Shown here piece by piece: positions 1 through 64,000 of a stretch of 64,000 bases of DNA (position 1 is the stretch's first letter; the number at the start of each line of letters is the position of its first letter). The stretch comes from Veillonella seminalis (GTDB lineage Bacteria; Bacillota; Negativicutes; Veillonellales; Veillonellaceae). Location of the stretch: positions 1 to 64,000 of the forward strand of contig NZ_RQUZ01000006.1 in the NCBI RefSeq assembly GCF_003992065.1, given 5' to 3'. Under the pieces are notes generated by a model. It had not been told where the DNA came from. It made no database searches and was given only the letters and a program-made list of their open reading frames with translations. The position numbers and the translations under genes are program-made.

Positions 1-98
1 GTGTTATGATTAATAGAGTCCATAGTGATATCGATACCTCGTGTATAAGATTTGTTTTAGCGACATTAATCATAACACAAATCGGTATTCACTATGGA
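1..98. repeat. Two interleaved inverted repeats (order A-B-A'-B')
   Basis: A 13-base sequence at 1-13 (GTGTTATGATTAA) recurs in perfect reverse complement at 66-78. A second 10-base sequence at 19-28 (TCCATAGTGA) recurs in reverse complement at 89-98. The arms are interleaved rather than nested, so this is not one simple hairpin. The block lies at the 5' edge of the broken NTPase gene, where protein similarity is lost. It may be a recombination junction or remnant of an invertible or inserted element. The arms are seen directly; the role is inference. Confidence 0.6.
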
Positions 99-1411
99 TT
101 TTTTATATGTTCAATTTCAGTTTACAATTAACCATTTTAATTCCTTATTTAAAGAGCGTTCAAAAAAAGAGAATTCTGTATTACTCTTTGTATGGTAAGA
201 AAAATTGTAATCAAATTAAAACTGAATTAGTATATCAAAAACTTTTAGGTGAAAAGGATGACGATAGTAAAAGATCTAAGATACTTTATAAAATAAAGAA
301 CCTAATTCCAAAGGGAATATCATTTAAATCTAATATTGGCATAGACATGAACATTGATGTTACATCTATGATTGGTAATTTTATTAAATTAGAAAATAGT
401 ATTATTATATTAGATGATTTTGAGCGTTGTAATTCGGATACAAAAGATATAATGGGATTAGTTGATGATTTATCTAAAGGAGATGGAAATTTTCTTATTG
501 TCGTAGGGAATAAGAAAGAATTATATTATCGTGAAAATGATATTGTAAGAAAAATATATATTAAAAATAATAACAAAAATAATAAAGAAGATTCGGAATG
601 TGTTTTATTTCGTAAAAAGTACTTGGAGGACTTTGAAAAAGTATTTAAATTAGAAATTCATCTAGATACGGATATAGAGACTGTATACGATGAAATATTT
701 ATATCAAGTAATAATGATTTGGCAAACTTTTATAAAGAAAATAAGATTAAAGTTATTCAAGAGTGTGAAAATTTAAACTTTAAAAATATAAGGATATTAA
801 TAAGTGTAAAGAATTCCTTTGACAATATTATAATGGAATTGCAGCGACTAGATAATAGATTTAGTATTGTTCGATATAGCTATAAGTATGCGGATATATT
901 TATTTATTTACTGGTAAGAACTATACAATTTAAATTGGGTATAATTGATTTAAATGATTGTGATAGTACTGTGAATAATTTTCAAGTAGTAAAGAACAGT
1001 GCAGAAAAAAATTATGATATTGATAATTATATGTTTAGTTTTGGATTTATTGATTATTTTATAAAAACGGCTACATTTGATCGATTGTCGATTGAACGAT
1101 TTATTGAAGAAGAACTTAGTAACAACGAAAAATCTAGATTGTCTATATATAAGTATGAAAGATGGGATATTCTTGACACCGATAGAGATATTTTAAACTT
1201 TTTAGAGGAATTATTAGTTGAAATTAATAATAATATGTATTCTGTAGATGTATTTGGTAGGATTATTAATATTTTAGTTACTATTAAATATTGGGCTAAA
1301 ATAGATTTTAATATTGATGAATTTATAAATGCTTTAAAAATTTCGGCAAAAAAATTGAATATAATGAAGATGAGCTTAATAGATTTTCTTGGTCACAGCG
1401 GATGTTTATAG
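41..1411 (+). pseudogene. KAP-family P-loop NTPase, 5'-truncated and frameshifted (first part)
   Basis: The frame is open from a GTG at 41, but family-like sequence only begins near 130, around KKRILYYSLYG. That segment resembles the strand after the P-loop in KAP/YobI-type NTPases. The Walker A segment that should precede it is absent, so the true N-terminus is missing or was replaced. A good Walker B, IIILDDFERC, lies at about residues 121-130, followed by a sensor-like FLIVVGNKKEL. Base composition is far more AT-rich than the rest of the window, which suggests transfer. The frame ends at 1411, but the sensible protein continues in the -1 frame after the A7 run at 1348-1354. KAP NTPases are often membrane-associated and several occur in defence or accessory islands; no specific role can be given here. 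Confidence 0.65.
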
Positions 1412-1887
1412 ATGTTTACAGGGAAGAATGTAGTAATATATTTTTAGAAGTAGAAAAAATTTTAAAAGAGCGGGATAAAGTTAATAAAAATATTAAATTA
1501 TCACTGATACCTTTTTTTGAGAAGCGAAGTTTATTTGATTCGGATTTTTACAAATTTTGTATAGAAAATAGGGAACTTTATTATAGTGAGCGTTCATTTG
1601 CAAATTATCTGCCAGCAAGTGATAGTGCTATTGACTTTATTAATAATTCTTGCACTGCTGAAATTGATAGTTTTTCTCATATTTTAAATTATATATATTT
1701 ACAAATAAATAATTCTGATGAATACTTAATTAATGATGTAGAATATTTAAAGCAGCTTTTACAGGGAGTTAAAAAAATTATAGTAAATGAAAAGCAACAA
1801 ATAGAAAAAGTAAAATTAAATCAATTGGTAGAAACAATAAAAAAATGCATTTCCAAATTATCAAAGGATGAATTATCAATTGGGTAA
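1402..1887 (+). pseudogene. KAP-family NTPase C-terminal part in the -1 frame
   Basis: This frame overlaps the upstream one by 10 bases. Read back past its first ATG, it continues upstream as IEYNEDELNRFSWSQRM up to the A7 run at 1348-1354, which shows it is the continuation of the same gene. The 161-residue part is charged, helical and AT-rich (VEKILKERDKVNKNIKLS), as expected for the C-terminal helical region of a large NTPase. The shift is either an inactivating one-base indel or a programmed -1 frameshift at A AAA AAA. A strong terminator follows immediately. Confidence 0.6.
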
Positions 1888-1889
1888 AA

Positions 1890-1932
1890 AATAGACCATA
1901 ATTAAATTTTAAATTTAATTATGGTCTATTTT
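1890..1932 (+). terminator. Rho-independent terminator after the NTPase gene
   Basis: A near-perfect hairpin has arms of about 20 bases at 1890-1909 and 1911-1930 (AATAGACCATAATTAAATTT and its complement), followed by a T run. It can act on both strands. Confidence 0.8.
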
Positions 1933-2009
1933 TAAATTTATAACTATTATAGAAAATAATGGAATGTTTTAGTATTGCTTCTTAGTGATTAAAAAATAAA
2001 TACGGGAAT

Positions 2010-2267
2010 TTAATGGCAATACGTTGAGTTTGAATTGTTGTTATAGTTCATCATATGATGATAACCATAGCCATTGTTTCCGTCATTGTTATACATCATG
2101 TTATTACGATTATTATCGTTGTTCCCATAATTATTGCCATTATATCCGTAGCATGGACCGCCGTACTGATAACCGTTCATTTGGGAGTTACCGTATGCTT
2201 GAACCATAGGATACGCTGCTAAGCCAATCACAGCGGTAAGTACTAGTGCAGATAACCATTTTTTCAT
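2010..2267 (-). CDS. Small secreted Asn/Gly/Tyr-rich protein
   Basis: 85 residues. The N-terminus is a clear Sec signal peptide: KK, then a hydrophobic stretch (LSALVLTAVIGLAAYPMV), then QA|YG as the likely cleavage site. The mature part is low complexity, dominated by Asn, Gly and Tyr, with an HHMM pair and a terminal Cys-His. Repetitive Gly/Asn/His sequence could bind metal or lie on the cell surface, but no family is recognised. A very good Shine-Dalgarno (AAGGAGGT) precedes the ATG, and a consensus promoter lies just upstream. It is monocistronic, downstream of gph on the same strand. Confidence 0.75.
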   Translation of the reverse strand: MKKWLSALVLTAVIGLAAYPMVQAYGNSQMNGYQYGGPCYGYNGNNYGNNDNNRNNMMYNNDGNNGYGYHHMMNYNNNSNSTYCH

Positions 2268-2302
2268 AATAACAACCTCCTTATATAATACCTTCTGATT
2301 AA

Positions 2303-2331
2303 ATTATAAGTCTTTCGGAGTTGAGAATCAA
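2303..2331 (-). promoter_or_regulatory. Sigma-70-type promoter for the small secreted protein
   Basis: On the minus strand TTGATT (2326-2331) and TATAAT (2303-2308) are separated by 17 bases. The start codon lies about 36 bases further on. Confidence 0.7.
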
Positions 2332-2349
2332 GGAGGGGGTATAGGCATT

Positions 2350-3027
2350 CTATTTATTTAATCTCTCTATAATCTCCAACACTTCCCCCGGCGTATGAGC
2401 CACATGTTTAGCCCCCAGTTCTCTAAGCAACTCCTCATCTCTAAATCCCCAAGTCACAGCAATAGGGAGGAGTCCGGAGTTCTTAGCGGTTTGTAGATCC
2501 ACTTCGGAATCGCCGATATAAACAGCTTCTTCCGAGGTGCTGTTAAGTTCTTTCAAAGCGGCATTAACCATATCCGGCTCCGGTTTACGTTTTCGATCCG
2601 GCGTTTCGCCGATGGCTACGTTGAAGTATTCTTTGAAGTATTGGTCGTTTAAAGCGGTTACGCCTTCTTGCACTTTATTAGATACAACGGCCATTTTGTA
2701 GCCTTCTTTTTTCAAAGCAGCAAGTAGTTCATAGAGTCCGTCATAAGGAGCAGTTTTGTCGTTGTTGTGTTCAGCATAATATTCTTTCAGTTCTGTCAGC
2801 ATGGTATCGAGCTTTTCTTGTGGTACGGTAAGGTCGGTGCCGGTGAGAACGCTGCGTTCTACCAATTTGCCCAGACCATTGCCGACGAAACTGCGAATTT
2901 CCGCTAATGAACGAGTCGGATAATTATGTTTTTTCAAAATATAATTCATGGAATCCATGAGATCGTCCAATGTATTTAAAATCGTTCCGTCGCAATCAAA
3001 AATTATAGTAGTATGGCGTTTCATCAA
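2350..3027 (-). CDS. gph: Phosphoglycolate phosphatase-like HAD hydrolase
   Basis: 225 residues, the normal length for Gph. The HAD motifs are all present: I, FDCDGTILNT near residue 10; II, VVSNK in the middle; III, the Lys in RKRKPEPD; IV, YIGDSEVD with two acidic residues. The cap domain lies between motifs I and II, as in the subfamily that dephosphorylates 2-phosphoglycolate or other small phosphoesters. Substrate cannot be settled from sequence. Two ATGs are adjacent at the start; AAGGAG is spaced well for either. The gene is divergent from the GH2-like gene, with a promoter in the shared intergenic region. Confidence 0.85.
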   Translation of the reverse strand: MMKRHTTIIFDCDGTILNTLDDLMDSMNYILKKHNYPTRSLAEIRSFVGNGLGKLVERSVLTGTDLTVPQEKLDTMLTELKEYYAEHNNDKTAPYDGLYELLAALKKEGYKMAVVSNKVQEGVTALNDQYFKEYFNVAIGETPDRKRKPEPDMVNAALKELNSTSEEAVYIGDSEVDLQTAKNSGLLPIAVTWGFRDEELLRELGAKHVAHTPGEVLEIIERLNK

Positions 3028-3078
3028 TAAATCTCCTTACATTTTTTGCATAATCCCTCGAAATTGCATATTTATTTT

Positions 3079-3107
3079 AGTATAGGTGAAAAAATGTGCA
3101 TTGTAAA
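3079..3107 (-). promoter_or_regulatory. Promoter for gph
   Basis: On the minus strand TTTACA (3102-3107) and TATACT (3079-3084) are separated by 17 bases, upstream of the gph start. Confidence 0.6.
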
Positions 3108-3129
3108 CAGAATTTCCTTCATAAATTCA

Positions 3130-3159
3130 TTGAATAGATATAGGTATTTAGTATATACT
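3130..3159 (+). promoter_or_regulatory. Promoter for the GH2-fold gene
   Basis: TTGAAT (3130-3135) and TATACT (3154-3159) are spaced by 18 bases, 27 bases before the start codon. Confidence 0.5.
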
Positions 3160-3185
3160 TATAAGAGATATAGGAGGAGTCTTTG

Positions 3186-4871
3186 ATGAGTACGATGGAA
3201 TTATTGCAGCCTGTAGCAAACGCATTTCGAGACCGTATAGATTTGCGTGGCAATTGGTTTTTTGCCTTTGATAAATCAAAGGATAAAACCTATGAAACCG
3301 GCGTGGCGCGACAGATGTCGGTACCGGTACCGGCGGCTTTGCAGGATTTATTTGTAAGTCCTGAGGAGCGCAACTATTGCGGTACTATGTGGTATGAACG
3401 CAATATTTATATTTCGAAACGATGGCTCGGTTCGGATGTCTTTTTGCGTTTTGACGGCATCGGCAATCGTGCGGTTGTGTATGTCAACGGCATGGAGGCG
3501 GGCCGCCATGAAGGGGCGTTTGTGTCGACGGTTATTAACGTGACGCGCCAATTACGCTATGGCGAAGAAAATCGCATTATTGTAAAAGTAAATAATGAAT
3601 TGTCCGCTTATACGCTGCCGGCGGGGCAGGCTGTTACATCACCTAAAGGACGTCGCATAAATCAGCCGAATTTTGATTATGAAGTACCGGCCGGTATCTA
3701 TGGCAATGTTACTTTATATACTGTGCCGACAACGCGTTTGACGGATGTTATGGTTCAGACGGTTGAATTGTCTACTGAACAGGCTGTGGTGCAGTATATG
3801 GCTCATGTACAAGGCAATTGCTTGGTGACGGCAACACTACGCGATCGAGATGGTCGCATTGTAGCTACCGGTGTGGGCGGTAATTCCAAGTTGACTGTTG
3901 AAAAACCGCATATTTGGACTGTAGGCGACGGGTATTTATACACTTTGGAACTTGAAGTGAGCCGTTTGGGCAAACAGCATGATGTGTATCATCAGCGTAT
4001 AGGTATTCGTACCGTAGCGGTTGAAGGCGGTAACTTGATGCTTAACGGAACCGTTGTTCGGTTAAAAGCTACTGAGTTGGTAGCGCCGAATATGGCCTTA
4101 GCTGCGAATCCCGTACAGGTTAAACAACAATTTCAACAGTTGCTCGCTATGGGCGGTAATTGTATTTTCAGTAGCGGTCGTCCGGTTTCACCGGAAGTAT
4201 TACAGCTGGCTGATGAAAACGGTATTCTGGTTGTGGCGGAAATGCCGGCAGCCGGTTTATTGGCTAAAGATTTGCAACCGGGCGAGGCGAACTTCAGTAA
4301 AGCCGATGTTAAATCCAGATTATTGGATACTCATAAAGACACGATAGACTCCTTAATAACTCGTGATAAAAATCATCCGTCCATTATTAGTTGGTCATTG
4401 TTATATACTCCGTTAACGATGATGAAAGAGGATGAAACATACTTTACCGATATTGCCGAGACGGCTCTTCAATGTGATTGGGAAAAACGCCCATTGGCGC
4501 TTACTATTACTCAATCCCTCAGCGATATTTGGGCCGGGAATATGAAAGCATACTCCTTATTAATCTTAAAAACTTGGACTAAGCAATGGAGTGCTGATGT
4601 TGAGATCTTGCAAAGTACCATGTATAAAGAATTGGTTGATTGGGAAGCTAAGCAGCCGGAGAAAGCTCTTGCGGTAGTAATGGGGGCAGATTTATCTTCT
4701 GAGTGTTTCGGCATGGAACATTCCTTTGGCTCGTATGCAACTTACCGCGTAGTTTCTGAAAAAGTACAGGAATTGATTACCATGTTAAGTTCAATGCCGA
4801 ATGTACAGGGGCATTTTCTACAAGGTGATGCGGCAAAATTAGCCGACACATTGAAACAAAGTTGGAATTAA
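3186..4871 (+). CDS. GH2-fold (beta-glucuronidase-like) protein, probably without glycosidase activity
   Basis: 561 residues. The start chosen is the ATG at 3186, 7 bases after TAGGAGGAG; an in-frame TTG sits one codon upstream. The N-terminal GH2 sugar-binding jelly roll is clear (IDLRGNWFFAFD, YCGTMWYERNIYI, FDGIGNRAVVYVNG), followed by an immunoglobulin-like domain and a (beta/alpha)8-like region. In active GH2 enzymes the acid/base lies in NEP after the NHPSI segment. Here NHPSIISWSLLYTPL has Tyr-Thr-Pro (about 407-409). The nucleophile motif (T-E-Y-G) is replaced by VVMG (about 497-500). Both catalytic Glu residues are therefore absent, so it may be a carbohydrate-binding or structural protein. 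No signal peptide is seen. It stands alone between a promoter and a bidirectional terminator. Confidence 0.75.
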   Translation: MSTMELLQPVANAFRDRIDLRGNWFFAFDKSKDKTYETGVARQMSVPVPAALQDLFVSPEERNYCGTMWYERNIYISKRWLGSDVFLRFDGIGNRAVVYVNGMEAGRHEGAFVSTVINVTRQLRYGEENRIIVKVNNELSAYTLPAGQAVTSPKGRRINQPNFDYEVPAGIYGNVTLYTVPTTRLTDVMVQTVELSTEQAVVQYMAHVQGNCLVTATLRDRDGRIVATGVGGNSKLTVEKPHIWTVGDGYLYTLELEVSRLGKQHDVYHQRIGIRTVAVEGGNLMLNGTVVRLKATELVAPNMALAANPVQVKQQFQQLLAMGGNCIFSSGRPVSPEVLQLADENGILVVAEMPAAGLLAKDLQPGEANFSKADVKSRLLDTHKDTIDSLITRDKNHPSIISWSLLYTPLTMMKEDETYFTDIAETALQCDWEKRPLALTITQSLSDIWAGNMKAYSLLILKTWTKQWSADVEILQSTMYKELVDWEAKQPEKALAVVMGADLSSECFGMEHSFGSYATYRVVSEKVQELITMLSSMPNVQGHFLQGDAAKLADTLKQSWN

Positions 4872-4920
4872 ATATATTGAAACGCTATAATTTTTAAATT
4901 TTATATTTCTTAATAAACTA

Positions 4921-4968
4921 AAAGAGGAAAGATAAGTTTTGATTCTTATCTTCCCTCTTATTTTTTTA
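4921..4968. terminator. Bidirectional terminator
   Basis: The hairpin arms are AAAGAGGAAAGATAAG and CTTATCTTCCCTCTT with a short loop. T runs flank it on both strands. It separates the GH2-fold gene from the convergent O-antigen ligase gene. Confidence 0.75.
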
Positions 4969-4996
4969 TTCTGTTTTTTATTTCTATAAGTAGATT

Positions 4997-6256
4997 TTAA
5001 GCTTTTTCCAAAACCCTATCGTCAGATTTAGAAGGTTTGTTTTCTGCAATTTCGGCAACAGAATTATCTTCAGCTAATGCCTCTAAACTCAAGCTGATAG
5101 CGATATAGTACCAGTAAAGCTTCATGATGGCTGAAGCATCAAAGGTATAATCGATAAGACCGAAAAGCAAATAGAACGTGGTAGCAGCCAGACGCATGTA
5201 TGCATATGGATTGCCTTTAAAGGTATCTTTTAGCGCACGTACTTCAATGTAGCCGAATAAGATTAAGAAAGCTAAAAGTCCGATAACACCGGATTCTGTT
5301 GTAACCTGAATGAAGTTGTTATGGGTATGTACCATCCGTTGTGTATTTTCAGGCAATTCATAATGTGCTTTATATATTTCGGTGAACTCCCCGGGGCCAA
5401 CGCCAAGGAGAGGATAATCATGTATCATCATGGCGGCGGATTCCCATACAACGATACGATCCGCATTAGAACGGTCTGTCGTCATATTGGTAGTCGATAT
5501 AATTCGTTGTTGCATGCTCGGGCTGGAAGCTACATAAGCACCGATAATGGCTGCTATTACGAGATAGGCAATCGGGAAGTATTTATTTTTACGCCAATAC
5601 TTAAACGAGAAGAACGGTGTGAATGCTAACAGTAACCAACTGCCGCGGCTTTGACCACCGAACAAACCAAGGATATTTGTAAAAATAGAAACAACTGCTA
5701 ATTTTCGTAAGCCCATAGGGAAGATAGTTTCCGCCATAATAATTACCTGTACCGGAATGGTCATGGCGAGAATCGCAGCTAAGTTCAATGGGTTATTACT
5801 AAAGCCCGAAGGACGCGGATTTTTCAAAAATACATGCTGGTAGAAAGCCAATAAAGAATCGAGGTTTAATGAGATAAATACCGCACCTAAGAGCCAAAAC
5901 ATTTGTTTTTTGCTTTTAGCACAGAACGGAATGATAAATAACGGTAAAGCTCGATAAAGCCAAATTTCCAGCAATGCTTTAAAAGATTTTCCCAAGTGTT
6001 CACTTACAAATACAGACGGCACTATGAGGAGAATGGCAATCCCTAAGATTTTTAAATAGGGAAGAGCTTTTTTGATTACAAAATTATCTCTCAACGTGTG
6101 ATTTTTATATTGTTTGTATAGGCTGATTAAAAAGAATAAAATCGCCAGACCATACAACACATTACCGGCACCCATGGAAATTCGTTGCATAAAGAGGGCA
6201 GCTCCTACAAAGAATATTGCATAGGATTCAGTCGTTTTTGTTTTAAAAAAATTCAT
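4997..6256 (-). CDS. O-antigen ligase/polymerase family membrane protein
   Basis: 419 residues with about ten or more hydrophobic segments. The hallmark of the WaaL/Wzy family, a large periplasmic loop with GVGPGEF and HTHNNFIQVTTESGVIG, lies at about residues 285-330. Such proteins join O-antigen or related glycans to lipid A-core, or polymerise glycan repeats, at the outer face of the inner membrane. The C-terminal tail is hydrophilic (KPSKSDDRVLEKA). Its ATG overlaps the stop of the upstream flippase gene as TAATG, so the two are translationally coupled. Ligase versus polymerase cannot be decided from sequence. Confidence 0.8.
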   Translation of the reverse strand: MNFFKTKTTESYAIFFVGAALFMQRISMGAGNVLYGLAILFFLISLYKQYKNHTLRDNFVIKKALPYLKILGIAILLIVPSVFVSEHLGKSFKALLEIWLYRALPLFIIPFCAKSKKQMFWLLGAVFISLNLDSLLAFYQHVFLKNPRPSGFSNNPLNLAAILAMTIPVQVIIMAETIFPMGLRKLAVVSIFTNILGLFGGQSRGSWLLLAFTPFFSFKYWRKNKYFPIAYLVIAAIIGAYVASSPSMQQRIISTTNMTTDRSNADRIVVWESAAMMIHDYPLLGVGPGEFTEIYKAHYELPENTQRMVHTHNNFIQVTTESGVIGLLAFLILFGYIEVRALKDTFKGNPYAYMRLAATTFYLLFGLIDYTFDASAIMKLYWYYIAISLSLEALAEDNSVAEIAENKPSKSDDRVLEKA

Positions 6257-7824
6257 TACTCTTTCCCCCTAAAAAACTTTCCAATTAGAGGCATCCGTTC
6301 GCCGTCGTGACGGTTCAAGCCTTTTAAGAGAACCATAACGATGACATAGATTACACCACCCACAAAGGCGCTGATGGCCATGGCAAAGAATTTATGCATG
6401 ATGCCTTCAAGCGGCGGGTAGAGGAAGAACATGGCCACGCCCATGACGATGGCACTGATGATGTTTTTCCAAAGTAGGGAAAAATCAAGGAAATATCCCG
6501 TATATTTTTTGATCCAAATTAAGTTTAAAAGGGCAGCCACGCCGATGTCGGCAACGGTTGCATAGGCAGCCCCGCTAATGCCGAGCCAAGGAAGAGCGGT
6601 TAAGTTCCAGTTTAAAATAACCTTGGAAATAGCGGCAATCCCCATGTTAATTACCGGCAGAGTCGGTTTGCCGAGACCTTGTAAAACACCGGTTGTTACT
6701 TGGTGCATGCCTAAGAAGAAAATGGCAATAGCCGTAATCTGTGTAGCTTCTGCGGCACGCGGTGCGTTATAGATAACGCTTACTACCGGTTCAGCCAACA
6801 CGTAGAGCATTAAGGTAAATGGCACAGTTGACATAAAGGTAATGCGCATAGCACCGGCCGTGCGGTAGTACACGCCTTTTTTATCGCCCGTCGCATTCGC
6901 ATTGGAGATGGCAGGTACGATACTGGTTGCCAAAGCAGCCGTAATAATTGTTGCCAAGTTGATGAGTGGCACCGCCATACCCGTTAAATAACCGAAGAGT
7001 TCGGTTGCTTGGCTAGTGGTAAAACCGGCTACTTCCAAACGACGCGGCACGATAAACAAATCAAGGTTTGCCACTAACGGTAACATTAAGCTGGCTAAGG
7101 AAATCGGAATGGCCAATTTGATAAGGCGTTTTACAATCGATCCGGAGGATTCGCCGGGACCTTCCGGTTGTTTATGAGCGTCTTCCGGGGATTTCGGTAA
7201 TTTATAATAGTAGTACATAAGTACTAAGAGGGCACCGAAGGCACCGATACCGGCCCCCATGCTGGCACCGCCGGCGGCGGCTCCGAGACTGTAAGAAAGG
7301 AGCATATACGCAGCCCCGAGCATAACAACTACGCGAAGTAATTGTTCAATAATTTGGCTCACAGCAGTTGGCGTCATTAATTGCCAACCTTGTAAATAGC
7401 CGCGGTAACACGAAATGAGTGTTACAAAGAAAATGGCCGGAGCTAAGGCGAGTAAGGCTAAATAAGCTCGGTCATCAATGATATATCCTGATGAAATAAG
7501 CCAATCCGCACCGAACCACATCAGGATACTGAATAGCAGGCCGGTAGCAAAGAGAAGGTAGAAGGATAGTTTGAAAACCTTCTGGGCTCCGCGATAATCG
7601 AAACGGGCAAGTTTTTCCGCAGTTAAAATTGAAATTGCAATCGGAATCCCGGCACTGGATAGTTGCAACGACAAGAGGTAAATAGGGAATGCCATCTGGT
7701 AAATCCCAATACCTTCACCGCCGAGTACACGGGACAGCAAAATCCAGTTGATGCTGCCGATGGCCTTGACCACAAAGCCGGCAATGGTAAGAATAAGAGT
7801 TCCTTGTAAAAATCGGTTAACCAT
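6256..7824 (-). CDS. SpoVB/MurJ-type polysaccharide or lipid-linked glycan flippase
   Basis: 522 residues with about 14 predicted membrane segments. The N-terminus (GTLILTIAGFVVKAIGSINW, then LLSRVLGGEGIGIYQMAFPI) is typical of the SpoVB/MVF branch of the MOP exporter superfamily, which also contains MurJ. These proteins flip undecaprenyl-linked precursors across the inner membrane. It shares one base with the following O-antigen ligase gene, which fits an envelope-glycan job. The organism is not obviously spore-forming, so the name SpoVB is structural only. MurJ function (lipid II) cannot be excluded. Confidence 0.8.
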   Translation of the reverse strand: MVNRFLQGTLILTIAGFVVKAIGSINWILLSRVLGGEGIGIYQMAFPIYLLSLQLSSAGIPIAISILTAEKLARFDYRGAQKVFKLSFYLLFATGLLFSILMWFGADWLISSGYIIDDRAYLALLALAPAIFFVTLISCYRGYLQGWQLMTPTAVSQIIEQLLRVVVMLGAAYMLLSYSLGAAAGGASMGAGIGAFGALLVLMYYYYKLPKSPEDAHKQPEGPGESSGSIVKRLIKLAIPISLASLMLPLVANLDLFIVPRRLEVAGFTTSQATELFGYLTGMAVPLINLATIITAALATSIVPAISNANATGDKKGVYYRTAGAMRITFMSTVPFTLMLYVLAEPVVSVIYNAPRAAEATQITAIAIFFLGMHQVTTGVLQGLGKPTLPVINMGIAAISKVILNWNLTALPWLGISGAAYATVADIGVAALLNLIWIKKYTGYFLDFSLLWKNIISAIVMGVAMFFLYPPLEGIMHKFFAMAISAFVGGVIYVIVMVLLKGLNRHDGERMPLIGKFFRGKE

Positions 7825-8042
7825 TTACTATACTCCCAACTTGATATTCATATGGTAGTTAATATTTTCAATCGCATTTAAGGCTATATTTAACTTCAGC
7901 CTATCAATATTTAATTTTAACATACATTCGAGTAACCTGCATTAGGATTTTGAGAAAGAAGTGATTTAACTTATGGTCAAATAGAATCAAGAGTTTCTAA
8001 AATCTCTGAAAATACTATTTGGGATTACAATTCGAATAAAGA

Positions 8043-8095
8043 GTAAAAAAAGACGAAAACAACAGGAATGAATGCTGATGTTTTCGTCTTTTGAT
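8043..8095 (-). terminator. Terminator of the OFA transporter gene
   Basis: The arms AAAAGACGAAAACA and TGTTTTCGTCTTTT pair around a loop of roughly 20 bases. A/T runs on both sides make it usable in either direction. The rest of the 7825-8117 gap is AT-rich and shows nothing else. Confidence 0.7.
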
Positions 8096-8117
8096 TTAAT
8101 ATGTTAATATTTTAAGT

Positions 8118-9428
8118 TTATGCACTCGTTACAGACGTGTTATTCAATGATTCTTCAACAACTTTTTCTTCCGCTTCAAAGTGATGATCTTTAGTGAACA
8201 CTTTAAGTGCCACAGCTACGGCCAAGTTCAATACGAACAAAGCACTGAATACGAAGAGCGGACCGCTGTAGCTGTTGGTGCTTTCACGAAGGAAGGATAC
8301 GAGCATAGGACCGGCGATACCGGCGAAGCCCCAAGCTGTTAATACGCGACCGTGAATGGCGCTGAGTGCTTTGGTGCCGAATAAATCGCTGAGATAAGCC
8401 GGCATGCAGGCAAAACCGCCTCCGTAGCAGGTAATAATGGCAAATACGAGGAATTGGAAGAAGAACGAATTGCTCGTATGGCCGAGGGCAAAGAAAGCCA
8501 AGATTTCAATGAGGAAGAACAACATGTAGGTAAAAGGTCGGCCGATGTAGTCGGAAATAGTGGACCAACCGATGCGGCCAAGACCGTTCAAAAGACCGAT
8601 AATACCAACCATGGAAGCGGCTTCCGTAGCGTTCATGCCTACGATTTCCTGAGCCATTGGGGAGGCTACGGCTAATAAGCCGATACCGCAAGTGATGTTG
8701 ATGAAGAAAATCCACCATAAAGCACTGAACTGCCAAGTGCGCATGGCTTCATGAGCGTTCATACCGCGATTGAATAAAGTGTTAGCCGGGCGAGCAGCTG
8801 CAGTAGTTTGTGCTTTTTCAGTACTGTTTGTAGCAGTTGCATCAGTAGTTACAGTTGCTGCATGGTTTGTTGGTGGTTTTAAATATAAGGACGAAAGAGC
8901 CATAATGATGATGTAGGCTACGCCCAGAATTTGGAATGTTTGCACCAAGCTGTATTGTGCCGTTAAGTATTGCATTAAAGGACCGGCGATTAAGGCCGCA
9001 AAACCGAAGCCCATGATAGCCAAACCGGTGGCAAAGCCGCGATTGCGCGGGAAGTATTTAACGAGAGTGGACACCGGTGTGATATAACCGACGCCGAGGC
9101 CGATACCACCGATGACACCATAGAAGATGTAGAGCAAGGTAAGGCTGTGAGCTTCTAAAGCATAGCCGGTGCCCAACATACCGATCCCGAAGAAGAGGGT
9201 ACTCCATAAACCGCTCTTTTTAGGTCCCATTTTTTCAGCCACACTGCCGAGTAAACCGGCGGAAAGACCGAGGAATAAAATAGCCAAGGAGAAGGTCCAA
9301 GTTGTTTCTTTAAGGGACCAACCCATAGCAGCCATGATAGGGCGTGTTAAAACGCTCCAAGCATAGACACTGCCGATAGAAATGTGAATTCCGATAGCCG
9401 CCAAGGCAATTAACCAACGATTTCGCAT
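8118..9428 (-). CDS. OFA-family (oxalate/formate-antiporter type) MFS transporter
   Basis: 436 residues from the ATG at 9428, which follows AAAGGATG; a TTG start 12 codons upstream lacks an RBS. Twelve membrane segments are evident. The start (RNRWLIALAAIGIHISIGSVYAWSVL) and MGPKKSGLW are typical of the OFA branch of the major facilitator superfamily. A hydrophilic loop rich in Thr/Ala (about 190-220) links the two halves. Members carry oxalate/formate or other small monocarboxylates; substrate is not readable from sequence. The leader carries a probable ZTP riboswitch with a terminator, which would tie expression to one-carbon (10-formyl-THF) status and makes a formate-related substrate plausible. 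Confidence 0.8.
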   Translation of the reverse strand: MRNRWLIALAAIGIHISIGSVYAWSVLTRPIMAAMGWSLKETTWTFSLAILFLGLSAGLLGSVAEKMGPKKSGLWSTLFFGIGMLGTGYALEAHSLTLLYIFYGVIGGIGLGVGYITPVSTLVKYFPRNRGFATGLAIMGFGFAALIAGPLMQYLTAQYSLVQTFQILGVAYIIIMALSSLYLKPPTNHAATVTTDATATNSTEKAQTTAAARPANTLFNRGMNAHEAMRTWQFSALWWIFFINITCGIGLLAVASPMAQEIVGMNATEAASMVGIIGLLNGLGRIGWSTISDYIGRPFTYMLFFLIEILAFFALGHTSNSFFFQFLVFAIITCYGGGFACMPAYLSDLFGTKALSAIHGRVLTAWGFAGIAGPMLVSFLRESTNSYSGPLFVFSALFVLNLAVAVALKVFTKDHHFEAEEKVVEESLNNTSVTSA

Positions 9429-9552
9429 ACAATCATCCTTTCTGTAATGAAAGAAGTTGCTCAAAGTCTTTTCAGAAGAGTTATAAATACTTTTAAATAG
9501 GCTTTACTAGTAGTCTTTTGATGATTGAAAGGCAGGTAAAGGCTTTCAAAAT

Positions 9553-9592
9553 ATGCAAAAGACCGCCTGAGCAATCTTCTGCCCAGACGGTC
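9553..9592 (-). terminator. Riboswitch-controlled intrinsic terminator in the OFA leader
   Basis: On the minus strand GACCGTCTGGGCA (9580-9592) pairs with TGCTCAGGCGGTC (9561-9573) and is followed by TTTT. The 5' arm contains the CCGTCTGGGC element that the aptamer needs for its pseudoknot. Ligand binding should therefore prevent the terminator from forming (an ON switch). Confidence 0.8.
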
Positions 9593-9652
9593 GGCGTTTC
9601 TTCGCATACAATACACGTGGTTAATTCCACTAATCCGTCAGCATTGTATGTT
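9581..9652 (-). promoter_or_regulatory. Probable ZTP/ZMP riboswitch (pfl motif) aptamer
   Basis: Minus-strand order: P1 5' strand CATACAATGC (9641-9650), then TGACGG, hairpin GTGG-AATTAA-CCAC, P1 3' strand GTATTGTATG, linker GAAGAAACGCCGA, then CCGTCTGGGC (9581-9590). The last element and the GACGG/CCGTC pseudoknot match the pfl/ZTP consensus as I remember it. The P1 pairing and pseudoknot are seen in the sequence; the family assignment is from memory. Known ZTP switches control purine and one-carbon genes. Confidence 0.75.
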
Positions 9653-9670
9653 GTTCTTAATTGTGAAGTC

Positions 9671-9699
9671 ATTATAACAGTAAAAAAAGAAGCAGTCAA
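9671..9699 (-). promoter_or_regulatory. Consensus promoter for the riboswitch-OFA transcript
   Basis: TTGACT (9694-9699) and TATAAT (9671-9676) on the minus strand have a 17-base spacer. The -35 lies inside the terminator hairpin of the upstream fba gene. Confidence 0.8.
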
Positions 9700-9732
9700 T
9701 CTAAAGATTTAGATAAACTACTTCTTTTTTAG
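9683..9732 (-). terminator. fba terminator overlapping the next promoter
   Basis: On the minus strand AAAAAAGAAGTAGT pairs with ACTGCTTCTTTTTT, with an inner ATCTAAA/TTTAGAT stem, ending in a T run. It lies about 135 bases after the fba stop codon. Confidence 0.65.
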
Positions 9733-9867
9733 TTATGGATTATACATTTGTACATCTAATAAAGAGTTTTAGGATATATACTTTGTCAGTATTTGTCCCG
9801 ACTTCAGGTTACTCGGTAGTTAATTGTGCAGTGGATTTTAAATAACTGTAGCCTGAGAGTTTTACGA

Positions 9868-10797
9868 TTATAATTTACCGGAGGAACCCAATACGTTTTT
9901 AATTTTGTGCTGTACCATGCCTTTGATCGCATCGCGAGCAGGTCCCAAGTATTTACGAGGGTCAAATTCGGATGGGTTGTTAACAAAGAATTCACGAATG
10001 GAGGCTGTCATAGCTAAGCGAAGGTCGGTGTCGATGTTGATTTTACATACGGACATGGACGCTGCTTTGCGAAGCATTTCTTCAGGAACGCCTTGGGCGC
10101 CCGGAATGCTGCCGCCGAATTTGTTACATTTTTCAACAAATTCAGGCAATACTGTGGAAGCACCGTGTAAAACGATAGGGAAGCCCGGTAATAATTTACC
10201 TACTTTTTCCAAACGTTCGAAGTCAAGGTATGGTTCGCCTTTGAATTTGTAAGCACCGTGGCTGGTGCCGATAGCGATAGCCAAGGAGTCAACGCCGGTA
10301 CGTTCTACGAATTCGGCAGCCTGATCGGGATCGGTGAAGAGAGCGTCTTTTTCACTTACGTTTACATCGTCTTCAACGCCGGCCAAACGACCTAATTCGC
10401 CTTCAACTACTACGCCGTGTGCGTGAGCATATTCAACAACTTTTTTAGTCAAAGCCACGTTGGTTTCAAAATCATGTTTGGATCCGTCAATCATAACGGA
10501 ACTGAAACCGCCGTCGATACAGGATTTACAGATTTCAAAGTCGTCACCGTGGTCAAGATGTAAGGCGATTGGTAAGCCCGTATCTTCAAGGGCTGCTTCT
10601 ACTAATTTTACAAGATAAATGTGTTTTGCGTATTTGCGGGCACCGGCGGATACTTGAAGAATCAACGGAGATTGTTCTTCTTTAGCCGCATCAACGATAC
10701 CTTGTACAATTTCCATGTTGTTAACATTGAAAGCACCAATAGCATAACCGCCTTCATAGGCTTTTTTAAACATGTCTGTTGTTGAAACTAATGGCAT
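9868..10797 (-). CDS. fba: Class II fructose-1,6-bisphosphate aldolase
   Basis: 309 residues, the length of the shorter class IIA/B aldolases. It cleaves fructose-1,6-bisphosphate to DHAP and glyceraldehyde-3-phosphate, or runs in reverse for gluconeogenesis. Zinc ligands are visible: His in ALHLDHGDD (about residues 80-88), Glu in VVVEGELG, His in GTSHGAYKF, and His in IVLHGAST. The NIDTD motif near residue 234 binds the phosphate and DHAP. A strong RBS (CAAGGAGG) precedes the ATG. The gene appears monocistronic. In a lactate-fermenting, asaccharolytic organism it would serve mainly gluconeogenesis (inference). Confidence 0.95.
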   Translation of the reverse strand: MPLVSTTDMFKKAYEGGYAIGAFNVNNMEIVQGIVDAAKEEQSPLILQVSAGARKYAKHIYLVKLVEAALEDTGLPIALHLDHGDDFEICKSCIDGGFSSVMIDGSKHDFETNVALTKKVVEYAHAHGVVVEGELGRLAGVEDDVNVSEKDALFTDPDQAAEFVERTGVDSLAIAIGTSHGAYKFKGEPYLDFERLEKVGKLLPGFPIVLHGASTVLPEFVEKCNKFGGSIPGAQGVPEEMLRKAASMSVCKINIDTDLRLAMTASIREFFVNNPSEFDPRKYLGPARDAIKGMVQHKIKNVLGSSGKL

Positions 10798-10951
10798 AGT
10801 ATTTCCTCCTTGTAATGGAATACTGATAACTGATAAGGAATGTCATACATCAAGTTAAGTATAGCAAGAAGACTCTTAAACGGCTACTGCTATTTATGCA
10901 TAATAGTGGGGCTCTATGACTGTATAGCTGTGGGGCACAATGAAATTTTTG

Positions 10952-11983
10952 TCAAAAAGAATTCTTGTTGGGGCTTAAGTACTGTGAAATCAAGGGTTCC
11001 CAGGCTTTGGGGAGCGGAGCGGTCACCGTTATGAACGTATGCGTCATAGGGTGGACAAATTGTAGCCCAATGGCGTGTAATGCTTGATTTTGAAGTAAAT
11101 TGAGCGAACCGCCATAGAGGTCATCGCCCACGAGTGGGAATCCCAATTGTGACATGTGTACGCGAATTTGATGGGTTCGGCCGGTGTGAAGGACAAAGCG
11201 GACGAGGGATAGCCGTTTATGACGGGCTAAACAGGTAATGTCCGTGTGGGCCGGCTTGCCGACGGAGCTGACGGTGCGTTCGATGATACTGCCTTCTTTG
11301 CGTGCAATGGGCCAGTGAATGGTGGCATAGTCTGCCGGGAAAAAGCCTTCACACAGTGCCTCATAGATTTTGCGGATAGGCGTGTGCGTTTTGGTAAAAC
11401 TGTGCTGCACTAAGGCGTTTTTGGCAATAATCACGAGGCCGGATGTGTCCTTGTCGAGGCGATGAACGGGGTGGAAAGCAGCTTGTGTTTGCTTCGTTTT
11501 TTCAAAATAATGAATGAGTGCATTGGCTACCGTATGAAAACGCTCGGTCGATGTAGGATGCATGAGGAGTCCTGTCGGTTTATTGATTATGAGCAGGTGC
11601 TCGTCTTCGTAGATGATAGGAATTTCATAGTCCCAAGGCGTGAAGTTTGGTTCCTGCTTTGGCAAGTAAAGTGTTATCGTATCGCCGGGCACGACTAAAC
11701 TGTGCCATGAAGAGGTTTGATTATTTACATAAACGAGGCCTTCTGTCCGTAAACGACGCCGCATGGCCTGTGATACGCCGGCTCCACGCACTAAATGATT
11801 GATGGACAGGCGCATTGCCTTTGGAGCATTTGGCTTAGCTGGAACAACTAAATGTAAAAGCGGCTCGCCGAGCACGGCTGTATTTGCCGGTTCTTTTGTA
11901 TTTGTGCGGCTGTCATTTTCGATGGCTGTATTTTGTTGTAATGTGTTTTTGGCAGTCGTGGCTGCCTCTGGTGTCTGTTTCAT
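10952..11983 (-). CDS. RluA-family pseudouridine synthase
   Basis: 343 residues from the ATG at 11983; a TTG start 13 codons upstream is possible but has no better RBS. The first ~45 residues are Thr/Ala/Asn-rich and probably disordered. An S4-like RNA-binding domain follows (LVRGAGVSQAMRRRL, GDTITLYLP), then the catalytic domain with HRLDKDTSGLVIIAKN, which holds the catalytic Asp. The C-terminal GRTHQIRVHMSQLGFPLVGD is also diagnostic. It isomerises uridines in rRNA or tRNA; which sites (RluC, RluD or RluB-like) cannot be told. No convincing Shine-Dalgarno is seen. Confidence 0.9.
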   Translation of the reverse strand: MKQTPEAATTAKNTLQQNTAIENDSRTNTKEPANTAVLGEPLLHLVVPAKPNAPKAMRLSINHLVRGAGVSQAMRRRLRTEGLVYVNNQTSSWHSLVVPGDTITLYLPKQEPNFTPWDYEIPIIYEDEHLLIINKPTGLLMHPTSTERFHTVANALIHYFEKTKQTQAAFHPVHRLDKDTSGLVIIAKNALVQHSFTKTHTPIRKIYEALCEGFFPADYATIHWPIARKEGSIIERTVSSVGKPAHTDITCLARHKRLSLVRFVLHTGRTHQIRVHMSQLGFPLVGDDLYGGSLNLLQNQALHAIGLQFVHPMTHTFITVTAPLPKAWEPLISQYLSPNKNSF

Positions 11984-12110
11984 ATCTCTATTGTAGCAAA
12001 GGTATAAAAAAATTTCATACAAAGTTCAATTTTCCAAACCTTTCTATGTGAGGAACGGGGCCTATATGATATAATAATAGTACTATTTAAAAAGCAAAGG
12101 AGGCATATAC

Positions 12111-12605
12111 ATGGCCAAAGATTGTTCGTTTGACGTAGTGTCTGAAGTAAATATGCAAGAAGTTGATAACGCAGTTAACCAAGCAAAAAAAGAAATTGGT
12201 ACTCGTTATGATTTTCGCGGCAGCAAATCCGAAATCAGTCTTGAAGGGGAAACTATTAAGGTGATTTCTGATGATGAATATAAATTAAACGCCGTAATCG
12301 ACGTTATTAAAGGCAAGATGGTTAAGCGTAATGTGGCGCTTAAGAATCTTGATTACGGTAAGGTGGAACCGGCATCGGGAGCTACCGTTCGCCAGGTGAT
12401 TACCATTAAAAAAGGTATTTCTAAAGAAACCGCTAAAGATGTGGTTAAATTAATTAAAAATATGAAACTTAAAGTAACGGCACAGATTATGGAAGATCAA
12501 GTGCGTGTTACCGGCAAAGATAAAGACTCCTTGCAAGAAGTTATTCAAATGTTGAAACAACAGGATTTACCGGTAGAATTGCAATTTGTAAATTTCCGCT
12601 CCTAA
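12111..12605 (+). CDS. yajQ: YajQ-family nucleotide-binding protein
   Basis: 164 residues, exactly family length. The start [21 protein letters not shown] and the motif [11 protein letters not shown] are diagnostic. YajQ has two ferredoxin-like domains; some members bind cyclic di-GMP and affect gene expression, others were described as tRNA/GTP-binding. AAAGGAGG lies just before the ATG. It is the first gene of the plus-strand run leading into the cobalamin operon, but a weak terminator separates it from cbiD, so co-transcription is uncertain. Confidence 0.93.
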
Positions 12606-12616
12606 GTAGAGCCCAC

Positions 12617-12644
12617 AAGAGCAGCGTAATATTGCTGCTCTTTA
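12617..12644 (+). terminator. Weak terminator between yajQ and cbiD
   Basis: AAGAGCAGC (12617-12625) pairs with GCTGCTCTT (12634-12642), followed by only a short T run (TTTACC). Read-through into cbiD is likely. Confidence 0.45.
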
Positions 12645-12690
12645 CCATGATATCAAGCTGTGAAAGATTCTTTCACTAAAGGAGGTATAA

Positions 12691-13809
12691 ATGGATATTG
12701 AGGCTATGCGAGGCGGCTATACGACCGGTTCCTGTGCCACGGCCGGTATGAAGGCAGCTTTAATGGCATTGTTGCAGGAAGAGTATCCGACTCGTGTGAC
12801 GGTGATTAATCCGCAAGATACGCCGATTGAAGTGCCGGTTAAGTCGGTAGAGGTGCTATCCGATACTGAAGCGCGAGCTACTGTGGTTAAAGATGGCGGC
12901 GACGATCCGGATGTAACACACGGCACCGATGTGGTGACTACGGTACAGCTGACGGATGACGGCACGTTGCAGTTTCGAGCCGGTTTCGGCGTCGGCACTG
13001 TAACGAAACCGGGCTTGGCTATGCCACCGGGAGAACCGGCCATTAATCCGGGACCACGCATCATGATGACCACCGTATTTAATGAGTTTTGCACGGCCGG
13101 TCAAGGCGTTATCGTGACGGTATCGGTGCCAAACGGGGAAGTACTGGCGAAGAAAACGCTGAACAGTACGCTCGGCATTGAAGGCGGTATTTCCATTATC
13201 GGCACAACCGGGATTGTGAAGCCCATGAGTGAAGAAGGTTTTAAAAACTCTTTGGTACCTCAGCTCACAGTTATGAAAGCGGCCGGTTATGAAACGGCTG
13301 TGTTGGTACCGGGGCGTATCGGTCAGGAATTGGCCAAGAATGTGCTGGGAATTGCCATTAATCAGATGGCGGAAACGTCTAATTTTATCGGCTTCATGCT
13401 GGAGCAATGCGTGAAAGCCGGTTTTAAAAAGATTGTTATTATCGGTCATATCGGTAAGATTATAAAACTCGCGTCCGGCAGTTTTCATACCCATAATCGT
13501 ATGAGTGACGGCCGAATGGAGACTCTCGTAGCCTATGCGGCACTGGATGGTGCTTCTACTAAAGTGGCTAATGAAATTATGGAGTGTCGCACCACGGAAG
13601 CGGCTATGCCGATTCTGGCACGCGAGCATTTGACGAGCGTTTATCAGCGTGTAGCAGACAGAGCATCTATGCGCTCGGAACGCTATATTGCGAATGAGGC
13701 GGAAGTCGGTATTATTATTGCTACGTTGGACGGCGAAATTTTGGCGGTCGATGAAACGGCTAAGCGTATCGGAGGTGAAGAGCATTGGCAAATACCCTCT
13801 ACGTTGTAG
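12691..13809 (+). CDS. cbiD: Cobalt-precorrin-5B (C1)-methyltransferase
   Basis: 372 residues. The N-terminal GGYTTGSCATAGMKAAL is the CbiD signature; further conserved blocks are GVGTVTKPGLAMPPGEPAINPGP (split here: GVGTVTKPG and AMPPGEPAINPG) and GHIGKIIKLASGSFHTHNRM. CbiD methylates C1 of the cobalt-corrin with S-adenosylmethionine in the oxygen-independent B12 route. An AAAGGAGG RBS precedes the ATG. The end overlaps cbiE by 25 bases, so the two are coupled. It is the first gene of a compact cbiD-E-T-F-G-H-J-C operon. Confidence 0.95.
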   Translation: MDIEAMRGGYTTGSCATAGMKAALMALLQEEYPTRVTVINPQDTPIEVPVKSVEVLSDTEARATVVKDGGDDPDVTHGTDVVTTVQLTDDGTLQFRAGFGVGTVTKPGLAMPPGEPAINPGPRIMMTTVFNEFCTAGQGVIVTVSVPNGEVLAKKTLNSTLGIEGGISIIGTTGIVKPMSEEGFKNSLVPQLTVMKAAGYETAVLVPGRIGQELAKNVLGIAINQMAETSNFIGFMLEQCVKAGFKKIVIIGHIGKIIKLASGSFHTHNRMSDGRMETLVAYAALDGASTKVANEIMECRTTEAAMPILAREHLTSVYQRVADRASMRSERYIANEAEVGIIIATLDGEILAVDETAKRIGGEEHWQIPSTL

Positions 13810-14411
13810 GTATCGGCCCGGGGAATCCCGATTATGTGGTACCGCGCGGTCTTAAATTAATTGAAGAAGCCAAGGTACTCGTCGGGAGTGAACGGTCTTT
13901 ATTGGATTTTGCTCACGAAGGGCAGCTCACGCATTCGGTTACCGGTAAGCTCACTGAATTAGCTCTTTGGATTGAAGAACAGCTTAAGAGCCATGATGTA
14001 GTTGTCATGGTAAGCGGTGATACGGGCTATTACAGCTTATTGCCGTATCTTAAGAAGAAGTTCCCTGATACGCCGATTGATGTGGTGCCGGGCATCAGTT
14101 CCATGACCTTTGCCTTTGCTCGTATCGGCGAAGTGTGGCAGGATGCGGATTTGTTGAGTTTTCACGGTCGTGTCCCGAAAGAGGAATCACTTCGTTATGA
14201 AGCGGGGCGTAAGCTTGGCTTTTTGACGGATAAGGAACATAATCCGGCGGCGATTGCTCAAATTTTAATGGAGCACGGCTGGCCGGCCGATACGAAGTCG
14301 GTGGCTTTAGAACGACTCAGCTATGAAGATGAACGAATTGAGCACGGTACTTTGACGGATATCACAAGACTTTCGGGTTTTGAGCATTCCGTATTTATAG
14401 TGCTGGGGTAA
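13785..14411 (+). CDS. cbiE: Cobalt-precorrin-7 (C5)-methyltransferase
   Basis: 208 residues. The tetrapyrrole methylase fold is shown by VVGIGPGNPDYVVPRG at the N-terminus, VMVSGDTGYYS (about residues 75-85) and VVPGISSMTFAFARIG. In the anaerobic pathway CbiE methylates C5, working with CbiT; in many genomes the two are fused as CobL, here they are separate adjacent genes. It starts inside the 3' end of cbiD with GGAGGTGAAGAGC upstream as RBS. A 70-base gap precedes cbiT. Confidence 0.93.
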   Translation: MANTLYVVGIGPGNPDYVVPRGLKLIEEAKVLVGSERSLLDFAHEGQLTHSVTGKLTELALWIEEQLKSHDVVVMVSGDTGYYSLLPYLKKKFPDTPIDVVPGISSMTFAFARIGEVWQDADLLSFHGRVPKEESLRYEAGRKLGFLTDKEHNPAAIAQILMEHGWPADTKSVALERLSYEDERIEHGTLTDITRLSGFEHSVFIVLG

Positions 14412-14481
14412 ACTTAGGATTATCGGTGAGCGTTGAAGCTCATTTATGACTTTTGAATCTTAATATATTAAGGAGGTATCC

Positions 14482-15096
14482 ATGCGGCATTTTTTCGGCA
14501 TTGAAGATGAAGAATTTATTCGCGGCGATGTGCCTATGACGAAGCGCGAAATTCGTATGGCCGTACTCAATGAAGCGCGTGTGCAGGAGGAGAGTTATGT
14601 TCTTGATGTTGGCGCCGGTACGGGTTCCATTTCCATTGAAGCGGCATTGGGGGCACCGCAAGGGCATGTATATGCTATTGAACGTTTTGCCAAGGGCATC
14701 GAACTTATCAAGGCGAATATGACGAAGTTTGGTGTTAATAATTTAACGGTAATCGAGGCAAAAGCACCGGAAGGCATGGAAGATTTACCGGCCCTTGATG
14801 CCATCATTATCGGCGGCAGTGCGGGCGGTATGGATGCGATTCTCGATGAATCCGAGCGCCTCTTAAAACCGGGTGGCCGTCTTGTCGTAACGGCGGTAAC
14901 CATGGAAACCGGTTACACGATTTTGAAAGCGTTAAAAGGTCGTCCTTTCACCTATGAAGGCTATCAGATGCAAATTAATCGTTTCCGTAAAGCCGGTCCG
15001 TATCATTTGTTGAATCCATTGAGTCCGATTTTTATTGTAACCGCAGTTAAACAGGCTGAGACCGAAACGGCTAATGCTGAAGAAGCAACTAAATAG
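14482..15096 (+). CDS. cbiT: Cobalt-precorrin-6B (C15)-methyltransferase (decarboxylating)
   Basis: 204 residues. A class I SAM-binding fold is visible: VLDVGAGTGSISIEAA (about residues 40-55) and the acidic loop YAIERFAKGIELIKAN. The substrate-entry sequence GDVPMTKREIRMAVL at about residues 17-31 is typical of CbiT. It methylates C15 and decarboxylates the ring C acetate. The start follows AAGGAGG. The last ~15 residues are Glu/Ala/Thr-rich and look disordered. Confidence 0.93.
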   Translation: MRHFFGIEDEEFIRGDVPMTKREIRMAVLNEARVQEESYVLDVGAGTGSISIEAALGAPQGHVYAIERFAKGIELIKANMTKFGVNNLTVIEAKAPEGMEDLPALDAIIIGGSAGGMDAILDESERLLKPGGRLVVTAVTMETGYTILKALKGRPFTYEGYQMQINRFRKAGPYHLLNPLSPIFIVTAVKQAETETANAEEATK

Positions 15097-15196
15097 GTTA
15101 CTGAGAACAGATATAAATCGTTCGTCTGAATATGTCGTTTAGGCGGATGAAGTATATATAACTTGAGGCCGTAAGGCCGGGGAGGTAAACTGTCAC

Positions 15197-16009
15197 ATGA
15201 GTACAGATAAAACAATGTCGGGCGATACTGCCATGACGAATCAAGAAGTACCGGTAGTTCATTTTGTGGGGGCCGGCCCGGGGGATCCGGAGCTGATTAC
15301 CCGCAAAGGTTATCGTTTGGTCAGTGAAGCGGATATCGTAATTTACGCCGGTTCTTTGGTAAATCCGGATATTTTGGCGGCTTGTAAAAAAGGTTGCGAA
15401 ATTTTTAACAGTGCAACCATGAACCTCGATGAAGTAATCGAAGTTATGAAGCGCGGTGCCGCGGAAGGCAAAGCCATCGTTCGTTTGCACACCGGTGACC
15501 CTGCTATTTACGGGGCCATTCAGGAACAGATGGACCGCTTGAAAGAATTGAACATTACCTATGCGGTAATTCCGGGCGTAAGTTCGTTCCTTGCTACGGC
15601 GGCTGCTTTAAAACAGGAATACACCTTACCTAATGTATCCCAAACAGTTATTATTACGCGTATGGAAGGCCGTACGCCGATGCCACCGAAGGAAAAATTG
15701 GGTATGCTCGCCGCTCATGAAGCAACCATGTGTATTTTCCTCAGTGTGCAGATGATTGATAAAGTAGTGGAAGAACTTGTTAACGGCGGTTACAGCCCTA
15801 AGACGCCGGTTGCGATTGTGGTAAAAGCATCCTGGCCGGATCAACGCATCATTCGCGGCACTTTAGAAACGATTGCCGATATCGTGAGTCAGGAAGGCGT
15901 ATTGCGTCAGGCCATGATCGTGGTAAGTAAAGTTCTTGACAGTGATTATGAATTGTCCAAGTTGTATGACAAGGGCTTCAGTCACATGTACCGTAGTGCC
16001 AAGGACTAA
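15197..16009 (+). CDS. cbiF: Cobalt-precorrin-4 (C11)-methyltransferase
   Basis: 270 residues. Tetrapyrrole methylase motifs are VHFVGAGPGDPELITRKG (after a ~15-residue polar N-terminal tail), YAGSLVNPDIL, RLHTGDPAIYGAIQEQ and VIPGVSSFLATAAAL. The YAGSLV and GDPAIYG blocks single out the CbiF/CobM group. CbiF methylates C11 of cobalt-precorrin-4. The ATG at 15197 follows GGGGAGGT. The 100-base gap upstream contains a small GGCCGTAAGGCC hairpin but no terminator. Confidence 0.94.
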   Translation: MSTDKTMSGDTAMTNQEVPVVHFVGAGPGDPELITRKGYRLVSEADIVIYAGSLVNPDILAACKKGCEIFNSATMNLDEVIEVMKRGAAEGKAIVRLHTGDPAIYGAIQEQMDRLKELNITYAVIPGVSSFLATAAALKQEYTLPNVSQTVIITRMEGRTPMPPKEKLGMLAAHEATMCIFLSVQMIDKVVEELVNGGYSPKTPVAIVVKASWPDQRIIRGTLETIADIVSQEGVLRQAMIVVSKVLDSDYELSKLYDKGFSHMYRSAKD

Positions 16010-16027
16010 TAGCGGAGAGTGAGTACT

Positions 16028-17188
16028 TTGGATATACAGGATAAAAAACCGACCCTAAAAACGTTTATTCAATATTCGACCGTTTCCGAACAGATTGGTA
16101 TTATTTCCGTAACGGCTCACGGCGCCAAGTTGGGGCAGCGTTTGCGCAAGTATTTCCTGGCGACATCGCATCATATGGTTGAATGTTTTGAAAAAGAAGG
16201 CCGTCAAAGTGGGGAAGCGGCTACGCTGTTCAGCTCCATGAAGCCTCATATGGAAACATGGTTTAAGACCTATGATAAGCTGCTTTTTATCATGGCTACG
16301 GGTATTGTGGTGCGTATGATAGCCCCGTATATTAAGCATAAGTCGGAAGATCCGGCGGTGGTGGTCATGGATGAACAAGGGCATTTTGCCATCAGCTTAT
16401 TATCCGGTCATTTAGGCGGCGCCAATGAATGGACGGCGGAGATTGCTCAGGTTATCGGCGCTACGCCGGTTATTACGACAGCTACCGATGTGAATGGTAT
16501 TCCGGCGCCCGATGTATTGGCGCGTAAGCTTGAATGCAAGGTGGAAGATTTTGACGCGTTGCGTGAAGTCAATTCGGCTCTCGTAGCCGGTGAAACGGTG
16601 AAATATTATGTAGATGATACGCTGTATTTTTTCCATCAGTATGAAGCGGCAGCGAAGGCACAGGGGATTACGCTCATTCGCTTCAACCCGCATACCGTTA
16701 TGGGCAAGTTCTTATGCGAAGAAGGCGGTGAAAACGTAGCGCGCGTTATCATTACCGATTTATTCCTGCCGGTAGGACCGCGGACGTTGGTACTGAGACC
16801 GCCGACTATGGTGGTAGGTATCGGTTGTCGCCGCGATACGCCCAAAGAATTAATTTTGGAAGCGATTAAAGATTCACTGCTGAATGTGAATCGCTCGCCT
16901 AAGAGTGTGGCTGCCGCCGCTTCGGTGAATGTCAAATCCGATGAAGTCGGTTTGCTGGCGGCTGTAGAAGAGTTACAATGGCCCATTCATTTTTTCACAC
17001 AAGAAGAAATGGCGCCTTTTATAGAAGCAAGTCATATTGAAGAATCTAATTTTGTTAAACAGACGATAGGAGTAGGCAACGTATGCGAAACAACAGCACT
17101 ATTACAGGCCAAGAGCCAAACATTACTACAAAAGAAAACGGTGTATCCGCGAACAACGGTAGCCATCGCCCAGGTACAATCAAAGTAA
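16028..17188 (+). CDS. cbiG: Cobalt-precorrin-5A hydrolase
   Basis: About 386 residues from a TTG at 16028. That codon is 10 bases after GGAG; an alternative GTG at 16019 lies only one base after it, too close to use. Diagnostic blocks are FIMATGIVVRMIAPYIKHK, LLSGHLGGANEWT and VVGIGCRRDTPKE. CbiG opens the delta-lactone of cobalt-precorrin-5A, releasing acetaldehyde. The C-terminal block QTIGVGNVCETTALL is conserved in the family, so the coding really runs to 17188. Its last 106 bases overlap the cbiH frame, an unusually long overlap. Confidence 0.92.
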   Translation: MDIQDKKPTLKTFIQYSTVSEQIGIISVTAHGAKLGQRLRKYFLATSHHMVECFEKEGRQSGEAATLFSSMKPHMETWFKTYDKLLFIMATGIVVRMIAPYIKHKSEDPAVVVMDEQGHFAISLLSGHLGGANEWTAEIAQVIGATPVITTATDVNGIPAPDVLARKLECKVEDFDALREVNSALVAGETVKYYVDDTLYFFHQYEAAAKAQGITLIRFNPHTVMGKFLCEEGGENVARVIITDLFLPVGPRTLVLRPPTMVVGIGCRRDTPKELILEAIKDSLLNVNRSPKSVAAAASVNVKSDEVGLLAAVEELQWPIHFFTQEEMAPFIEASHIEESNFVKQTIGVGNVCETTALLQAKSQTLLQKKTVYPRTTVAIAQVQSK

Positions 17189-17907
17189 TCGGTATCGGAC
17201 CGGGCAACGAAGAATTCATGACGCCGCAAGCTCGCGAAGCTATTTTGGCGGCTGACCGTGTGGTAGGGTATTTGACATACCTCGACCTCATTGCCGATTT
17301 AATTGCGGATAAAGAAAAAGTGGGCACCGCTATGATGCAGGAAGTTGACCGTTGTCAACAGGCTGTAGACTTAGCCATTGAAGGCCACGAAGTAGTGGTT
17401 ATCTCCAGCGGTGACTCCGGCATCTACGGTATGGCTGGTCTCGTTATGGAACTGGCCAACAAAGTACCGGCCGAACAACGTCCTCAAGTTGACATTGTGC
17501 CGGGTCTCAGCGCCGTTAATGTGGCTGCTGCCGTATTGGGTGCTCCTTTGATGCACGACTTCGCCGTTATTTCCTTGAGCGACCTTATGACGCCTTGGGA
17601 TTTAATCAAAAAACGTGCCGATTTGAGCGCTGAAGGGGATATGGTTATTGCCCTTTATAATCCTCGCAGTAAAAAACGTGTAACTCATTTGGATGAAGTA
17701 CGTGAATTGGTTCTTAAACATCGCGATCCTAAAACACCTGTGGGTATCGTACAAAAAGCCGGTCGTCCGGGCCAACATATGGTAATTTCCGACTTGGAAA
17801 ACTTCACTAAAGAAGAAATCGATATGCAGACTTTGGTTATCATCGGCAACAGCCAGACCTATGTTGAAAACGGTCGCATGATTACGCCTCGAGGCTATAA
17901 ATTATGA
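17083..17907 (+). CDS. cbiH: Cobalt-precorrin-3B (C17)-methyltransferase
   Basis: 274 residues. The family core starts at IKVIGIGPGNEEFMTPQA (about residue 34); the preceding 33 residues are polar (NNSTITGQEPNITTKENG) and come from the frame overlapping cbiG. No later start codon in good context is available, and AGGAG at 17069-17073 sits well for the ATG at 17083. Other motifs: VVISSGDSGIYGMAGL, VPGLSAVNVAAAVLGAPL, ALYNPRSKKR. CbiH methylates C17 and contracts the ring. The stop overlaps the next start (ATGA). Confidence 0.94.
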   Translation: MRNNSTITGQEPNITTKENGVSANNGSHRPGTIKVIGIGPGNEEFMTPQAREAILAADRVVGYLTYLDLIADLIADKEKVGTAMMQEVDRCQQAVDLAIEGHEVVVISSGDSGIYGMAGLVMELANKVPAEQRPQVDIVPGLSAVNVAAAVLGAPLMHDFAVISLSDLMTPWDLIKKRADLSAEGDMVIALYNPRSKKRVTHLDEVRELVLKHRDPKTPVGIVQKAGRPGQHMVISDLENFTKEEIDMQTLVIIGNSQTYVENGRMITPRGYKL

Positions 17908-18695
17908 TTTGGGTCATTGCGGGCACATTAGATGGTCGCAATTTAGCAGTAACCGTTCGTGAAACGACGAAGGAACCTGTATTCGTATCGGTCGTCAGCC
18001 AATATGGGGCGCAGCTCGCGGCTCACGAAGGCATCGAAGTACATACGGGGCGTCTCGACAAAGAGGCGATGAAAGAGATTATTGCCGATAAAAATATTCG
18101 TCTTTTGATTGATGCCAGTCATCCGTACGCGGCCGTAGTTACCGCTACGGCACGGGATGCGGCGGCTGAAATGAATATTCCGTTCCTTCGTTTTGAACGC
18201 AAGGAAGTACCGTTGCCTGACTATGATAAATTACATCATGTAAGCAACGAAGCAGAAGCGGCTCAATTGGCCGGTGAACTGGCTAGCGGGCTTAATAAGC
18301 GAGTCTACTTGACGACGGGCAGCAAAACCATGGGGATTTTTGCGAAAGCGGAAGCCCTTCGGGATATTGATGTTTGGACGCGCGTGTTGCCGACGGCGGA
18401 AGTGCTTGGCATCATGGAAGACCTCGGGGTGTCGCCGAAACGGATTATTGCCATGCAGGGTCCGTTCAGTTATGATATGAACAAAGTCATGTTCGCCGAT
18501 ACAAAGGCGGATGTGGTTGTTATGAAGAATTCGGGCCTCGTAGGCGGTTCCGATACGAAACTTCAAGCGGCTATTGATTTAGGTTTACATATAATTGTTA
18601 TTGATCGTCCGGAGCCTGCCAAAGGGGCTATGACCATTTCCACGGCTCAGGAGTTCTGTGATTTATGGGAGGACAAGACAAGTGGAGTACATTAA
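17904..18695 (+). CDS. cbiJ: Cobalt-precorrin-6A reductase
   Basis: 263 residues of the CbiJ/CobK family. The start MIWVIAGTLDGRNLAV is the GTxDGR nucleotide-binding element; LLIDASHPYAAVVTATARDA and VYLTTGSKTMGIFA are further signatures, with VVMKNSGLVGGSDTKLQAA near the C-terminus. The enzyme reduces the macrocycle with NAD(P)H. Its ATG overlaps the cbiH stop by four bases, and its 3' end overlaps cbiC by 14 bases. Confidence 0.93.
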   Translation: MIWVIAGTLDGRNLAVTVRETTKEPVFVSVVSQYGAQLAAHEGIEVHTGRLDKEAMKEIIADKNIRLLIDASHPYAAVVTATARDAAAEMNIPFLRFERKEVPLPDYDKLHHVSNEAEAAQLAGELASGLNKRVYLTTGSKTMGIFAKAEALRDIDVWTRVLPTAEVLGIMEDLGVSPKRIIAMQGPFSYDMNKVMFADTKADVVVMKNSGLVGGSDTKLQAAIDLGLHIIVIDRPEPAKGAMTISTAQEFCDLWEDKTSGVH

Positions 18696-19356
18696 AAATC
18701 CTAAAGCTATTGAAGATAAAAGTATGGAAATCATTTATCCATACGTTAAAGATTTAAATCTTACCGATGATGAAGTGCGTGTATATTCCCGCACCATCCA
18801 TGCATCCGGTGACGTAGAATACGCTCAGCTCGTGCGTACCAGTCCCGATGCGGTAAAAAAAGGGATTGAAGCGTTGCAAAACGGTGCTCATGTGTACTGC
18901 GACGTAGAAATGGTTCGCACCGGTATCAATAAACCGGCCTTAGCCCTTCGCGGCAGTGAAGTACATTGCCTCATTAAAGATGAAAAAGTTGCTGAATTGG
19001 CTAAAGAATTGGGTGTAACCCGTTCCATCGCCGCTATGCGTACGTTCGGTAAACAATTAGACGGTCAGATCGTTGCTATCGGTAATGCACCAACTGCTCT
19101 TTATGAAGTATTGCGTCTCGCCTTGGAAGAAGGCGTTAAACCGGCTCTTATTATCGGTATTCCGGTAGGCTTCGTCGGTGCTGCTGAATCTAAAGATTAT
19201 TTGATGGAAGTATCGCCGGTACCGTACATTACGGTAAAAGGCAATAAAGGCGGTAGCCCGATTGCCGCTTCCGTTGTAAATGCCTTACTTTATACCGGCG
19301 TAAAACGTGACGGTATGTTGTTTGTGCAAGACAACGAGTCCAAGAAAAATGACTAA
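18682..19356 (+). CDS. cbiC: Cobalt-precorrin-8X methylmutase
   Basis: 224 residues from the GTG at 18682, 8 bases after GGGAGGA; a longer frame from 18658 lacks an RBS. Conserved blocks: YIKNPKAIEDKSMEII, RTIHASGDVEYA with the catalytic His, and PALIIGIPVGFVGAAESK. CbiC moves the C11 methyl to C12 to give cobyrinate. The last 8 bases overlap the next gene, the ABC permease, so the transporter genes belong to the same operon. Confidence 0.95.
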   Translation: MEYIKNPKAIEDKSMEIIYPYVKDLNLTDDEVRVYSRTIHASGDVEYAQLVRTSPDAVKKGIEALQNGAHVYCDVEMVRTGINKPALALRGSEVHCLIKDEKVAELAKELGVTRSIAAMRTFGKQLDGQIVAIGNAPTALYEVLRLALEEGVKPALIIGIPVGFVGAAESKDYLMEVSPVPYITVKGNKGGSPIAASVVNALLYTGVKRDGMLFVQDNESKKND

Positions 19357-20398
19357 TCAGAGTAATCATCCGCAAGAAGCGAGTACCGTAAATAAAGGCG
19401 GCCGGTCAAATGAACGTCATCGCAATGTGACGCGCAGTTTTATAGTACTCAGCTTTTTGGCATTGGCTGTTGCCGCTATGATTATTTCACTTGTGTTCGG
19501 TTCAGCGGATATAACTTTGAGCAAAATTTGGCAAACCTTATGGAGCTCCGAACTAAAAGATACACAGGATATGGTTATTTGGAATATCCGTTTTCCTCGT
19601 AATATTGTAGCCGCCTTAGTAGGTGCCAATTTGGCGGTAGCCGGTGCCATTTTGCAGGCTGTTATGAAAAACCCGTTGGCTGATCCTCAGATTGTGGGGG
19701 TTTCCTCCGGTGCCGGTTTGGCCGGTGTTATTATCCTGATTCTCTTCCCAAGCTGGGAATATTTGGTACCGCTGGTGGCCTTCGTAGGTGCTTTGGCGGC
19801 AGCTCTTATGGTATATGCCTTAGCTTGGAAAAACGGAATTCGACCGACCCGTATTATTTTGGCCGGTGTGGCGGTAGCGGCCTTTTTAGGCTCCGGTATT
19901 TCCGCTTTACTGGTGTTCTACGGCGACCGCGTGCAAGGTGCCTTACTGTGGATGGTAGGGGGCTTATCGGCACGCAGTTGGCCACAGGTATATCTGTTGG
20001 CACCGTACACGGTTATCGGTTTAATTACGGCCTTCTTGGGCTCACAGCGACTCACAATTCTGAGTCTTGGTGATGAAACCGCCAAGGGGTTGGGTTTGCC
20101 GGTAGAACAGACGCGTTTTACTATGACGGCAGTGGCTGCTTTTTTGGCGGCCAGTGCGGTCAGTGTGGCCGGTCTTATCGGGTTTGTGGGGCTTGTCATT
20201 CCTCATGTGGCACGTATGCTTATAGGAACCGATTATAAATTCTTACTGCCCGGTTCGGCGTTCTTGGGGGCCGCTGTTCTTGTTATCAGCGATACGCTGG
20301 GACGTGTGCTTTTTAGCCCTGTAGAAGTGCCGGTTGGCATTATCATGGCCTTCTTCGGTGCACCGTTCTTCTTATATTTGTTGCGGAGGGATGCTTAA
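19349..20398 (+). CDS. FecCD-family ABC permease (corrinoid/metal-complex uptake)
   Basis: 349 residues from the ATG at 19349, which overlaps the cbiC stop region. A ~30-residue polar N-terminal tail precedes about ten membrane segments. Family signatures: IRFPRNIVAALVGANLAVAG, MKNPLADPQIVGVSSGAG, and GLIGFVGLVIPHVARMLIG. This family (BtuC, FecCD, FhuB) forms the channel for vitamin B12, haem or siderophores. Its place directly behind cbi genes suggests cobalamin, cobinamide or a cobalt complex. The stop and the ATPase start overlap as TAATG. Confidence 0.88.
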   Translation: MTNQSNHPQEASTVNKGGRSNERHRNVTRSFIVLSFLALAVAAMIISLVFGSADITLSKIWQTLWSSELKDTQDMVIWNIRFPRNIVAALVGANLAVAGAILQAVMKNPLADPQIVGVSSGAGLAGVIILILFPSWEYLVPLVAFVGALAAALMVYALAWKNGIRPTRIILAGVAVAAFLGSGISALLVFYGDRVQGALLWMVGGLSARSWPQVYLLAPYTVIGLITAFLGSQRLTILSLGDETAKGLGLPVEQTRFTMTAVAAFLAASAVSVAGLIGFVGLVIPHVARMLIGTDYKFLLPGSAFLGAAVLVISDTLGRVLFSPVEVPVGIIMAFFGAPFFLYLLRRDA

Positions 20399-21225
20399 TG
20401 ACTATGAGTAATCAAGTACAAATATCTGCAGCAACAGGAACGGTTCCGGCTATTGCTGTTGAAAACATTGTGGTTTCCTTTGAACAAAAAGATGTGTTGA
20501 AGGGCATTACCTGGGAAGTGCCGACCGGTGCAATTACGACGCTTATCGGACCTAACGGATGCGGTAAAAGTACACTATTAAAATGTATTACCGGCAGTGT
20601 TAAGCCGATTAACGGTACCATTTATATCAGTGGTCAAAAAGCATTGTCCTATTCGCCACGTTCCTTGGCACAGCGGATGGCCTTCTTACCGCAATCCCCG
20701 GAAGTTCCTCGCGATATGGTGGTGGAAGAACTCATTTATTGTGGGCGTTTTCCGCATCAGAATTGGTGGCGTAATACGGCTGGTGAAGACCGTAAAGCCG
20801 TGGAAAGTGCTATGGCGGTAACAAAAACGACGCATTTGCGTAACCAACCGGTGTCATCATTATCCGGTGGGGAGCGACAGCGCGTTTGGATTGCGATGGC
20901 CTTGGCACAGGAACCGGATATTTTGCTCTTGGATGAACCGACGACGTATCTGGATATTAATCATCAGTTCGAAGTGATGGAATTGCTCCGTCGTTTGAAT
21001 CGCGAACAAGGACTTACCGTAGTTATGGTGCTTCATGAACTTAATCAGGCCGCTCGCTACTCCGATCAGGTGGCGGTGCTTCATCAAGGGCATTTGGCAG
21101 CTATGGGCAATCCAAAGACGGTTATGACGGCTGAACTTTTGAAAACTGTATTTTCAGTGGAATCTGTTATCGAAGAGGGCCCCGATAACAGCCCGTATAT
21201 TAAAATCGAAGGGCTTGTGCCGTAA
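20398..21225 (+). CDS. FepC/BtuD-type ABC transporter ATPase
   Basis: 275 residues. Walker A GPNGCGKST, the Q-loop in FLPQSPEVP, signature LSGGERQRVWIAMALAQ, Walker B ILLLDEPTTYLD and the switch His in VLHELNQAARYS are all present. It powers the FecCD-type permease encoded immediately upstream. A ~20-residue Ala/Thr-rich tail comes before the core. Two candidate ATGs lie six bases apart; the first couples with the permease stop. A bidirectional terminator follows. Confidence 0.92.
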   Translation: MTMSNQVQISAATGTVPAIAVENIVVSFEQKDVLKGITWEVPTGAITTLIGPNGCGKSTLLKCITGSVKPINGTIYISGQKALSYSPRSLAQRMAFLPQSPEVPRDMVVEELIYCGRFPHQNWWRNTAGEDRKAVESAMAVTKTTHLRNQPVSSLSGGERQRVWIAMALAQEPDILLLDEPTTYLDINHQFEVMELLRRLNREQGLTVVMVLHELNQAARYSDQVAVLHQGHLAAMGNPKTVMTAELLKTVFSVESVIEEGPDNSPYIKIEGLVP

Positions 21226-21328
21226 GCTGAGTGATTCGATTGTGGGAATAACAATCGAATACCGCTAGAATAGCAATAACATAGCAATAACATAACAGAA
21301 CAGGCGATAGAATCTTATAATTGCCATT

Positions 21329-21397
21329 AAAAAAGAGGCGTTACCGAACGGTTGATGAATGTCATCAGCGTTCGGTAGAGCCTCTTAGTTTTTTTGT
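21329..21397. terminator. Bidirectional terminator between the ABC ATPase and binding-protein genes
   Basis: AAGAGGC and TACCGAACG (21332-21350) pair with CGTTCGGTA and GCCTCTT around a loop containing GATGAATGTCATC, with an A run before and a T run after. It separates two convergent genes. Confidence 0.85.
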
Positions 21398-21434
21398 ATG
21401 GTACAGAATCTGTTGGTTTTAGCTATGTATCAAA

Positions 21435-22385
21435 TTAGAATGTTACATCGATGCCGTAGGCCATTTTTACAAGTTCTGCCATAGCGTCCGGCGTATGCAA
21501 GCCCGGATTCAATAAGAACCAATTGGATGGCAAGTAGAATACCTTTCCGTTTTTAACAGCTTTTAAATTCTGCCAAGCAGGATTGCTCGTCATTTCTTTT
21601 TCCATTGTTTTGGTTATTTCGTCTTTTTTGCCCATTGTAGCGATGAAGATGATGTCAGGATCGTCTGAAGCCAAGGTTTCTAAAGAATATGGAATCGTTT
21701 TGGCGGATTTGTCAAAATCGCCATGTTGTAATACCACATTCTGCATGCCCAATTCTTCAACTATAGCGGCTGTTACAGCTAAGGTGGTTTCGGCGGTTAC
21801 GGCTTTACCGGTAGCGCGTAATACGGCTACACGGGCAGGGGGTACATCTTTAATGGCTGCTTTTACTTTGTCAATTTTACCGTTATATTGAGCAATGACT
21901 TCTTTGGCTTTATCTTCGTGATTTGTCAATTGGCCTAAGAATTGTAAAAGAGGCACATTGTCTTTAATGCCGTCATAGGCAATTAAAATATACGGTAATT
22001 TATTGCTCTGTAATTGACCTTCATATTTACCGTGCTGATTGCTGAGGCCGATTACCAAATCCGGTTTTAAGCCTAAAAGTTGTTCCATGTTGATGTTGGC
22101 GGTTTGACCCAAGGATGGTAATTCTTTAAGATTAGCCGGCAATTCATCGGTTGTTTCTACTCGACTTACGGACTTACCGTCAACGGCGTCAAGAAAGTAG
22201 AGTAGGGAGTTGGACAATACGGCGATTCGTTCGGGTTTAGCCGGTACCGTATACGTTTGATTTTTGTACGTCAGAGTACGGGTTTCATTAGACGATGTTG
22301 AGTCTGTTTTGCCACAGCCGGCAAGGAGGGTCATAATGACTGTCATCGCCATTACAATGATGGTTAAACGTGAAAATTTTTTCAT
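21435..22385 (-). CDS. Periplasmic substrate-binding lipoprotein of the BtuF/FepB type
   Basis: 316 residues. The signal peptide ends in a lipobox LLAGC with Cys24 as the lipidated residue. The class III binding-protein fold is indicated by RIAVLSNSLLYFLDAV, LPSLGQTANINMEQLLGLKPDLVIG and PDIIFIATMGKK. It is the likely partner of the permease and ATPase encoded convergently, although it sits on the other strand under its own promoter. Ligand: a corrinoid or cobalt complex by context, but haem or a siderophore is possible. Confidence 0.85.
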   Translation of the reverse strand: MKKFSRLTIIVMAMTVIMTLLAGCGKTDSTSSNETRTLTYKNQTYTVPAKPERIAVLSNSLLYFLDAVDGKSVSRVETTDELPANLKELPSLGQTANINMEQLLGLKPDLVIGLSNQHGKYEGQLQSNKLPYILIAYDGIKDNVPLLQFLGQLTNHEDKAKEVIAQYNGKIDKVKAAIKDVPPARVAVLRATGKAVTAETTLAVTAAIVEELGMQNVVLQHGDFDKSAKTIPYSLETLASDDPDIIFIATMGKKDEITKTMEKEMTSNPAWQNLKAVKNGKVFYLPSNWFLLNPGLHTPDAMAELVKMAYGIDVTF

Positions 22386-22557
22386 AATACACCTGCCTGA
22401 TAGATTATAGCGAATTTAGTTCGTAAAGATAGAAGTACGATTACATGTTGTACTGCTTATTTGTACTATACCACAGGTTGTATCGCTTGCCTATGGCTTT
22501 AATATAGTTGAATTCCGTAAAAGACAATTTTAATGGCTTTACAATTTATAAGACAAT

Positions 22558-22614
22558 CAAAAGAGGCTGCAAGTAAAATGTGATATACTCTACATTTTCT
22601 TACAGCCTCCTTAT
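22558..22614 (-). terminator. Terminator of the exported CbiK gene
   Basis: On the minus strand AGGCTGTAAGAAAATGT pairs with ACATTTTACTTGCAGCCT, followed by CTTTTGA. It lies just after the cbiK stop. Confidence 0.75.
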
Positions 22615-22662
22615 TATTTGACTTAACCCTTACGGTAAAAAGTAACGGGTTGGTTACTTATC

Positions 22663-23682
22663 TTATTTAGCGTCGTTTTCAAGGGCTTCCCAAGCTTCTT
22701 GAGCATGAGCGGCAAACAAGTCACGGACTTTTTGATTTTCGCCAAGACCATGAATGTAAGTGTCTACTTTGAAGCCGTCAGCCATCAAGATGGATTTATG
22801 GGAATCAGGTTCGTCACCGGACATATCATTGTTAGCATGGTCACCGGCTACCATCATGAATGGCATAAGGGTTACATGGTTAATGCCTTTAGCTTTTAAT
22901 TGAGGGATAATGTCTTCAAGACTTGGCCAACCTTCTACAGTGTAGATGTAAGTGTTTTTAAGACCTGCAGATTCCAAGCGATCTTGGATTACAGCGTAGT
23001 AAGCGTTGGAAGGATCAGGAGTACCATGAGCCATAATAAGAACAGCGTCTTTAGGACCAACTTTAGGGAACTGAGTAGCTACAGCTTGTACTGTTTTAGC
23101 GATATCGTCAGTTTGACCTTCCTGGCCCATCCAGTACATGAGTGGTGTACCGAATGTCATTTTTTTGAAGTTATGTTTGTACTGGTTGTAAACAGCGGTT
23201 TTGTAGTTGTATTCGATACCAGGGATTACGTCAAGAGTTGCCAAAGCAACGCGAGTGTAACCTTCAGCTTTTAATTGATCAAGAGCTTCTTCAGGGGTAG
23301 GGTAAGTGATACCTTCTTTAGCTTTGATGCGGTCGATAATGATATGGGATGTGAAAGCAGTTACTACTTTTACGCCCGGATGTTGTTCCTGAATTTCTTT
23401 AACGGTAGCACCAATTGTTTTAGCACGAGTGTCAGTGAAAGTAGTACCAAAGCTCATTACTACGATAGCATCTTTGTTTGGTGCTTTAGCCAATACAGGA
23501 TCGGTTGTGTTGTAAGTACGAACACCGATTTCAGTTGCTTCCAATAATGCAGGTGTAGCCGTTGTTACTTCATCACTTAATTTGTAAGCTGCATCTGCTT
23601 GGGTACCAAGGAATCCGAAACCTGTTAATGCGGCCACTGCCAACGTTGTAGCTAATGCTTTCTTGAAAATTTGTTTACTCAT
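22663..23682 (-). CDS. cbiK: Exported sirohydrochlorin cobaltochelatase (CbiK type with signal peptide)
   Basis: 339 residues from the ATG at 23682 after GAGGAG; an in-frame GTG three codons upstream is also possible. A Sec signal peptide is clear (KKALATTLAVAALTGFGFLG, then QADA). The mature part is CbiK-like: VVMSFGTTFTDTR, the metal His in LIMAHGTPDPSNAYY, and a second in MMVAGDHANNDMSGDEPDS. Periplasmic CbiK forms are known in sulfate reducers, where export suggests roles beyond B12 synthesis such as metal or haem handling. A cobalamin riboswitch and terminator precede it, so it is repressed when B12 is plentiful. Confidence 0.9.
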   Translation of the reverse strand: MSKQIFKKALATTLAVAALTGFGFLGTQADAAYKLSDEVTTATPALLEATEIGVRTYNTTDPVLAKAPNKDAIVVMSFGTTFTDTRAKTIGATVKEIQEQHPGVKVVTAFTSHIIIDRIKAKEGITYPTPEEALDQLKAEGYTRVALATLDVIPGIEYNYKTAVYNQYKHNFKKMTFGTPLMYWMGQEGQTDDIAKTVQAVATQFPKVGPKDAVLIMAHGTPDPSNAYYAVIQDRLESAGLKNTYIYTVEGWPSLEDIIPQLKAKGINHVTLMPFMMVAGDHANNDMSGDEPDSHKSILMADGFKVDTYIHGLGENQKVRDLFAAHAQEAWEALENDAK

Positions 23683-23746
23683 TTCATTCACTCCTCGTGA
23701 TAAAAAGAAGATTAAAAAAATAAAACTAAAAAATAAAATTAAATAC

Positions 23747-23775
23747 AAAAAAACCTCTGCCCACGCGAGCAGAGG
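23747..23775 (-). terminator. Terminator between the cobalamin riboswitch and cbiK
   Basis: On the minus strand CCTCTGCTCGCG-TGGGCAGAGG forms a tight hairpin followed by seven T. It is the likely expression platform of the riboswitch. Confidence 0.85.
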
Positions 23776-23895
23776 AATAATACACTAGTGATGCTAAGCA
23801 CCTGACGGAAATCATTAGATAATAAGCTTAATAAAGTTTATTATAAATGTATAAATTATTGTATGTCAGTGTATAGTACAAGTAGTGACATTGAT

Positions 23896-24086
23896 TAACC
23901 TCGCCATCGTTCGTGGGTTATCGGCAATCCATCAAGGCAGGTCTTCTGGCTCAAGTTCAACGCAACAATCACCTTCCCGGAAAGTTCCAGTGGCATCTTG
24001 ATTGTGCTCCCTCTTACAGCGGCGGGACCGCGGCAGCTTTTACTGCTCTTCTCTTTTAAGTCGTGCACCTTGAAGGTCGTATTCAT
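23896..24086 (-). promoter_or_regulatory. Cobalamin riboswitch upstream of exported cbiK
   Basis: On the minus strand the leader shows the conserved elements of the AdoCbl class in order: AAGGTGCA near 24068, GCCGCGGTCCCGCCGCTGT, GAGGGAGC, GCCACTGG (the B12-box core region), CCGGGAAGGTG, and GAGCCAGAAGACCTGCC. It lies between a consensus promoter and a terminator ahead of the gene. The elements are seen directly; the mechanism is known for the family. Confidence 0.93.
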
Positions 24087-24095
24087 TTGATAATC

Positions 24096-24124
24096 ATTAT
24101 AGTGGAATAAATGTCCACTGTCAA
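24096..24124 (-). promoter_or_regulatory. Consensus promoter for the riboswitch-cbiK transcript
   Basis: TTGACA (24119-24124) and TATAAT (24096-24101) on the minus strand are separated by exactly 17 bases. Confidence 0.85.
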
Positions 24125-24248
24125 TGCAATACCGGGTAGGGTATACCTGGGGAGAATGAGTAATAACTTTTGGTTATTTGTGTCGTACTTTTTTGTTTAT
24201 ACATAGGCAAAGCCGGCAAAGTTTGGTACTATGAATATAGAATATTAT

Positions 24249-24276
24249 TTGTCATACGGCAATTGTACTCTATGAT
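24249..24276 (+). promoter_or_regulatory. Possible promoter for the DnaA-domain-I-like gene
   Basis: TTGTCA (24249-24254) and TATGAT (24271-24276) are spaced by 16 bases, about 35 bases before the start codon. Confidence 0.45.
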
Positions 24277-24310
24277 TAATGACAATTATATTACAAAGGA
24301 GGTCCATATA

Positions 24311-24628
24311 ATGGATCAATTTACAAATGCTGCCGGTCCTCGTGAAGTATCGGAATCGGTATATGAAGTGGCGTTTACGCCTGCATTGGAACGTGAAGAA
24401 TATCAAACAGAACCGTTACATTCTAAATTATTGGAATTGCAACAGGCCATGGGTGAAGATGATTTCAACGAATATATTAACAGTTTATTACGTATCACGT
24501 ATAACGGTAAGCAATTGTGGCTCATCACGAAGAGTGAACGTAAACGTACCTTAATTGAAGGTAAATATTTGCCTATGATTGCTGAAATTTTTGGTGTTGT
24601 AGCACCGCGTGTGTTCTCGCAACCTTAA
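24311..24628 (+). CDS. Small protein resembling DnaA domain I
   Basis: 105 residues from the ATG at 24311, which follows a near-perfect AAAGGAGGT. A ~30-residue acidic N-terminal part precedes a ~65-residue domain. Its pattern (LLELQQAMGEDDFNEYINSL, then ITYNGKQLWLITKSE, then LIEGKYLPMIAEIFGV) follows that of DnaA domain I: a conserved Phe and aromatic, a beta strand with NGK/L, then a helix with Y-L-x-x-I. No ATPase or DNA-binding domain is present. If the match holds, it could interact with DnaA, DnaB or similar partners. The resemblance is from inspection only. A 520-base repeat-bearing AT-rich gap follows. Confidence 0.5.
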   Translation: MDQFTNAAGPREVSESVYEVAFTPALEREEYQTEPLHSKLLELQQAMGEDDFNEYINSLLRITYNGKQLWLITKSERKRTLIEGKYLPMIAEIFGVVAPRVFSQP

Positions 24629-25151
24629 TTGTTATCAGTAAAGCTATAGCATTTTCAGTTAGTTATACATATACGGATTATTTATTAAGTATTGAATTAC
24701 ATAAATAATGTATATAGTTGCATAAAGATTCAAAAGCGTAGGATGTTAATCATTTAGTAATGTCAGTACCTGACTATGACCGTGGTTAGTACAGTATTAT
24801 CTGAATTATTAATATAATACCTGCAAACAAGTGGTAGACTTTGTATTTGTAACTTACGATAAATCTTCTTTAAATCGATGAAAATAGAAGTAAATCGTTA
24901 AAGATAGATTTAGTCGATGAAAATATAATTAAATTTTTGATTTATCGTTGATAATCACTGATAAAGTTAAAAATGAGAGAAGTTCTCATTGACTGAAAAT
25001 AAAATCTAACGTATCATTATACCAACAAATAATAATCAACATATATTTCGAATGTTTTCGATAATGTGAAATATGACAAACTTTTGTCTGATTAAGATGT
25101 TCGATTATGGTAACAGGTTAGAGGTATTCTTGATATCGGAGGATTTTAAAT
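24629..25151. other. AT-rich non-coding stretch with short repeats
   Basis: No gene is seen. TCGATGAAAATA occurs twice (24875-24886 and 24914-24925, 39 bases apart), amid related TAAATCGTTAAAGAT-type sequence. The distal half holds a promoter with an operator-like palindrome for the next gene. The rest is featureless AT-rich DNA. Confidence 0.5.
24972..25017 (+). promoter_or_regulatory. Promoter with overlapping palindromic operator for the CbiK paralogue
   Basis: TTGACT (24989-24994) and TATCAT (25012-25017) are spaced by 17 bases. A palindrome AATGAGA-GAAGT-TCTCATT (24972-24990) abuts and overlaps the -35, the usual position for a repressor site. The regulator is unknown. Confidence 0.5.
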
Positions 25152-26024
25152 ATGAGTACAAAGGGTATTATCTTAGCAACATTTGGTTCAATTTACGGCG
25201 AAGCCGTCGAAAAATCCGTAGGCATAATGGAAGCAAAGATTAAAAAATCATATCCCGATGCCGTGATTCGCCGAGTTTTTTTGGCTGAAGCATTGGTTGA
25301 GAAGTGGAATGAAAAATATAATAATCCGGTGCAATCCTTGGAAGCAGTGTTGGCCGAATTTAAGAATACCGGCGTGCGCGATGTTTTTGTCTTACCGTTT
25401 GCCTTAGTAGCCGATCAATGTTATCAAAAGATGCGCAAAGCTATCGCCGTATTTACCTATAACATGGAGCGTAATGCTATGCGGATTCACGTAGGAAAAC
25501 CGTTATTGAGTTCCTTAGGTGTGAAAAACTACGCTGATGATTATGTGGCGACCATTGATGCCATCATGAAACATGTAAATATTCGTGCTTTAAATAAATC
25601 CATCTTATTGATGGCTAACGGCCAAAATCAATTGGAATTCAGTGCTTTGCAGTTGAAATGCCTATATGGCAACGGCCAGAATGTAGCGGTATTTACATCT
25701 AACGGGTTCCCGAACTTCAAACAGGCTTTAACTTTGCTCGATCGTTTGGATCATAAGGAAGTATTGGTAGTGCCGTTGGCGCTTATCGGGTCAGAACACT
25801 TAATGGATTATCTTGGTGGTGATCGTTCCGATTCAGTGGCTACACTGTTGACTGAACAAGGTTATGGCGTATCGATTTGGAATGAAGGCTTAGGCGAGAA
25901 TCCGTTTATTCAGGACTTGTTCTTGAAGCATTTGGCACAATCCATTCGTATGATTGAGCGTAAACAGCAGGCGTATCAACAGGCTAAGTCTGAAAACGAA
26001 AGTCGTGCAAGCGTAGCTGTTTAA
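25152..26024 (+). CDS. CbiK-family paralogue with altered metal site
   Basis: 290 residues, the length and fold pattern of CbiK (IILATFGSIYGEAVEKS at the start, ending in GLGENPFIQDLFLKHLA). In functional CbiK a His in the AHG or GHG motif binds the metal; here the equivalent is ANG with Asn156. The second site keeps a His (GSEHLMDYLGGD, His216) but the usual Asp-His is Glu-His. The protein is cytoplasmic and is followed by a CbiK with an intact site. It may be a non-catalytic partner or have a changed metal or substrate. It starts at ATG 25152 after ATCGGAGG. Confidence 0.75.
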   Translation: MSTKGIILATFGSIYGEAVEKSVGIMEAKIKKSYPDAVIRRVFLAEALVEKWNEKYNNPVQSLEAVLAEFKNTGVRDVFVLPFALVADQCYQKMRKAIAVFTYNMERNAMRIHVGKPLLSSLGVKNYADDYVATIDAIMKHVNIRALNKSILLMANGQNQLEFSALQLKCLYGNGQNVAVFTSNGFPNFKQALTLLDRLDHKEVLVVPLALIGSEHLMDYLGGDRSDSVATLLTEQGYGVSIWNEGLGENPFIQDLFLKHLAQSIRMIERKQQAYQQAKSENESRASVAV

Positions 26025-26106
26025 TAAAGCTGGGCCTGAGATAAAAGATTTTAGAGTCGGTTCCATATGGGCTGTACAATATAAATTGAGAAATGATAAT
26101 AAATTT

Positions 26107-26141
26107 AATAGTTAACGGTCCTCGCTTTGGGGACCGTTTTT
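26107..26141 (+). terminator. Terminator immediately before cytoplasmic cbiK
   Basis: ACGGTCC (26115-26121) pairs with GGACCGT around CTCGCTTTGG, followed by six T. The T run ends about 11 bases before the cbiK Shine-Dalgarno, so it ends the upstream gene or attenuates entry into cbiK. Confidence 0.75.
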
Positions 26142-26156
26142 TATAAAGGAGGGTCT

Positions 26157-27011
26157 ATGAAGCAAGCTGTTTTAGTGGTGGCTTTCGGCACTACGGTGCC
26201 GACGGCAAGAACCAATCAGATTAATCCGGTGTTTGAGTTTATTAAAGATCAATACAAAGATCAAGAGGTTCGTTTAGCCTTTACCTCACGTATTATTGTT
26301 AAACGTTTACGTGAACGGGGCGAGACGATTGATACGGAACAAAGCGCTATTGAGTCACTCATTGCGGAAGGGTATGAATCAATTGTGGTACAACCGCTTC
26401 ATATGATTGGCGGTGAAGAATTCGATAAACTGAAAGCCAATATTATGGCGTTTGAAGGTCAAGGCCAATTACGTCATATTGCTATCGGTCGTCCTTTATT
26501 ATATTTCATTGGTCAGGAAGAACGGCCGGATGATTATGATACGTTGATTGAGCGTTTTATTAAAAAACTCAATGTACCGGAAGAAGAAGGCCTTTTGCTG
26601 GTCGGTCACGGCGGTATGGCCGCTGGTAACACGGCGTATGCGGCTTTGCAATTAAAATTGTGGCGTGCCGGTCATACCAATATTCGTGTTACCACTTTGG
26701 AATGTTTCCCACATTTAGAAGATACGGTCATTCCGTGGGAATGGCTTGATGGCAAACGTCCGGGCCGTATTCATGTGCATCCGTTGCTCTTGGTGGCCGG
26801 TGATCATGCGTTAAATGATATCTTCGGAGATGAAGACGACAGCGTCCAAAGTATGCTTGAAGAAGCAGGCTTTGAGGTGGTTCGCCACTTGAACGGTCTT
26901 GGGGAATATCGCGGTATTCAGGAAATTTTTGCTGAACATTTGGCAGATGCCATAGTCGGTCGTTATGAAAAACGAAATACTCATCGCCCGTCAATTCCTA
27001 ATGTCAAGTAA
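26157..27011 (+). CDS. cbiK: Cytoplasmic sirohydrochlorin cobaltochelatase
   Basis: 284 residues from the ATG at 26157 after AAAGGAGGG. Metal-site motifs are intact: LLLVGHGGMAAGNTAY and LLLVAGDHALNDIFGDEDDS; the start AVLVVAFGTTVPTART is typical. It inserts cobalt into sirohydrochlorin (or its precorrin-2 oxidation product), the entry step of the oxygen-independent pathway. No signal peptide, in contrast to the exported paralogue 3 kb upstream. It is followed, after a 183-base gap without a terminator, by cbiL. Confidence 0.93.
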   Translation: MKQAVLVVAFGTTVPTARTNQINPVFEFIKDQYKDQEVRLAFTSRIIVKRLRERGETIDTEQSAIESLIAEGYESIVVQPLHMIGGEEFDKLKANIMAFEGQGQLRHIAIGRPLLYFIGQEERPDDYDTLIERFIKKLNVPEEEGLLLVGHGGMAAGNTAYAALQLKLWRAGHTNIRVTTLECFPHLEDTVIPWEWLDGKRPGRIHVHPLLLVAGDHALNDIFGDEDDSVQSMLEEAGFEVVRHLNGLGEYRGIQEIFAEHLADAIVGRYEKRNTHRPSIPNVK

Positions 27012-27194
27012 ATGTTAACTTGTTTATATTTTTAAAATTGGGTTTTAAAGATTCAACGTTGTGTTTTTTGCAATTTAATAAATAAGGCTTGCTCTTTAGA
27101 GCAGGTAACGCATACAATAATAAAGTATGACCATAAGCATGAATCATTTTTTATAGTTAGTTTTGTTATCAAGTGTTAAGAAAAGGAGTTTATC

Positions 27195-27902
27195 ATGAAA
27201 GGTAAATTATTTGGTATCGGTGTAGGCCCCGGGGATCCGGAATTAATGACAGTAAAAGCAGCTCGTATCGTTGGGGAAGCAGATATTATTATTACCCCTA
27301 AAACCGAAAAGAAAGACGGTTCTGTAGCCCTTAATATTGCTAAGCCGTACATTCAGGAACACACTGAAATCGTGCCGGTAGTATTCCCAATGGTCCTTGA
27401 TGACAATGCCCAGGCCGAAGGCTGGCAGGAAGCTAAAAAAATCATCGTCAGCTATTTGGAAGCAGGCAAAAATGTAGTGTTCTTGACCTTGGGCGATCCA
27501 ATGTTCTACAGCACTTACATGTATGTATATCGTTTGATCGAAAACACCGGTTTTGAAATTGAAACAGTTCCGGGCGTAACTGCATTCTGTGCTATCGGCT
27601 CCCATTTAGGCTATCCGATTGTAGAAAAAGAAGAAGTGTTGGCTATTGTACCGGCTACCGCTCCTAAAGAAAAAATCGACAAAGTATTGGCTGTAGCTGA
27701 TGATGCGGTCATCATGAAAGTATATCGCAACTTCCACGAAGTTCAGGAAGTTTTGAAAAAACACGATATGGCTGACGAAGCTGTTATGATCAGTCGTGTA
27801 GGTCTTGACGGTGAAGAAGTATATCGTGGTCTCGACAAATTGCCTGAAGACTTGAAATTGAATTATTTATCCACTGTATTGGCTAAGCGTAAGGATCGCT
27901 AA
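27195..27902 (+). CDS. cbiL: Cobalt-precorrin-2 (C20)-methyltransferase
   Basis: 235 residues. Tetrapyrrole methylase fold: KLFGIGVGPGDPELMTVKA at the N-terminus, VVFLTLGDPMFYSTYMYV (about residues 93-110) and VPGVTAFCAIGSHLGYPI. These match CbiL/CobI. The enzyme adds the C20 methyl group that is later lost in ring contraction. AAAAGGAG precedes the ATG. The next gene, cbiA, begins 4 bases after the stop. Confidence 0.94.
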   Translation: MKGKLFGIGVGPGDPELMTVKAARIVGEADIIITPKTEKKDGSVALNIAKPYIQEHTEIVPVVFPMVLDDNAQAEGWQEAKKIIVSYLEAGKNVVFLTLGDPMFYSTYMYVYRLIENTGFEIETVPGVTAFCAIGSHLGYPIVEKEEVLAIVPATAPKEKIDKVLAVADDAVIMKVYRNFHEVQEVLKKHDMADEAVMISRVGLDGEEVYRGLDKLPEDLKLNYLSTVLAKRKDR

Positions 27903-27906
27903 TATT

Positions 27907-29307
27907 ATGAAATCATATGCCATTCCGAGAGTTGTCATAGCCGGCACCAATTCAGGTGTAGGAAAAACGACCATTGTAGCCGGTTTATTGGCGGCTTTCC
28001 ATGAACAGGGTAAGGCTGTACAAGCCTTCAAAGTAGGCCCTGATTATATTGACCCCGGTTTTCACAAGTTGGCCAGTGGTCGTGATTGTTACAATTTGGA
28101 TACATGGTTGGTTCCGCCTCATAAAATGAAACCGTTTTTTGCCGATATGGCAGGCGATGCGGATTTGGTGATTGTGGAAGGCGTTATGGGGCTTTATGAC
28201 GGTGGTCGTGAAGGCGTGAGCTCCACCGCTGAGATTGCTAAATCGCTTGATGCACCGGTAATTCTCGTTATCGACTGTAAAGCGATGGGCGAAAGTGCGG
28301 CGGCAATTGCCAAAGGTTTTAAAGAATATGACCCGGCCGTTAATTTAGCCGGCGTATTACTTAACCGCATCGGCTCGGACAATCATGAGCATATGATTCG
28401 TTCCGCCATGGAACGACTTGGCATTCCCGTTATCGGTGCTATTCGCCGCGATGAACGGATGCATTCACCGGAACGTCATTTAGGGCTTACGCCGGTGACG
28501 GAAACAGATCCGCAATCGGCGTTGACGACGATACGTGAAGCGGTGAAAGTAAGTGTTGATTTAGCGGCGTTAGCTAAGCTTGCTGAAGAGGCACCTGTCT
28601 TGATGGTACCGGAAGCAACCGTTAAAACGGTTACGGGTGAAAAAGCCAGAATCGGTGTGGCCTATGATGAGGCCTTTTCCTTCTATTATCCGGCGAGCCT
28701 TCAGGCTTTGGCGGCTGAAGGTGCCGATTTGGTGTATTTCAGCCCGTTAACTGACAGCGAATTGCCTGATGTGGATGCTTTATTCTTTGGCGGCGGTTTC
28801 CCCGAAATGTTCCTTGAAACCTTAAGCCAAAATACAACGATGGCACAGGCTGTTCGCAAGGCGGCCGCTGACGGTATGCCGATTTATGCGGAATGCGGCG
28901 GGCTCATGTATTTATGTGAAGCCGTTACCGATTTTGAAGATATTACCCGTCCTATGGTGGGTCTTGTACCGGCTAAAAGCGTTATGCAGGCAAAACTTCA
29001 AAAAGTGGGTTATGTGACGGCCACAGCATTAGAAGACACGTTGTTGGCACCTAAAGGTGAATCTTTGCGTGGTCACGAATTCCATTTTTCCACTATGGAG
29101 TTGACTGAAAATGCCGATGAAGCCGATTTTCCATGGGCGTTCCAATTTGAAGGCGGTCGTAAGCCGCAATCGTATAAAGGCGGTTACAGCAAGGATAATA
29201 TATTGGCCAGCTATTTACATTTGAACTTTGCCGGTAATGAAGACGCTGCCGAACGGTTTGTGGCGGCCGCCAAAGCATACCGTGCCAAGGAGGCTCGCCA
29301 TGACTGA
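27907..29307 (+). CDS. cbiA: Cobyrinate a,c-diamide synthase
   Basis: 466 residues with two domains. The N-terminal ATPase domain has a P-loop GTNSGVGKTTIVAGL and VGPDYIDPGFH, then VEGVMGLYDG. The C-terminal class I glutamine amidotransferase-like domain has FFGGGFPEMF and the catalytic Cys in YAECGGLMYLCE (near residue 338), with His in HLNFAGN-type C-terminal sequence. It amidates the a and c side chains of cobyrinate using glutamine and ATP. The last 8 bases overlap cobO. Confidence 0.95.
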   Translation: MKSYAIPRVVIAGTNSGVGKTTIVAGLLAAFHEQGKAVQAFKVGPDYIDPGFHKLASGRDCYNLDTWLVPPHKMKPFFADMAGDADLVIVEGVMGLYDGGREGVSSTAEIAKSLDAPVILVIDCKAMGESAAAIAKGFKEYDPAVNLAGVLLNRIGSDNHEHMIRSAMERLGIPVIGAIRRDERMHSPERHLGLTPVTETDPQSALTTIREAVKVSVDLAALAKLAEEAPVLMVPEATVKTVTGEKARIGVAYDEAFSFYYPASLQALAAEGADLVYFSPLTDSELPDVDALFFGGGFPEMFLETLSQNTTMAQAVRKAAADGMPIYAECGGLMYLCEAVTDFEDITRPMVGLVPAKSVMQAKLQKVGYVTATALEDTLLAPKGESLRGHEFHFSTMELTENADEADFPWAFQFEGGRKPQSYKGGYSKDNILASYLHLNFAGNEDAAERFVAAAKAYRAKEARHD

Positions 29308-29866
29308 TAATGCATCGAATGCCAATCGCGGTTTAATTTTGGTGAATACCGGTGACGGTAAGGGCAAGACCACAGCGTCGCTTGGCGTGGCTTTACGTGC
29401 CGTAGGGAACGGCTTTCGGGTACTGATCCTTCAGTTCATCAAAGGCGGTTCTGCTTATGGCGAATTGAAGGCGATTGCGGCTTTGCAAAAAGCCGGTATG
29501 CCGATTGAGATTCGCCCTATGGGTAAAGGCTTTATTTTTCACAATAAAGAAACGTCCGAAGCCGATTTACAGGCTCATCAAAAGGCCGCTCGTGAAGCCT
29601 GGCAAATGTTGACGGATGAAGTTATGTCCGATACGTGGGACCTCATAATTTTTGATGAAATCAACTATGCCGTAAAATTTGGTTTACTGTCGGTTGAGCA
29701 GGTGGTTGATTTATTAAAAAATAAACCGCAACGTCTACACGTTGTTTTGACCGGTCGTGATGCGAAGCCGGAAATCGTTGAAATGGCCGATACGGTTACG
29801 GAAATGCGCGTAGTTAAGCATGCGTATCAGCAGGGCATCAAAGCAGCTCGCGGCATTGAGTTTTAG
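29300..29866 (+). CDS. cobO: Cob(I)yrinic acid a,c-diamide adenosyltransferase
   Basis: 188 residues from the ATG at 29300, which overlaps the cbiA stop and follows CAAGGAGG. P-loop GDGKGKTTASLGVAL (about residues 17-31), followed by VLILQFIKGG, DLIIFDEINYAVKFGL and VVLTGRDAKPEIVEMAD, identify the BtuR/CobO family. It transfers the adenosyl group from ATP to the reduced cobalt. It is the last gene of this cobalamin block; the remaining steps (cbiP, cbiB, nucleotide loop) are not in the window. Confidence 0.94.
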   Translation: MTDNASNANRGLILVNTGDGKGKTTASLGVALRAVGNGFRVLILQFIKGGSAYGELKAIAALQKAGMPIEIRPMGKGFIFHNKETSEADLQAHQKAAREAWQMLTDEVMSDTWDLIIFDEINYAVKFGLLSVEQVVDLLKNKPQRLHVVLTGRDAKPEIVEMADTVTEMRVVKHAYQQGIKAARGIEF

Positions 29867-30032
29867 TAAAATCCGTGTCAAAGGCTTGTTTATAAATCGA
29901 AAAAATTCGCATTTCGTAGTTGAAAAAATTCGGGTAAATGATATAATTATGTTATAGATAGTAATTATTAATTTATTTACTATAAGATAGTTCTTATAGG
30001 ATATAAGTTTTATGACCAAGGGGGTTATATCA

Positions 30033-30425
30033 ATGGCAGTAACAAACTATGTAAAATCCGCAGACTTTAAAAACGAAAAACACGTTCCTGTAATTACTGC
30101 ACCTGATACTGTAAAAGCAGGTGAAAAAGTTCACATCGAATTGGAAGTTGGTAAAGATATTGCTCATCCAAACACGACTGAACATCATATTTCTTGGATT
30201 AAATTATACTATGTTGAAGAAGGCACAACTCTTCCTTACGAAGTAGCTCGCCTCGAATTCAACGTACATGGTGAAGCCGCTGCCGGCGCCAACGAAGGTC
30301 CTGTATATGCAGAAGCAGCCGGTGTAGTAGTAGCTTCTTTCAAAAAATCCGGTAAATTGATTGCTACTTCTTACTGCAATATCCACGGCTTATGGGAATC
30401 TGAAAAAGATATCGTTGTTCAATAA
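30033..30425 (+). CDS. Superoxide reductase (neelaredoxin, 1Fe type)
   Basis: 130 residues from the ATG at 30033 (RBS AAGGGGG). Only the catalytic domain is present, with no N-terminal desulforedoxin-like Cys4 domain. The Fe(His)4Cys ligands are visible: His in EKHVPVI, the cluster HPNTTEHHISWI, and Cys-Asn-Ile-His in SYCNIHGLWE. It reduces superoxide to peroxide without making oxygen, a common strategy of anaerobes, with rubredoxin as usual electron donor; a rubredoxin gene lies at 51.7 kb. It is monocistronic with a strong terminator. Confidence 0.93.
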   Translation: MAVTNYVKSADFKNEKHVPVITAPDTVKAGEKVHIELEVGKDIAHPNTTEHHISWIKLYYVEEGTTLPYEVARLEFNVHGEAAAGANEGPVYAEAAGVVVASFKKSGKLIATSYCNIHGLWESEKDIVVQ

Positions 30426-30467
30426 TAACTTTTTCCGATTTACCGCGTTGTAAATTACAGCTAATAA

Positions 30468-30499
30468 GCGCCAAGACTTCGGTCTTGGCGCTTTTTTAC
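30468..30499 (+). terminator. Terminator of the superoxide reductase gene
   Basis: A perfect hairpin AGCGCCAAGAC-TTCG-GTCTTGGCGCT with a TTCG tetraloop is followed by six T. Confidence 0.92.
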
Positions 30500-30595
30500 T
30501 ACCGCAGACCGGGGACCTTGGGGTTATACTTTATAAATGCAGATCTTTAAGCGTTTGGCCGGTATAAGATTCGTTTTTATGAAAGGCGGGATTCA

Positions 30596-30871
30596 ATGAT
30601 TTCAATTGTGCAATACGGTTCCGATACCTGCCAGCCTTGCGGCGCCTTAGAGACGAAACTGGGCGCTTGGGTAAAGGAACATGAAGGTATTGATTACAGC
30701 TATGTATCCGTTGAACTCGAACCGGCGAAAGCGGCGTAGCAGAGTGTATTTACGGTGCCGGCTATCGTTGTGTATATGGACGGCAAAGAGCTTATGCGTC
30801 GGGCCGGCTACTTCAATATTGATGAATTGCTTGAACAGGTAGAGGCTGTTAAAGCCAGAATAGACGGTTGA
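30596..30871 (+). pseudogene. Thioredoxin-like gene interrupted by an in-frame amber codon
   Basis: From the ATG at 30596 (RBS AAAGGCGGG) a 91-codon frame encodes a thioredoxin fold: ISIVQYGSDTCQPCGALE with a redox-active C-x-x-C, then FTVPAIVVYMDGKELMRR with the cis-Pro, and a C-terminal helix. A TAG at 30737-30739 falls between the two halves (codon 48), while both sides keep sound coding sequence. The site is most likely a recent nonsense mutation; a sequencing error or suppression are alternatives. Each half alone is below 50 residues. It sits between the superoxide reductase gene and aspartokinase. Confidence 0.8.
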
Positions 30872-30985
30872 TAAGATACTTCAAAAAGGGAGTTTTCGGC
30901 TTTTTTACTTTACATCCATGGCCGTTATATGATAGAGTATCTTTATATATTTTATAGTTATTGTAGAGATAAAGAGGGATGCATA

Positions 30986-32215
30986 GTGGCCTTAATTGTT
31001 AAAAAGTTCGGTGGCAGTTCTGTGGCTTCACCGGAAAAAATTTACAATGTAGTCAATCGCGTTTTGCGCGACAAAAAAGAAGACGACCGCGTTGTAGTCG
31101 TTGTATCCGCTATGGGCGATACGACCGATGATTTAGTGTCATTAGCACGCGCTGTTACATCAAGACCTTTCGGTCGAGAAATGGACCGCTTGTTATCAAC
31201 CGGTGAACAAGTATCCATTGCGTTGGTGGCTATGGCATTTATGGAAAAAGGACAGCCTGCCGTTTCGATGACGGGGGCACAAGCCGGTATTTTAAGCAGC
31301 GATAATCACGGGAAAGGTCGTATTTTGACGATTGATCCGAGCCGTGTGTTCAAAGCACTTGATGAAGGCAATGTCGTTGTAGTTGCAGGGTTCCAGGGTA
31401 TTACCGATTGCGGTGATATTACAACTCTCGGCCGAGGTGGTTCCGATACGACTGCTGTTGCATTGGCGGGGGCTATGCAGGCAGATGTATGTGAAATCTT
31501 CACCGATGTGGAAGGTGTGTATTCGACCGATCCTCGAATTGCACCGAATGCGGTTAAATTGGATGAGATTACTTACGGTGAAATGCTGGAAATGGCTCGC
31601 TTGGGGGCGGGTGTTATGCAGCCACGTGCCGTAGAAATGGGCAGCCGTTACGGTGTACCGATCCATGTACGTTCTACATTCAGTGACAATGAAGGGACCA
31701 TTATTCGGGAGGACTATACGATGAAAGCAAATGAGCATGTAATTCAGGGCGTAGCCGATGATACCAATGTGGCGAAAGTTTCAGTGGTAGGCGTTGAAAA
31801 TAAACCGGGCATTGCCCATCATATCTTCCAAAGTTTGGCAGATAAAAATGTAGATGTGGATATGATTGTACAGAGCATTCGTACCGTTGAAGATCAGAAG
31901 ACGGACATCGTATTTACCATTACATTGGACGATGTTGTATTAGCACGCGAAGTGTTGGATAATCTTAAAGCGGAAACGAAGATGGAAGAATATGTTATTA
32001 ATGAAAAAATGGCAAAAGTATCCATCGTAGGTGCCGGTATGTTGGGTGAACCGGGCGTAGCGGCTCAGATGTTCGGCATTTTGGGCGAAGAAAATATTAA
32101 TATTGAAATTATCAGTACATCTGAAATCAGCATTACCTGCTTGATTGCAGAAGATCGTGTTAAAGATGCGATTCGTGCTATTCATGATAATTTAGTAATC
32201 GGCAATCGCGGTTAA
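30986..32215 (+). CDS. lysC: Aspartate kinase
   Basis: 409 residues from the GTG at 30986, which follows AAGAGGGA; an upstream in-frame ATG at 30929 would add 19 atypical residues. The kinase domain starts with LIVKKFGGSSVASPEK and includes TTLGRGGSDTTAVALA; two ACT domains occupy about residues 260-409 (ISITCLIAEDRVKDAIRAIH at the end). It phosphorylates aspartate for lysine, threonine, methionine and diaminopimelate synthesis. ACT domains imply amino acid feedback. The leader is too short for a lysine riboswitch. A terminator follows. Confidence 0.95.
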   Translation: MALIVKKFGGSSVASPEKIYNVVNRVLRDKKEDDRVVVVVSAMGDTTDDLVSLARAVTSRPFGREMDRLLSTGEQVSIALVAMAFMEKGQPAVSMTGAQAGILSSDNHGKGRILTIDPSRVFKALDEGNVVVVAGFQGITDCGDITTLGRGGSDTTAVALAGAMQADVCEIFTDVEGVYSTDPRIAPNAVKLDEITYGEMLEMARLGAGVMQPRAVEMGSRYGVPIHVRSTFSDNEGTIIREDYTMKANEHVIQGVADDTNVAKVSVVGVENKPGIAHHIFQSLADKNVDVDMIVQSIRTVEDQKTDIVFTITLDDVVLAREVLDNLKAETKMEEYVINEKMAKVSIVGAGMLGEPGVAAQMFGILGEENINIEIISTSEISITCLIAEDRVKDAIRAIHDNLVIGNRG

Positions 32216-32230
32216 TAGATTGACTTTATA

Positions 32231-32283
32231 CAGACTTTCTTAGGTTATTTGATGAGTAACCTAAGAAAGTCTGTTTTATTTTG
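32231..32283 (+). terminator. Terminator of lysC
   Basis: CAGACTTTCTTAGGTTA pairs with TAACCTAAGAAAGTCTG, followed by TTTTATTTT. Confidence 0.9.
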
Positions 32284-32393
32284 AAAATATTACTCAACTT
32301 TAGTATAATATACATTGTGCACAGTTTATTTGAGCACACAGTAATTCAATTAACACATAAATTAACCATAGATTTTTGTAAAAGGAGTTTTAT

Positions 32394-35306
32394 ATGAAAG
32401 AACAAACTGTATACAGCGGCTTTAAAGTCGAACGGATTGAAACTGTTCAAGAAGTAAACGGCACGGCCTATTTAATGAAGCACGAAAAGTCCGGCGCCCG
32501 TTTGTTATATATTGATGCGGATGATACGAATAAAGTATTCTCCATTGCGTTCCGTACACCGCCTAAAGACAGCACCGGTGTGGCTCATATTATGGAGCAT
32601 TCCGTGCTTTGCGGCTCCCGTAAGTTCCCATTAAAAGAGCCGTTTGTAGAACTTGTTAAAGGTTCTTTGAACACATTTTTGAATGCTATGACATATCCGG
32701 ATAAAACAATGTATCCCGTAGCCAGCAAAAATGACAAGGACTTCCATAATTTAATGGATGTATACTTGGATGCTGTTTTCTACCCGCGTGTGGCTACCGA
32801 TAAAGAAATCGTAATGCAGGAAGGTTGGCATTATGAGCTTGATAACGCTGATGATGAATTGACTTATAAAGGCGTTGTTTATAACGAAATGAAGGGCGTA
32901 TATTCCTCGCCGGATTCTGTTTTGGAAAATCATATGATGACGGAATTATTCCCGGACACAACCTATGGGGTTGATTCGGGCGGTAATCCGGATAATATTC
33001 CGGACCTCACGTATGATGCGTTCCAAGAATTTTATAAAAAATATTACCATCCGTCCAACAGCTATATTTTCTTATACGGCAAAATGGACATCGAAGAACA
33101 GTTGAAATTCATCAATGACGAATATTTGCAAAACTTCGATGCCATTACGGTGGATTCCGAAATTACTATGCAACAGCCGTTTGCGGAAGGTAAAGTTGCA
33201 TCCTATCCGTATAGTATCGGTTCCGATGAAAATGAAGCGGGCAAAACCATGCATGCGCTTACCTACGTAATGCCGGAAATGACCGTTGCCGATAACTTGG
33301 GCTTTGATATTTTGACTCATGCTTTGTTGACTTCGCCGGCCGCACCGCTTAAAGAAATGCTTGTTAAAGCAGGGGTGGGCAGTGATATCAGCGGTTATTT
33401 CTTGGATAGCGTACGTCAACCGATTTGGAATATTTCCGTAACCGGTTCTGAAATGAAAGAACAGGGCCGTTTGCAGGAATTGGTGGAAACGGAATTGGCT
33501 CGTTTGGTTAAAGAGGGCATTGATCCTACTTTATTGGAAGCGTCCTTAAATATTACGGAATTTTCCTTGCGTGAAGCTGATTTTGGCGGTCGCCCTATCG
33601 GTCTTGCTTACGGTATTCGCGTCATGGATCAGTGGAATTATGACAAAGATCCGATTGAAGCTTTACGCTACGAAGGTGCTTTAAAACAGCTTCGTGAAGG
33701 CCTCACAAACGGTTATTTTGAAAAATTGATTGATCGGGCTATTCTTAAAAACTCGCATAAAGCATTGGTTTCCATTTATCCGGAAAAAGGCTTGCAGGAA
33801 AAGAAAGAAGCGGCTGAACGTGAAAAATTGAATGCTTTGAAAGCCACGCTTTCCAAAGCAGAAATTGATGAAATTGTAGCGCAGACAAAAGCTTTAAAAG
33901 CACGTCAGGCGGCACCGGATACGGAAGAAGCATTGGCTACGATTCCTCTCTTGGAATTAAGTGATTTGTCTCCTAAGGTTGAACGTGTTGAACGTATCGA
34001 CAGCAAGTTGGGTGATGCTACGCTTCACTTTGTACCGACTAAGGCAAAAGGCATCAACTATACGGCTTTTTATTTCCGTTTAGATTGTCTCACCGAAGAA
34101 GAACTTTTCTATGCTAATTTATTGAGTGAATTTATTTCTCGTGTGGATACAGCCAAACGCGGTTATGATGAAATTGCCAAAGATATCAATTTAAACTTAG
34201 GCGGTTTCAGTTCCGCATTGTCGGATTACACCAAATATAACGAACGTGATGCGTTTACGCCGTTATTCATTGTTCGTGCCAAAGCTTTACATGCTAAGTT
34301 GGCAGACTTGGTGCGCATCGTTTCGGAATTAATTATTGACAGCACATACACGAATGTGGCTCGTTTGACTGAACTTATTAAAGAAACTAAAGCTATTTGG
34401 GATACGGAAGCATTCCGCCGCGGTCATACGATTGTATCGAATCGTGTTATGGCTCAAGTATCGGAAGTCGGTAAATTCCGTGACTTAAACGGTTTAGGTT
34501 ACTTTGAACAATTGGCAGAGTTGGCTAATGATGAAGCAGCCCTTAAAGCATTGCCTGCTAAGTTGGCGGCTGTGGCAGCTAAATTATTCCGCCCGTCTAA
34601 TGTGGATATTAACTTTGTCGGTGAAGGACAGGAATTTGAAGTTTTTGAAACATTGCTCGGTGATGTTTTACCGCAGTGGACAAATGAAGCAGTACCGGCT
34701 GACCAATTAAAGATTACGAAGCAGTATGTTAATGAAGGGATTGTTACTTCCGGTAAAGTACAATATGTGGCTCAAGGCGGTAACTTCCGTGATCACGGTT
34801 TCAAACCGAGCGGTGCCATGAAAGTGCTTGAAACGGTATTGCGTTATGACTACTTATGGACTCGTATCCGTGTTCAGGGCGGTGCGTACGGTGCTTTTGT
34901 AAACTTCTACAATAACGGTAACTTTGTGCTTTGCAGTTATCGCGATCCTAATTTGACGGAAACGTTGAAAGTATATGAAGAACTCAGTCAATACTTACAG
35001 AAGCTTGCTATTTCGGATCGTGAAATGCGCAAGTATATCATCGGTACTATGAGTGGTTTGGATGTTACTTTGACACCGTCTTTGCGCGGTCCGCGTGCTA
35101 TGAGTGAATATTTCGGTGAAGCAACACCGGAAGATGCGGAACGCTTGCGTGAGCAGGTTATTGCCTGCAAACAGCAAGATTTGACGGCTTTGGCTGAAGT
35201 GGTAGCTTCGGTTATGAAAGATAGTCATATCAGCGTTATGGGCAACGAACAAAAAATTAAAAAAGCAGGTGATATCTTTACGGATGTCATTTCTTTACCT
35301 CAGTAA
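32394..35306 (+). CDS. M16C metallopeptidase of the presequence-protease (PreP) type
   Basis: 970 residues, the normal length for bacterial PreP/Cym1 homologues. The inverted zinc motif HxxEH is HIMEH at residues 65-69, in VAHIMEHSVLCGSRKFPLKE; the third ligand should be a Glu in YNEMKGVYSSPDS about 75 residues later. The remainder is three more M16-like folds that close around the peptide. PreP-type enzymes degrade short peptides. No signal peptide, so it is cytoplasmic. It is monocistronic, with AAAGGAG upstream of the ATG. Confidence 0.92.
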   Translation: MKEQTVYSGFKVERIETVQEVNGTAYLMKHEKSGARLLYIDADDTNKVFSIAFRTPPKDSTGVAHIMEHSVLCGSRKFPLKEPFVELVKGSLNTFLNAMTYPDKTMYPVASKNDKDFHNLMDVYLDAVFYPRVATDKEIVMQEGWHYELDNADDELTYKGVVYNEMKGVYSSPDSVLENHMMTELFPDTTYGVDSGGNPDNIPDLTYDAFQEFYKKYYHPSNSYIFLYGKMDIEEQLKFINDEYLQNFDAITVDSEITMQQPFAEGKVASYPYSIGSDENEAGKTMHALTYVMPEMTVADNLGFDILTHALLTSPAAPLKEMLVKAGVGSDISGYFLDSVRQPIWNISVTGSEMKEQGRLQELVETELARLVKEGIDPTLLEASLNITEFSLREADFGGRPIGLAYGIRVMDQWNYDKDPIEALRYEGALKQLREGLTNGYFEKLIDRAILKNSHKALVSIYPEKGLQEKKEAAEREKLNALKATLSKAEIDEIVAQTKALKARQAAPDTEEALATIPLLELSDLSPKVERVERIDSKLGDATLHFVPTKAKGINYTAFYFRLDCLTEEELFYANLLSEFISRVDTAKRGYDEIAKDINLNLGGFSSALSDYTKYNERDAFTPLFIVRAKALHAKLADLVRIVSELIIDSTYTNVARLTELIKETKAIWDTEAFRRGHTIVSNRVMAQVSEVGKFRDLNGLGYFEQLAELANDEAALKALPAKLAAVAAKLFRPSNVDINFVGEGQEFEVFETLLGDVLPQWTNEAVPADQLKITKQYVNEGIVTSGKVQYVAQGGNFRDHGFKPSGAMKVLETVLRYDYLWTRIRVQGGAYGAFVNFYNNGNFVLCSYRDPNLTETLKVYEELSQYLQKLAISDREMRKYIIGTMSGLDVTLTPSLRGPRAMSEYFGEATPEDAERLREQVIACKQQDLTALAEVVASVMKDSHISVMGNEQKIKKAGDIFTDVISLPQ

Positions 35307-35395
35307 GTTTACTTTTCTGAAGTGGTTTTGCTTGTATTCTTGAAACCGCAGACTTTGCGATAAGTCGGTTACTGTGTATAATTAAATATGAGTAG

Positions 35396-35447
35396 ATAAC
35401 ACTCCTAGGCAAGGGCCTTGACCTCTGTTTAGGAGTGTTTTTTTAAT
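35396..35447 (+). terminator. Terminator between the peptidase and MATE genes
   Basis: ACACTCCTAGGCA pairs with TGTTTAGGAGTGT around AGGGCCTTGACC, followed by seven T. It ends about 20 bases before the MATE RBS, so it could also attenuate that gene. Confidence 0.75.
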
Positions 35448-35469
35448 TAAATTATAAAGAGGAGCAGTC

Positions 35470-36873
35470 ATGTTTTTAGGCTTAACGGGACGATTAGGCA
35501 TAGATTATATTTTGCCGCCGGCTAAACGTTTGGGGCCGGTACCGACGACAAAAGAAATTTATAGGGAATATATCGATGTGGCCTGGCCGGCTACGATGCA
35601 GGGGCTCTTATTGCAGCTCATGACGGCTGTTAATCTGGCCATGGTCGGGGCTCTTGGGGCCGATGCGTTGGCAGCAGTGGGGATTATGAGTCAACCGCTT
35701 ATGGTCATGCTCGTTTTCGTGCGTTCCGCGGCGATTGCCATTACCGCTATTGTGGCGCGCCGTAAAGGGGAAGAAGACTATGAAATGATGAATTCTGTGC
35801 TCAAACAGGGGATTTTATTGACCATATTATTTTATGTACCTTTACTGTGTCTGAGTTTTTATTTTTTAGAACCTGTTTTAACCTTTGCCGGTGCGCAAGC
35901 GTCGTATATTGATGAAGCCGTCGGTTATGGTCAGTTCGTTATTATCGGTTTATTTTTCTCCGCTATCGGTGTTATGCTCGGGGCGGCTCTTATCGGGGTA
36001 GGGAATACGAAGGCCATTTTTAAAGCCAATGCCATCGGCAATGTGCTGAATGTAGTTATGAGTTTTACTTTAATTTACGGGCTAGGGCCGATTCCCGCCT
36101 TGGGGATTAAAGGGGCCGGTATAGCGACTATGACAAGTTATACTTTGATTTGTTTTCTGTTGCTCTATGCTATTCATACCAAAGATTCGCATCTGTCTTG
36201 GCATCGCGGGAGCTGGCGTTTTGACCGCAATATTTTAAGCTCTATTTACTACATTGGCGGCAGCTCTTTGGGGGAACAGGCATTTGAGCGTTTCGGCATG
36301 TTTGCGTATACGAAAATGGTCGCCTCTTTGGGGGTTGTTGCATTGGCAACGCATCATATTTGTATGAATTTAATCGATATTTTTTACTATTTTGCCATGG
36401 GACTCAGTTATTCCGGCGCGTCCTATACAGGGCAGTCGCTTGGTAAAAAACGCCCTGATTTGGCAGAGGCTTACGGACAGATCGGGGTACGCATTGCGCT
36501 CTTTATTTCGGTTATCGGGTTTATCGTTTATTTCGGTCTGCGCCATGTGGTATTTGATTTTTTCACTCAGGATTATGCCGTTTGGCAACTGGGGGCGGAT
36601 ATTATGATTTTGATGGCTTTTGCCAGCTTTCCGCAAGCCTTGCAATTGGTGTATTCCGGCGTGCTTAAAGGGGCGGGCGATAACTTCTATGTTATGAAGT
36701 ATTCGCTCTTTGTTATCGCTATTTTCAGACCAATCATTACCTATCTGCTTTGTTTTACATGGGGATTCGGGCTTTACGGTGCCTGGGTGGCGCTTTTAAT
36801 CGACCAAAGTTTACGCACCGTTTTTTCGGGGTGGCGATTTAGAACAGGTGTGTGGCAGCATATAAAAATTTAA
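35470..36873 (+). CDS. MATE-family efflux transporter
   Basis: 467 residues with about 12 membrane segments. The pattern YIDVAWPATMQGLLLQLMTAVNLAMVG is typical of the first helices of MATE proteins, and LGAALIGVGNTKAIFKANAIGNVLN of the end of the first half; the second half repeats the arrangement. MATE proteins export cationic drugs or metabolites using Na+ or H+. The first ~30 residues are hydrophilic. No regulator is adjacent and substrate is unknown. Confidence 0.9.
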   Translation: MFLGLTGRLGIDYILPPAKRLGPVPTTKEIYREYIDVAWPATMQGLLLQLMTAVNLAMVGALGADALAAVGIMSQPLMVMLVFVRSAAIAITAIVARRKGEEDYEMMNSVLKQGILLTILFYVPLLCLSFYFLEPVLTFAGAQASYIDEAVGYGQFVIIGLFFSAIGVMLGAALIGVGNTKAIFKANAIGNVLNVVMSFTLIYGLGPIPALGIKGAGIATMTSYTLICFLLLYAIHTKDSHLSWHRGSWRFDRNILSSIYYIGGSSLGEQAFERFGMFAYTKMVASLGVVALATHHICMNLIDIFYYFAMGLSYSGASYTGQSLGKKRPDLAEAYGQIGVRIALFISVIGFIVYFGLRHVVFDFFTQDYAVWQLGADIMILMAFASFPQALQLVYSGVLKGAGDNFYVMKYSLFVIAIFRPIITYLLCFTWGFGLYGAWVALLIDQSLRTVFSGWRFRTGVWQHIKI

Positions 36874-37076
36874 GGTGAATAAAGCCGGTATATCGTAAAT
36901 CGCCATGGGCGTGTCAGGCACAATATGAACAATGTGTGACGGTATATAAAAATTTGATAAATTATACAAAGAATGGCGTATTATCGTCGTTTAAGCAAGG
37001 ACAATCGCTTTGATTTGTGATATAATAACATCAGTATAAACAGCTTATTATGTATACGATAGAGGAGGATATAGAT

Positions 37077-37520
37077 ATGAAAAAGAAATTATTGGCTACG
37101 GTTATGGCTGTATCGATTGCTACACTTTCTACCGGTGCATTTGTAAATAACACACAAGCGTTCAGCTTGAATTTGGGCAGTATTTTAAAAGTCGGCGGCG
37201 TAGGTATTTTAGTTGACCGTTTCGGTGGTCAAATTAATGACTTTTTGAACAAAATTTTGGCTCAAAACAATTTGAGCACTACCTATACAACTAAAGTTGT
37301 ACCGATTGTCAGCGTAGGCACAAACGGTTATATCGGGGCTGCTCAGGTAACAGGTCCTGCTTCCGAAGTGGAACGTGTTGAAGCGGTAGCTCAGATTGAA
37401 GCCAGCTTTAACAATGTAGCTCGTGTTAAGGGATTAGTACCGATTGACAGCAAGAACCCGGTTAATGCTTCCCGTATTCAAGGGGTCGGCGTATCCGCTA
37501 TTATTGATATTAAAATCTAA
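37077..37520 (+). CDS. Secreted protein of unknown function
   Basis: 147 residues from the ATG at 37077 after GAGGAGG. A Sec signal peptide is clear (MKKKLLATVMAVSIATLSTG then NNTQA|FS). The mature part has LGSILKVGGVGILVDRFGGQINDFLN, VPIVSVGTNGYIGAAQVTGP and a C-terminal IQGVGVSAIIDIKI. It looks like a compact alpha/beta domain without Cys. No family recognised. It precedes two more exported proteins in the same direction, so a periplasmic or envelope role is likely. Confidence 0.8.
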   Translation: MKKKLLATVMAVSIATLSTGAFVNNTQAFSLNLGSILKVGGVGILVDRFGGQINDFLNKILAQNNLSTTYTTKVVPIVSVGTNGYIGAAQVTGPASEVERVEAVAQIEASFNNVARVKGLVPIDSKNPVNASRIQGVGVSAIIDIKI

Positions 37521-37603
37521 TGCTTTGAAAACAGGTTGATTTGAAATCAGAGCTGACATATCAAAATATCAATTGTAGTTCAGTTCTTGTAATTGGAGGA
37601 AGT

Positions 37604-38767
37604 ATGAAAAAACAAATGCTTTTGTTGGCGGTAGCAGCACTTATGTCAGGCCAGGTATGGGCGGCGGCTCCGGAAACAGTACTAGAGAAAACAGATGCTT
37701 TAGAAAATACCGTTTACGGTTCAACACAGGTAGGGGCTTTGGTCGACCGTGTACAACAAATCAGTCAGACCGTGTATGGTAAAGACTCTTCCGGCACTTT
37801 GAATTCACAAGTTGATTCTTTATATAATTCTATCGACGGTAATGTACGCGGTAAAGTATCGGTCAGTCAGGAACTTTCCATGTTGGAATGGCATTATCAG
37901 AATAAAATCGGTACCGGTTCTTTGATATCCCGAGTGGAACAATTGGAACGCAGTGTAACCGGTCGTATTGGTACCGGTGCTTTGGATGCGCGTATTAATT
38001 CTTTAGCCAAAACGATTAACGGCGCACCGTTGAAATTGACTTCTCAAGTCGGTTCGGCAGCTTCTACTGATGTATTTGCGGTGACCTTAGATACGCCGAT
38101 TAATACGGCTACCAATAAATTAGGCGATAAGTTTACCTTTACTGTAGCCGAAGATGTTATGGACGGTAATATTTTATTGGTACCGGCCGGTACTGTCGGT
38201 GAAGGTCATATTTCCGAATTGAAAAAAGCGTCTTCCTTTGGTCGCAGCGGTAAATTGGATTTAATATTTGATAAAGTTCCAGCTTTGGATGGTACTGAAT
38301 TTACGGCTGTTCAAGGGGACGAAGCCAAGGCTCGCACGCAACAGGAATTGAAAGCAGCCGGCGCTTCTGTAGCAGGTGCCGTATTATTGGGGCCTGTCGG
38401 TTTGGTAGGCGGTTTCTTTGTAAAAGGTAAAAATATTGATTTACCGGTAGGAGCCACTATTTACGTACAGCCGCAAGAAACGGTAACGGTTCAAGGCATT
38501 GTAATCGGCGGTGACGGTCAGGCTCATAATTCGAGCGATCCGAATTCACAAGATTCCTATGATCAATATAATTTAGGTGACGCATCCGAACCGGTAACTT
38601 TAGTTCCGGCAGATTCCGCTGAAGATTCCGAAACTCCGGTTACTACAGTGGAAGAGTCCGATAATTCGTCCGGTACGGTAGAAGAATCAGATTCAGAAGC
38701 AGAAGAATCATCCGATCAAACAAGTGTATCGCAATCACAACCGATTATCGTTGTGAAACGCAACTAA
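37604..38767 (+). CDS. Exported repeat protein with acidic Ser-rich tail
   Basis: 387 residues from the ATG at 37604 (RBS TTGGAGGA). A signal peptide ends near QVWA|AAP. Residues ~20-145 hold about four imperfect repeats of 28-33 residues on the pattern TG-x-L-x-x-R-V-x-x-L-x-x-x-V-x-G (SLISRVEQLERSVTGRIGTG is the clearest). A domain follows (VFAVTLDTPINTATNKLGDK, ILLVPAGTVGEGHISEL) that resembles envelope beta-rich modules, then a Gly-rich hydrophobic hairpin and an acidic Ser/Glu tail (about 320-375). No family name is assigned. It adjoins the OstA/LptD-like gene 26 bases downstream, probably in one operon. Confidence 0.75.
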   Translation: MKKQMLLLAVAALMSGQVWAAAPETVLEKTDALENTVYGSTQVGALVDRVQQISQTVYGKDSSGTLNSQVDSLYNSIDGNVRGKVSVSQELSMLEWHYQNKIGTGSLISRVEQLERSVTGRIGTGALDARINSLAKTINGAPLKLTSQVGSAASTDVFAVTLDTPINTATNKLGDKFTFTVAEDVMDGNILLVPAGTVGEGHISELKKASSFGRSGKLDLIFDKVPALDGTEFTAVQGDEAKARTQQELKAAGASVAGAVLLGPVGLVGGFFVKGKNIDLPVGATIYVQPQETVTVQGIVIGGDGQAHNSSDPNSQDSYDQYNLGDASEPVTLVPADSAEDSETPVTTVEESDNSSGTVEESDSEAEESSDQTSVSQSQPIIVVKRN

Positions 38768-38793
38768 TCCAATGAAAATGAGGTAGGTAAAAG

Positions 38794-40338
38794 ATGGTAA
38801 TGAAAAAGGCTAAGTACGCATTGGGTGCCGCTTTAGTCGCCATGCCTTTATTAGCCGTGCAGGCTGCTGATGATAGAGGCTTGGTTTATGAAAATGCTCA
38901 AGATATATCAACCGATTCCAATCCGGTATCGATAGTGCCTATGAACGAATCCGATGGCGGACTCATCCGTGTAGTGCGCCGCGGTCAACCGGTAACAACG
39001 GTCAGTGACAGTGAAATGCCGGTTAAAGTGGATGCGGACAGCATGTACTACAGCAGTGCTACCGGTAATGTGGTAGCTGTCGGTAAAGTAGATGCTTACC
39101 AGGGCAGTCGTGAAATTCATAGTGAAAAATTGTTAGGTAACACCAAGTCCCAAGAGTATACGACAGACGGCGAATTTCATTACCTTGAAAATAAAGGGGC
39201 TACCAAAGATTTACGCGGTCAAGATTTGGTGTTTAACAGCGGTACCAATGCTATGACGACACCTAATGTTACCGGCTTTGCGGATCCGTACTATTTAAAA
39301 GCGGAGAAGGCTGAGTTTGACGGTAATCAGGGCCTCATTACGAACGGTTGGGTTACGACCGAACATGCCATGGCGTATAAAGGAGTACCGGATTATCGTA
39401 TTGAAGGCAGTACGATTGAAGTATATCCCGGTGATAAAGCGATTATTCACGACGCCAAATTATTTATTAAAAACGGCAAAATTTTAAGTACCAAGAAATA
39501 TGTAGTGTCCTTGCGCGGTGACCGTAAAGGCAAATTTAATGTGTTTAATTTGATTCCGAGACCTTCATATACCAGTGATGACGGCTTCGGCTTAAAAGGC
39601 AGTATTGCATACCCTGTGGGTGATAGCGGTGAGTTATTCTTCCGTTATCAATGGATGACCAAAGAAGGCTTTAAGCCAAGTTACGGTTATCGTCATTACT
39701 TGCCTTGGGGCGTTGCTACCTTTGGTGTAAACCGAGAATCGGCCACTTTAAATGCCCGTACCGTTTGGGTTGAAAAGAAACCGGAATTTTCTGTATATAC
39801 CAATGTATATCATATCGGCGATACGCCGTTTACTGTTCGCGGCGGCGGTAATGTGGGTTACTGGAAGGAAGATTACATCAAAGGCAGTCATTATATGTAC
39901 TTTGGTGAAGTCAGCCATGATCCGATTAAATTGGCCAAAAATGCTAATTTAAGATTCTATACAGGCTATCAACGTGACTATTACGGTTATAACGACCACG
40001 TTCGCAGTATGCCGTACTGGGGCGGTAATGCTAACTGGCGCTTAAATTCTCGCGTAAATTTATTTGCAGGCTATCGCCAGAATAATATTAATGCGAAAGA
40101 TAATTCACCATATCCGTTCGACCGTGAAGATATTCTGCGTAACTTCCGTGCCGGTGCCTCTTTCCGCTTAACACGTCTTGATACTTTTGTTATTTCGACG
40201 CAGCGCGATGTGCAGTCCGGTGAATTACGTTATGTAGACTATACATGGCATCGTGATATGCACTCCTTTGAAGGTTGGCTCACATATCAGTCTAAACAGA
40301 AAAAATGGTCTTATACAGTCGTTGCCAAAGACTTCTAA
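38794..40338 (+). CDS. LptD/OstA-like outer-membrane protein
   Basis: 514 residues with a signal peptide (ALGAALVAMPLLAVQA|AD). An OstA/LptA-like beta-jellyroll is visible at about 70-210 (VKVDADSMYYSSATGNVVAVGK, KAEKAEFDGNQGLITNGWVT), followed by a C-terminal half rich in alternating aromatic strands typical of a beta-barrel (GELFFRYQWMTKEG, YTGYQRDYYGYND). It is shorter than proteobacterial LptD (~780 residues). LptD assembles LPS in the outer leaflet; a shortened form or an LPS-linked barrel protein is the cautious reading. Two ATGs lie six bases apart. Confidence 0.75.
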   Translation: MVMKKAKYALGAALVAMPLLAVQAADDRGLVYENAQDISTDSNPVSIVPMNESDGGLIRVVRRGQPVTTVSDSEMPVKVDADSMYYSSATGNVVAVGKVDAYQGSREIHSEKLLGNTKSQEYTTDGEFHYLENKGATKDLRGQDLVFNSGTNAMTTPNVTGFADPYYLKAEKAEFDGNQGLITNGWVTTEHAMAYKGVPDYRIEGSTIEVYPGDKAIIHDAKLFIKNGKILSTKKYVVSLRGDRKGKFNVFNLIPRPSYTSDDGFGLKGSIAYPVGDSGELFFRYQWMTKEGFKPSYGYRHYLPWGVATFGVNRESATLNARTVWVEKKPEFSVYTNVYHIGDTPFTVRGGGNVGYWKEDYIKGSHYMYFGEVSHDPIKLAKNANLRFYTGYQRDYYGYNDHVRSMPYWGGNANWRLNSRVNLFAGYRQNNINAKDNSPYPFDREDILRNFRAGASFRLTRLDTFVISTQRDVQSGELRYVDYTWHRDMHSFEGWLTYQSKQKKWSYTVVAKDF

Positions 40339-40441
40339 TAAGCCATTTGGGCAATGGATTGACGTTTACTGTTGAATCAAACATCGTTTTATAATTTTAT
40401 GTAACCGCTATTGTCAGCAGATGAAGAGAGGTCTTTCTAAC

Positions 40442-41308
40442 ATGGGCAAAGTTCGCAAAGCCATAATTCCGGCCGCCGGTTTCGGTACTCGTTTCTTACC
40501 GGCTACCAAAGCACAACCGAAAGAAATGTTACCGATTGTCGATACACCGGCGATTCAATATATTGTGGAAGAAGCGTTGGCCTCCGGCATCGAAGAAATC
40601 TTGATTATTACGGGGCGCAATAAAAGAGCCATCGAAGATCATTTTGACACCAGTGTTGAATTGGAGCAGTTGCTGCAACAACAGGGGAAGAAAAAACAAT
40701 TGGCTGTGGTTCGTTCCTTGGCGGATATTCGTGTTCATTTTATTCGCCAAAAAGCACCGCGCGGTTTGGGCGATGCTATTCTTTGTGCGAAAGCTTTCGT
40801 AGGTAATGAACCGTTTGCCGTATTGCTCGGTGATGATGTGGTATATAATCCCGAACATCCTTGCTTAAAGCAATTAATGGATTGCCATGACCGCCTGGGC
40901 GGAACGATTTTAGGTACCCAGCGTGTGGCCGAAGAAAAGGTAAGTTCTTACGGTATTGTAGCGGGCCATGAAATTGAACCGCATATTTATAAAGTGGACG
41001 GCTTGGTTGAAAAACCGTCACGTGATTTGGCACCATCGAATCTGGCCGTTTTGGGGCGTTATATTTTGATGCCTGAAATCTTTGAGGTACTCGAAAATAC
41101 ACCGCTCGGTGCAGGTCGTGAATTACAGCTCACCGATGGCTTGGCCGGTTTGCAGAGTGATGTGTACGCTTTGGAATATGAAGGCCGCCGCTATGATATC
41201 GGTGATCGTTTGGGCTATTTGGAAGCCACTGTGGAATACGGTTTGCGGTCTGAACAATGTAAAGACTTATTCCATAAGTACTTGAAAGAATTGATTAAAA
41301 CTTTGTAA
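40442..41308 (+). CDS. galU: UTP-glucose-1-phosphate uridylyltransferase
   Basis: 288 residues from the ATG at 40442, about 9 bases after GAGAGGT; the ATG at 40421 lacks an RBS. The nucleotidyl transferase signature AAGFGTRFLPATKAQPKEML (residues ~10-29) and VEKPSRDLAPSNLAVLGRYI are diagnostic. It makes UDP-glucose for LPS core, capsule or glycolipids, fitting the envelope genes just upstream. A hairpin between 41384 and 41443 may terminate it. Confidence 0.94.
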   Translation: MGKVRKAIIPAAGFGTRFLPATKAQPKEMLPIVDTPAIQYIVEEALASGIEEILIITGRNKRAIEDHFDTSVELEQLLQQQGKKKQLAVVRSLADIRVHFIRQKAPRGLGDAILCAKAFVGNEPFAVLLGDDVVYNPEHPCLKQLMDCHDRLGGTILGTQRVAEEKVSSYGIVAGHEIEPHIYKVDGLVEKPSRDLAPSNLAVLGRYILMPEIFEVLENTPLGAGRELQLTDGLAGLQSDVYALEYEGRRYDIGDRLGYLEATVEYGLRSEQCKDLFHKYLKELIKTL

Positions 41309-41383
41309 CAAATTTTATTTAATGAATTGTTTGATTCAGTTTTGATCCGATTGTTGTTTGATTTGCAGTTATTAAAGTTGTTT

Positions 41384-41448
41384 AAAGCCTTTTTCAAAGT
41401 AAGTACTTCACAGCTTTTGAGTACGCTTTGGGAAAGGCTTTATTTGTT
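41384..41448 (+). terminator. Probable galU terminator
   Basis: AAAGCCTTT and AGTACT pair with AGTAC and AAAGGCTTT across a loop containing CACAGCTTTTG, followed by ATTTG. It ends at the start of the putative BirA operator. Confidence 0.55.
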
Positions 41449-41475
41449 AACGACGAAATATGATACAGTTGACGA
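41444..41475 (+). promoter_or_regulatory. Putative BirA operator
   Basis: TTGTTAAC (41444-41451), a 16-base spacer, then GTTGACGA (41468-41475). The known Firmicute BirA site is TTGTTAAC-N14 to 16-GTTAACAA; the left half is perfect and the right half has two mismatches. The right half overlaps the -35 of the promoter and the operon encodes the biotin transporter BioY. The sequence is seen; the regulator assignment is inference. Confidence 0.65.
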
Positions 41476-41497
41476 AAGACTATGATTTTTATATAAT
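41469..41497 (+). promoter_or_regulatory. Promoter of the bioY operon
   Basis: TTGACG (41469-41474) and TATAAT (41492-41497) are spaced by 17 bases, about 35 bases before the first start codon. Confidence 0.75.
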
Positions 41498-41531
41498 TTT
41501 AAGTAGATTTGCGAAAGAGGGAGGCTCCAAA

Positions 41532-42071
41532 ATGCGTGAGTTATTTAGGGCTATGATTGATGCTGATAAAGAATTACCGCGTACTATGGTGATTGCGCAA
41601 TTGAAATGGCGACAGCTTGATACATCAACGGAACGTACCGAGATTCGTCAGAACGGCGAATGGTATGAAACCGATTTGGCACGCGGTGAGGAAGGGCTTA
41701 CCGTTTTGCTGAAGGTGTTAACGGCTGAATCAATACCGGTTAAACCGAAACCGGCGAAGGCCGAATACCACATACCGGTTGATGTAACGCCGTGGCGGGC
41801 ATTCAGTCGCACTGAGATTTTGGACTTTGTAACCGATGTGCGAGATATGAACAGTATTCACCAACAGGAAAATGCAGTGGTGCCCGGTTGTTTGATCATG
41901 GAGGCTATGGCCGAGTATTTGCAAAGCCGGACATTGGCACCTGTTTCCGCTATTAAAATTCGATTCCGACGACCAACCTTTGTAAATGAGTTGATTTCGT
42001 TAGAAACGAATGGCCGTACTATTCAAGGCTTTACAGAACACAGACCGGTATTTACTTGTACCTTCAAGTAA
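41532..42071 (+). CDS. Hotdog-fold protein (MaoC/FabZ-like)
   Basis: 179 residues from the ATG at 41532 after GAGGGAGG; a longer frame from 41460 runs through the promoter and is unlikely. The C-terminal ~100 residues show a hotdog dehydratase/thioesterase pattern: DMNSIHQQENAVVPGCLIME, with Asp, His and the PG-x-L-x-x-E helix like MaoC or FabZ. The N-terminal ~75 residues match nothing I recognise. First gene of the putative BirA-controlled operon. It could hydrate an enoyl thioester or hydrolyse a thioester in the thiolase/ligase pathway encoded downstream; the reaction is not known. Confidence 0.7.
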   Translation: MRELFRAMIDADKELPRTMVIAQLKWRQLDTSTERTEIRQNGEWYETDLARGEEGLTVLLKVLTAESIPVKPKPAKAEYHIPVDVTPWRAFSRTEILDFVTDVRDMNSIHQQENAVVPGCLIMEAMAEYLQSRTLAPVSAIKIRFRRPTFVNELISLETNGRTIQGFTEHRPVFTCTFK

Positions 42072-42200
42072 TATAATTAAGAAGCTGTCTTAGCTGAATG
42101 AGATGTCAGGGGACTTATTATGTAGTATGACAGCTGTTATAATCATTGGCTGATATTTCATACGGTGTATTATTATTTATTTTTTGTGAGGTTTTTTATT

Positions 42201-42725
42201 ATGTCGGATACTCGTAAATTGACTAAAATGGCGTTACTCGTGGCTTTAACCTGCGTGTCCGCTTATATTTCATTCCCGATTCCGTTTTCACCTGCTATGG
42301 TAACGGCTACGACTTTGGTATTATGCTTAATCGGATTTTTATTACCGCCAAAAGAAGCCTTCATTACCATTTGTGTGTATTTGTTATTGGGGATTATTGG
42401 TGTACCGGTATTCTCGGGCGGTACCAGCGGTCTCGGTAAAATTTTAGGACCTGCAGGCGGCTATTATATCAGCTATCCGATTGCGTATACTATCCTCAGT
42501 ATGTTTAAAGGCAAAACGCCTTCTTTCTTCGGGTATTTCTGGCGTTCTGCGGTGATTACGATTCCGATTACTTACATTTTCGGTATGATTGGTGGCATGA
42601 TTGTTACGAATATCGGTTTGGAAGCCGCTATAGCAGGCTATGTATTGCCGTTCATTCCGGGCGACCTTATTAAATGCGGTATTGCCGCTTGGTTAAGTGT
42701 TAAAGCAGCGAAATTAAATATTTAA
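42201..42725 (+). CDS. bioY: Biotin transporter BioY
   Basis: 174 residues from the ATG at 42201 (RBS GTGAGGT). About six membrane segments. The family signatures FPIPFSPAMVTATTLVLCL and GGTSGLGKILGPAGGYYISY are the BioY substrate-binding elements. BioY is the S component of an energy-coupling-factor importer for biotin; it may use a shared EcfAAT module or work alone. It sits between a hotdog protein and a thiolase, an arrangement like the B. subtilis yhfU-T-S set. Confidence 0.93.
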   Translation: MSDTRKLTKMALLVALTCVSAYISFPIPFSPAMVTATTLVLCLIGFLLPPKEAFITICVYLLLGIIGVPVFSGGTSGLGKILGPAGGYYISYPIAYTILSMFKGKTPSFFGYFWRSAVITIPITYIFGMIGGMIVTNIGLEAAIAGYVLPFIPGDLIKCGIAAWLSVKAAKLNI

Positions 42726-42746
42726 GAGACAATTGTTGGAGGCATA

Positions 42747-43877
42747 ATGAAGACACAACAAACATTGTCTCCGGTGTACATAATGGGCGGCCTTAGGACG
42801 CCCATTGGTTCATATAAGGGGCAATTTAAAACTATAAAACCGGAAATATTGGGAGCTCGTGTGTTGGATGCTTTGTATGCACAATATCCTAAGGCGGATG
42901 AAATTATCTGCGGTAATGCAGTGGGCACGGGCGGTAACATCGGTCGCTTGACTGCTATGTATTCTCGTTACGGTGAAAAAACGCCGGCCTATACGGTGGA
43001 TATGCAATGTGCCTCGGCCGGTGCTGCTATTATTCAAGGGTACCGGGCTATTCGCAGCGATATGGCCGATTGTGTAATTGCCGGCGGTACGGAAAGTAGT
43101 TCGTTGCAGCCGCTCAGAACATATGCCGACGGTGACGACAGAGTCGGTGAATATAAAGTGGCTCAGTTTTCACCAAAGGAAAATGATGCCTTGGCCATGT
43201 TAAAAGGGGCTCAACGGACAATTAAAAAATATAATGTGAGCAAAGAAGAGCTGGATTATTGGAGTATGCGCAGTCAGCAGGCGGCCGGTAAAGCCCGTGA
43301 TGAAGGAATCTTGGCTCCTTATATTTTGCGTATGGGTGAAGAATATGTTGATGAATCTGTACGGCCCGGTTTGTCACAGCGACTTTTGAACCGCATGAAG
43401 CCAATTTTGGGGCCGGGTACTTTGGTGACGGCCGGCAATGCCTGTTTCACTCATGACGGGGCGGCGTTTGTCGCTTTGAGTAATACGCCGGGACCGTTTA
43501 AAATGGCGGATGCCATTACTTTTGCCGGCGATCCTTTATATAGCCCCGAAGGCGCTTGGCAGGCAACCGAACAATTATTGGCCAAAACAGGGCTCAACAT
43601 GGCTGATATAGACGCCGTTGAATGGAATGAGGCTTTTGCGGTTATTGATGTGCTGTTTGAACGCAATTATAAGCCGTATACAGATCGATATAACCGACTG
43701 GGCGGTGCATTGGCTTACGGCCATCCGTATGGCTGCTCGGGAGCTATTATATTGCTTCATTTGATGGCTGCCTTAGATCACTGCAACGGTCGTTACGGTA
43801 TTTGTGCCATTGCCGGTGCAGGCGGTATGGGGACAGCTATGCTTATTGAACGAATGGAGGCGGTCAAAGGTGAGTAA
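42747..43877 (+). CDS. Thiolase-family acyl-CoA acyltransferase (YhfS-like)
   Basis: 376 residues. The thiolase fold is evident from GGLRTPIGSYKGQFKTIKPE, the nucleophile Cys88 in DMQCASAGAA, the Asn in EWNEAFAV and the His in GGALAYGHPYGCSGA. The second catalytic Cys normally in C-x-G-G-G-x-G is not aligned: the end reads CAIAGAGGMG, with Ala356 at the expected Cys and Cys353 three residues earlier. Thiolases condense or cleave acyl-CoAs. The partner genes suggest a role in a biotin-related acyl chain, perhaps pimelate, by inference. The stop overlaps the ligase start by 8 bases. Confidence 0.85.
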   Translation: MKTQQTLSPVYIMGGLRTPIGSYKGQFKTIKPEILGARVLDALYAQYPKADEIICGNAVGTGGNIGRLTAMYSRYGEKTPAYTVDMQCASAGAAIIQGYRAIRSDMADCVIAGGTESSSLQPLRTYADGDDRVGEYKVAQFSPKENDALAMLKGAQRTIKKYNVSKEELDYWSMRSQQAAGKARDEGILAPYILRMGEEYVDESVRPGLSQRLLNRMKPILGPGTLVTAGNACFTHDGAAFVALSNTPGPFKMADAITFAGDPLYSPEGAWQATEQLLAKTGLNMADIDAVEWNEAFAVIDVLFERNYKPYTDRYNRLGGALAYGHPYGCSGAIILLHLMAALDHCNGRYGICAIAGAGGMGTAMLIERMEAVKGE

Positions 43878-45243
43878 AAATGATACGTGGAGTTCCGTGG
43901 AGCCGGTGAGCGAATCAAGTATATTAAGCACCCCTCAGCTGTCGGGCCTCACGTTTTGGCAGCGTCTTGATTATTTAGCCGTTAATTATCCGAATAAGCC
44001 GGCTATAGTGGTTGATGATGCGGTCTATACGTATGAAATGCTAAATAAAGCTATTGCCGAGACAGCACAGCAATCTGTCAAAGGTTCATCGATTAACTAT
44101 ATCCGCTCCGGTTCGGTGTGGACGCAATTGACAAAGTGGATTGGTGCCATGAAAGCAGGGCAGTTACCGATTCTGTGTCATCCCGATTTGAGTGATGAAC
44201 GCATGACACAATTGCAGGCTAAATACGGCTTTGTCATTGATCGTAAAGTTAATCCGAAGGCTGATTTCGGCGTACTTACTTCGGGGACCACGGGGCTGCC
44301 TAAAATTTTATGGCGTCCTTTGCCGAGTTGGGTAGATTTTCTCAAAGCTCAGAATGAAATTTTTAAAATAGATTTTGATACAATAATCTTTTTGCAGGGA
44401 AGTTTGAGCTTTACAGGTAATTTAAATACACTCGTGTCGGTTATCTATGAAGGAGGAACGGTCATTACCGCGTCTCACATGTCACCGCGTACGTGGCTTA
44501 CTTTGAGTGAAAAATGGTCTGTTACTCATTGGTATTTGCTGCCTACTAAATTGCGTTTGGTTACGGCTGTATGGCAGGATAATTTACCTAAATTGCGGAT
44601 GATATTTACCGGTTCACAGACATTGGATGCCAAATTACTTCATAAATTAAAGGCTTTGCAGCCGGCTACAGAGTTTATTCTCTATTATGGAGCCAGTGAG
44701 CTCAACTATATTTCTTATTGTTCCGGCGAAGAATGGTTGGCTGAGCCGAATACGGTAGGGTATCCGTTTCCCGGCGTTCGTGTAACTGTGGGCGATGACG
44801 GTTTTATTTATGTAGATACACCATATGGTATAGAAGGTCTGACTTTGCCGTTCACGGTCGAAGATACGGGGTATATCAGTGACAGCGGACGCCTTATTTT
44901 TACGGGACGCAAACAGGCTATGATTAATCGGGGCGGCTATAAATTGTCGATTCCGTATTTAGAAAGCCGTTTACTGGCCATTGACGGGGTGACGGCCGGT
45001 GCTGTTATCGGTGTGCCGGACGAACTTCGTGGGGAACAACCGGTAGCTTTTTTAGTAAAAAGTGAAAATGCCGCTATACAAGATATAGTAGGTGCTATTT
45101 CTGAACGACTGCTTACAAAAGAACGCCCGAAGGATATTATTTGGCTTGATGAGTTGCCTTTGACAGCCTGCTCGAAGGTTGATATTGTGCGTTTAAAGCA
45201 ATTATACGGGCAAAGTCTTGTCAAGCATGAAAATAATATATAG
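43870..45243 (+). CDS. AMP-dependent acyl-CoA synthetase (YhfT-like)
   Basis: 457 residues from the GTG at 43870, inside the thiolase stop region. The adenylate-forming core motifs are present: LTSGTTGLPKILWRP (A3), YYGASELNYISY (A5), DTGYISDSGRLIFTGR (A7/A8) and INRGGYKLS, with the C-terminal Lys in ACSKVDIVRLK. It is shorter than typical synthetases (~500+) because its N-terminal part is compact. It activates a carboxylic acid as the CoA ester. Context with BioY and thiolase parallels B. subtilis yhfT, predicted to be biotin-linked; the substrate is unproven. Confidence 0.85.
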   Translation: MSKNDTWSSVEPVSESSILSTPQLSGLTFWQRLDYLAVNYPNKPAIVVDDAVYTYEMLNKAIAETAQQSVKGSSINYIRSGSVWTQLTKWIGAMKAGQLPILCHPDLSDERMTQLQAKYGFVIDRKVNPKADFGVLTSGTTGLPKILWRPLPSWVDFLKAQNEIFKIDFDTIIFLQGSLSFTGNLNTLVSVIYEGGTVITASHMSPRTWLTLSEKWSVTHWYLLPTKLRLVTAVWQDNLPKLRMIFTGSQTLDAKLLHKLKALQPATEFILYYGASELNYISYCSGEEWLAEPNTVGYPFPGVRVTVGDDGFIYVDTPYGIEGLTLPFTVEDTGYISDSGRLIFTGRKQAMINRGGYKLSIPYLESRLLAIDGVTAGAVIGVPDELRGEQPVAFLVKSENAAIQDIVGAISERLLTKERPKDIIWLDELPLTACSKVDIVRLKQLYGQSLVKHENNI

Positions 45244-45409
45244 TATAAAATATTGCAATCAACTACAAGATATTGTATAATAAGCAAGACGAAAGCAACT
45301 GGTGACTGTATGGTGCCGGTTGCTTCCATTTATAGGTAAGTACAGGGGTATTTAACTATATGACCGGATGGTCATTGCTTATTTGTCAATATCTTTTTTT
45401 AGTTTACAT

Positions 45410-45421
45410 ACTATATTTAGT
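45410..45421 (+). promoter_or_regulatory. Possible NrdR box upstream of nrdD
   Basis: The palindrome ACTATATTTAGT resembles the core of NrdR boxes and sits 25 bases before the nrdD start. Only one box is evident, whereas paired boxes are usual, so support is weak. Confidence 0.3.
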
Positions 45422-45445
45422 AGTATCTGTTAGGGAGGCTTTACC

Positions 45446-47596
45446 GTGTTGGAGGTAATTAAGCGCGATGGTCATAAAGTACCATTCGACAAAACGAAAA
45501 TCGTAATAGCTATCGAAAAAGCTATGAATAGCAGTACCGGTTTGTACGAAGAAGGCATGGCGGATCGTATCGCTGATGAAATCGAAGAGTATGCCCATAA
45601 AATCGGTAAAACATTGACGATTTATGCCATTGAAGATCAGGTATATTACAAATTATTGGAATACCACAATCCTGCTACAGCTCGTGCCTATGAAAATTAC
45701 AAAGCTGTTCAAGCTTTTAAGCGTAAAGAAAATACCACCGACAAAGATGTATTTGGCTTATTGGATCGCAGTAACACTGCTTTGCTCGATGAAAACTCCA
45801 ACAAAGATGCAGCTATCGTATCCACTCAGCGTGACTTGATTGCCGGCGAAGTGAGCAAAGATATTGCCCGTCGTAAATTGATTCCGGCCGATATCGTACA
45901 AGCTCATGACAGCGGCGCTATCCATTTTCATGACATGGACTATATTATTCAACCGATGTTTAACTGTTGTTTGATTAATTTGGAGGATATGCTCAACAAC
46001 GGCACCGTTATTAACGGCAAAAAGATTGATACACCTAAGTCCTTCCAGGTTGCTTGTACCGTAACAACTCAGATTATTGCACAGGTTGCGTCCGGTCAAT
46101 ACGGCGGCCAGAGTATTAACGGTATTGATCGTATTTTGGCACCGTTCGTACGTAAATCCTATGAAAAGCTGTTAGCTAATGTTTTGGAAGAACAGGTTGA
46201 AATCTACGGCATGAAACCGAATATGGAAAAAGCCCGAGAAATCGCTTGGAAACGTACACGCAAAGAAGTTAAAGACGGTATTCAGACGATTCAGTATCAA
46301 ATTAATACTTTAATGACTACGAACGGTCAGGCTCCGTTTGTAACCTTGTTTATGCATTTTGACCCTAACAGTGAATATGCCAAAGAAGCAGCGCTTATTG
46401 ACGAAGAAATTTTGAAACAGCGTATTGTAGGCGTTAAAAACGAAGCCAATGTGTATATTACACCGGCTTTCCCTAAATTGATTTATGTATTGGATGAACA
46501 TAATATTCATCCGGATGCGCCATATTATTATTTGACTGAATTGGCTGCTAAATGTACGGCTAAACGCATGTATCCGGACTATATTTCCGCTAAGAAAATG
46601 AAGGAAATCTACGAAGGTAATGTATTCAGTCCGATGGGTTGCCGTGCCTTCTTGTCCCCTTGGAAAAATGAAAAAGGCGAGTATGTATTCGACGGTCGTT
46701 TTAACATGGGTGTTGTAAGCCTTAACTTACCGCAGATCGGTATCTTGGCTCGACACAGTGAAAAACGTTTTTTCGAAATCTTGGATAAACGTTTAAAATT
46801 GGTTGAAAAAGCATTGTTATTGCGTTATGAATTATTGAAGAACGTAACCAGTGATGTTTCACCAATCCATTGGCAGCATGGTGCAATTGCCCGTCTGAAA
46901 AAAGGTGAATCCATTGCGAAATTCCTTAAAGGCGGCTATGCTACGATTTCCATGGGCTACATCGGTATGTACGAAGCGACTAAGCTTATTACCGGCGAAT
47001 CCAATACAGGTGAAAAAGGCCGTGTATTTGCCATGAAAGTTATGGATCGTTTGAATGAAGCCATTGAAACATGGAAGAAACGTCATAACATGGGTTTTGC
47101 CTTATACGGTACACCGGCTGAAAGCTTGACGAATCGCTTCAGCTCCTTGGACCGTGCCCGTTTCGGTGAAATCGAAGATATTACCGATAAAGGGTACTAC
47201 ACTAACAGCTATCACGTAAATGTACGTGAAGAAATCAATGTGTTCGACAAATTCTCCTTTGAATCGGAATTCCAGAAAAAATCGACCGGCGGTTGTATTT
47301 CCTATGCGGAAATTCCTAATATGACCAATAATATTCCGGCCGTATTGACTATGATTAAATACATTTACGATAATATTTCCTATGCGGAATTTAATACGAA
47401 ATCCGATTACTGCCATGTTTGCGGTTTTGACGGTGAAATTAAAGTTAATGATGACAATCAATGGGAATGCCCACGTTGTCATAATACGGATCGTGATAAA
47501 TTAACAGTTATTCGCCGTACTTGCGGGTATTTAGGTGAAAACTTCTGGAACGAAGGACGTACTAAAGAAATTAAAGACCGAGTAATGCATATTTAA
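45446..47596 (+). CDS. nrdD: Anaerobic ribonucleoside-triphosphate reductase
   Basis: 716 residues. The GTG start at 45446 follows TAGGGAGGC. An N-terminal ATP-cone regulatory domain (LEVIKRDGHKVPFDKTKI) covers about residues 1-90. The large barrel domain carries CMGCRAFLSP-type active-site sequence (FSPMGCRAFLSPW near 405). The C-terminal zinc site is CHVCGFDGEIKVNDDNQWEC plus PRCHN, and the glycyl radical motif RRTCGYLGENF lies near the end. It makes deoxynucleotides without oxygen, activated by NrdG encoded 128 bases downstream. Confidence 0.96.
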   Translation: MLEVIKRDGHKVPFDKTKIVIAIEKAMNSSTGLYEEGMADRIADEIEEYAHKIGKTLTIYAIEDQVYYKLLEYHNPATARAYENYKAVQAFKRKENTTDKDVFGLLDRSNTALLDENSNKDAAIVSTQRDLIAGEVSKDIARRKLIPADIVQAHDSGAIHFHDMDYIIQPMFNCCLINLEDMLNNGTVINGKKIDTPKSFQVACTVTTQIIAQVASGQYGGQSINGIDRILAPFVRKSYEKLLANVLEEQVEIYGMKPNMEKAREIAWKRTRKEVKDGIQTIQYQINTLMTTNGQAPFVTLFMHFDPNSEYAKEAALIDEEILKQRIVGVKNEANVYITPAFPKLIYVLDEHNIHPDAPYYYLTELAAKCTAKRMYPDYISAKKMKEIYEGNVFSPMGCRAFLSPWKNEKGEYVFDGRFNMGVVSLNLPQIGILARHSEKRFFEILDKRLKLVEKALLLRYELLKNVTSDVSPIHWQHGAIARLKKGESIAKFLKGGYATISMGYIGMYEATKLITGESNTGEKGRVFAMKVMDRLNEAIETWKKRHNMGFALYGTPAESLTNRFSSLDRARFGEIEDITDKGYYTNSYHVNVREEINVFDKFSFESEFQKKSTGGCISYAEIPNMTNNIPAVLTMIKYIYDNISYAEFNTKSDYCHVCGFDGEIKVNDDNQWECPRCHNTDRDKLTVIRRTCGYLGENFWNEGRTKEIKDRVMHI

Positions 47597-47601
47597 CACT
47601 C

Positions 47602-47639
47602 AAAAACAGGTCATGATTTCATGGCCTGTTTTTTATTTA
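47602..47639 (+). terminator. Terminator after nrdD
   Basis: AAAACAGGTCATGA pairs with TCATGGCCTGTTTT, followed by a T run. nrdG then either relies on read-through or has a promoter in the short gap. Confidence 0.85.
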
Positions 47640-47724
47640 GCATAGAGTTTTAATTAGATAAGAATGAGTAATTAGGTGGTACCACCATTCTTTGAATATA
47701 GTTAGGTAGAGGAGGCGAGCCGTA

Positions 47725-48222
47725 ATGAATTATGGACAAATTCGCAAATTAGATATTGCCAATGGATCCGGTATCCGTACGTCTATTTTTGTTACCGGTT
47801 GCACACATAAATGTTTCAATTGTTTTAACGAAGAATATCAGGATCCGACAGCGGGAAAACCTTGGACCGATAAGGAAACAGCAGAAGTATTGTCTTATGT
47901 AAGTGATCCTAATGTGGCCGGGTTAACTTTACTCGGTGGGGAACCGTTCCAAAACGTAGACGGTTTATTACCGGTGGTGAGAAAGGTGCGTGAAACAGTG
48001 CCTGAGAAGGATATTTGGGCGTATTCCGGTTATACTTGGGATGAACTTACGGCTTGTCCTTCCAAACGCCAATTATTGGAACAATGCGATATTTTGGTGG
48101 ACGGTAAATTTGTCGATGCTTTGCGTGACCCGAGCTTGCGTTTCAGAGGCTCAAAGAATCAGCGGATTATCGATGTGAAAAAAAGTTTGGCTAAGGGCGA
48201 AGTTGTTATTGCCATGGACTGA
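47725..48222 (+). CDS. nrdG: Anaerobic ribonucleotide reductase activating protein
   Basis: 165 residues. The radical SAM motif C-x3-C-x2-C is CTHKCFNC at about residues 26-33; further blocks are LTLLGGEPFQNVDGLLPVV and DILVDGKFVDALRDPSLRFRGSKNQR, typical of NrdG. It generates the glycyl radical on NrdD using a 4Fe-4S cluster and SAM. RBS AGAGGAGGCG precedes the ATG. A hairpin around the perfect GGTGGTACCACC (47675-47686) lies in the short leader. Confidence 0.95.
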   Translation: MNYGQIRKLDIANGSGIRTSIFVTGCTHKCFNCFNEEYQDPTAGKPWTDKETAEVLSYVSDPNVAGLTLLGGEPFQNVDGLLPVVRKVRETVPEKDIWAYSGYTWDELTACPSKRQLLEQCDILVDGKFVDALRDPSLRFRGSKNQRIIDVKKSLAKGEVVIAMD

Positions 48223-48229
48223 TAAAAAA

Positions 48230-48284
48230 TAAAAGAGGCGATGGACTCAGTTGTTAGCTGAGTTCATCGCCTCTTTTATTTTAT
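48230..48284. terminator. Bidirectional terminator after nrdG
   Basis: AAAAGAGGCGATGGACTCAG pairs with CTGAGTTCATCGCCTCTTTT around a 7-base loop, with T-rich flanks on both strands. It serves nrdG and the convergent carbonic anhydrase-like gene. Confidence 0.9.
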
Positions 48285-48328
48285 GGTTTTTTAGTTTTGA
48301 CGGTTGCTTCGTTAAGGGACGTGTCGTA

Positions 48329-48877
48329 TTAAACGATTTTAGCACCTTTTTTATATTGTTCGCCGCCTGCATCAGGTAATAAACCATAGCGTTCAGTCCA
48401 AAGGTTTTTGTATTTTAAAGCTTGGTTGTGAATGCGTTCTACCTGAGATTCATCGGTACGAACTACTTTTGCCGGTACACCGACAACGAGAGAGTAAGGT
48501 GGGATAGTGGTGTTTTCCAACACAACTGCGCCGGCTGCAATGATGGAACCGGTACCGATGTGACAACCGCTGAGTACGATGGCACCCATGCCGACGAGGA
48601 CATTGTCTTCCAAGGTGGAAGCGTGAACAATGGCCCCGTGACCGATAGTCACGAAATCGCCCAATACGCAGGCTTTGTCGTCATCTACATGAAGTACGGA
48701 GTTGTCCTGTACATTGGTGTAACGACCTACGATAATTTTATTAACGTCACCGCGAGCAGCTACGTTTTGCCATAAGGAGGCATATTCTTTAAGCTCTACA
48801 TCGCCGGCTATTTCAGCACCGGGCATGAGGCAACTTTTTGGATCTAATTTTGGGTATTTTCCGTTAAAAGGTAACAT
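48329..48877 (-). CDS. Gamma-carbonic anhydrase-like hexapeptide-repeat protein
   Basis: 182 residues. A left-handed beta-helix is shown by hexapeptide repeats from about residue 15 to 130 (VGRYTNVQDNSVLHVD, VTIGHGAIVHASTLEDNVLVGMG, IGTGSIIAAGAVVLENT), then a C-terminal helix. Three His in VLHVD, GHGAIVH match the zinc-ligand positions of the gamma-carbonic anhydrase/YrdA/PaaY group. Many relatives have no measured carbonic anhydrase activity. RBS AAGGAGTTT precedes the ATG. It follows a FabK-like gene on the same strand. Confidence 0.88.
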   Translation of the reverse strand: MLPFNGKYPKLDPKSCLMPGAEIAGDVELKEYASLWQNVAARGDVNKIIVGRYTNVQDNSVLHVDDDKACVLGDFVTIGHGAIVHASTLEDNVLVGMGAIVLSGCHIGTGSIIAAGAVVLENTTIPPYSLVVGVPAKVVRTDESQVERIHNQALKYKNLWTERYGLLPDAGGEQYKKGAKIV

Positions 48878-48900
48878 AGTAAAACTCCTTTGTTAAATAA

Positions 48901-48941
48901 GACATGGCCTCGGAACAATGAAAGGGTTCGTTGAGGCCATG
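48901..48941 (-). terminator. Terminator-like hairpin after the FabK paralogue
   Basis: CATGGCCTC and GAGGCCATG arms pair, with weaker inner pairing GGAAC/GTTC. The minus-strand tail TCTTATTTAA is only moderately T-rich. Confidence 0.55.
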
Positions 48942-48960
48942 GTAAGGTTAATACTAAAGC

Positions 48961-49902
48961 TTAAGCAAAACGCTGTGCTTTTTTAATCGCTTCTTTAGCT
49001 TCGGCAATTACGGATTCAACGATTACTTTAGCCGGTTCAACTTTAGTCAAGCGGTTTAAGCTTTGCCCGCATTGTACGGCACCGTTTACGATGTCGCCTT
49101 CAACAGCCGCTTTGCGGTTGGTGCCGATGGACATAGTCGTTAATTGATCTTTTGGAGCACAGCTGAATTCAGCTTCCAAGTATTTCTGAGTAAATTCATT
49201 TTTCAAAGAACGTACGCCGCCGTGACCGCTGGTTAAGCCGGTAACCGCAGAGTCAGTGTCGGTTGCATTGATGATGGCATCTTTACAGTTCTGATGCATC
49301 TGGCATTCTTCGGCCAAGATGAAGCGGGAACCCATTTGCACGCCTTCGGCACCCATAGTTAAGGCAGCTGCGAGGGCACGACCGTCAGCGATACCGCCGG
49401 CGATAATTACCGGAATGTCGATTTCAGGCAATACGTTTTCCATAAGAGCCATAGTAGTCTGAGTACCGATATGACCGCCTGCTTCCTGACCTTCGATGAT
49501 GATGGCATCAGCACCGGCAGAAGCAACGCGTTTAGCAAGTTTTACACTTGGTACAACCGGAATAACTTTGATACCCGCTGCATGCATCGGTTGGATGAAA
49601 GGAACCGGATTGCCCGCACCCAAAGTAACGAAAGCCGGTTTTTCTTCTTTAATAACGGCTACGATTTCATCGATGTTTTTAGCCATTAACATAAGGTTAA
49701 CGCCGAAAGGTTTGTCGGTTAATTTCTTAGTGGCACGGATTTCGTCACGTACCCAGTCAGCTTCACGACCGCCGGTCGCAATAACGCCGGTTGCACCTGC
49801 ATTAGCTACGGCAGCTGCTAAGATATGTTCAGATGTCCAAGCCATGGCGCCTTGGATAATCGGATATTCGATGCCAAGAAGTTCAGTCAATTTTGTTTTC
49901 AT
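48961..49902 (-). CDS. FabK/nitronate monooxygenase-family FMN flavoprotein
   Basis: 313 residues. Starts TELLGIEYPIIQGAMAWTSE, with AGATGVIATGG, GADAIIIEGQEAGGHIGTQT (conserved His) and IPVIIAGGIADGRALAAALTMGAEGVQMGSRF (split at the FMN phosphate-binding Gly). It is close in length and motif to the FabK encoded at 61.9 kb in the fab operon. Function may be enoyl-ACP reduction, nitronate oxidation or another flavin reaction. Its monocistronic position away from fab genes and the variant GAMAWTSE at the N-terminus favour a separate role. RBS GGGAGGT precedes the ATG. Confidence 0.8.
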   Translation of the reverse strand: MKTKLTELLGIEYPIIQGAMAWTSEHILAAAVANAGATGVIATGGREADWVRDEIRATKKLTDKPFGVNLMLMAKNIDEIVAVIKEEKPAFVTLGAGNPVPFIQPMHAAGIKVIPVVPSVKLAKRVASAGADAIIIEGQEAGGHIGTQTTMALMENVLPEIDIPVIIAGGIADGRALAAALTMGAEGVQMGSRFILAEECQMHQNCKDAIINATDTDSAVTGLTSGHGGVRSLKNEFTQKYLEAEFSCAPKDQLTTMSIGTNRKAAVEGDIVNGAVQCGQSLNRLTKVEPAKVIVESVIAEAKEAIKKAQRFA

Positions 49903-50058
49903 ATTCTACCTCCCGTGATTTGTAGATTGTTATTATAAAAAGTTATGATTTATTTCAATAAAAGAAGTAACTGAAAATTACTTTTATTTCCACTAATAAT
50001 TATAAAGGAATTTAGTGAAAAAGTCTATAAATAGAGATATGTAGAAATAGGTTATAGT

Positions 50059-51018
50059 TTAATATGTTATTTTCTTCGTATTTTTATGCCAATCATTCGG
50101 AAATCCTAATTTACATAGTATATCGTTTCCTGTAATTGTTTTCAAAGCGTTATCCAAATTAGTTATTCTTTTTAGTAGTTTATTGTGTAGCGTACCGTAT
50201 TCCACTTGGTTTAAGAAACATTGAAGCGAGAGAATTACAGAATATACTGTAGATCTAGGTGTTTCTTTATTTATCTGGTATTTGGAATGTAGGGGATTCC
50301 AAAATTTGCTATCTCGCCTACATTTAAAATCTAATAAACGGTTATTGTGAGCACATATATTACGGACATCGTTTATGTTTTCTATAAAGCTCATCATAGT
50401 TTCAGGAGGGAAAATTTCTGTGGTATTTATATTTACCTTAATAAAAGATGACAAATCTCTGGCAACTGAATTTTGTAGTGAGGTAGTTGAATTAATAAGC
50501 ATGTATTTTAAGTCTCCAAATTCTAGGTGACCTGCTAATACCCAAATAGGAACATCATTATGCTTTTTTATATAGTGAGCTATACTATTATTTCCAAATT
50601 TTTCTTTTTTAGAAATTAATTTGCCTAGATTTGAAATGTTCTGAACAATATTTAATCTTTTTTTCTGATCAGCACAGTCATAACAATTAATATCTAAATA
50701 AGCATATGGCTTATTTTGATAAAGCTCGGCAAATCTGTATGAAAAAATGGATTTTAAATGAGTTTCAGCATCTATAATTGCCTGAAAAATTGCTTGCTTT
50801 ATTTCTCTTTCGAATGTATAAAGTTTGGAAATTTCTTTGAAATTTGGATTATTAATGTAGTTATCGCCATCATGGGGAAAATAATTTCCATAGCCATTAA
50901 TGATGTTATAATAATTCTGAGTTAATAGAAATGCTTTAGCTTCTTCGATACTATCAATTGCTAAATTTCTTTTTTGCAGTAATTCAATTTGTTCATCAAT
51001 AGTTTTAAATTCTTTCAA
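50059..51018 (-). CDS. AbiF-type (Abi_2) HEPN RNase-like protein
   Basis: 319 residues from a TTG at 51018, 8 bases after GGAGGAGG; a longer frame would have to translate through the upstream RNA. Abi_2 features: TIDEQIELLQKRNLAI and LLTQNYYNIINGYGNYF (about 4-47), FEREIKQAIFQAIIDAETHL, and the HEPN catalytic motif RNICAH (Arg219-Asn220-x3-His224). HEPN proteins of this group are RNases in abortive phage infection. One R-x4-H motif means the active site forms in a dimer. The gene is AT-rich, unlike its neighbours. A pseudoknotted RNA with its own promoter lies directly upstream, matching an RNA-antitoxin arrangement. Confidence 0.85.
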   Translation of the reverse strand: MKEFKTIDEQIELLQKRNLAIDSIEEAKAFLLTQNYYNIINGYGNYFPHDGDNYINNPNFKEISKLYTFEREIKQAIFQAIIDAETHLKSIFSYRFAELYQNKPYAYLDINCYDCADQKKRLNIVQNISNLGKLISKKEKFGNNSIAHYIKKHNDVPIWVLAGHLEFGDLKYMLINSTTSLQNSVARDLSSFIKVNINTTEIFPPETMMSFIENINDVRNICAHNNRLLDFKCRRDSKFWNPLHSKYQINKETPRSTVYSVILSLQCFLNQVEYGTLHNKLLKRITNLDNALKTITGNDILCKLGFPNDWHKNTKKITY

Positions 51019-51052
51019 AAAGAAAAGCCTCCTCCATATAATGGAGAAGGCT
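51019..51052 (-). terminator. RNA terminator hairpin that contains the AbiF Shine-Dalgarno
   Basis: On the minus strand AGCCTTCTCCAT (51052-51041) pairs with ATGGAGGAGGCT (51037-51026) around a 3-base loop, followed by TTTTCTTTTT. The GGAGGAGG in the 3' arm is the RBS of the AbiF gene, so the hairpin could both end the RNA and block translation. Confidence 0.8.
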
Positions 51053-51103
51053 ATATCTCGCACCGTTCCCCGTAGAGATAACGGCACTCACTTTTCTATC
51101 CCC
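51019..51103 (-). ncRNA. Pseudoknotted small RNA upstream of the AbiF gene
   Basis: A promoter (TTGACT-N17-TATAAT) drives a transcript of about 80 bases ending in a terminator just before the AbiF start. Minus-strand order: CCGTT (51084-51080), ATCTC region (51080-51075), AACGG (51067-51063), GAGATA (51059-51054). CCGTT/AACGG and TATCTC/GAGATA interleave, a textbook H-type pseudoknot. A 12-bp terminal hairpin follows. A conserved structured RNA upstream of abiF genes is known to me (abiF motif); match to it is from memory. Confidence 0.75.
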
Positions 51104-51132
51104 ATTATAGATAATATATACAATAAAGTCAA
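51104..51132 (-). promoter_or_regulatory. Consensus promoter of the AbiF-associated RNA
   Basis: TTGACT (51127-51132) and TATAAT (51104-51109) with a 17-base spacer on the minus strand. GGGGATAG follows. Confidence 0.85.
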
Positions 51133-51623
51133 TAAATCTTGAAAAATAATACAATGGATTAAGTGAAAAGAAGAAACATCATGAAACATCATGAAACAAT
51201 ATGAAACATTTGGCAAAGTTATTCACTCTCTGAAATTTACGAATAAATATACAGAGCAAAGATTGAAAAGATATGATTGTATTTTGATAAAAAACTTATG
51301 CCTGATATAGTGGTATGAGTTTTAGTGTTTTATATATTCATGACTATTATAGCATAATTTAATTGAAATTCTGTTTTATTCATATTGTTTTAAGTTTTAT
51401 AATAAAATTATCATTGGCCAATTAGCCTCATATAAATTTGATCATATAACTATTTTCAGGGGATAAATAGGCTTAGCAAATTTATGGCAAAACGATACGA
51501 AAAAAATACCAAAAATAATAATAAGATTAGACTGTACTTTGTAAGGTGTTTTTCATGACAGAGTGGTCGAAAGGCTGATAAAATAAGGCTTAGCAAGGTT
51601 TTAATAAATTTTGAAAAAAGATA
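51133..51623. other. AT-rich non-coding stretch with a 10-base tandem repeat
   Basis: No gene is seen. A 10-base unit ATGAAACATC is repeated nearly four times at 51173-51210. GGCTTAGCAA occurs near 51470 and 51591. The rest is featureless AT-rich sequence between the AbiF unit and the rubredoxin promoter. Confidence 0.6.
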
Positions 51624-51652
51624 TTGAACATAATCGATATTTATGATACACT
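51624..51652 (+). promoter_or_regulatory. Promoter for rubredoxin
   Basis: TTGAAC (51624-51629) and TACACT (51647-51652) are spaced by 17 bases, 50 bases before the start. Confidence 0.6.
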
Positions 51653-51701
51653 TAGGTTGTAGATACAAGTGTCTATTCTAAGATGAAAGGAGGAACAAGT
51701 G

Positions 51702-51836
51702 ATGGAAAAATACGTATGCGTAGTATGCGGTTGGGTTTATGACGAAGCCGTTGAAGGTGTAAAATTTGAAGATCAACCTGATGATTATGTTTGCCCAATC
51801 TGTGGTGTTGGTAAAGATCAATTCGAAAAAATGTAA
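51702..51836 (+). CDS. Short rubredoxin
   Basis: 44 residues ([20 protein letters not shown], then [20 protein letters not shown], then FEKM). Both iron-binding C-x-x-C-G knuckles are present. The loop between them is about eight residues shorter than in the common 52-residue rubredoxins, and the usual DDWVCP is DDYVCP. AGGAGG lies well upstream of the ATG. Rubredoxin passes electrons to superoxide reductase or other oxygen-stress enzymes; a superoxide reductase gene is at 30 kb. Too short for most gene finders. Confidence 0.92.
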
Positions 51837-51868
51837 TTGATTGACATCTGAATCAGAAATAAAAAATA

Positions 51869-51898
51869 TAAAGCCTCCTTGCAAAAGGGGGCTTTTCT
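51869..51898 (+). terminator. Terminator after rubredoxin
   Basis: AAAGCCTCC pairs with GGGGGCTTT around TTGCAAAA, followed by TCTC. The T tail is short. Confidence 0.65.
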
Positions 51899-52087
51899 CA
51901 TCATTTTAAACCGACCTTTAACGGCGTAGAGGGCCTGTTACGGGCGGGTATTTGCTTATCTTAACTCTTTATCGTGGGACACGAATCAGACAAGGCTCGT
52001 TTTTCTTAGAAAAATACGGCAAAAATGTAGATAACAATTTGACAAAGACATGTTAGATAGCTATAATATTATAGTCGAGGTAAAATT

Positions 52088-52606
52088 ATGAAACTGCAAG
52101 TAGAGCAAGCAAAAGAACACATAGGAAAATCGTTTCCTTTTCAATTTACTGAATCGGCTACAGTGCTGGGGGATGTAACTGCTTTTCCTTGGAGCCGTCA
52201 TGATATAACCATTAGTGGTGATTTTCGTTACGATGGACAGGATTTCATCGTAGAAGGAACCATAACAACCAATGGTGATTACGAATGTACACGTTGCTTG
52301 ACGGAAGTAGCGTATTCGCAGACTACACCATTCAATGAAACCTATGGCGTCCTTAAAGAATGGGACGATGTTGAGGAAGCCGAGGTTGTTCCTTTTGATG
52401 GTGAGACCATTGATTTAACGGATCTCATTCGGGATACATTAATCATCAATGAGCCATCTCAAGTGTTATGTCAGGATGATTGCAAAGGATTGTGCGTTCA
52501 TTGCGGAGCAAATAAAAATGTTTCACCTTGTTCTTGTGAATCCTTTGTAGTGGATCCTCGATTGGCAGTGTTACGTACACTGCTCGATGAAAAAGATGAT
52601 GATTAA
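52088..52606 (+). CDS. yceD: YceD/DUF177-family protein
   Basis: 172 residues. A first half of beta strands with CTRCLTEVAY, then a Cys-rich second half CQDDCKGLCVHCGANKNVSPC that could bind zinc, is the family pattern. YceD is linked to 23S rRNA accumulation and is nearly always next to rpmF, as here (37 bases downstream). GAGGT precedes the ATG. In most Firmicutes plsX and fab genes follow rpmF; here they are 6.5 kb away. Confidence 0.9.
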   Translation: MKLQVEQAKEHIGKSFPFQFTESATVLGDVTAFPWSRHDITISGDFRYDGQDFIVEGTITTNGDYECTRCLTEVAYSQTTPFNETYGVLKEWDDVEEAEVVPFDGETIDLTDLIRDTLIINEPSQVLCQDDCKGLCVHCGANKNVSPCSCESFVVDPRLAVLRTLLDEKDDD

Positions 52607-52643
52607 TTAAAGTCCCAGTGATTATGTTAAGGAGGTGCAGATA

Positions 52644-52826
52644 ATGGCAGTACCAAAGCGTAGATTATCCAAATGTCGTCGCGACCGTCGTCGTGCGAAC
52701 TGGAAATTAACTGTTCCAGGTTTTGTAGCTTGTCCGCAATGCCACGAACCTATGATGCCTCATCGGGTTTGCCCTACATGCGGTCATTATAAAGGAACTC
52801 AGGTTGTTAACAACATCGCTGAATAA
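52644..52826 (+). CDS. rpmF: 50S ribosomal protein L32
   Basis: 60 residues from the ATG at 52644, after AAGGAGGT; the ATG nine bases upstream is too close to that RBS. MAVPKRRLSKCRRDRRRANW and the zinc ribbon CPQC ... CPTCGHYKG are diagnostic. It has all four Cys, the zinc-binding form. Confidence 0.97.
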   Translation: MAVPKRRLSKCRRDRRRANWKLTVPGFVACPQCHEPMMPHRVCPTCGHYKGTQVVNNIAE

Positions 52827-52856
52827 GACCTGCTGAGCTGGTGAATAGCTCTTATC

Positions 52857-52895
52857 AAAGCGCGGTTATCTATAGAGATAACCGCGCTTTTGTCA
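52857..52895 (+). terminator. Terminator after rpmF
   Basis: AAAGCGCGGTTATCT-ATAG-AGATAACCGCGCTTTT is a near-perfect 15-bp hairpin with a T run. Confidence 0.92.
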
Positions 52896-53128
52896 TTTCT
52901 AACCTGTAGACGGTGCTATACATTTATGTTATAGTAACAGTGAAATGTCTTGATAAAAATATTCTGTTTATGTTAATTGTATTAATGTTGATATTGGCAG
53001 CAATATTTGAATAACAGCGGCTTGGAAATGTGGAATGAAACGAAATCTTAACTATATATGGCTGTTTGTATGAGCATTAGGCTCTACTGATTATTAGGTT
53101 TTGTGAGAAGAAGCATAAGGAGGTTATT

Positions 53129-54265
53129 ATGCATCCGTTAACAGCAACACAAAAAGCTTGGCAGGAAAAAGTAAATGCATTTTGTCGTGAGTTTGTGGAA
53201 CCTACCGTAATTGAACGGGATCAAGCGCAAATTTTCGACCGTCAATTGGTCGATAAAGTAATGGCTTTAGGTATACCGCAAATTGCATGGCCTAAAGAAT
53301 ATGGCGGGTTAGGCGAAGATTATATCAGCTATATGGTGGCTCTTAAAGAGCTGGCCAAATTTGATGACGGACTCGCTATTACTTTGTCCGTTTGCATGGG
53401 TTTATGTTGTGAACCGTTGGTTCGCTTCGGCACCGATGAACAAAAAGAAAAGTTTTTAAAACCTTTGGTTGCCGGTAAGATTTTGGGCTCCTTTGCGTTG
53501 ACTGAAAAAGAAGCCGGCACCGATGCATCCGGTGTGCAGACTATGGCTGTAAAAGAAGGGGACTTCTATGTCCTTAACGGTCAAAAAACATATATTACCA
53601 ATTCCGGTGAAGCCGGTATGTATATCGTGTTTGCCAAAACAGATCCGGAAGCCGGTGCGAAAGGTATTTCCGCCTTTATCGTAACGCCTGATATGGACGG
53701 CTTTACGGTTGAAAAACGAGATCCTATGATGGGGCTTCATACGTCCACTTGTTCCGGACTTAGCTTTAAAGATGTAAAAGCACCGGCCGCTAATTTATTG
53801 GGCAATGAAGGTGAAGGTTACAAGATTGCCATGTATGCTCTTGACAGCAGTCGTATCGGTGTAGCGGCTCAAGCTACGGGGCTTGCGGAAGCAGCTTTAG
53901 CGCATGCAATTGCTTATACGAAAGAACGTGTGCAGTTCGGTAAACCACTCAGTAAGTTCCAGAATACGCAGTTCCAATTAGCCGATATGGCGATTAAAGT
54001 GGAAGCGGCTAATTTAATGCTTCATAATGCCGGCCGGGATAAAGCAGAAGGCAGACCGTATACGATTTCGGCTTCGATGGCTAAAAAATTCTGCAGTGAT
54101 ATGGCTATGGAAGTGACAACGAAAGCTGTTCAGCTTTTCGGCGGTTACGGCTTCTGTGAAGACTACCCGGTAGCTCGTTTGATGCGCAATGCTAAAGTTA
54201 CGCAGATTTACGAAGGTACCAATGAAGCGCAACAAATGGTTGTGGGCGGCTCGTTGTTGCGTTAA
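53129..54265 (+). CDS. Acyl-CoA dehydrogenase
   Basis: 378 residues, family length. Motifs: FALTEKEAGTDASGVQTMAV (FAD and substrate loop), YITNSGEAG, and the C-terminal QLFGGYGFCEDYPVARLMRN then QIYEGTNEAQQMVV with the catalytic Glu in YEGTNE. It oxidises short-chain acyl-CoA to enoyl-CoA with transfer to ETF, or runs in the reducing direction in butyrate-like pathways. No ETF genes are adjacent. RBS AAGGAGG precedes the ATG. It lies in the block between rpmF and fapR. Confidence 0.92.
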   Translation: MHPLTATQKAWQEKVNAFCREFVEPTVIERDQAQIFDRQLVDKVMALGIPQIAWPKEYGGLGEDYISYMVALKELAKFDDGLAITLSVCMGLCCEPLVRFGTDEQKEKFLKPLVAGKILGSFALTEKEAGTDASGVQTMAVKEGDFYVLNGQKTYITNSGEAGMYIVFAKTDPEAGAKGISAFIVTPDMDGFTVEKRDPMMGLHTSTCSGLSFKDVKAPAANLLGNEGEGYKIAMYALDSSRIGVAAQATGLAEAALAHAIAYTKERVQFGKPLSKFQNTQFQLADMAIKVEAANLMLHNAGRDKAEGRPYTISASMAKKFCSDMAMEVTTKAVQLFGGYGFCEDYPVARLMRNAKVTQIYEGTNEAQQMVVGGSLLR

Positions 54266-54335
54266 TAGTCAATATAATAGTCGATATATAAGTTAAATAT
54301 AGTATATATATCGGGCAAAATATGGTGTAAAAACG

Positions 54336-54364
54336 AAAAGAGCGGAGAAATCTGCTCTTTTTTA
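54336..54364 (+). terminator. Terminator after the acyl-CoA dehydrogenase gene
   Basis: AAAAGAGC pairs with GCTCTTTT around GGAGAAATCT, followed by TTAATT. Confidence 0.7.
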
Positions 54365-54428
54365 ATTGCTATTATGTAGTTGAATAGTTTTTATTGCTGA
54401 CATTCAAAGTAATACTAATCGACGAAGC

Positions 54429-55085
54429 TTATTTTAATACGCCGATTTGTCGGAAAAAGCCTTCATACGCAGCCGCTTTTTTAGCCAAACTTAACGGATA
54501 AGCTCGTGAAGTAGATGGCAACCGTGTTAGTGTTACTGTGCGTGTGCCAAAGGTGACGGTTATGGTTTCACCTGTTTTAGGAAGTTTTACTTTTTCCGGT
54601 AATAAACTGAGCAATACTTCGGTCGCTTTGCCACCGGTAGTACCTATATGTTGACAGTTCGGTAATTTTGCCAAGACATCTTCGATGGGGACCGGCTTTA
54701 CTACTTTTAAAAACGCATCCGATGCATTGCCGTGCTCGCGAATGGCTTGCCATACAGTAGGGCAGGAAGCGATGCCGGTTTCAGACAAAAAGGCTTTTAT
54801 TTTATCGGAGTCAAAGGCTTTTTCTTCGCCCTTACGGAAATGGTCGGAATCGTTGAAGAAAATTATGCCGTAAACACGCCACATGTCGTTTTGAAAATTA
54901 GGATAGTGAAACTGCATGGCCCGTTTGTCGGCGGCAGGAGGGAAAGTACCCATCATCATAACTGTCGCATTGGCCGGCAATAATGGGGGAAAGGGCATGC
55001 TTTCTACAGCCGGGGCTGTGCCCGTTGTTTCCGCAGTATTAACTTTATTTTTATCGGTAGTTTGATTAATTTTTTTAGTAGGCAT
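54429..55085 (-). CDS. Uracil/hypoxanthine-DNA glycosylase superfamily protein
   Basis: 218 residues from the ATG at 55085 (RBS AGGAGTTG); an upstream frame extension lacks an RBS. The first ~45 residues are Thr/Lys-rich and disordered. The UDG-fold core starts at MMMGTFPPAADKRAMQFHYP, where GTFP-P matches the family 6 / deoxyinosine-glycosylase pattern GSFPS, and continues NDMWRVYGIIF. The second motif is in TRLPSTSRAYPLSL, with the typical PS-x-S ending. It probably removes a deaminated base (hypoxanthine or uracil). Exact substrate is unknown. Confidence 0.8.
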   Translation of the reverse strand: MPTKKINQTTDKNKVNTAETTGTAPAVESMPFPPLLPANATVMMMGTFPPAADKRAMQFHYPNFQNDMWRVYGIIFFNDSDHFRKGEEKAFDSDKIKAFLSETGIASCPTVWQAIREHGNASDAFLKVVKPVPIEDVLAKLPNCQHIGTTGGKATEVLLSLLPEKVKLPKTGETITVTFGTRTVTLTRLPSTSRAYPLSLAKKAAAYEGFFRQIGVLK

Positions 55086-55164
55086 AATAAAACAACTCCT
55101 TTTATATGACTGTCTATAATTAAGTATAGCACAGCCGATAGAAGGAGTTGTTGCATTTAACACA

Positions 55165-55992
55165 TTATTTATTGCTCTGTGGAGCGTTCAATTTGTCTGC
55201 AATCCATTTTATCATGGTTTCATTAACTAATTGACCTTGGTTGCCGTGAGGTGCTTCGGAGTTGGAAACAAAAAGGTTTTCCACGCCATTGGCAATTAAA
55301 GCGTCACGCAAGCGATAGCTTTGAGCAATCGGTACGAGTGTATCACGGCCGCCGTGAGCAATAAACATTGGTGGCGTTTTTGGTGTTACCTGATATACCG
55401 GGCTGCCTTGTAAAGCCAATTCTACATAAGACCAGTTGGGCGACTGCGTATTATGTGTTTCGTAGAGTTTACGTAAGACGCCGACCCCTTGGCCCGGTTT
55501 ATCGAAGCCTAAGAGGATAGATTCGTTGGCATCGGGTGCATCATGCGTTTTAGCGGCATCGGTTGCCGATTGTAAAGATGTACTCATTTCAGGAGCCATC
55601 GTCAATAAATCGGTAGGGCCGTAATAATCGACAACAGCAGATACCGCACTGGAGTATTGAGTGTTACCGCCAACTGTGCCTTCATAAGCAGGATTGCTGT
55701 TGGTAGTAGCCAAAAGAAGAGCTAAATGAGCACCTGCCGAGGTTCCGCTCACAGCAATACGATTGGGATCAATGCCGTATTCCTTGGCATGAGCCCGGAT
55801 AAAACGTACGGCGCCTTTTACATCATAGATTTGAGCCGGATAGGCGGCTTCGGAATTTAAGCGATAGTCGATGGAAACTAACGTGATTCCGTGACGAACG
55901 ACTTGTTTAAATACTTCTAAGGATGAACGGTTATCGTTAGCCATGAGTTGGCCTGTAGTATTGCCATAGGTCTTGGCCGGAAGACTAGCCAT
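55165..55992 (-). CDS. Alpha/beta hydrolase (BD-FAE-like esterase), N-terminally truncated
   Basis: 275 residues. The nucleophile elbow VSGTSAGAHLALLL, the acid Asp in FIAHGGRDTLVPIAQ and the His in SEAPHGNQGQLV complete a catalytic triad, with VSIDYRLNSEAAYPAQIYDV typical of this esterase family. The HGGG oxyanion-hole motif that normally precedes by ~25 residues is missing. The frame is open a little further upstream (PFYVRKGNTLAS before the first ATG) without restoring it. It is probably a truncated or degenerating gene. No convincing RBS. Confidence 0.75.
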   Translation of the reverse strand: MASLPAKTYGNTTGQLMANDNRSSLEVFKQVVRHGITLVSIDYRLNSEAAYPAQIYDVKGAVRFIRAHAKEYGIDPNRIAVSGTSAGAHLALLLATTNSNPAYEGTVGGNTQYSSAVSAVVDYYGPTDLLTMAPEMSTSLQSATDAAKTHDAPDANESILLGFDKPGQGVGVLRKLYETHNTQSPNWSYVELALQGSPVYQVTPKTPPMFIAHGGRDTLVPIAQSYRLRDALIANGVENLFVSNSEAPHGNQGQLVNETMIKWIADKLNAPQSNK

Positions 55993-56080
55993 TGAGGCAA
56001 GTGTATTACCTTTTCGAACGTAAAATGGTATTAAGTATATCGCAAAAAGTCTATGTGATTATATTTTACTATAATTCGGA

Positions 56081-56611
56081 TTACTTTTTAATACGTTTAT
56101 ATTCACTGTCAAAATAACGACCTTCACGAATGTCGTCGGTCATGCCTTTATAAGGGGCTTCGGCGATGACTTCCTCGTTGTTTTGACCGGCTTTGCCCAT
56201 GTAGGTAATGGTGGCGAACTCAGGAACCAATAATTTAGGATAGGTGGCGTATTTTTCACGCGATTCACGCATTAAATCCAAGTGTTCATTTTGGTAACAA
56301 ACGGTAATTTCCGGATGTTCTTCAACCCAACGTGGGAAGAAGATGGTGCCGTGCATAATTTTTTCGTTAGGCATGAAGTCGAGGGCAACATCGGTGCCGG
56401 TAGGTTCGGTCCAGGTGACTTTGAAAACACCGTCCGTTAATTTAACGATATTGGCCGGTTGATCGGTTACCCAATGTCCGGCCACCATGCCGCCGTGGAT
56501 GCGATAATCGACTGTGTGGTCGTTTTTGGCATACCATTCATATTCCCAACCGTTGTCATAGGTGTAAATAAAGTGAGTGCCTAAAAAATCATCTAATTCT
56601 TTGAATTCCAT
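56081..56611 (-). CDS. padC: Phenolic acid decarboxylase
   Basis: 176 residues, the standard length. [47 protein letters not shown] and [16 protein letters not shown] are hallmark PadC blocks, including the Tyr and Glu residues of the beta-barrel active site. It decarboxylates p-coumaric, ferulic or caffeic acid to vinyl phenols. It is divergent from a padR gene with a PadR operator between them, so induction by phenolic acids is expected. RBS AGGAGGT precedes the ATG. Confidence 0.95.
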
Positions 56612-56681
56612 AGTAATGACCTCCTAAATATTAACGTGTTATTAAGTGACTGATTGATGTTTTAATATTAAAATAATGACA

Positions 56682-56707
56682 TGTAAATAAATACATGTTT
56701 ATTTACA
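56682..56707. promoter_or_regulatory. PadR operator
   Basis: ATGT-AAATAAAT-ACAT (56681-56696) is the known PadR box ATGT-N8-ACAT. It lies inside a 26-base palindrome from 56682 to 56707 (TGTAAATAAA, TACATG, TTTATTTACA). The site sits between divergent padC and padR. Confidence 0.85.
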
Positions 56708-56823
56708 CTTAGTATGTTATACTTATGAATAGGAAAAGTCAAGCGATTGTTATGGAGTGACAGTTTTATAATTAAAAAACTGCGAATCTGATAAGTAAAG
56801 AACTGTTGAAAGAGGTGAGTTGT

Positions 56824-57372
56824 ATGGCTCAAAAGAATACATTGCGCTATGTAATTTTGGGTTTGTTGTCAAAAGAGCCTATGGCCGGCTATGATATAAA
56901 AAAAGCGTTTGAGGGAGAAATCGGTGATTTTTGGTATTCCAATCACAGTCAGATTTATCCGGAGCTTAATCGGATGGAACAAGAAGGCCTTATAAGCGGT
57001 CATGAAGAGATTGTAGGAAGTAAGTTGACGAAGAAAAAATACAGTATTACCGATTCCGGGACGGTTATATTTGGTGAATGGCTGTCAGAGTCATTGAATG
57101 CGTTGCCGCCTACACGCGACGAGTTTGCCATGAAGGTATACTTTATGGATTCGGCAGATCATCCTTTATTGGTGACTTTATTTGAGGAAGAAATTGTGCG
57201 GCATGAAGAAAAGTTGGCGTATTTAGAAGCTCGTTGGCAGGCCTTGTTCGCCCATGGGGATTCGCAGCAGCATCATTTTGGTCATGCCCTGATTTTGGAA
57301 CGGGCCATTCATCGTGAAAAAGATCATTTGGCGTGGTTACACGAGGCATATAAACGATTGCCGGTAAAATAA
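56824..57372 (+). CDS. padR: PadR-family transcriptional repressor
   Basis: 182 residues from the ATG at 56824 (RBS AAAGAGGTG). An N-terminal winged helix: LRYVILGLLSKEPMAGYDIK, then HSQIYPELNRMEQEGLI, then the wing KKKYSITDSG. The C-terminal ~95 residues form helices (LFEEEIVRHEEKLAYLEARW) for dimerisation, the PadR subfamily 1 two-domain layout. It represses padC until a phenolic acid binds. Divergent arrangement and operator support this function directly. A terminator follows. Confidence 0.93.
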   Translation: MAQKNTLRYVILGLLSKEPMAGYDIKKAFEGEIGDFWYSNHSQIYPELNRMEQEGLISGHEEIVGSKLTKKKYSITDSGTVIFGEWLSESLNALPPTRDEFAMKVYFMDSADHPLLVTLFEEEIVRHEEKLAYLEARWQALFAHGDSQQHHFGHALILERAIHREKDHLAWLHEAYKRLPVK

Positions 57373-57422
57373 AAGAAGGAGTTCACAGCCCTTATGAGCT
57401 GTGAGCTCCTTCTTTTTATGAG
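57372..57422. terminator. Bidirectional terminator
   Basis: AAGAAGGAGTTCACAGC pairs with GCTGTGAGCTCCTTCTT, with T and A runs flanking. It serves padR and the convergent DUF438 gene. Confidence 0.9.
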
Positions 57423-57446
57423 TAATTTAATTTAGGTTTTAAAGTT

Positions 57447-59087
57447 TTAAAGGTTGGCTTCAATGTATTGTGCAATCGCTTTTATTAAATCGGCTTGGTT
57501 CATACCGGATCGGTCGGACGCTTTGGCAATGGTTGCTTTTTTAGCCATAATTTTGCCGAAGGCGGTGTTGAGCATAGCGAAATTACTGTTGATCTTCGGC
57601 ATGTGCTGACGTAAACCCGGCACCCGATCGAAGAGGTCAAACAGTTTGGTATCGCCGGTGATGGTGATGCCTTTAACCGTAATGGTATCATTGTTAGCGG
57701 CGGTTGTAGCTTTTTTTTCGGTTGCAGTTTCTTGAACTGTTGCCACAGCTTCTGTTTCACCGGTTGCATCAGCAGCAGATGTGCTTGCATTACCGTGAAC
57801 TTCATCATCCCAAGTAAGTAGTGTACGGGAATCTTCGAGGCTGCGAATACGGGTGCAGTCCTGCATCATTTCGAGTACGCCTTTGAAGTTGCCTTGTTCA
57901 TCACGTACGGCGGTGTAGAGGATGTAGATGAACGCTTCTGGTTTGTTGATCCAGAATTCGGCTTTATCCTGTTCACCGGAACGGAATTTTTCAATAATTT
58001 CTTCAACCAAGTGAACGCTTTTGGCCGGATGGCAGTTGCGTACTTCGCGGCCTATGACATTGGCGCTGCGAGGGAAGATTCGGTGTTTGGTATCGCTGTA
58101 GAATTTAACGAGTTCGTTTTCGTCTACATAGGATAAATCTACCGGCATGTGTTTGAAAAGTAAATTGATGCGTTCCAAGGATAATTTGCCGGTTGCCACA
58201 TCGAGTTCTGTTTCGGCAGATGGGGCGGTTGCTACATTGTATTTGCCCAATAAAGCAGCAAGCTCAGACATAAAGTTCTGTTCGCCGGCCGGTGAATTCA
58301 AATCCGTTTTGGTACTGTTGATACCGTTCGTGTTTGTTGTTGCATTGCCATAGAATGGCGGCGGTGTAATAAGGGCAAAGCCGATTTCGTGGTCACCATG
58401 GCTCATGTGACTGAATTCATTATCGCTTACCAGTTTATACGCTGTAGGTAAGAGTACTTCTTGTTCTTTGTCGGCCAAGTCGCGGAAAGCATCCGCCATT
58501 ATAGGTTGCAAGGCTAAGAATTCGGCTTGTTTGCCAGCTTCTAAAAGACGACGGCTTTCACTGATTAAACCACGCACCTTATCGTCAAAGGTCCACATAA
58601 TTTGGGTAGGACGGTCGAAACCGTATTTTTCAAGGGCAGGATAGAGCTGATTTTGTTTACGGGACAAGTGACGGGACCATTGTGCCAATTTGTCGTAAAT
58701 TCCGAGCCAAGGGTTTTTAATGAAATGAGGCGCTTTTAATAAAGCGTCTACTTCGTCAATAACAGCGAGGCCGGCTTTAATTTCTTCCATGTACACCCAA
58801 AGCGGATGATTTTCGGGATAGGTATTTTCGGCACGAATGAGGATGTCGTCGAATAATTCCAAAAGTTCGTCCATGCGGTGGGTGATTTCTTCGTCCGTAT
58901 AGGAACCTTTTAATTGTTGTTCGCCATAAGCAAATTCGTCCGGTGTGCAAGTGCCGATATGATCTTTCAGAAGGGCACGGGCTTCTTTTAAACTTAATTG
59001 ACGGCTTAAGTAGCCGTCTTTGATTTCTATCATTTTTTCGAGGCGTGTGTTGTTATTGAGGCCCAAAGCTGTTTTCATGGTTGTCAT
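57447..59087 (-). CDS. DUF438-domain protein with hemerythrin-like, PAS and DUF1858 parts
   Basis: 546 residues. Order of parts: DUF438 (LEKMIEIKDGYLSRQLSLKE, about 15-90); a hemerythrin-like helical region with WSRHLSRKQNQLYPALEK (about 138-155); a Thr/Asn-rich linker; a PAS domain (RINLLFKHMPVDLSYVDENE to VLEMMQDCTR, about 315-430) containing RNCHPAKSVH; a second linker; and a C-terminal DUF1858 (DTKLFDLFDRVPGLRQHM). Such proteins are thought to sense oxygen, redox or NO in anaerobes, with the signal output unknown. Cytoplasmic. AAGGAGA precedes the ATG. Confidence 0.82.
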   Translation of the reverse strand: MTTMKTALGLNNNTRLEKMIEIKDGYLSRQLSLKEARALLKDHIGTCTPDEFAYGEQQLKGSYTDEEITHRMDELLELFDDILIRAENTYPENHPLWVYMEEIKAGLAVIDEVDALLKAPHFIKNPWLGIYDKLAQWSRHLSRKQNQLYPALEKYGFDRPTQIMWTFDDKVRGLISESRRLLEAGKQAEFLALQPIMADAFRDLADKEQEVLLPTAYKLVSDNEFSHMSHGDHEIGFALITPPPFYGNATTNTNGINSTKTDLNSPAGEQNFMSELAALLGKYNVATAPSAETELDVATGKLSLERINLLFKHMPVDLSYVDENELVKFYSDTKHRIFPRSANVIGREVRNCHPAKSVHLVEEIIEKFRSGEQDKAEFWINKPEAFIYILYTAVRDEQGNFKGVLEMMQDCTRIRSLEDSRTLLTWDDEVHGNASTSAADATGETEAVATVQETATEKKATTAANNDTITVKGITITGDTKLFDLFDRVPGLRQHMPKINSNFAMLNTAFGKIMAKKATIAKASDRSGMNQADLIKAIAQYIEANL

Positions 59088-59276
59088 AATTTTTCTCCTT
59101 TTTTCTATGGCTTATAATAGTTATAATATATATTGAGGGATACTTAATATTAATATATTGAGTATCGGTTGAGTTATGCTCATGTTTTTATTATAATCAA
59201 GTTGAAAATAGTTTTCAGTAGCCAAGGCTACATATTCGCTTTTGTTTGGCAAATTTTATAGGCTCATAATTTTTAC

Positions 59277-59305
59277 TTGCATTATTAGCCATTGTGACAT
59301 ATAAT
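59277..59305 (+). promoter_or_regulatory. Promoter of the fapR-fab operon
   Basis: TTGCAT (59277-59282) and TATAAT (59300-59305) are spaced by 17 bases. Confidence 0.7.
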
Positions 59306-59312
59306 TGTAACG

Positions 59313-59326
59313 AAGTATTATTACTT
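59313..59326 (+). promoter_or_regulatory. Operator-like palindrome at the fapR start region
   Basis: AAGTA-TTAT-TACTT lies just after the -10 of the fapR promoter, where FapR sites are found in Bacillus. It is not a strict match to the published FapR consensus, so autoregulation is inference. Confidence 0.45.
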
Positions 59327-59345
59327 GGTCATAAAAGGTGGTACC

Positions 59346-59906
59346 ATGAGTCGGATAAAAAAACAAGAGCGACAGCAGTTATTGCAACAAAAACTGAATA
59401 CTACGCCCTTCGTTACTGATGAAGAGTTGGCCATCTATTTTAATGTCAGTGTGCCGACGATTCGTTTGGATCGATTGGAACTGGGCATTCCTGAATTGCG
59501 GGAACGCATCAAATCCCGTGTAGACGGACTGACACCAAGTGGCAATAATCACAGCCATATTGAAGTGGTTGGTGAACTGATAGACCTCACTGCCGGTGAA
59601 CAAGGTCTGAGTATATTGCGGACGACGGATGATATGACTGATTCCAGCGGTTATGTTGAGCCTCAGTATTTATATGCACAGGCTGATTCATTAGCTAAAG
59701 CGGTATTGGGCATTCCGGCTTCATTGGCCGGGGTCGGCAATATAAAGTATAAGAATCCAGTTAAAGCAGATTGTAATTTGGTAGCCAAAGCCTCCGTTAT
59801 GAGACAACGAGGCGAGAAGTATTTTATCTGGGTTACCATCAAAGATAAAGTAAAGGAAGTCTTTCGGGCGAAATTCATAATGGAGCCCATTCAGAATAGG
59901 GTGTAA
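59346..59906 (+). CDS. fapR: Fatty acid and phospholipid biosynthesis regulator FapR
   Basis: 186 residues from the ATG at 59346 (RBS AAAAGGTGG). N-terminal helix-turn-helix: RQQLLQQKLNTTPFVTDEEL, then VSVPTIRLDRLELGIPELRE. C-terminal hotdog domain (about 75-186) binds malonyl-CoA/ACP, the effector that releases FapR from DNA. It opens the plsX-fabH-fabK-fabD-fabG run with 4 bases to plsX, so it both regulates and belongs to that operon. Confidence 0.94.
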   Translation: MSRIKKQERQQLLQQKLNTTPFVTDEELAIYFNVSVPTIRLDRLELGIPELRERIKSRVDGLTPSGNNHSHIEVVGELIDLTAGEQGLSILRTTDDMTDSSGYVEPQYLYAQADSLAKAVLGIPASLAGVGNIKYKNPVKADCNLVAKASVMRQRGEKYFIWVTIKDKVKEVFRAKFIMEPIQNRV

Positions 59907-59910
59907 GTAT

Positions 59911-60939
59911 ATGAAAATTGCATTAGATGCTATGGGTGGTGATTTTGCACCGTTTGAAATTGTTCGAGGTGCAATTGATGCGGTTAAAGCTTTTCCGAAT
60001 ATCGAAGTTGTATTGGTAGGTGACGAAGCAAGAATTCGTGACGTATTAGTTGATTTCGGTCAGGAAAACAATCCGCAACTTATTATTCATCATGCCAGTG
60101 AAGTAATTGAAATGAATGAACATCCCGGCACGGCTGTGCGCAAGAAGAAAGACGCATCGGTTATTGTCGCTACGCGGTTGGTTAAACAAAAAGTTTGCGA
60201 TGCCGTCATTGCGCCGGGCAGTACCGGGGCAGCCGTAGCGGCAGCCTTATTCGGCTTGGGGCGTATCAAGGGGATTGACAGACCTATGATTGCCACGCCG
60301 ATTCCTACACCACAGGGTGTTACCGTTATGCTTGATTCGGGAGCTAACGCGAACTGCAAGCCGAAACATATGGTGCAGGGGGCCATTATGGGTTCCGAAT
60401 ATGCACGTCTTATGTTCGGCAAAGAAAATCCTACCGTCGGTTTATTGAATATCGGCGAAGAATCTACTAAGGGTAATGAATTGTGTTTGAGTACCTATCC
60501 GTTGTTGGAACAATTGAAAACCATCCCTTTCAAAGGCAATGTGGAAGGCCGTGATATTCCAAAAGGCACGGTGGATGTTGTTGTGTGTGACGGTTTTACG
60601 GGTAATGTAGTTCTTAAATTGGCGGAAGGCCTTGTAGGGGTCATGACCCAACTTGTTAAGGAAGGCATCAAAGAAGGCGGCATTATGGCCAAACTGGGTG
60701 CATTCCTGATTTATCCCGTGTTCAAGAAGATTCGTAAACGTCTTGATCATACGGAAAACGGCGGCGCACCGCTACTCGGCGTGAACGGCGTATTTTTAAT
60801 CTCGCACGGCAGCTCTAAAGCTAAAGAGATTTTAACGGCTATTAAAATTGCCGGCGAGCTGGTTGATCGTAAAATTATTGAAAACATTCAACACAGTATA
60901 GAAGAAGAAGGAGCTATTAAATATGACGATGTGGACTAA
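59911..60939 (+). CDS. plsX: Phosphate acyltransferase PlsX
   Basis: 342 residues. MKIALDAMGGDFAPFEIVRG is the family start; AVIAPGSTGAAVAAALFGLG, GLLNIGEESTKGNEL and VCDGFTGNVVLKLAEG are further blocks. It makes acyl-phosphate from acyl-ACP for phospholipid synthesis by PlsY. The 3' end overlaps fabH by 17 bases, which couples the two. Confidence 0.97.
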   Translation: MKIALDAMGGDFAPFEIVRGAIDAVKAFPNIEVVLVGDEARIRDVLVDFGQENNPQLIIHHASEVIEMNEHPGTAVRKKKDASVIVATRLVKQKVCDAVIAPGSTGAAVAAALFGLGRIKGIDRPMIATPIPTPQGVTVMLDSGANANCKPKHMVQGAIMGSEYARLMFGKENPTVGLLNIGEESTKGNELCLSTYPLLEQLKTIPFKGNVEGRDIPKGTVDVVVCDGFTGNVVLKLAEGLVGVMTQLVKEGIKEGGIMAKLGAFLIYPVFKKIRKRLDHTENGGAPLLGVNGVFLISHGSSKAKEILTAIKIAGELVDRKIIENIQHSIEEEGAIKYDDVD

Positions 60940-61918
60940 ACCGGTAGGTATCATCGGTACCGGAAGTTTTGTACCGGAGAATATCGTAACCAACGCTGAT
61001 TTGGAAAAAATCGTAGACACGAATGACCAATGGATTCGTGAACGCACCGGCATTGAAGAACGCAGAGTTGCACCGGAAGGCATGAATGCTTCCGACATGG
61101 CAACCGAAGCGGCTAAACGTGCCATGGAGGCAGCCGGCTTGACGGCGGAAGATATTGATTGTATCATTGTAGCGACTTTAACCGGTGATATGTCAGTTCC
61201 TTCTACCGCCTGTTTGGTACAAGCTAATTTGGGAGCTACCAAAGCGGCAGCTTTTGATTTAGGAGCAGCTTGCTCCGGCTTTGTATACGGGTTGATTACG
61301 GCAGGCAGTTATGTGAATAATCAATTCTTTAAAAATGTCCTTGTAATCGGCGTAGAAGTTATGTCCCGCGTTCTTAACTGGAAGGACCGCAGTACTTGCA
61401 TCTTATTCGGCGATGGTGCCGGAGCTGCCGTAGTATCATCGGTACCTGAAGGCTATGGTATGTTGGGCATGGACATGGGTGCCAACGGCGCCGGCGGTAT
61501 GGCAATTTGCATTCCGTCCAGCGGCACGGCTATGGTGCCTAACGATAAACGTATCGAAGAAGGCTTGACTTTTGTTCACATGGACGGCGCTGAAGTATAT
61601 AAATTTGCTGTCAAAATCATGGGACGTACCGTGCTTAATGCATTAGAAAAAGCCGGTTTGAAATTAGAAGATTTAGATCGTTTCATTCCTCATCAAGCCA
61701 ATACACGGATTATCGATTCCGCAGCACACCGGTTAAAAATGCCGGCAGATAAAGTGTTTGTTAATTTGCCTAAATATGGCAATACATCAGCCGCTTCTGT
61801 AGCAATTGCTTTAGATGAAGCAGTAAGATCCGGCTTTGTAGAACGAGATCATACAGTCGCCTTTGCCGGCTTCGGAGCCGGGCTGACTTGGGCCGGCTTG
61901 GTAATGAAATGGTACTAA
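60923..61918 (+). CDS. fabH: Beta-ketoacyl-ACP synthase III
   Basis: 331 residues. Active-site Cys in DLGAACSGFVYGL (about residue 115), His in FIPHQANTRI and Asn in PKYGNTSAASVA complete the KAS III triad. It starts fatty acid synthesis by condensing acetyl-CoA with malonyl-ACP. ATG at 60923 lies within plsX; GAAGAAGGAG upstream serves as RBS. Confidence 0.97.
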   Translation: MTMWTKPVGIIGTGSFVPENIVTNADLEKIVDTNDQWIRERTGIEERRVAPEGMNASDMATEAAKRAMEAAGLTAEDIDCIIVATLTGDMSVPSTACLVQANLGATKAAAFDLGAACSGFVYGLITAGSYVNNQFFKNVLVIGVEVMSRVLNWKDRSTCILFGDGAGAAVVSSVPEGYGMLGMDMGANGAGGMAICIPSSGTAMVPNDKRIEEGLTFVHMDGAEVYKFAVKIMGRTVLNALEKAGLKLEDLDRFIPHQANTRIIDSAAHRLKMPADKVFVNLPKYGNTSAASVAIALDEAVRSGFVERDHTVAFAGFGAGLTWAGLVMKWY

Positions 61919-61933
61919 GGAGGAACAACCATC

Positions 61934-62878
61934 ATGATTAAGACTGATATTTGTGATTTGTTAGGGATTGAGTATCCTATATTCCAAGGTGGTATGGCTT
62001 GGCTTGGTACCGCTGAACTTGCTGCGGCGGTGTCTGAAGGAGGCGGTCTCGGTATTATCGGTGCCGGACATATGCCACCGGATGTTTTCCGTAATGAAAT
62101 TCATAAATTAAAAGAACGTACAAATAAACCTTTCGGCTGTAACATTATGTTAATGTCGCCGTTTGTTAAAGAAGTTATGCAAGTTGTTTTGGAAGAACGT
62201 GTTCCGGTAATTACAACCGGTGCGGGGAATCCGAGTACATACGTGCCTGCATTAAAAGAAATCGGCACTAAAGTTATTCCTGTAGTAGCTTCCGTATTGC
62301 TTGCCAAACGTTTATTGCGCGGCGGTATTGATGCGGTTGTTGCGGAAGGTACCGAATCCGGCGGTCACGTAGGGGAAATCACAACTATGTGTTTAATTCC
62401 TCAGATTGCTGACGCAGTAAACGTACCGGTTATTGCTGCCGGCGGTATTGCTGACGGTCGCGGTGCGGCTGCTGCGTTCGCTTTGGGCGCCAGTGCGGTA
62501 CAGATGGGCACTCGCTTCGTATTATCCGAAGAATGTATTGCTCATGCTAACTATAAAGAAGCCGTATTAAAGGCAAAAGACCGTTCCACCGTTATGACAG
62601 GTCTTACGACAGGTCATCCGGTTCGTATTTTAGAAAACTTATTATCCCATCAGTACCAGGAATTGGAATTCAGCGGTGCTCCTAAAGAAGAATTGGAAGC
62701 TTTGGGTGCCGGTGCACTTCGCAAAGCGGCTATTGAAGGGGACGTTAAAAACGGTTCCGTTATGATTGGGCAGATTTCCGGTATGTTACAAGATGTAAAA
62801 CCTTGTGCTCAGATCATTCGCGATATTATGGCCGAAACTGAAACTGTAATCGGCGGCTTACAAAAAATCATTAAATAA
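61934..62878 (+). CDS. fabK: Enoyl-ACP reductase FabK
   Basis: 314 residues. ICDLLGIEYPIFQGGMAWLG, GGLGIIGAGHMPPD, the catalytic-region VAEGTESGGHVGEITTM with His, and VIAAGGIADGRGAAAAFALGA-type FMN-binding sequence are FabK features. It reduces enoyl-ACP with FMN and NAD(P)H. Position between fabH and fabD supports this over nitronate monooxygenase. RBS AAGGAGG. Confidence 0.94.
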   Translation: MIKTDICDLLGIEYPIFQGGMAWLGTAELAAAVSEGGGLGIIGAGHMPPDVFRNEIHKLKERTNKPFGCNIMLMSPFVKEVMQVVLEERVPVITTGAGNPSTYVPALKEIGTKVIPVVASVLLAKRLLRGGIDAVVAEGTESGGHVGEITTMCLIPQIADAVNVPVIAAGGIADGRGAAAAFALGASAVQMGTRFVLSEECIAHANYKEAVLKAKDRSTVMTGLTTGHPVRILENLLSHQYQELEFSGAPKEELEALGAGALRKAAIEGDVKNGSVMIGQISGMLQDVKPCAQIIRDIMAETETVIGGLQKIIK

Positions 62879-62895
62879 TACAGGAGGCGTTACTA

Positions 62896-63837
62896 GTGAA
62901 AACAGCATTTGTATTTCCTGGCCAAGGTTCTCAAAAAGTAGGTATGCTTCAAGATTTATATAATGCCTATGACATTGTAAAACAGCGTTTTGCGGAAGCT
63001 GATGAAGCATTGGGTTACTCCATTACAAAGCTTTGCTTTGAAGGTCCCGATACCGAATTGGTAAAAACAGCTAATACGCAACCGGCTATTTTAACAGCCA
63101 GCGTAGCTTGTTATGAAGTATTGAAAGAAAAGGGCTTTACTCCTGATATCGTAGGCGGTCACAGCTTGGGCGAATACAGTGCTTTGGTGGCAGCCGGCGT
63201 ACTTGATTTTAAAGATGCTGTTTACCTCGTTCATAAACGCGGTGAATTCATGCAGGATGCTGTGCCATTGGGCGAAGGTGCCATGGCGGCTATCTTGGCT
63301 TTGCCTCGTGAAGAAGTTGTGGCTATTTGTGAAAAAATCGACAAAGAAGTAGGTTCTGTTCAGGCCGTTAACTTTAACTGTCCGGGACAAATCGTTATTG
63401 CCGGGGCTAAAGCTGCTGTTGAAAAAGCTGCTGAAGAAATGAAAGCAGCCGGTGCAAAACGTGCCGTTATGTTACCTGTAAGTGCTCCGTTCCACAGTCG
63501 TTTGATGGAACCGGCCGCCGCTCGTTTGAAAGACGAATTGGATAAAGTAACTGTTAATGATGCTAAGATCCCTGTAGTAGTAAACGTAACCGGTGAAATT
63601 TTGACCGAAGCGGATGCTATTAAAAAATCTTTGGTTGTTCAAGCAGCTCATCCTGTTCTTTGGGAAGATTGCGTAGCTACAATGATTAATTATGGCGTAG
63701 GCAATTTCGTAGAAGTCGGTCCGGGCAAAGTTTTGACCGGTTTTACCAAAAAAATTAACAAAGACATGCAATTGGCTAATGTGGAAGATGTAGATTCCTT
63801 AGGGAAAAGTCTTGAATTTTTAGAAGGGGTTCGATAA
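62896..63837 (+). CDS. fabD: Malonyl-CoA:ACP transacylase
   Basis: 313 residues from a GTG at 62896 (RBS AGGAGG). TAFVFPGQGSQKVGMLQDLY, the nucleophile elbow GGHSLGEYSALVAAG with Ser near 92, and the His in VSAPFHSRLM are diagnostic. It loads malonyl groups onto acyl carrier protein. fabG starts 2 bases after its stop. Confidence 0.97.
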   Translation: MKTAFVFPGQGSQKVGMLQDLYNAYDIVKQRFAEADEALGYSITKLCFEGPDTELVKTANTQPAILTASVACYEVLKEKGFTPDIVGGHSLGEYSALVAAGVLDFKDAVYLVHKRGEFMQDAVPLGEGAMAAILALPREEVVAICEKIDKEVGSVQAVNFNCPGQIVIAGAKAAVEKAAEEMKAAGAKRAVMLPVSAPFHSRLMEPAAARLKDELDKVTVNDAKIPVVVNVTGEILTEADAIKKSLVVQAAHPVLWEDCVATMINYGVGNFVEVGPGKVLTGFTKKINKDMQLANVEDVDSLGKSLEFLEGVR

Positions 63838-63838
63838 A

Positions 63839-64000
63839 ATGCAGTTAACAGATAAAGTTGCTTTAGTTACCGGAGCCTCTCGCGGCATCGGCCGTGCCAT
63901 TGCTTTGTTAATGGCTAAACAAGGTGCAGACGTAGTAGTTAATTACAGCGGCAGTGAAGGTGCTGCTCAAGAAACCGTAGATGCTATTTTGGCTATGGGT
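63839..64000 (+). CDS. fabG: 3-oxoacyl-ACP reductase FabG (cut by the window end)
   Basis: The first 54 codons are present. The N-terminal NADPH-binding Rossmann motif is LTDKVALVTGASRGIGRAIA, followed by ADVVVNYSGSEGAAQETVDA. The rest lies beyond the window. The RBS, GAAGGGG, lies within the end of fabD. It belongs to the same operon. Confidence 0.93.
   Translation, partial: MQLTDKVALVTGASRGIGRAIALLMAKQGADVVVNYSGSEGAAQETVDAILAMG

Follow-up and report, generated by a model that had tools for sequence, protein, structure and literature searches.

In the stretch of Veillonella seminalis DNA analysed here (64,000 nucleotides, referred to below as the window), the leader of a transporter gene resembles a ZMP/ZTP riboswitch, whereas the targets named in the accounts of this RNA class cited below are purH, fhs, pfl, glyA, folD and other purine or THF genes. 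The locus raises the questions of whether the RNA is a true member of the class, how widely its pairing with a carrier is shared, and which substrate the carrier moves, and in which direction.

The leader RNA and its terminator

The gene in question encodes an MFS monocarboxylate-type transporter of 436 aa and occupies 8118-9428 of the minus strand, with an ATG at 9428 and AAGGA at 9440-9436. The list of open reading frames gives a longer form that starts at a TTG (9464); we chose the ATG because relatives, too, have their start at this (K)RNRW-type motif. On the 3' side, 293 nt separate the gene from a flippase-like one.

An earlier note on this DNA had placed a ZTP riboswitch in the leader, within 9550-9700, and had proposed a covariance-model scan of the minus strand. 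When the whole window was searched with cmscan, RF01750 (ZMP/ZTP) matched the minus strand at 9655-9574 with 51.8 bits, above the gathering score of 39. The riboswitch is therefore where it was expected, although the aptamer proper (9574-9655) is narrower than the interval that had been given, which does contain it. The match covers the full length of the model (1-86), has an E value of 1.5e-5 for 64 kb x 4227 families, and is the sole RF01750 match in the 2.25 Mb genome of the window at E 0.001. The leader of 116 nt folds at -38.7 kcal/mol (z = -4.89), and none of 200 shuffled sequences was equally low. In the minimum-energy fold, the 5' arm of P1 (9641-9650, minus strand, as are all elements of the leader) pairs with the 3' arm (9605-9614), and P2 is formed by 9630-9627 with 9620-9617; both arms of P1 are further supported by covariation among transporter-linked relatives. 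The pseudoknot, which links the P1-P2 junction to the P3 loop, has the strands GACGG at 9635-9639 and CCGTC at 9586-9590, so that the P1 stem and the pfl/ZTP pseudoknot pairing described in the earlier note are both present.

CCGTC is common to the aptamer and to the 5' arm of an intrinsic terminator, another point on which the earlier description was correct. The terminator stem-loop at 9592-9561 (minimum free energy -23.0 kcal/mol), with a U run at 9560-9557, may be written GACCGTCTGGGC...GCTCAGGCGGTC-TTTT and contains 9590-9586. Two terminator-like sites, mutually overlapping, were returned by the scan, compared with a mean of 0.1 for shuffled sequences. This stem-loop is the putative expression platform, and it would compete with the 3' part of the aptamer. 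Upstream, at 9671-9699, lies a promoter of the sigma-70 type, TTGACT-17 nt-TATAAT, with a TG ahead of its -10 element; it makes 11 of 12 matches and is the best of four promoter-like sites in 501 bases, where shuffling gave a mean of 1.7. Inspection by eye also shows that this promoter overlaps an inverted repeat and T run, which may end the upstream aldolase transcript; the terminator scan called no terminator there. From the terminator stem to the ATG (window 9560-9429) there are 132 nt, with a TTGAAAG/CTTTCAA inverted repeat that is also found at L002 and L004, and in most other carrier-linked copies the gene start is nearer to the aptamer than in the window.

As described for the ZTP class, the terminator overlaps the 3' part of the aptamer, and an ON switch was predicted (Weinberg 2010, PMC2864571). 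ZMP binding and antitermination have been established for the class (PMC7266159, PMC7337938), and the logic of an ON switch is given in two of these accounts (PMC2864571, PMC7337938). The window RNA shares with the known ZTP riboswitches the model match, P1, P2, P3, the pseudoknot and a terminator that overlaps the 3' part; the difference lies in the transporter as target. Judged from its sequence, this RNA is an ordinary ZMP/ZTP riboswitch and a genuine member of the family, and the leader has the predicted architecture of a standard ZTP transcriptional ON switch. Control of the transporter by the riboswitch, as the earlier note had it, is supported at the level of predicted transcriptional coupling by the terminator, the promoter and the conserved gene link presented below.

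The 41 carrier-linked copies found in the GTDB order served to build a covariance model (R1, 12 pairs). In all 41 of these copies the GACGG/CCGTC pseudoknot is invariant; covariation is provided by a Bacillota MAG (L076), both copies of which read GGCGG/CCGCC, a double change that preserves the pairing. Beside the inner loop, six P1 positions form standard pairs in 26-29 of the 29 distinct rows, with as many as five types of pair. Transporter-linked (40/41) and other (30/31) copies of the order share the core GCCGACCGTCTGGGC, and a scripted rule found a terminator that includes the pseudoknot strand in 37/41 and 31/31 of these copies, respectively (G001 left out of both comparisons). Four copies fall outside the rule: by eye, three of them (L141, L161 and L173) have a hairpin with a short T run, and the fourth (L175) has another G+C-rich hairpin. 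L076 is unusual in possessing two complete, near-identical ZTP units in tandem before the carrier gene (4716-4797 and 4845-4926); a separate terminator-like hairpin comes after each unit.

A chance match is ruled out by the score, the terminator and the conservation in 41/41 copies. It might also be supposed that the aptamer has decayed or changed and has lost its response to ZMP. With its 51.8 bits the window copy is indeed outscored by 30 of the order's 32 non-carrier copies, which have 56-63 bits, and by the carrier-linked copies in family f3, and the copies under the gathering score comprise two of the 41 carrier-linked ones (G057 and G058) together with the PFL-linked copy of G001. However, the aptamers that precede Fhs and AICAR transformylase have the same core, covariation is seen in P1 and, at L076, in the pseudoknot, and the terminator has been retained; we consider decay very improbable.

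Elsewhere in the window, a cobalamin riboswitch at 23919-24087 on the minus strand (86.9 bits, cut-off 31.5) stands ahead of an ORF at 22663-23748(-), which resembles a cobaltochelatase of the CbiK kind. Past this ORF is one resembling an ABC substrate-binding protein, and ORFs resembling cbi genes are found at 12691-16009(+).

Distribution of the riboswitch-carrier pair

At E 0.001 there are 73 ZTP matches in the order, distributed over 48 of its 61 genomes; 70 exceed the gathering score and the other three are the low-scoring copies of G057, G058 and G001. The first gene downstream of these 73 riboswitches is the carrier in 41 cases, AICAR transformylase in 15, Fhs in 14 and PFL in 3. Here and in the wider samples of class and phylum, the next-gene classes derive from blastp clustering or from tblastn against four proteins, with just four representatives named by a model. 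An ortholog of the carrier (E < 1e-100) is present in 41 of the 61 genomes, and in every one of the 41 it stands behind a ZTP riboswitch. In seven genomes the riboswitch occurs without the carrier, in 13 both are absent, and two distant paralogs (29-30% identity; G043 and G055) have no ZTP match nearby.

The pairing extends beyond the order. ZTP matches occur in 221 of 300 genomes of the class, 173 of these lying outside the order. One place was hand-picked from each of 60 of the 173 genomes, among the matches listed (to E 7.6e-9) and with a bias towards high scores; the next gene was the carrier in 15 of these places, PFL in 24, AICAR transformylase in 14, Fhs in 3 and another gene in 4. Fourteen of the 15 carriers show at least 60% identity and one (L213) shows 37%. 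Outside the class, we sampled 40 places from 38 genomes, the higher-scoring ones of at least 69, and these gave PFL 27 times, AICAR transformylase 3 times, Fhs once and other genes 9 times; at E 1e-8 none of the 40 has a relative of the carrier downstream of the riboswitch.

Several individual loci deserve mention for the ORFs that follow the RNA. At L191 and L238 the largest ORF near the ZTP motif (+419/420 nt) resembles, from a look at its sequence, a YchF-type GTPase, and at L236 (+169 nt) a Rex-type redox repressor. At L264, L274 and L275, all outside the class, ZTP lies ahead of an ORF of 235-237 aa that resembles an archaeal-type IMP cyclohydrolase.

A complementary approach is to start from the carrier. 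Of 568 loci with related carriers the best 80 were taken, all of them named; 79 have upstream DNA and 66 of these have a ZTP motif there, including weaker ones at L053 (37.8 bits) and L066 (29.1 bits). In the same set Veillonella ratti provides the nearest named long match to the window's carrier (93% over 363 residues), and ZTP-led loci among the named matches listed include Veillonella, Dialister, Megasphaera, Selenomonas and Phascolarctobacterium. The 13 of the 79 loci that have no ZTP motif comprise 11 Bacilli, one MAG (L097) and one Mitsuokella, and an Rfam scan of nine of the 13 (L083, L086, L090 and L094 left out) found no ZTP at the gathering score. A tree was made from the window's carrier and 73 sequences, which remained of 144 after thinning at 90% identity; it has a midpoint root, and L213 is on a very long branch. 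In this tree 65 ZTP-led carriers and L092 separate from the Bacilli carriers with a support of 91/100, the first figure falling short of the usual 95. This split between Negativicutes and Bacilli, together with a leader that L092 alone of the former lacks, suggests that the pairing of riboswitch and carrier is old. L092 is the Mitsuokella jalaludinii locus, at which the carrier is 58% identical, has no ZTP leader and has Ser at pocket position Tyr335; it is possibly a paralog with another substrate.

Gene neighbourhood offers little to account for this association. In 9 of the 61 carrier loci whose next ORF could be read, it lies on the same strand within 100 nt, and in a crude ORF reading of the genes adjacent to 66 loci no shared neighbour or operon partner was prominent, the largest cluster having four members. 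The carrier gene usually stands alone, and with so few close same-strand neighbours and such small clusters, synteny does not explain the riboswitch-carrier link. Within its bacterial class, the carrier is a typical ZTP target.

The carrier and its substrate pocket

The earlier note had called the product an OFA transporter. It is a transporter, with a Pfam match to MFS_1, but the OFA label is only partly borne out. First, both OFA models are missed, with 184.4 bits for TIGR00890 (cut-off 374.85) and 117.4 bits for TIGR04259 (cut-off 335). Second, the NCBIfam model NF049980 (SfMCT, L-lactate MFS transporter) is passed with 380.6 bits against a cut-off of 320. Third, the lysine of OxlT discussed below is replaced by tryptophan. 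Among relatives of solved structure, SfMCT of Syntrophobacter (PDB 6g9x) is the best with 128.4 bits, and OxlT (PDB 8hpj) is second with 61.1 bits.

The register of the pocket was read by eye from pairwise alignments with these two proteins and followed through 132 alignment rows, which include near-copies and repeats of one gene fetched twice. As reported for SfMCT, the carboxylate is held by Arg280, which Asn276 positions, and by Tyr119, and the substrate is confined by Leu145 and Phe335 (PMC6573034). The equivalents of Arg280, Asn276, Tyr119, Tyr331 and Phe335 are R285, N281, Y115, Y335 and F339 in the carrier, and they are present in 132/132 rows. The position of Leu145, on the other hand, is Phe141 in all 132 rows, Leu28 is Val, His250 is Val in 119/132 and Arg256 is Gln in 130/132. 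The change from Leu145 to Phe should narrow the pocket; since it is found in the Bacilli homologs as well, this residue does not separate the ZTP-led carriers from those of Bacilli. And because the carrier occurs without a ZTP leader in Bacilli, its substrate must make sense there too.

According to the OxlT account, oxalate is held by Arg272 and Lys355, the latter conserved in the OFA family and essential, and Gln34 is strictly conserved in that family (PMC10070484). The carrier keeps the equivalents of Arg272, Asn268, Tyr35 and Tyr124, but Lys355 is replaced by Trp366 (Trp in 130/132 rows, with 2 gaps), Gln34 by Val21 (Val in 132/132), Trp324 by Tyr, Tyr328 by Phe and Trp352 by Leu. It retains the single-arginine pocket of SfMCT, and the second base of OxlT is missing. 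We have rejected the idea that the carrier is a genuine OxlT-type antiporter of oxalate and formate: TIGR00890 and TIGR04259 do match below their cut-offs and OxlT is the second solved relative, but both models are missed by a wide margin and neither Lys355 nor Gln34 is preserved, so that such an antiporter is hardly credible. Carriers of this kind now bear lactate or oxalate/formate names and are perhaps misnamed. The residues described above point to a small monocarboxylate as the probable substrate.

Which monocarboxylate this might be is a separate matter, and the main rival to formate is lactate or pyruvate. The riboswitch would be the same, the carrier would move L-lactate or pyruvate as a proton symporter of the SfMCT/MCT type, and a shortage of 10-formyl-THF would adjust carbon uptake; pyruvate would feed PFL and hence the supply of formate. 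The passing of NF049980, the place of SfMCT as best solved relative and the retention of its Arg, Asn, Tyr119, Tyr331 and Phe335 are what this proposal would predict. Of the linear unsubstituted acids, propionate and butyrate alone competed with lactate on SfMCT, and the authors conclude that substrates need at least three carbons, which counts against formate; the words formate, formic and acetate are absent from the main text of that paper (PMC6573034). The phenylalanine present in every row at the Leu145 position, which should leave less room, argues in the opposite direction, as do the loss of His250 and Arg256 from most rows and the fact that the remaining main targets of the riboswitch work on formate or on formyl groups. 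Further, in families f2 (12 genomes) and f4 (4 genomes) a PFL-like gene is found in 0/16 genomes and Fhs in 16/16, yet 12/16 keep the ZTP-led carrier, and in these families pyruvate could not become formate by the PFL route. On balance we regard lactate or pyruvate as an unlikely substrate.

A proposed role in formate supply within the ZTP regulon

The tallies of downstream genes show that nearly all the co-targets of this riboswitch make formate, activate it or spend a formyl group. Since the main co-targets, PFL, Fhs and AICAR transformylase, are concerned with just these steps, formate import is the simplest choice for the carrier, and the connection to formate and 10-formyl-THF drawn in the earlier note is supported. 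That note had left supply and export of formate side by side as the process responding to ZMP/ZTP. An ON switch that answers a shortage of 10-formyl-THF argues for supply, because switching on export during such a shortage would make it worse. Export of formate, or its exchange for another anion, is suggested by the distant relative OxlT, which is reported to release formate in exchange (PMC10070484), and by the genome of the window, which has a PFL-like gene (without a ZTP riboswitch) and in which no FNT (FocA-type) formate channel was found. The f2 and f4 genomes, in which there is no PFL-like gene, do not fit with this role, and we think export or exchange improbable.

It is more probable than these alternatives, and in our opinion likely, that an ON-type ZTP riboswitch controls a monocarboxylate carrier that is a formate importer feeding Fhs. 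In the scheme that we infer for the working of this copy, and for the substrate, proton coupling and transport direction of its carrier, ZMP/ZTP would accumulate when 10-formyl-THF runs short and would bind the nascent aptamer, stabilising the GACGG:CCGUC pseudoknot and P3. These would withhold CCGUCUGGGC from the terminator, so that transcription would run on into the carrier gene. The carrier would most likely import formate, with a proton, Fhs would convert this formate to 10-formyl-THF, and with 10-formyl-THF available AICAR (ZMP) would be formylated and the alarm would fall.

Gene content provides points both for and against such an importer. In its favour, Fhs is present in 60/61 genomes of the order, and the genome of the window gave no FNT match; against it, the PFL-like gene of that genome has no ZTP riboswitch. 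A need for formate due to the absence of FolD is not borne out, as FolD is present in 61/61, and formate would therefore not be the sole route to 10-formyl-THF. Also against the importer, in the 61 genomes the carrier is not correlated with the absence of PFL (it is present in 16/21 genomes without PFL and in 25/40 with it; Fisher p 0.39). FNT formate channels (FocA/FNT, PF01226), which resemble the carrier in the proposed transport of formate but belong to another protein family, were found in 26/61 genomes, and the carrier is not correlated with their absence either (18/26 with FNT, 23/35 without; p 1.0).

The main paper on the ZTP riboswitch class is that of Kim, Nelson and Breaker from 2015, which may mention such a carrier; in the literature searched, by titles and the first parts of abstracts, no ZTP riboswitch on a carrier of this kind is described. 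The riboswitch itself is ordinary; the novelty lies in the addition to the ZTP regulon of a conserved arm for transport, and in a substrate for the carrier that can be tested. More broadly, the Negativicutes clade of MCT-like carriers may well consist of proton-coupled formate importers switched on by ZMP. If this is true, the uptake of formate would join PFL (making), Fhs (activation) and AICAR transformylase (use) as a fourth arm of the regulon, and the importers would form a family unlike the FNT channels and distinct from OxlT. The riboswitch gives a strong clue to what a large carrier family in gut and oral Negativicutes transports, and if the carrier is a formate importer, a single RNA would connect purine and folate status with the cross-feeding of formate in these communities.
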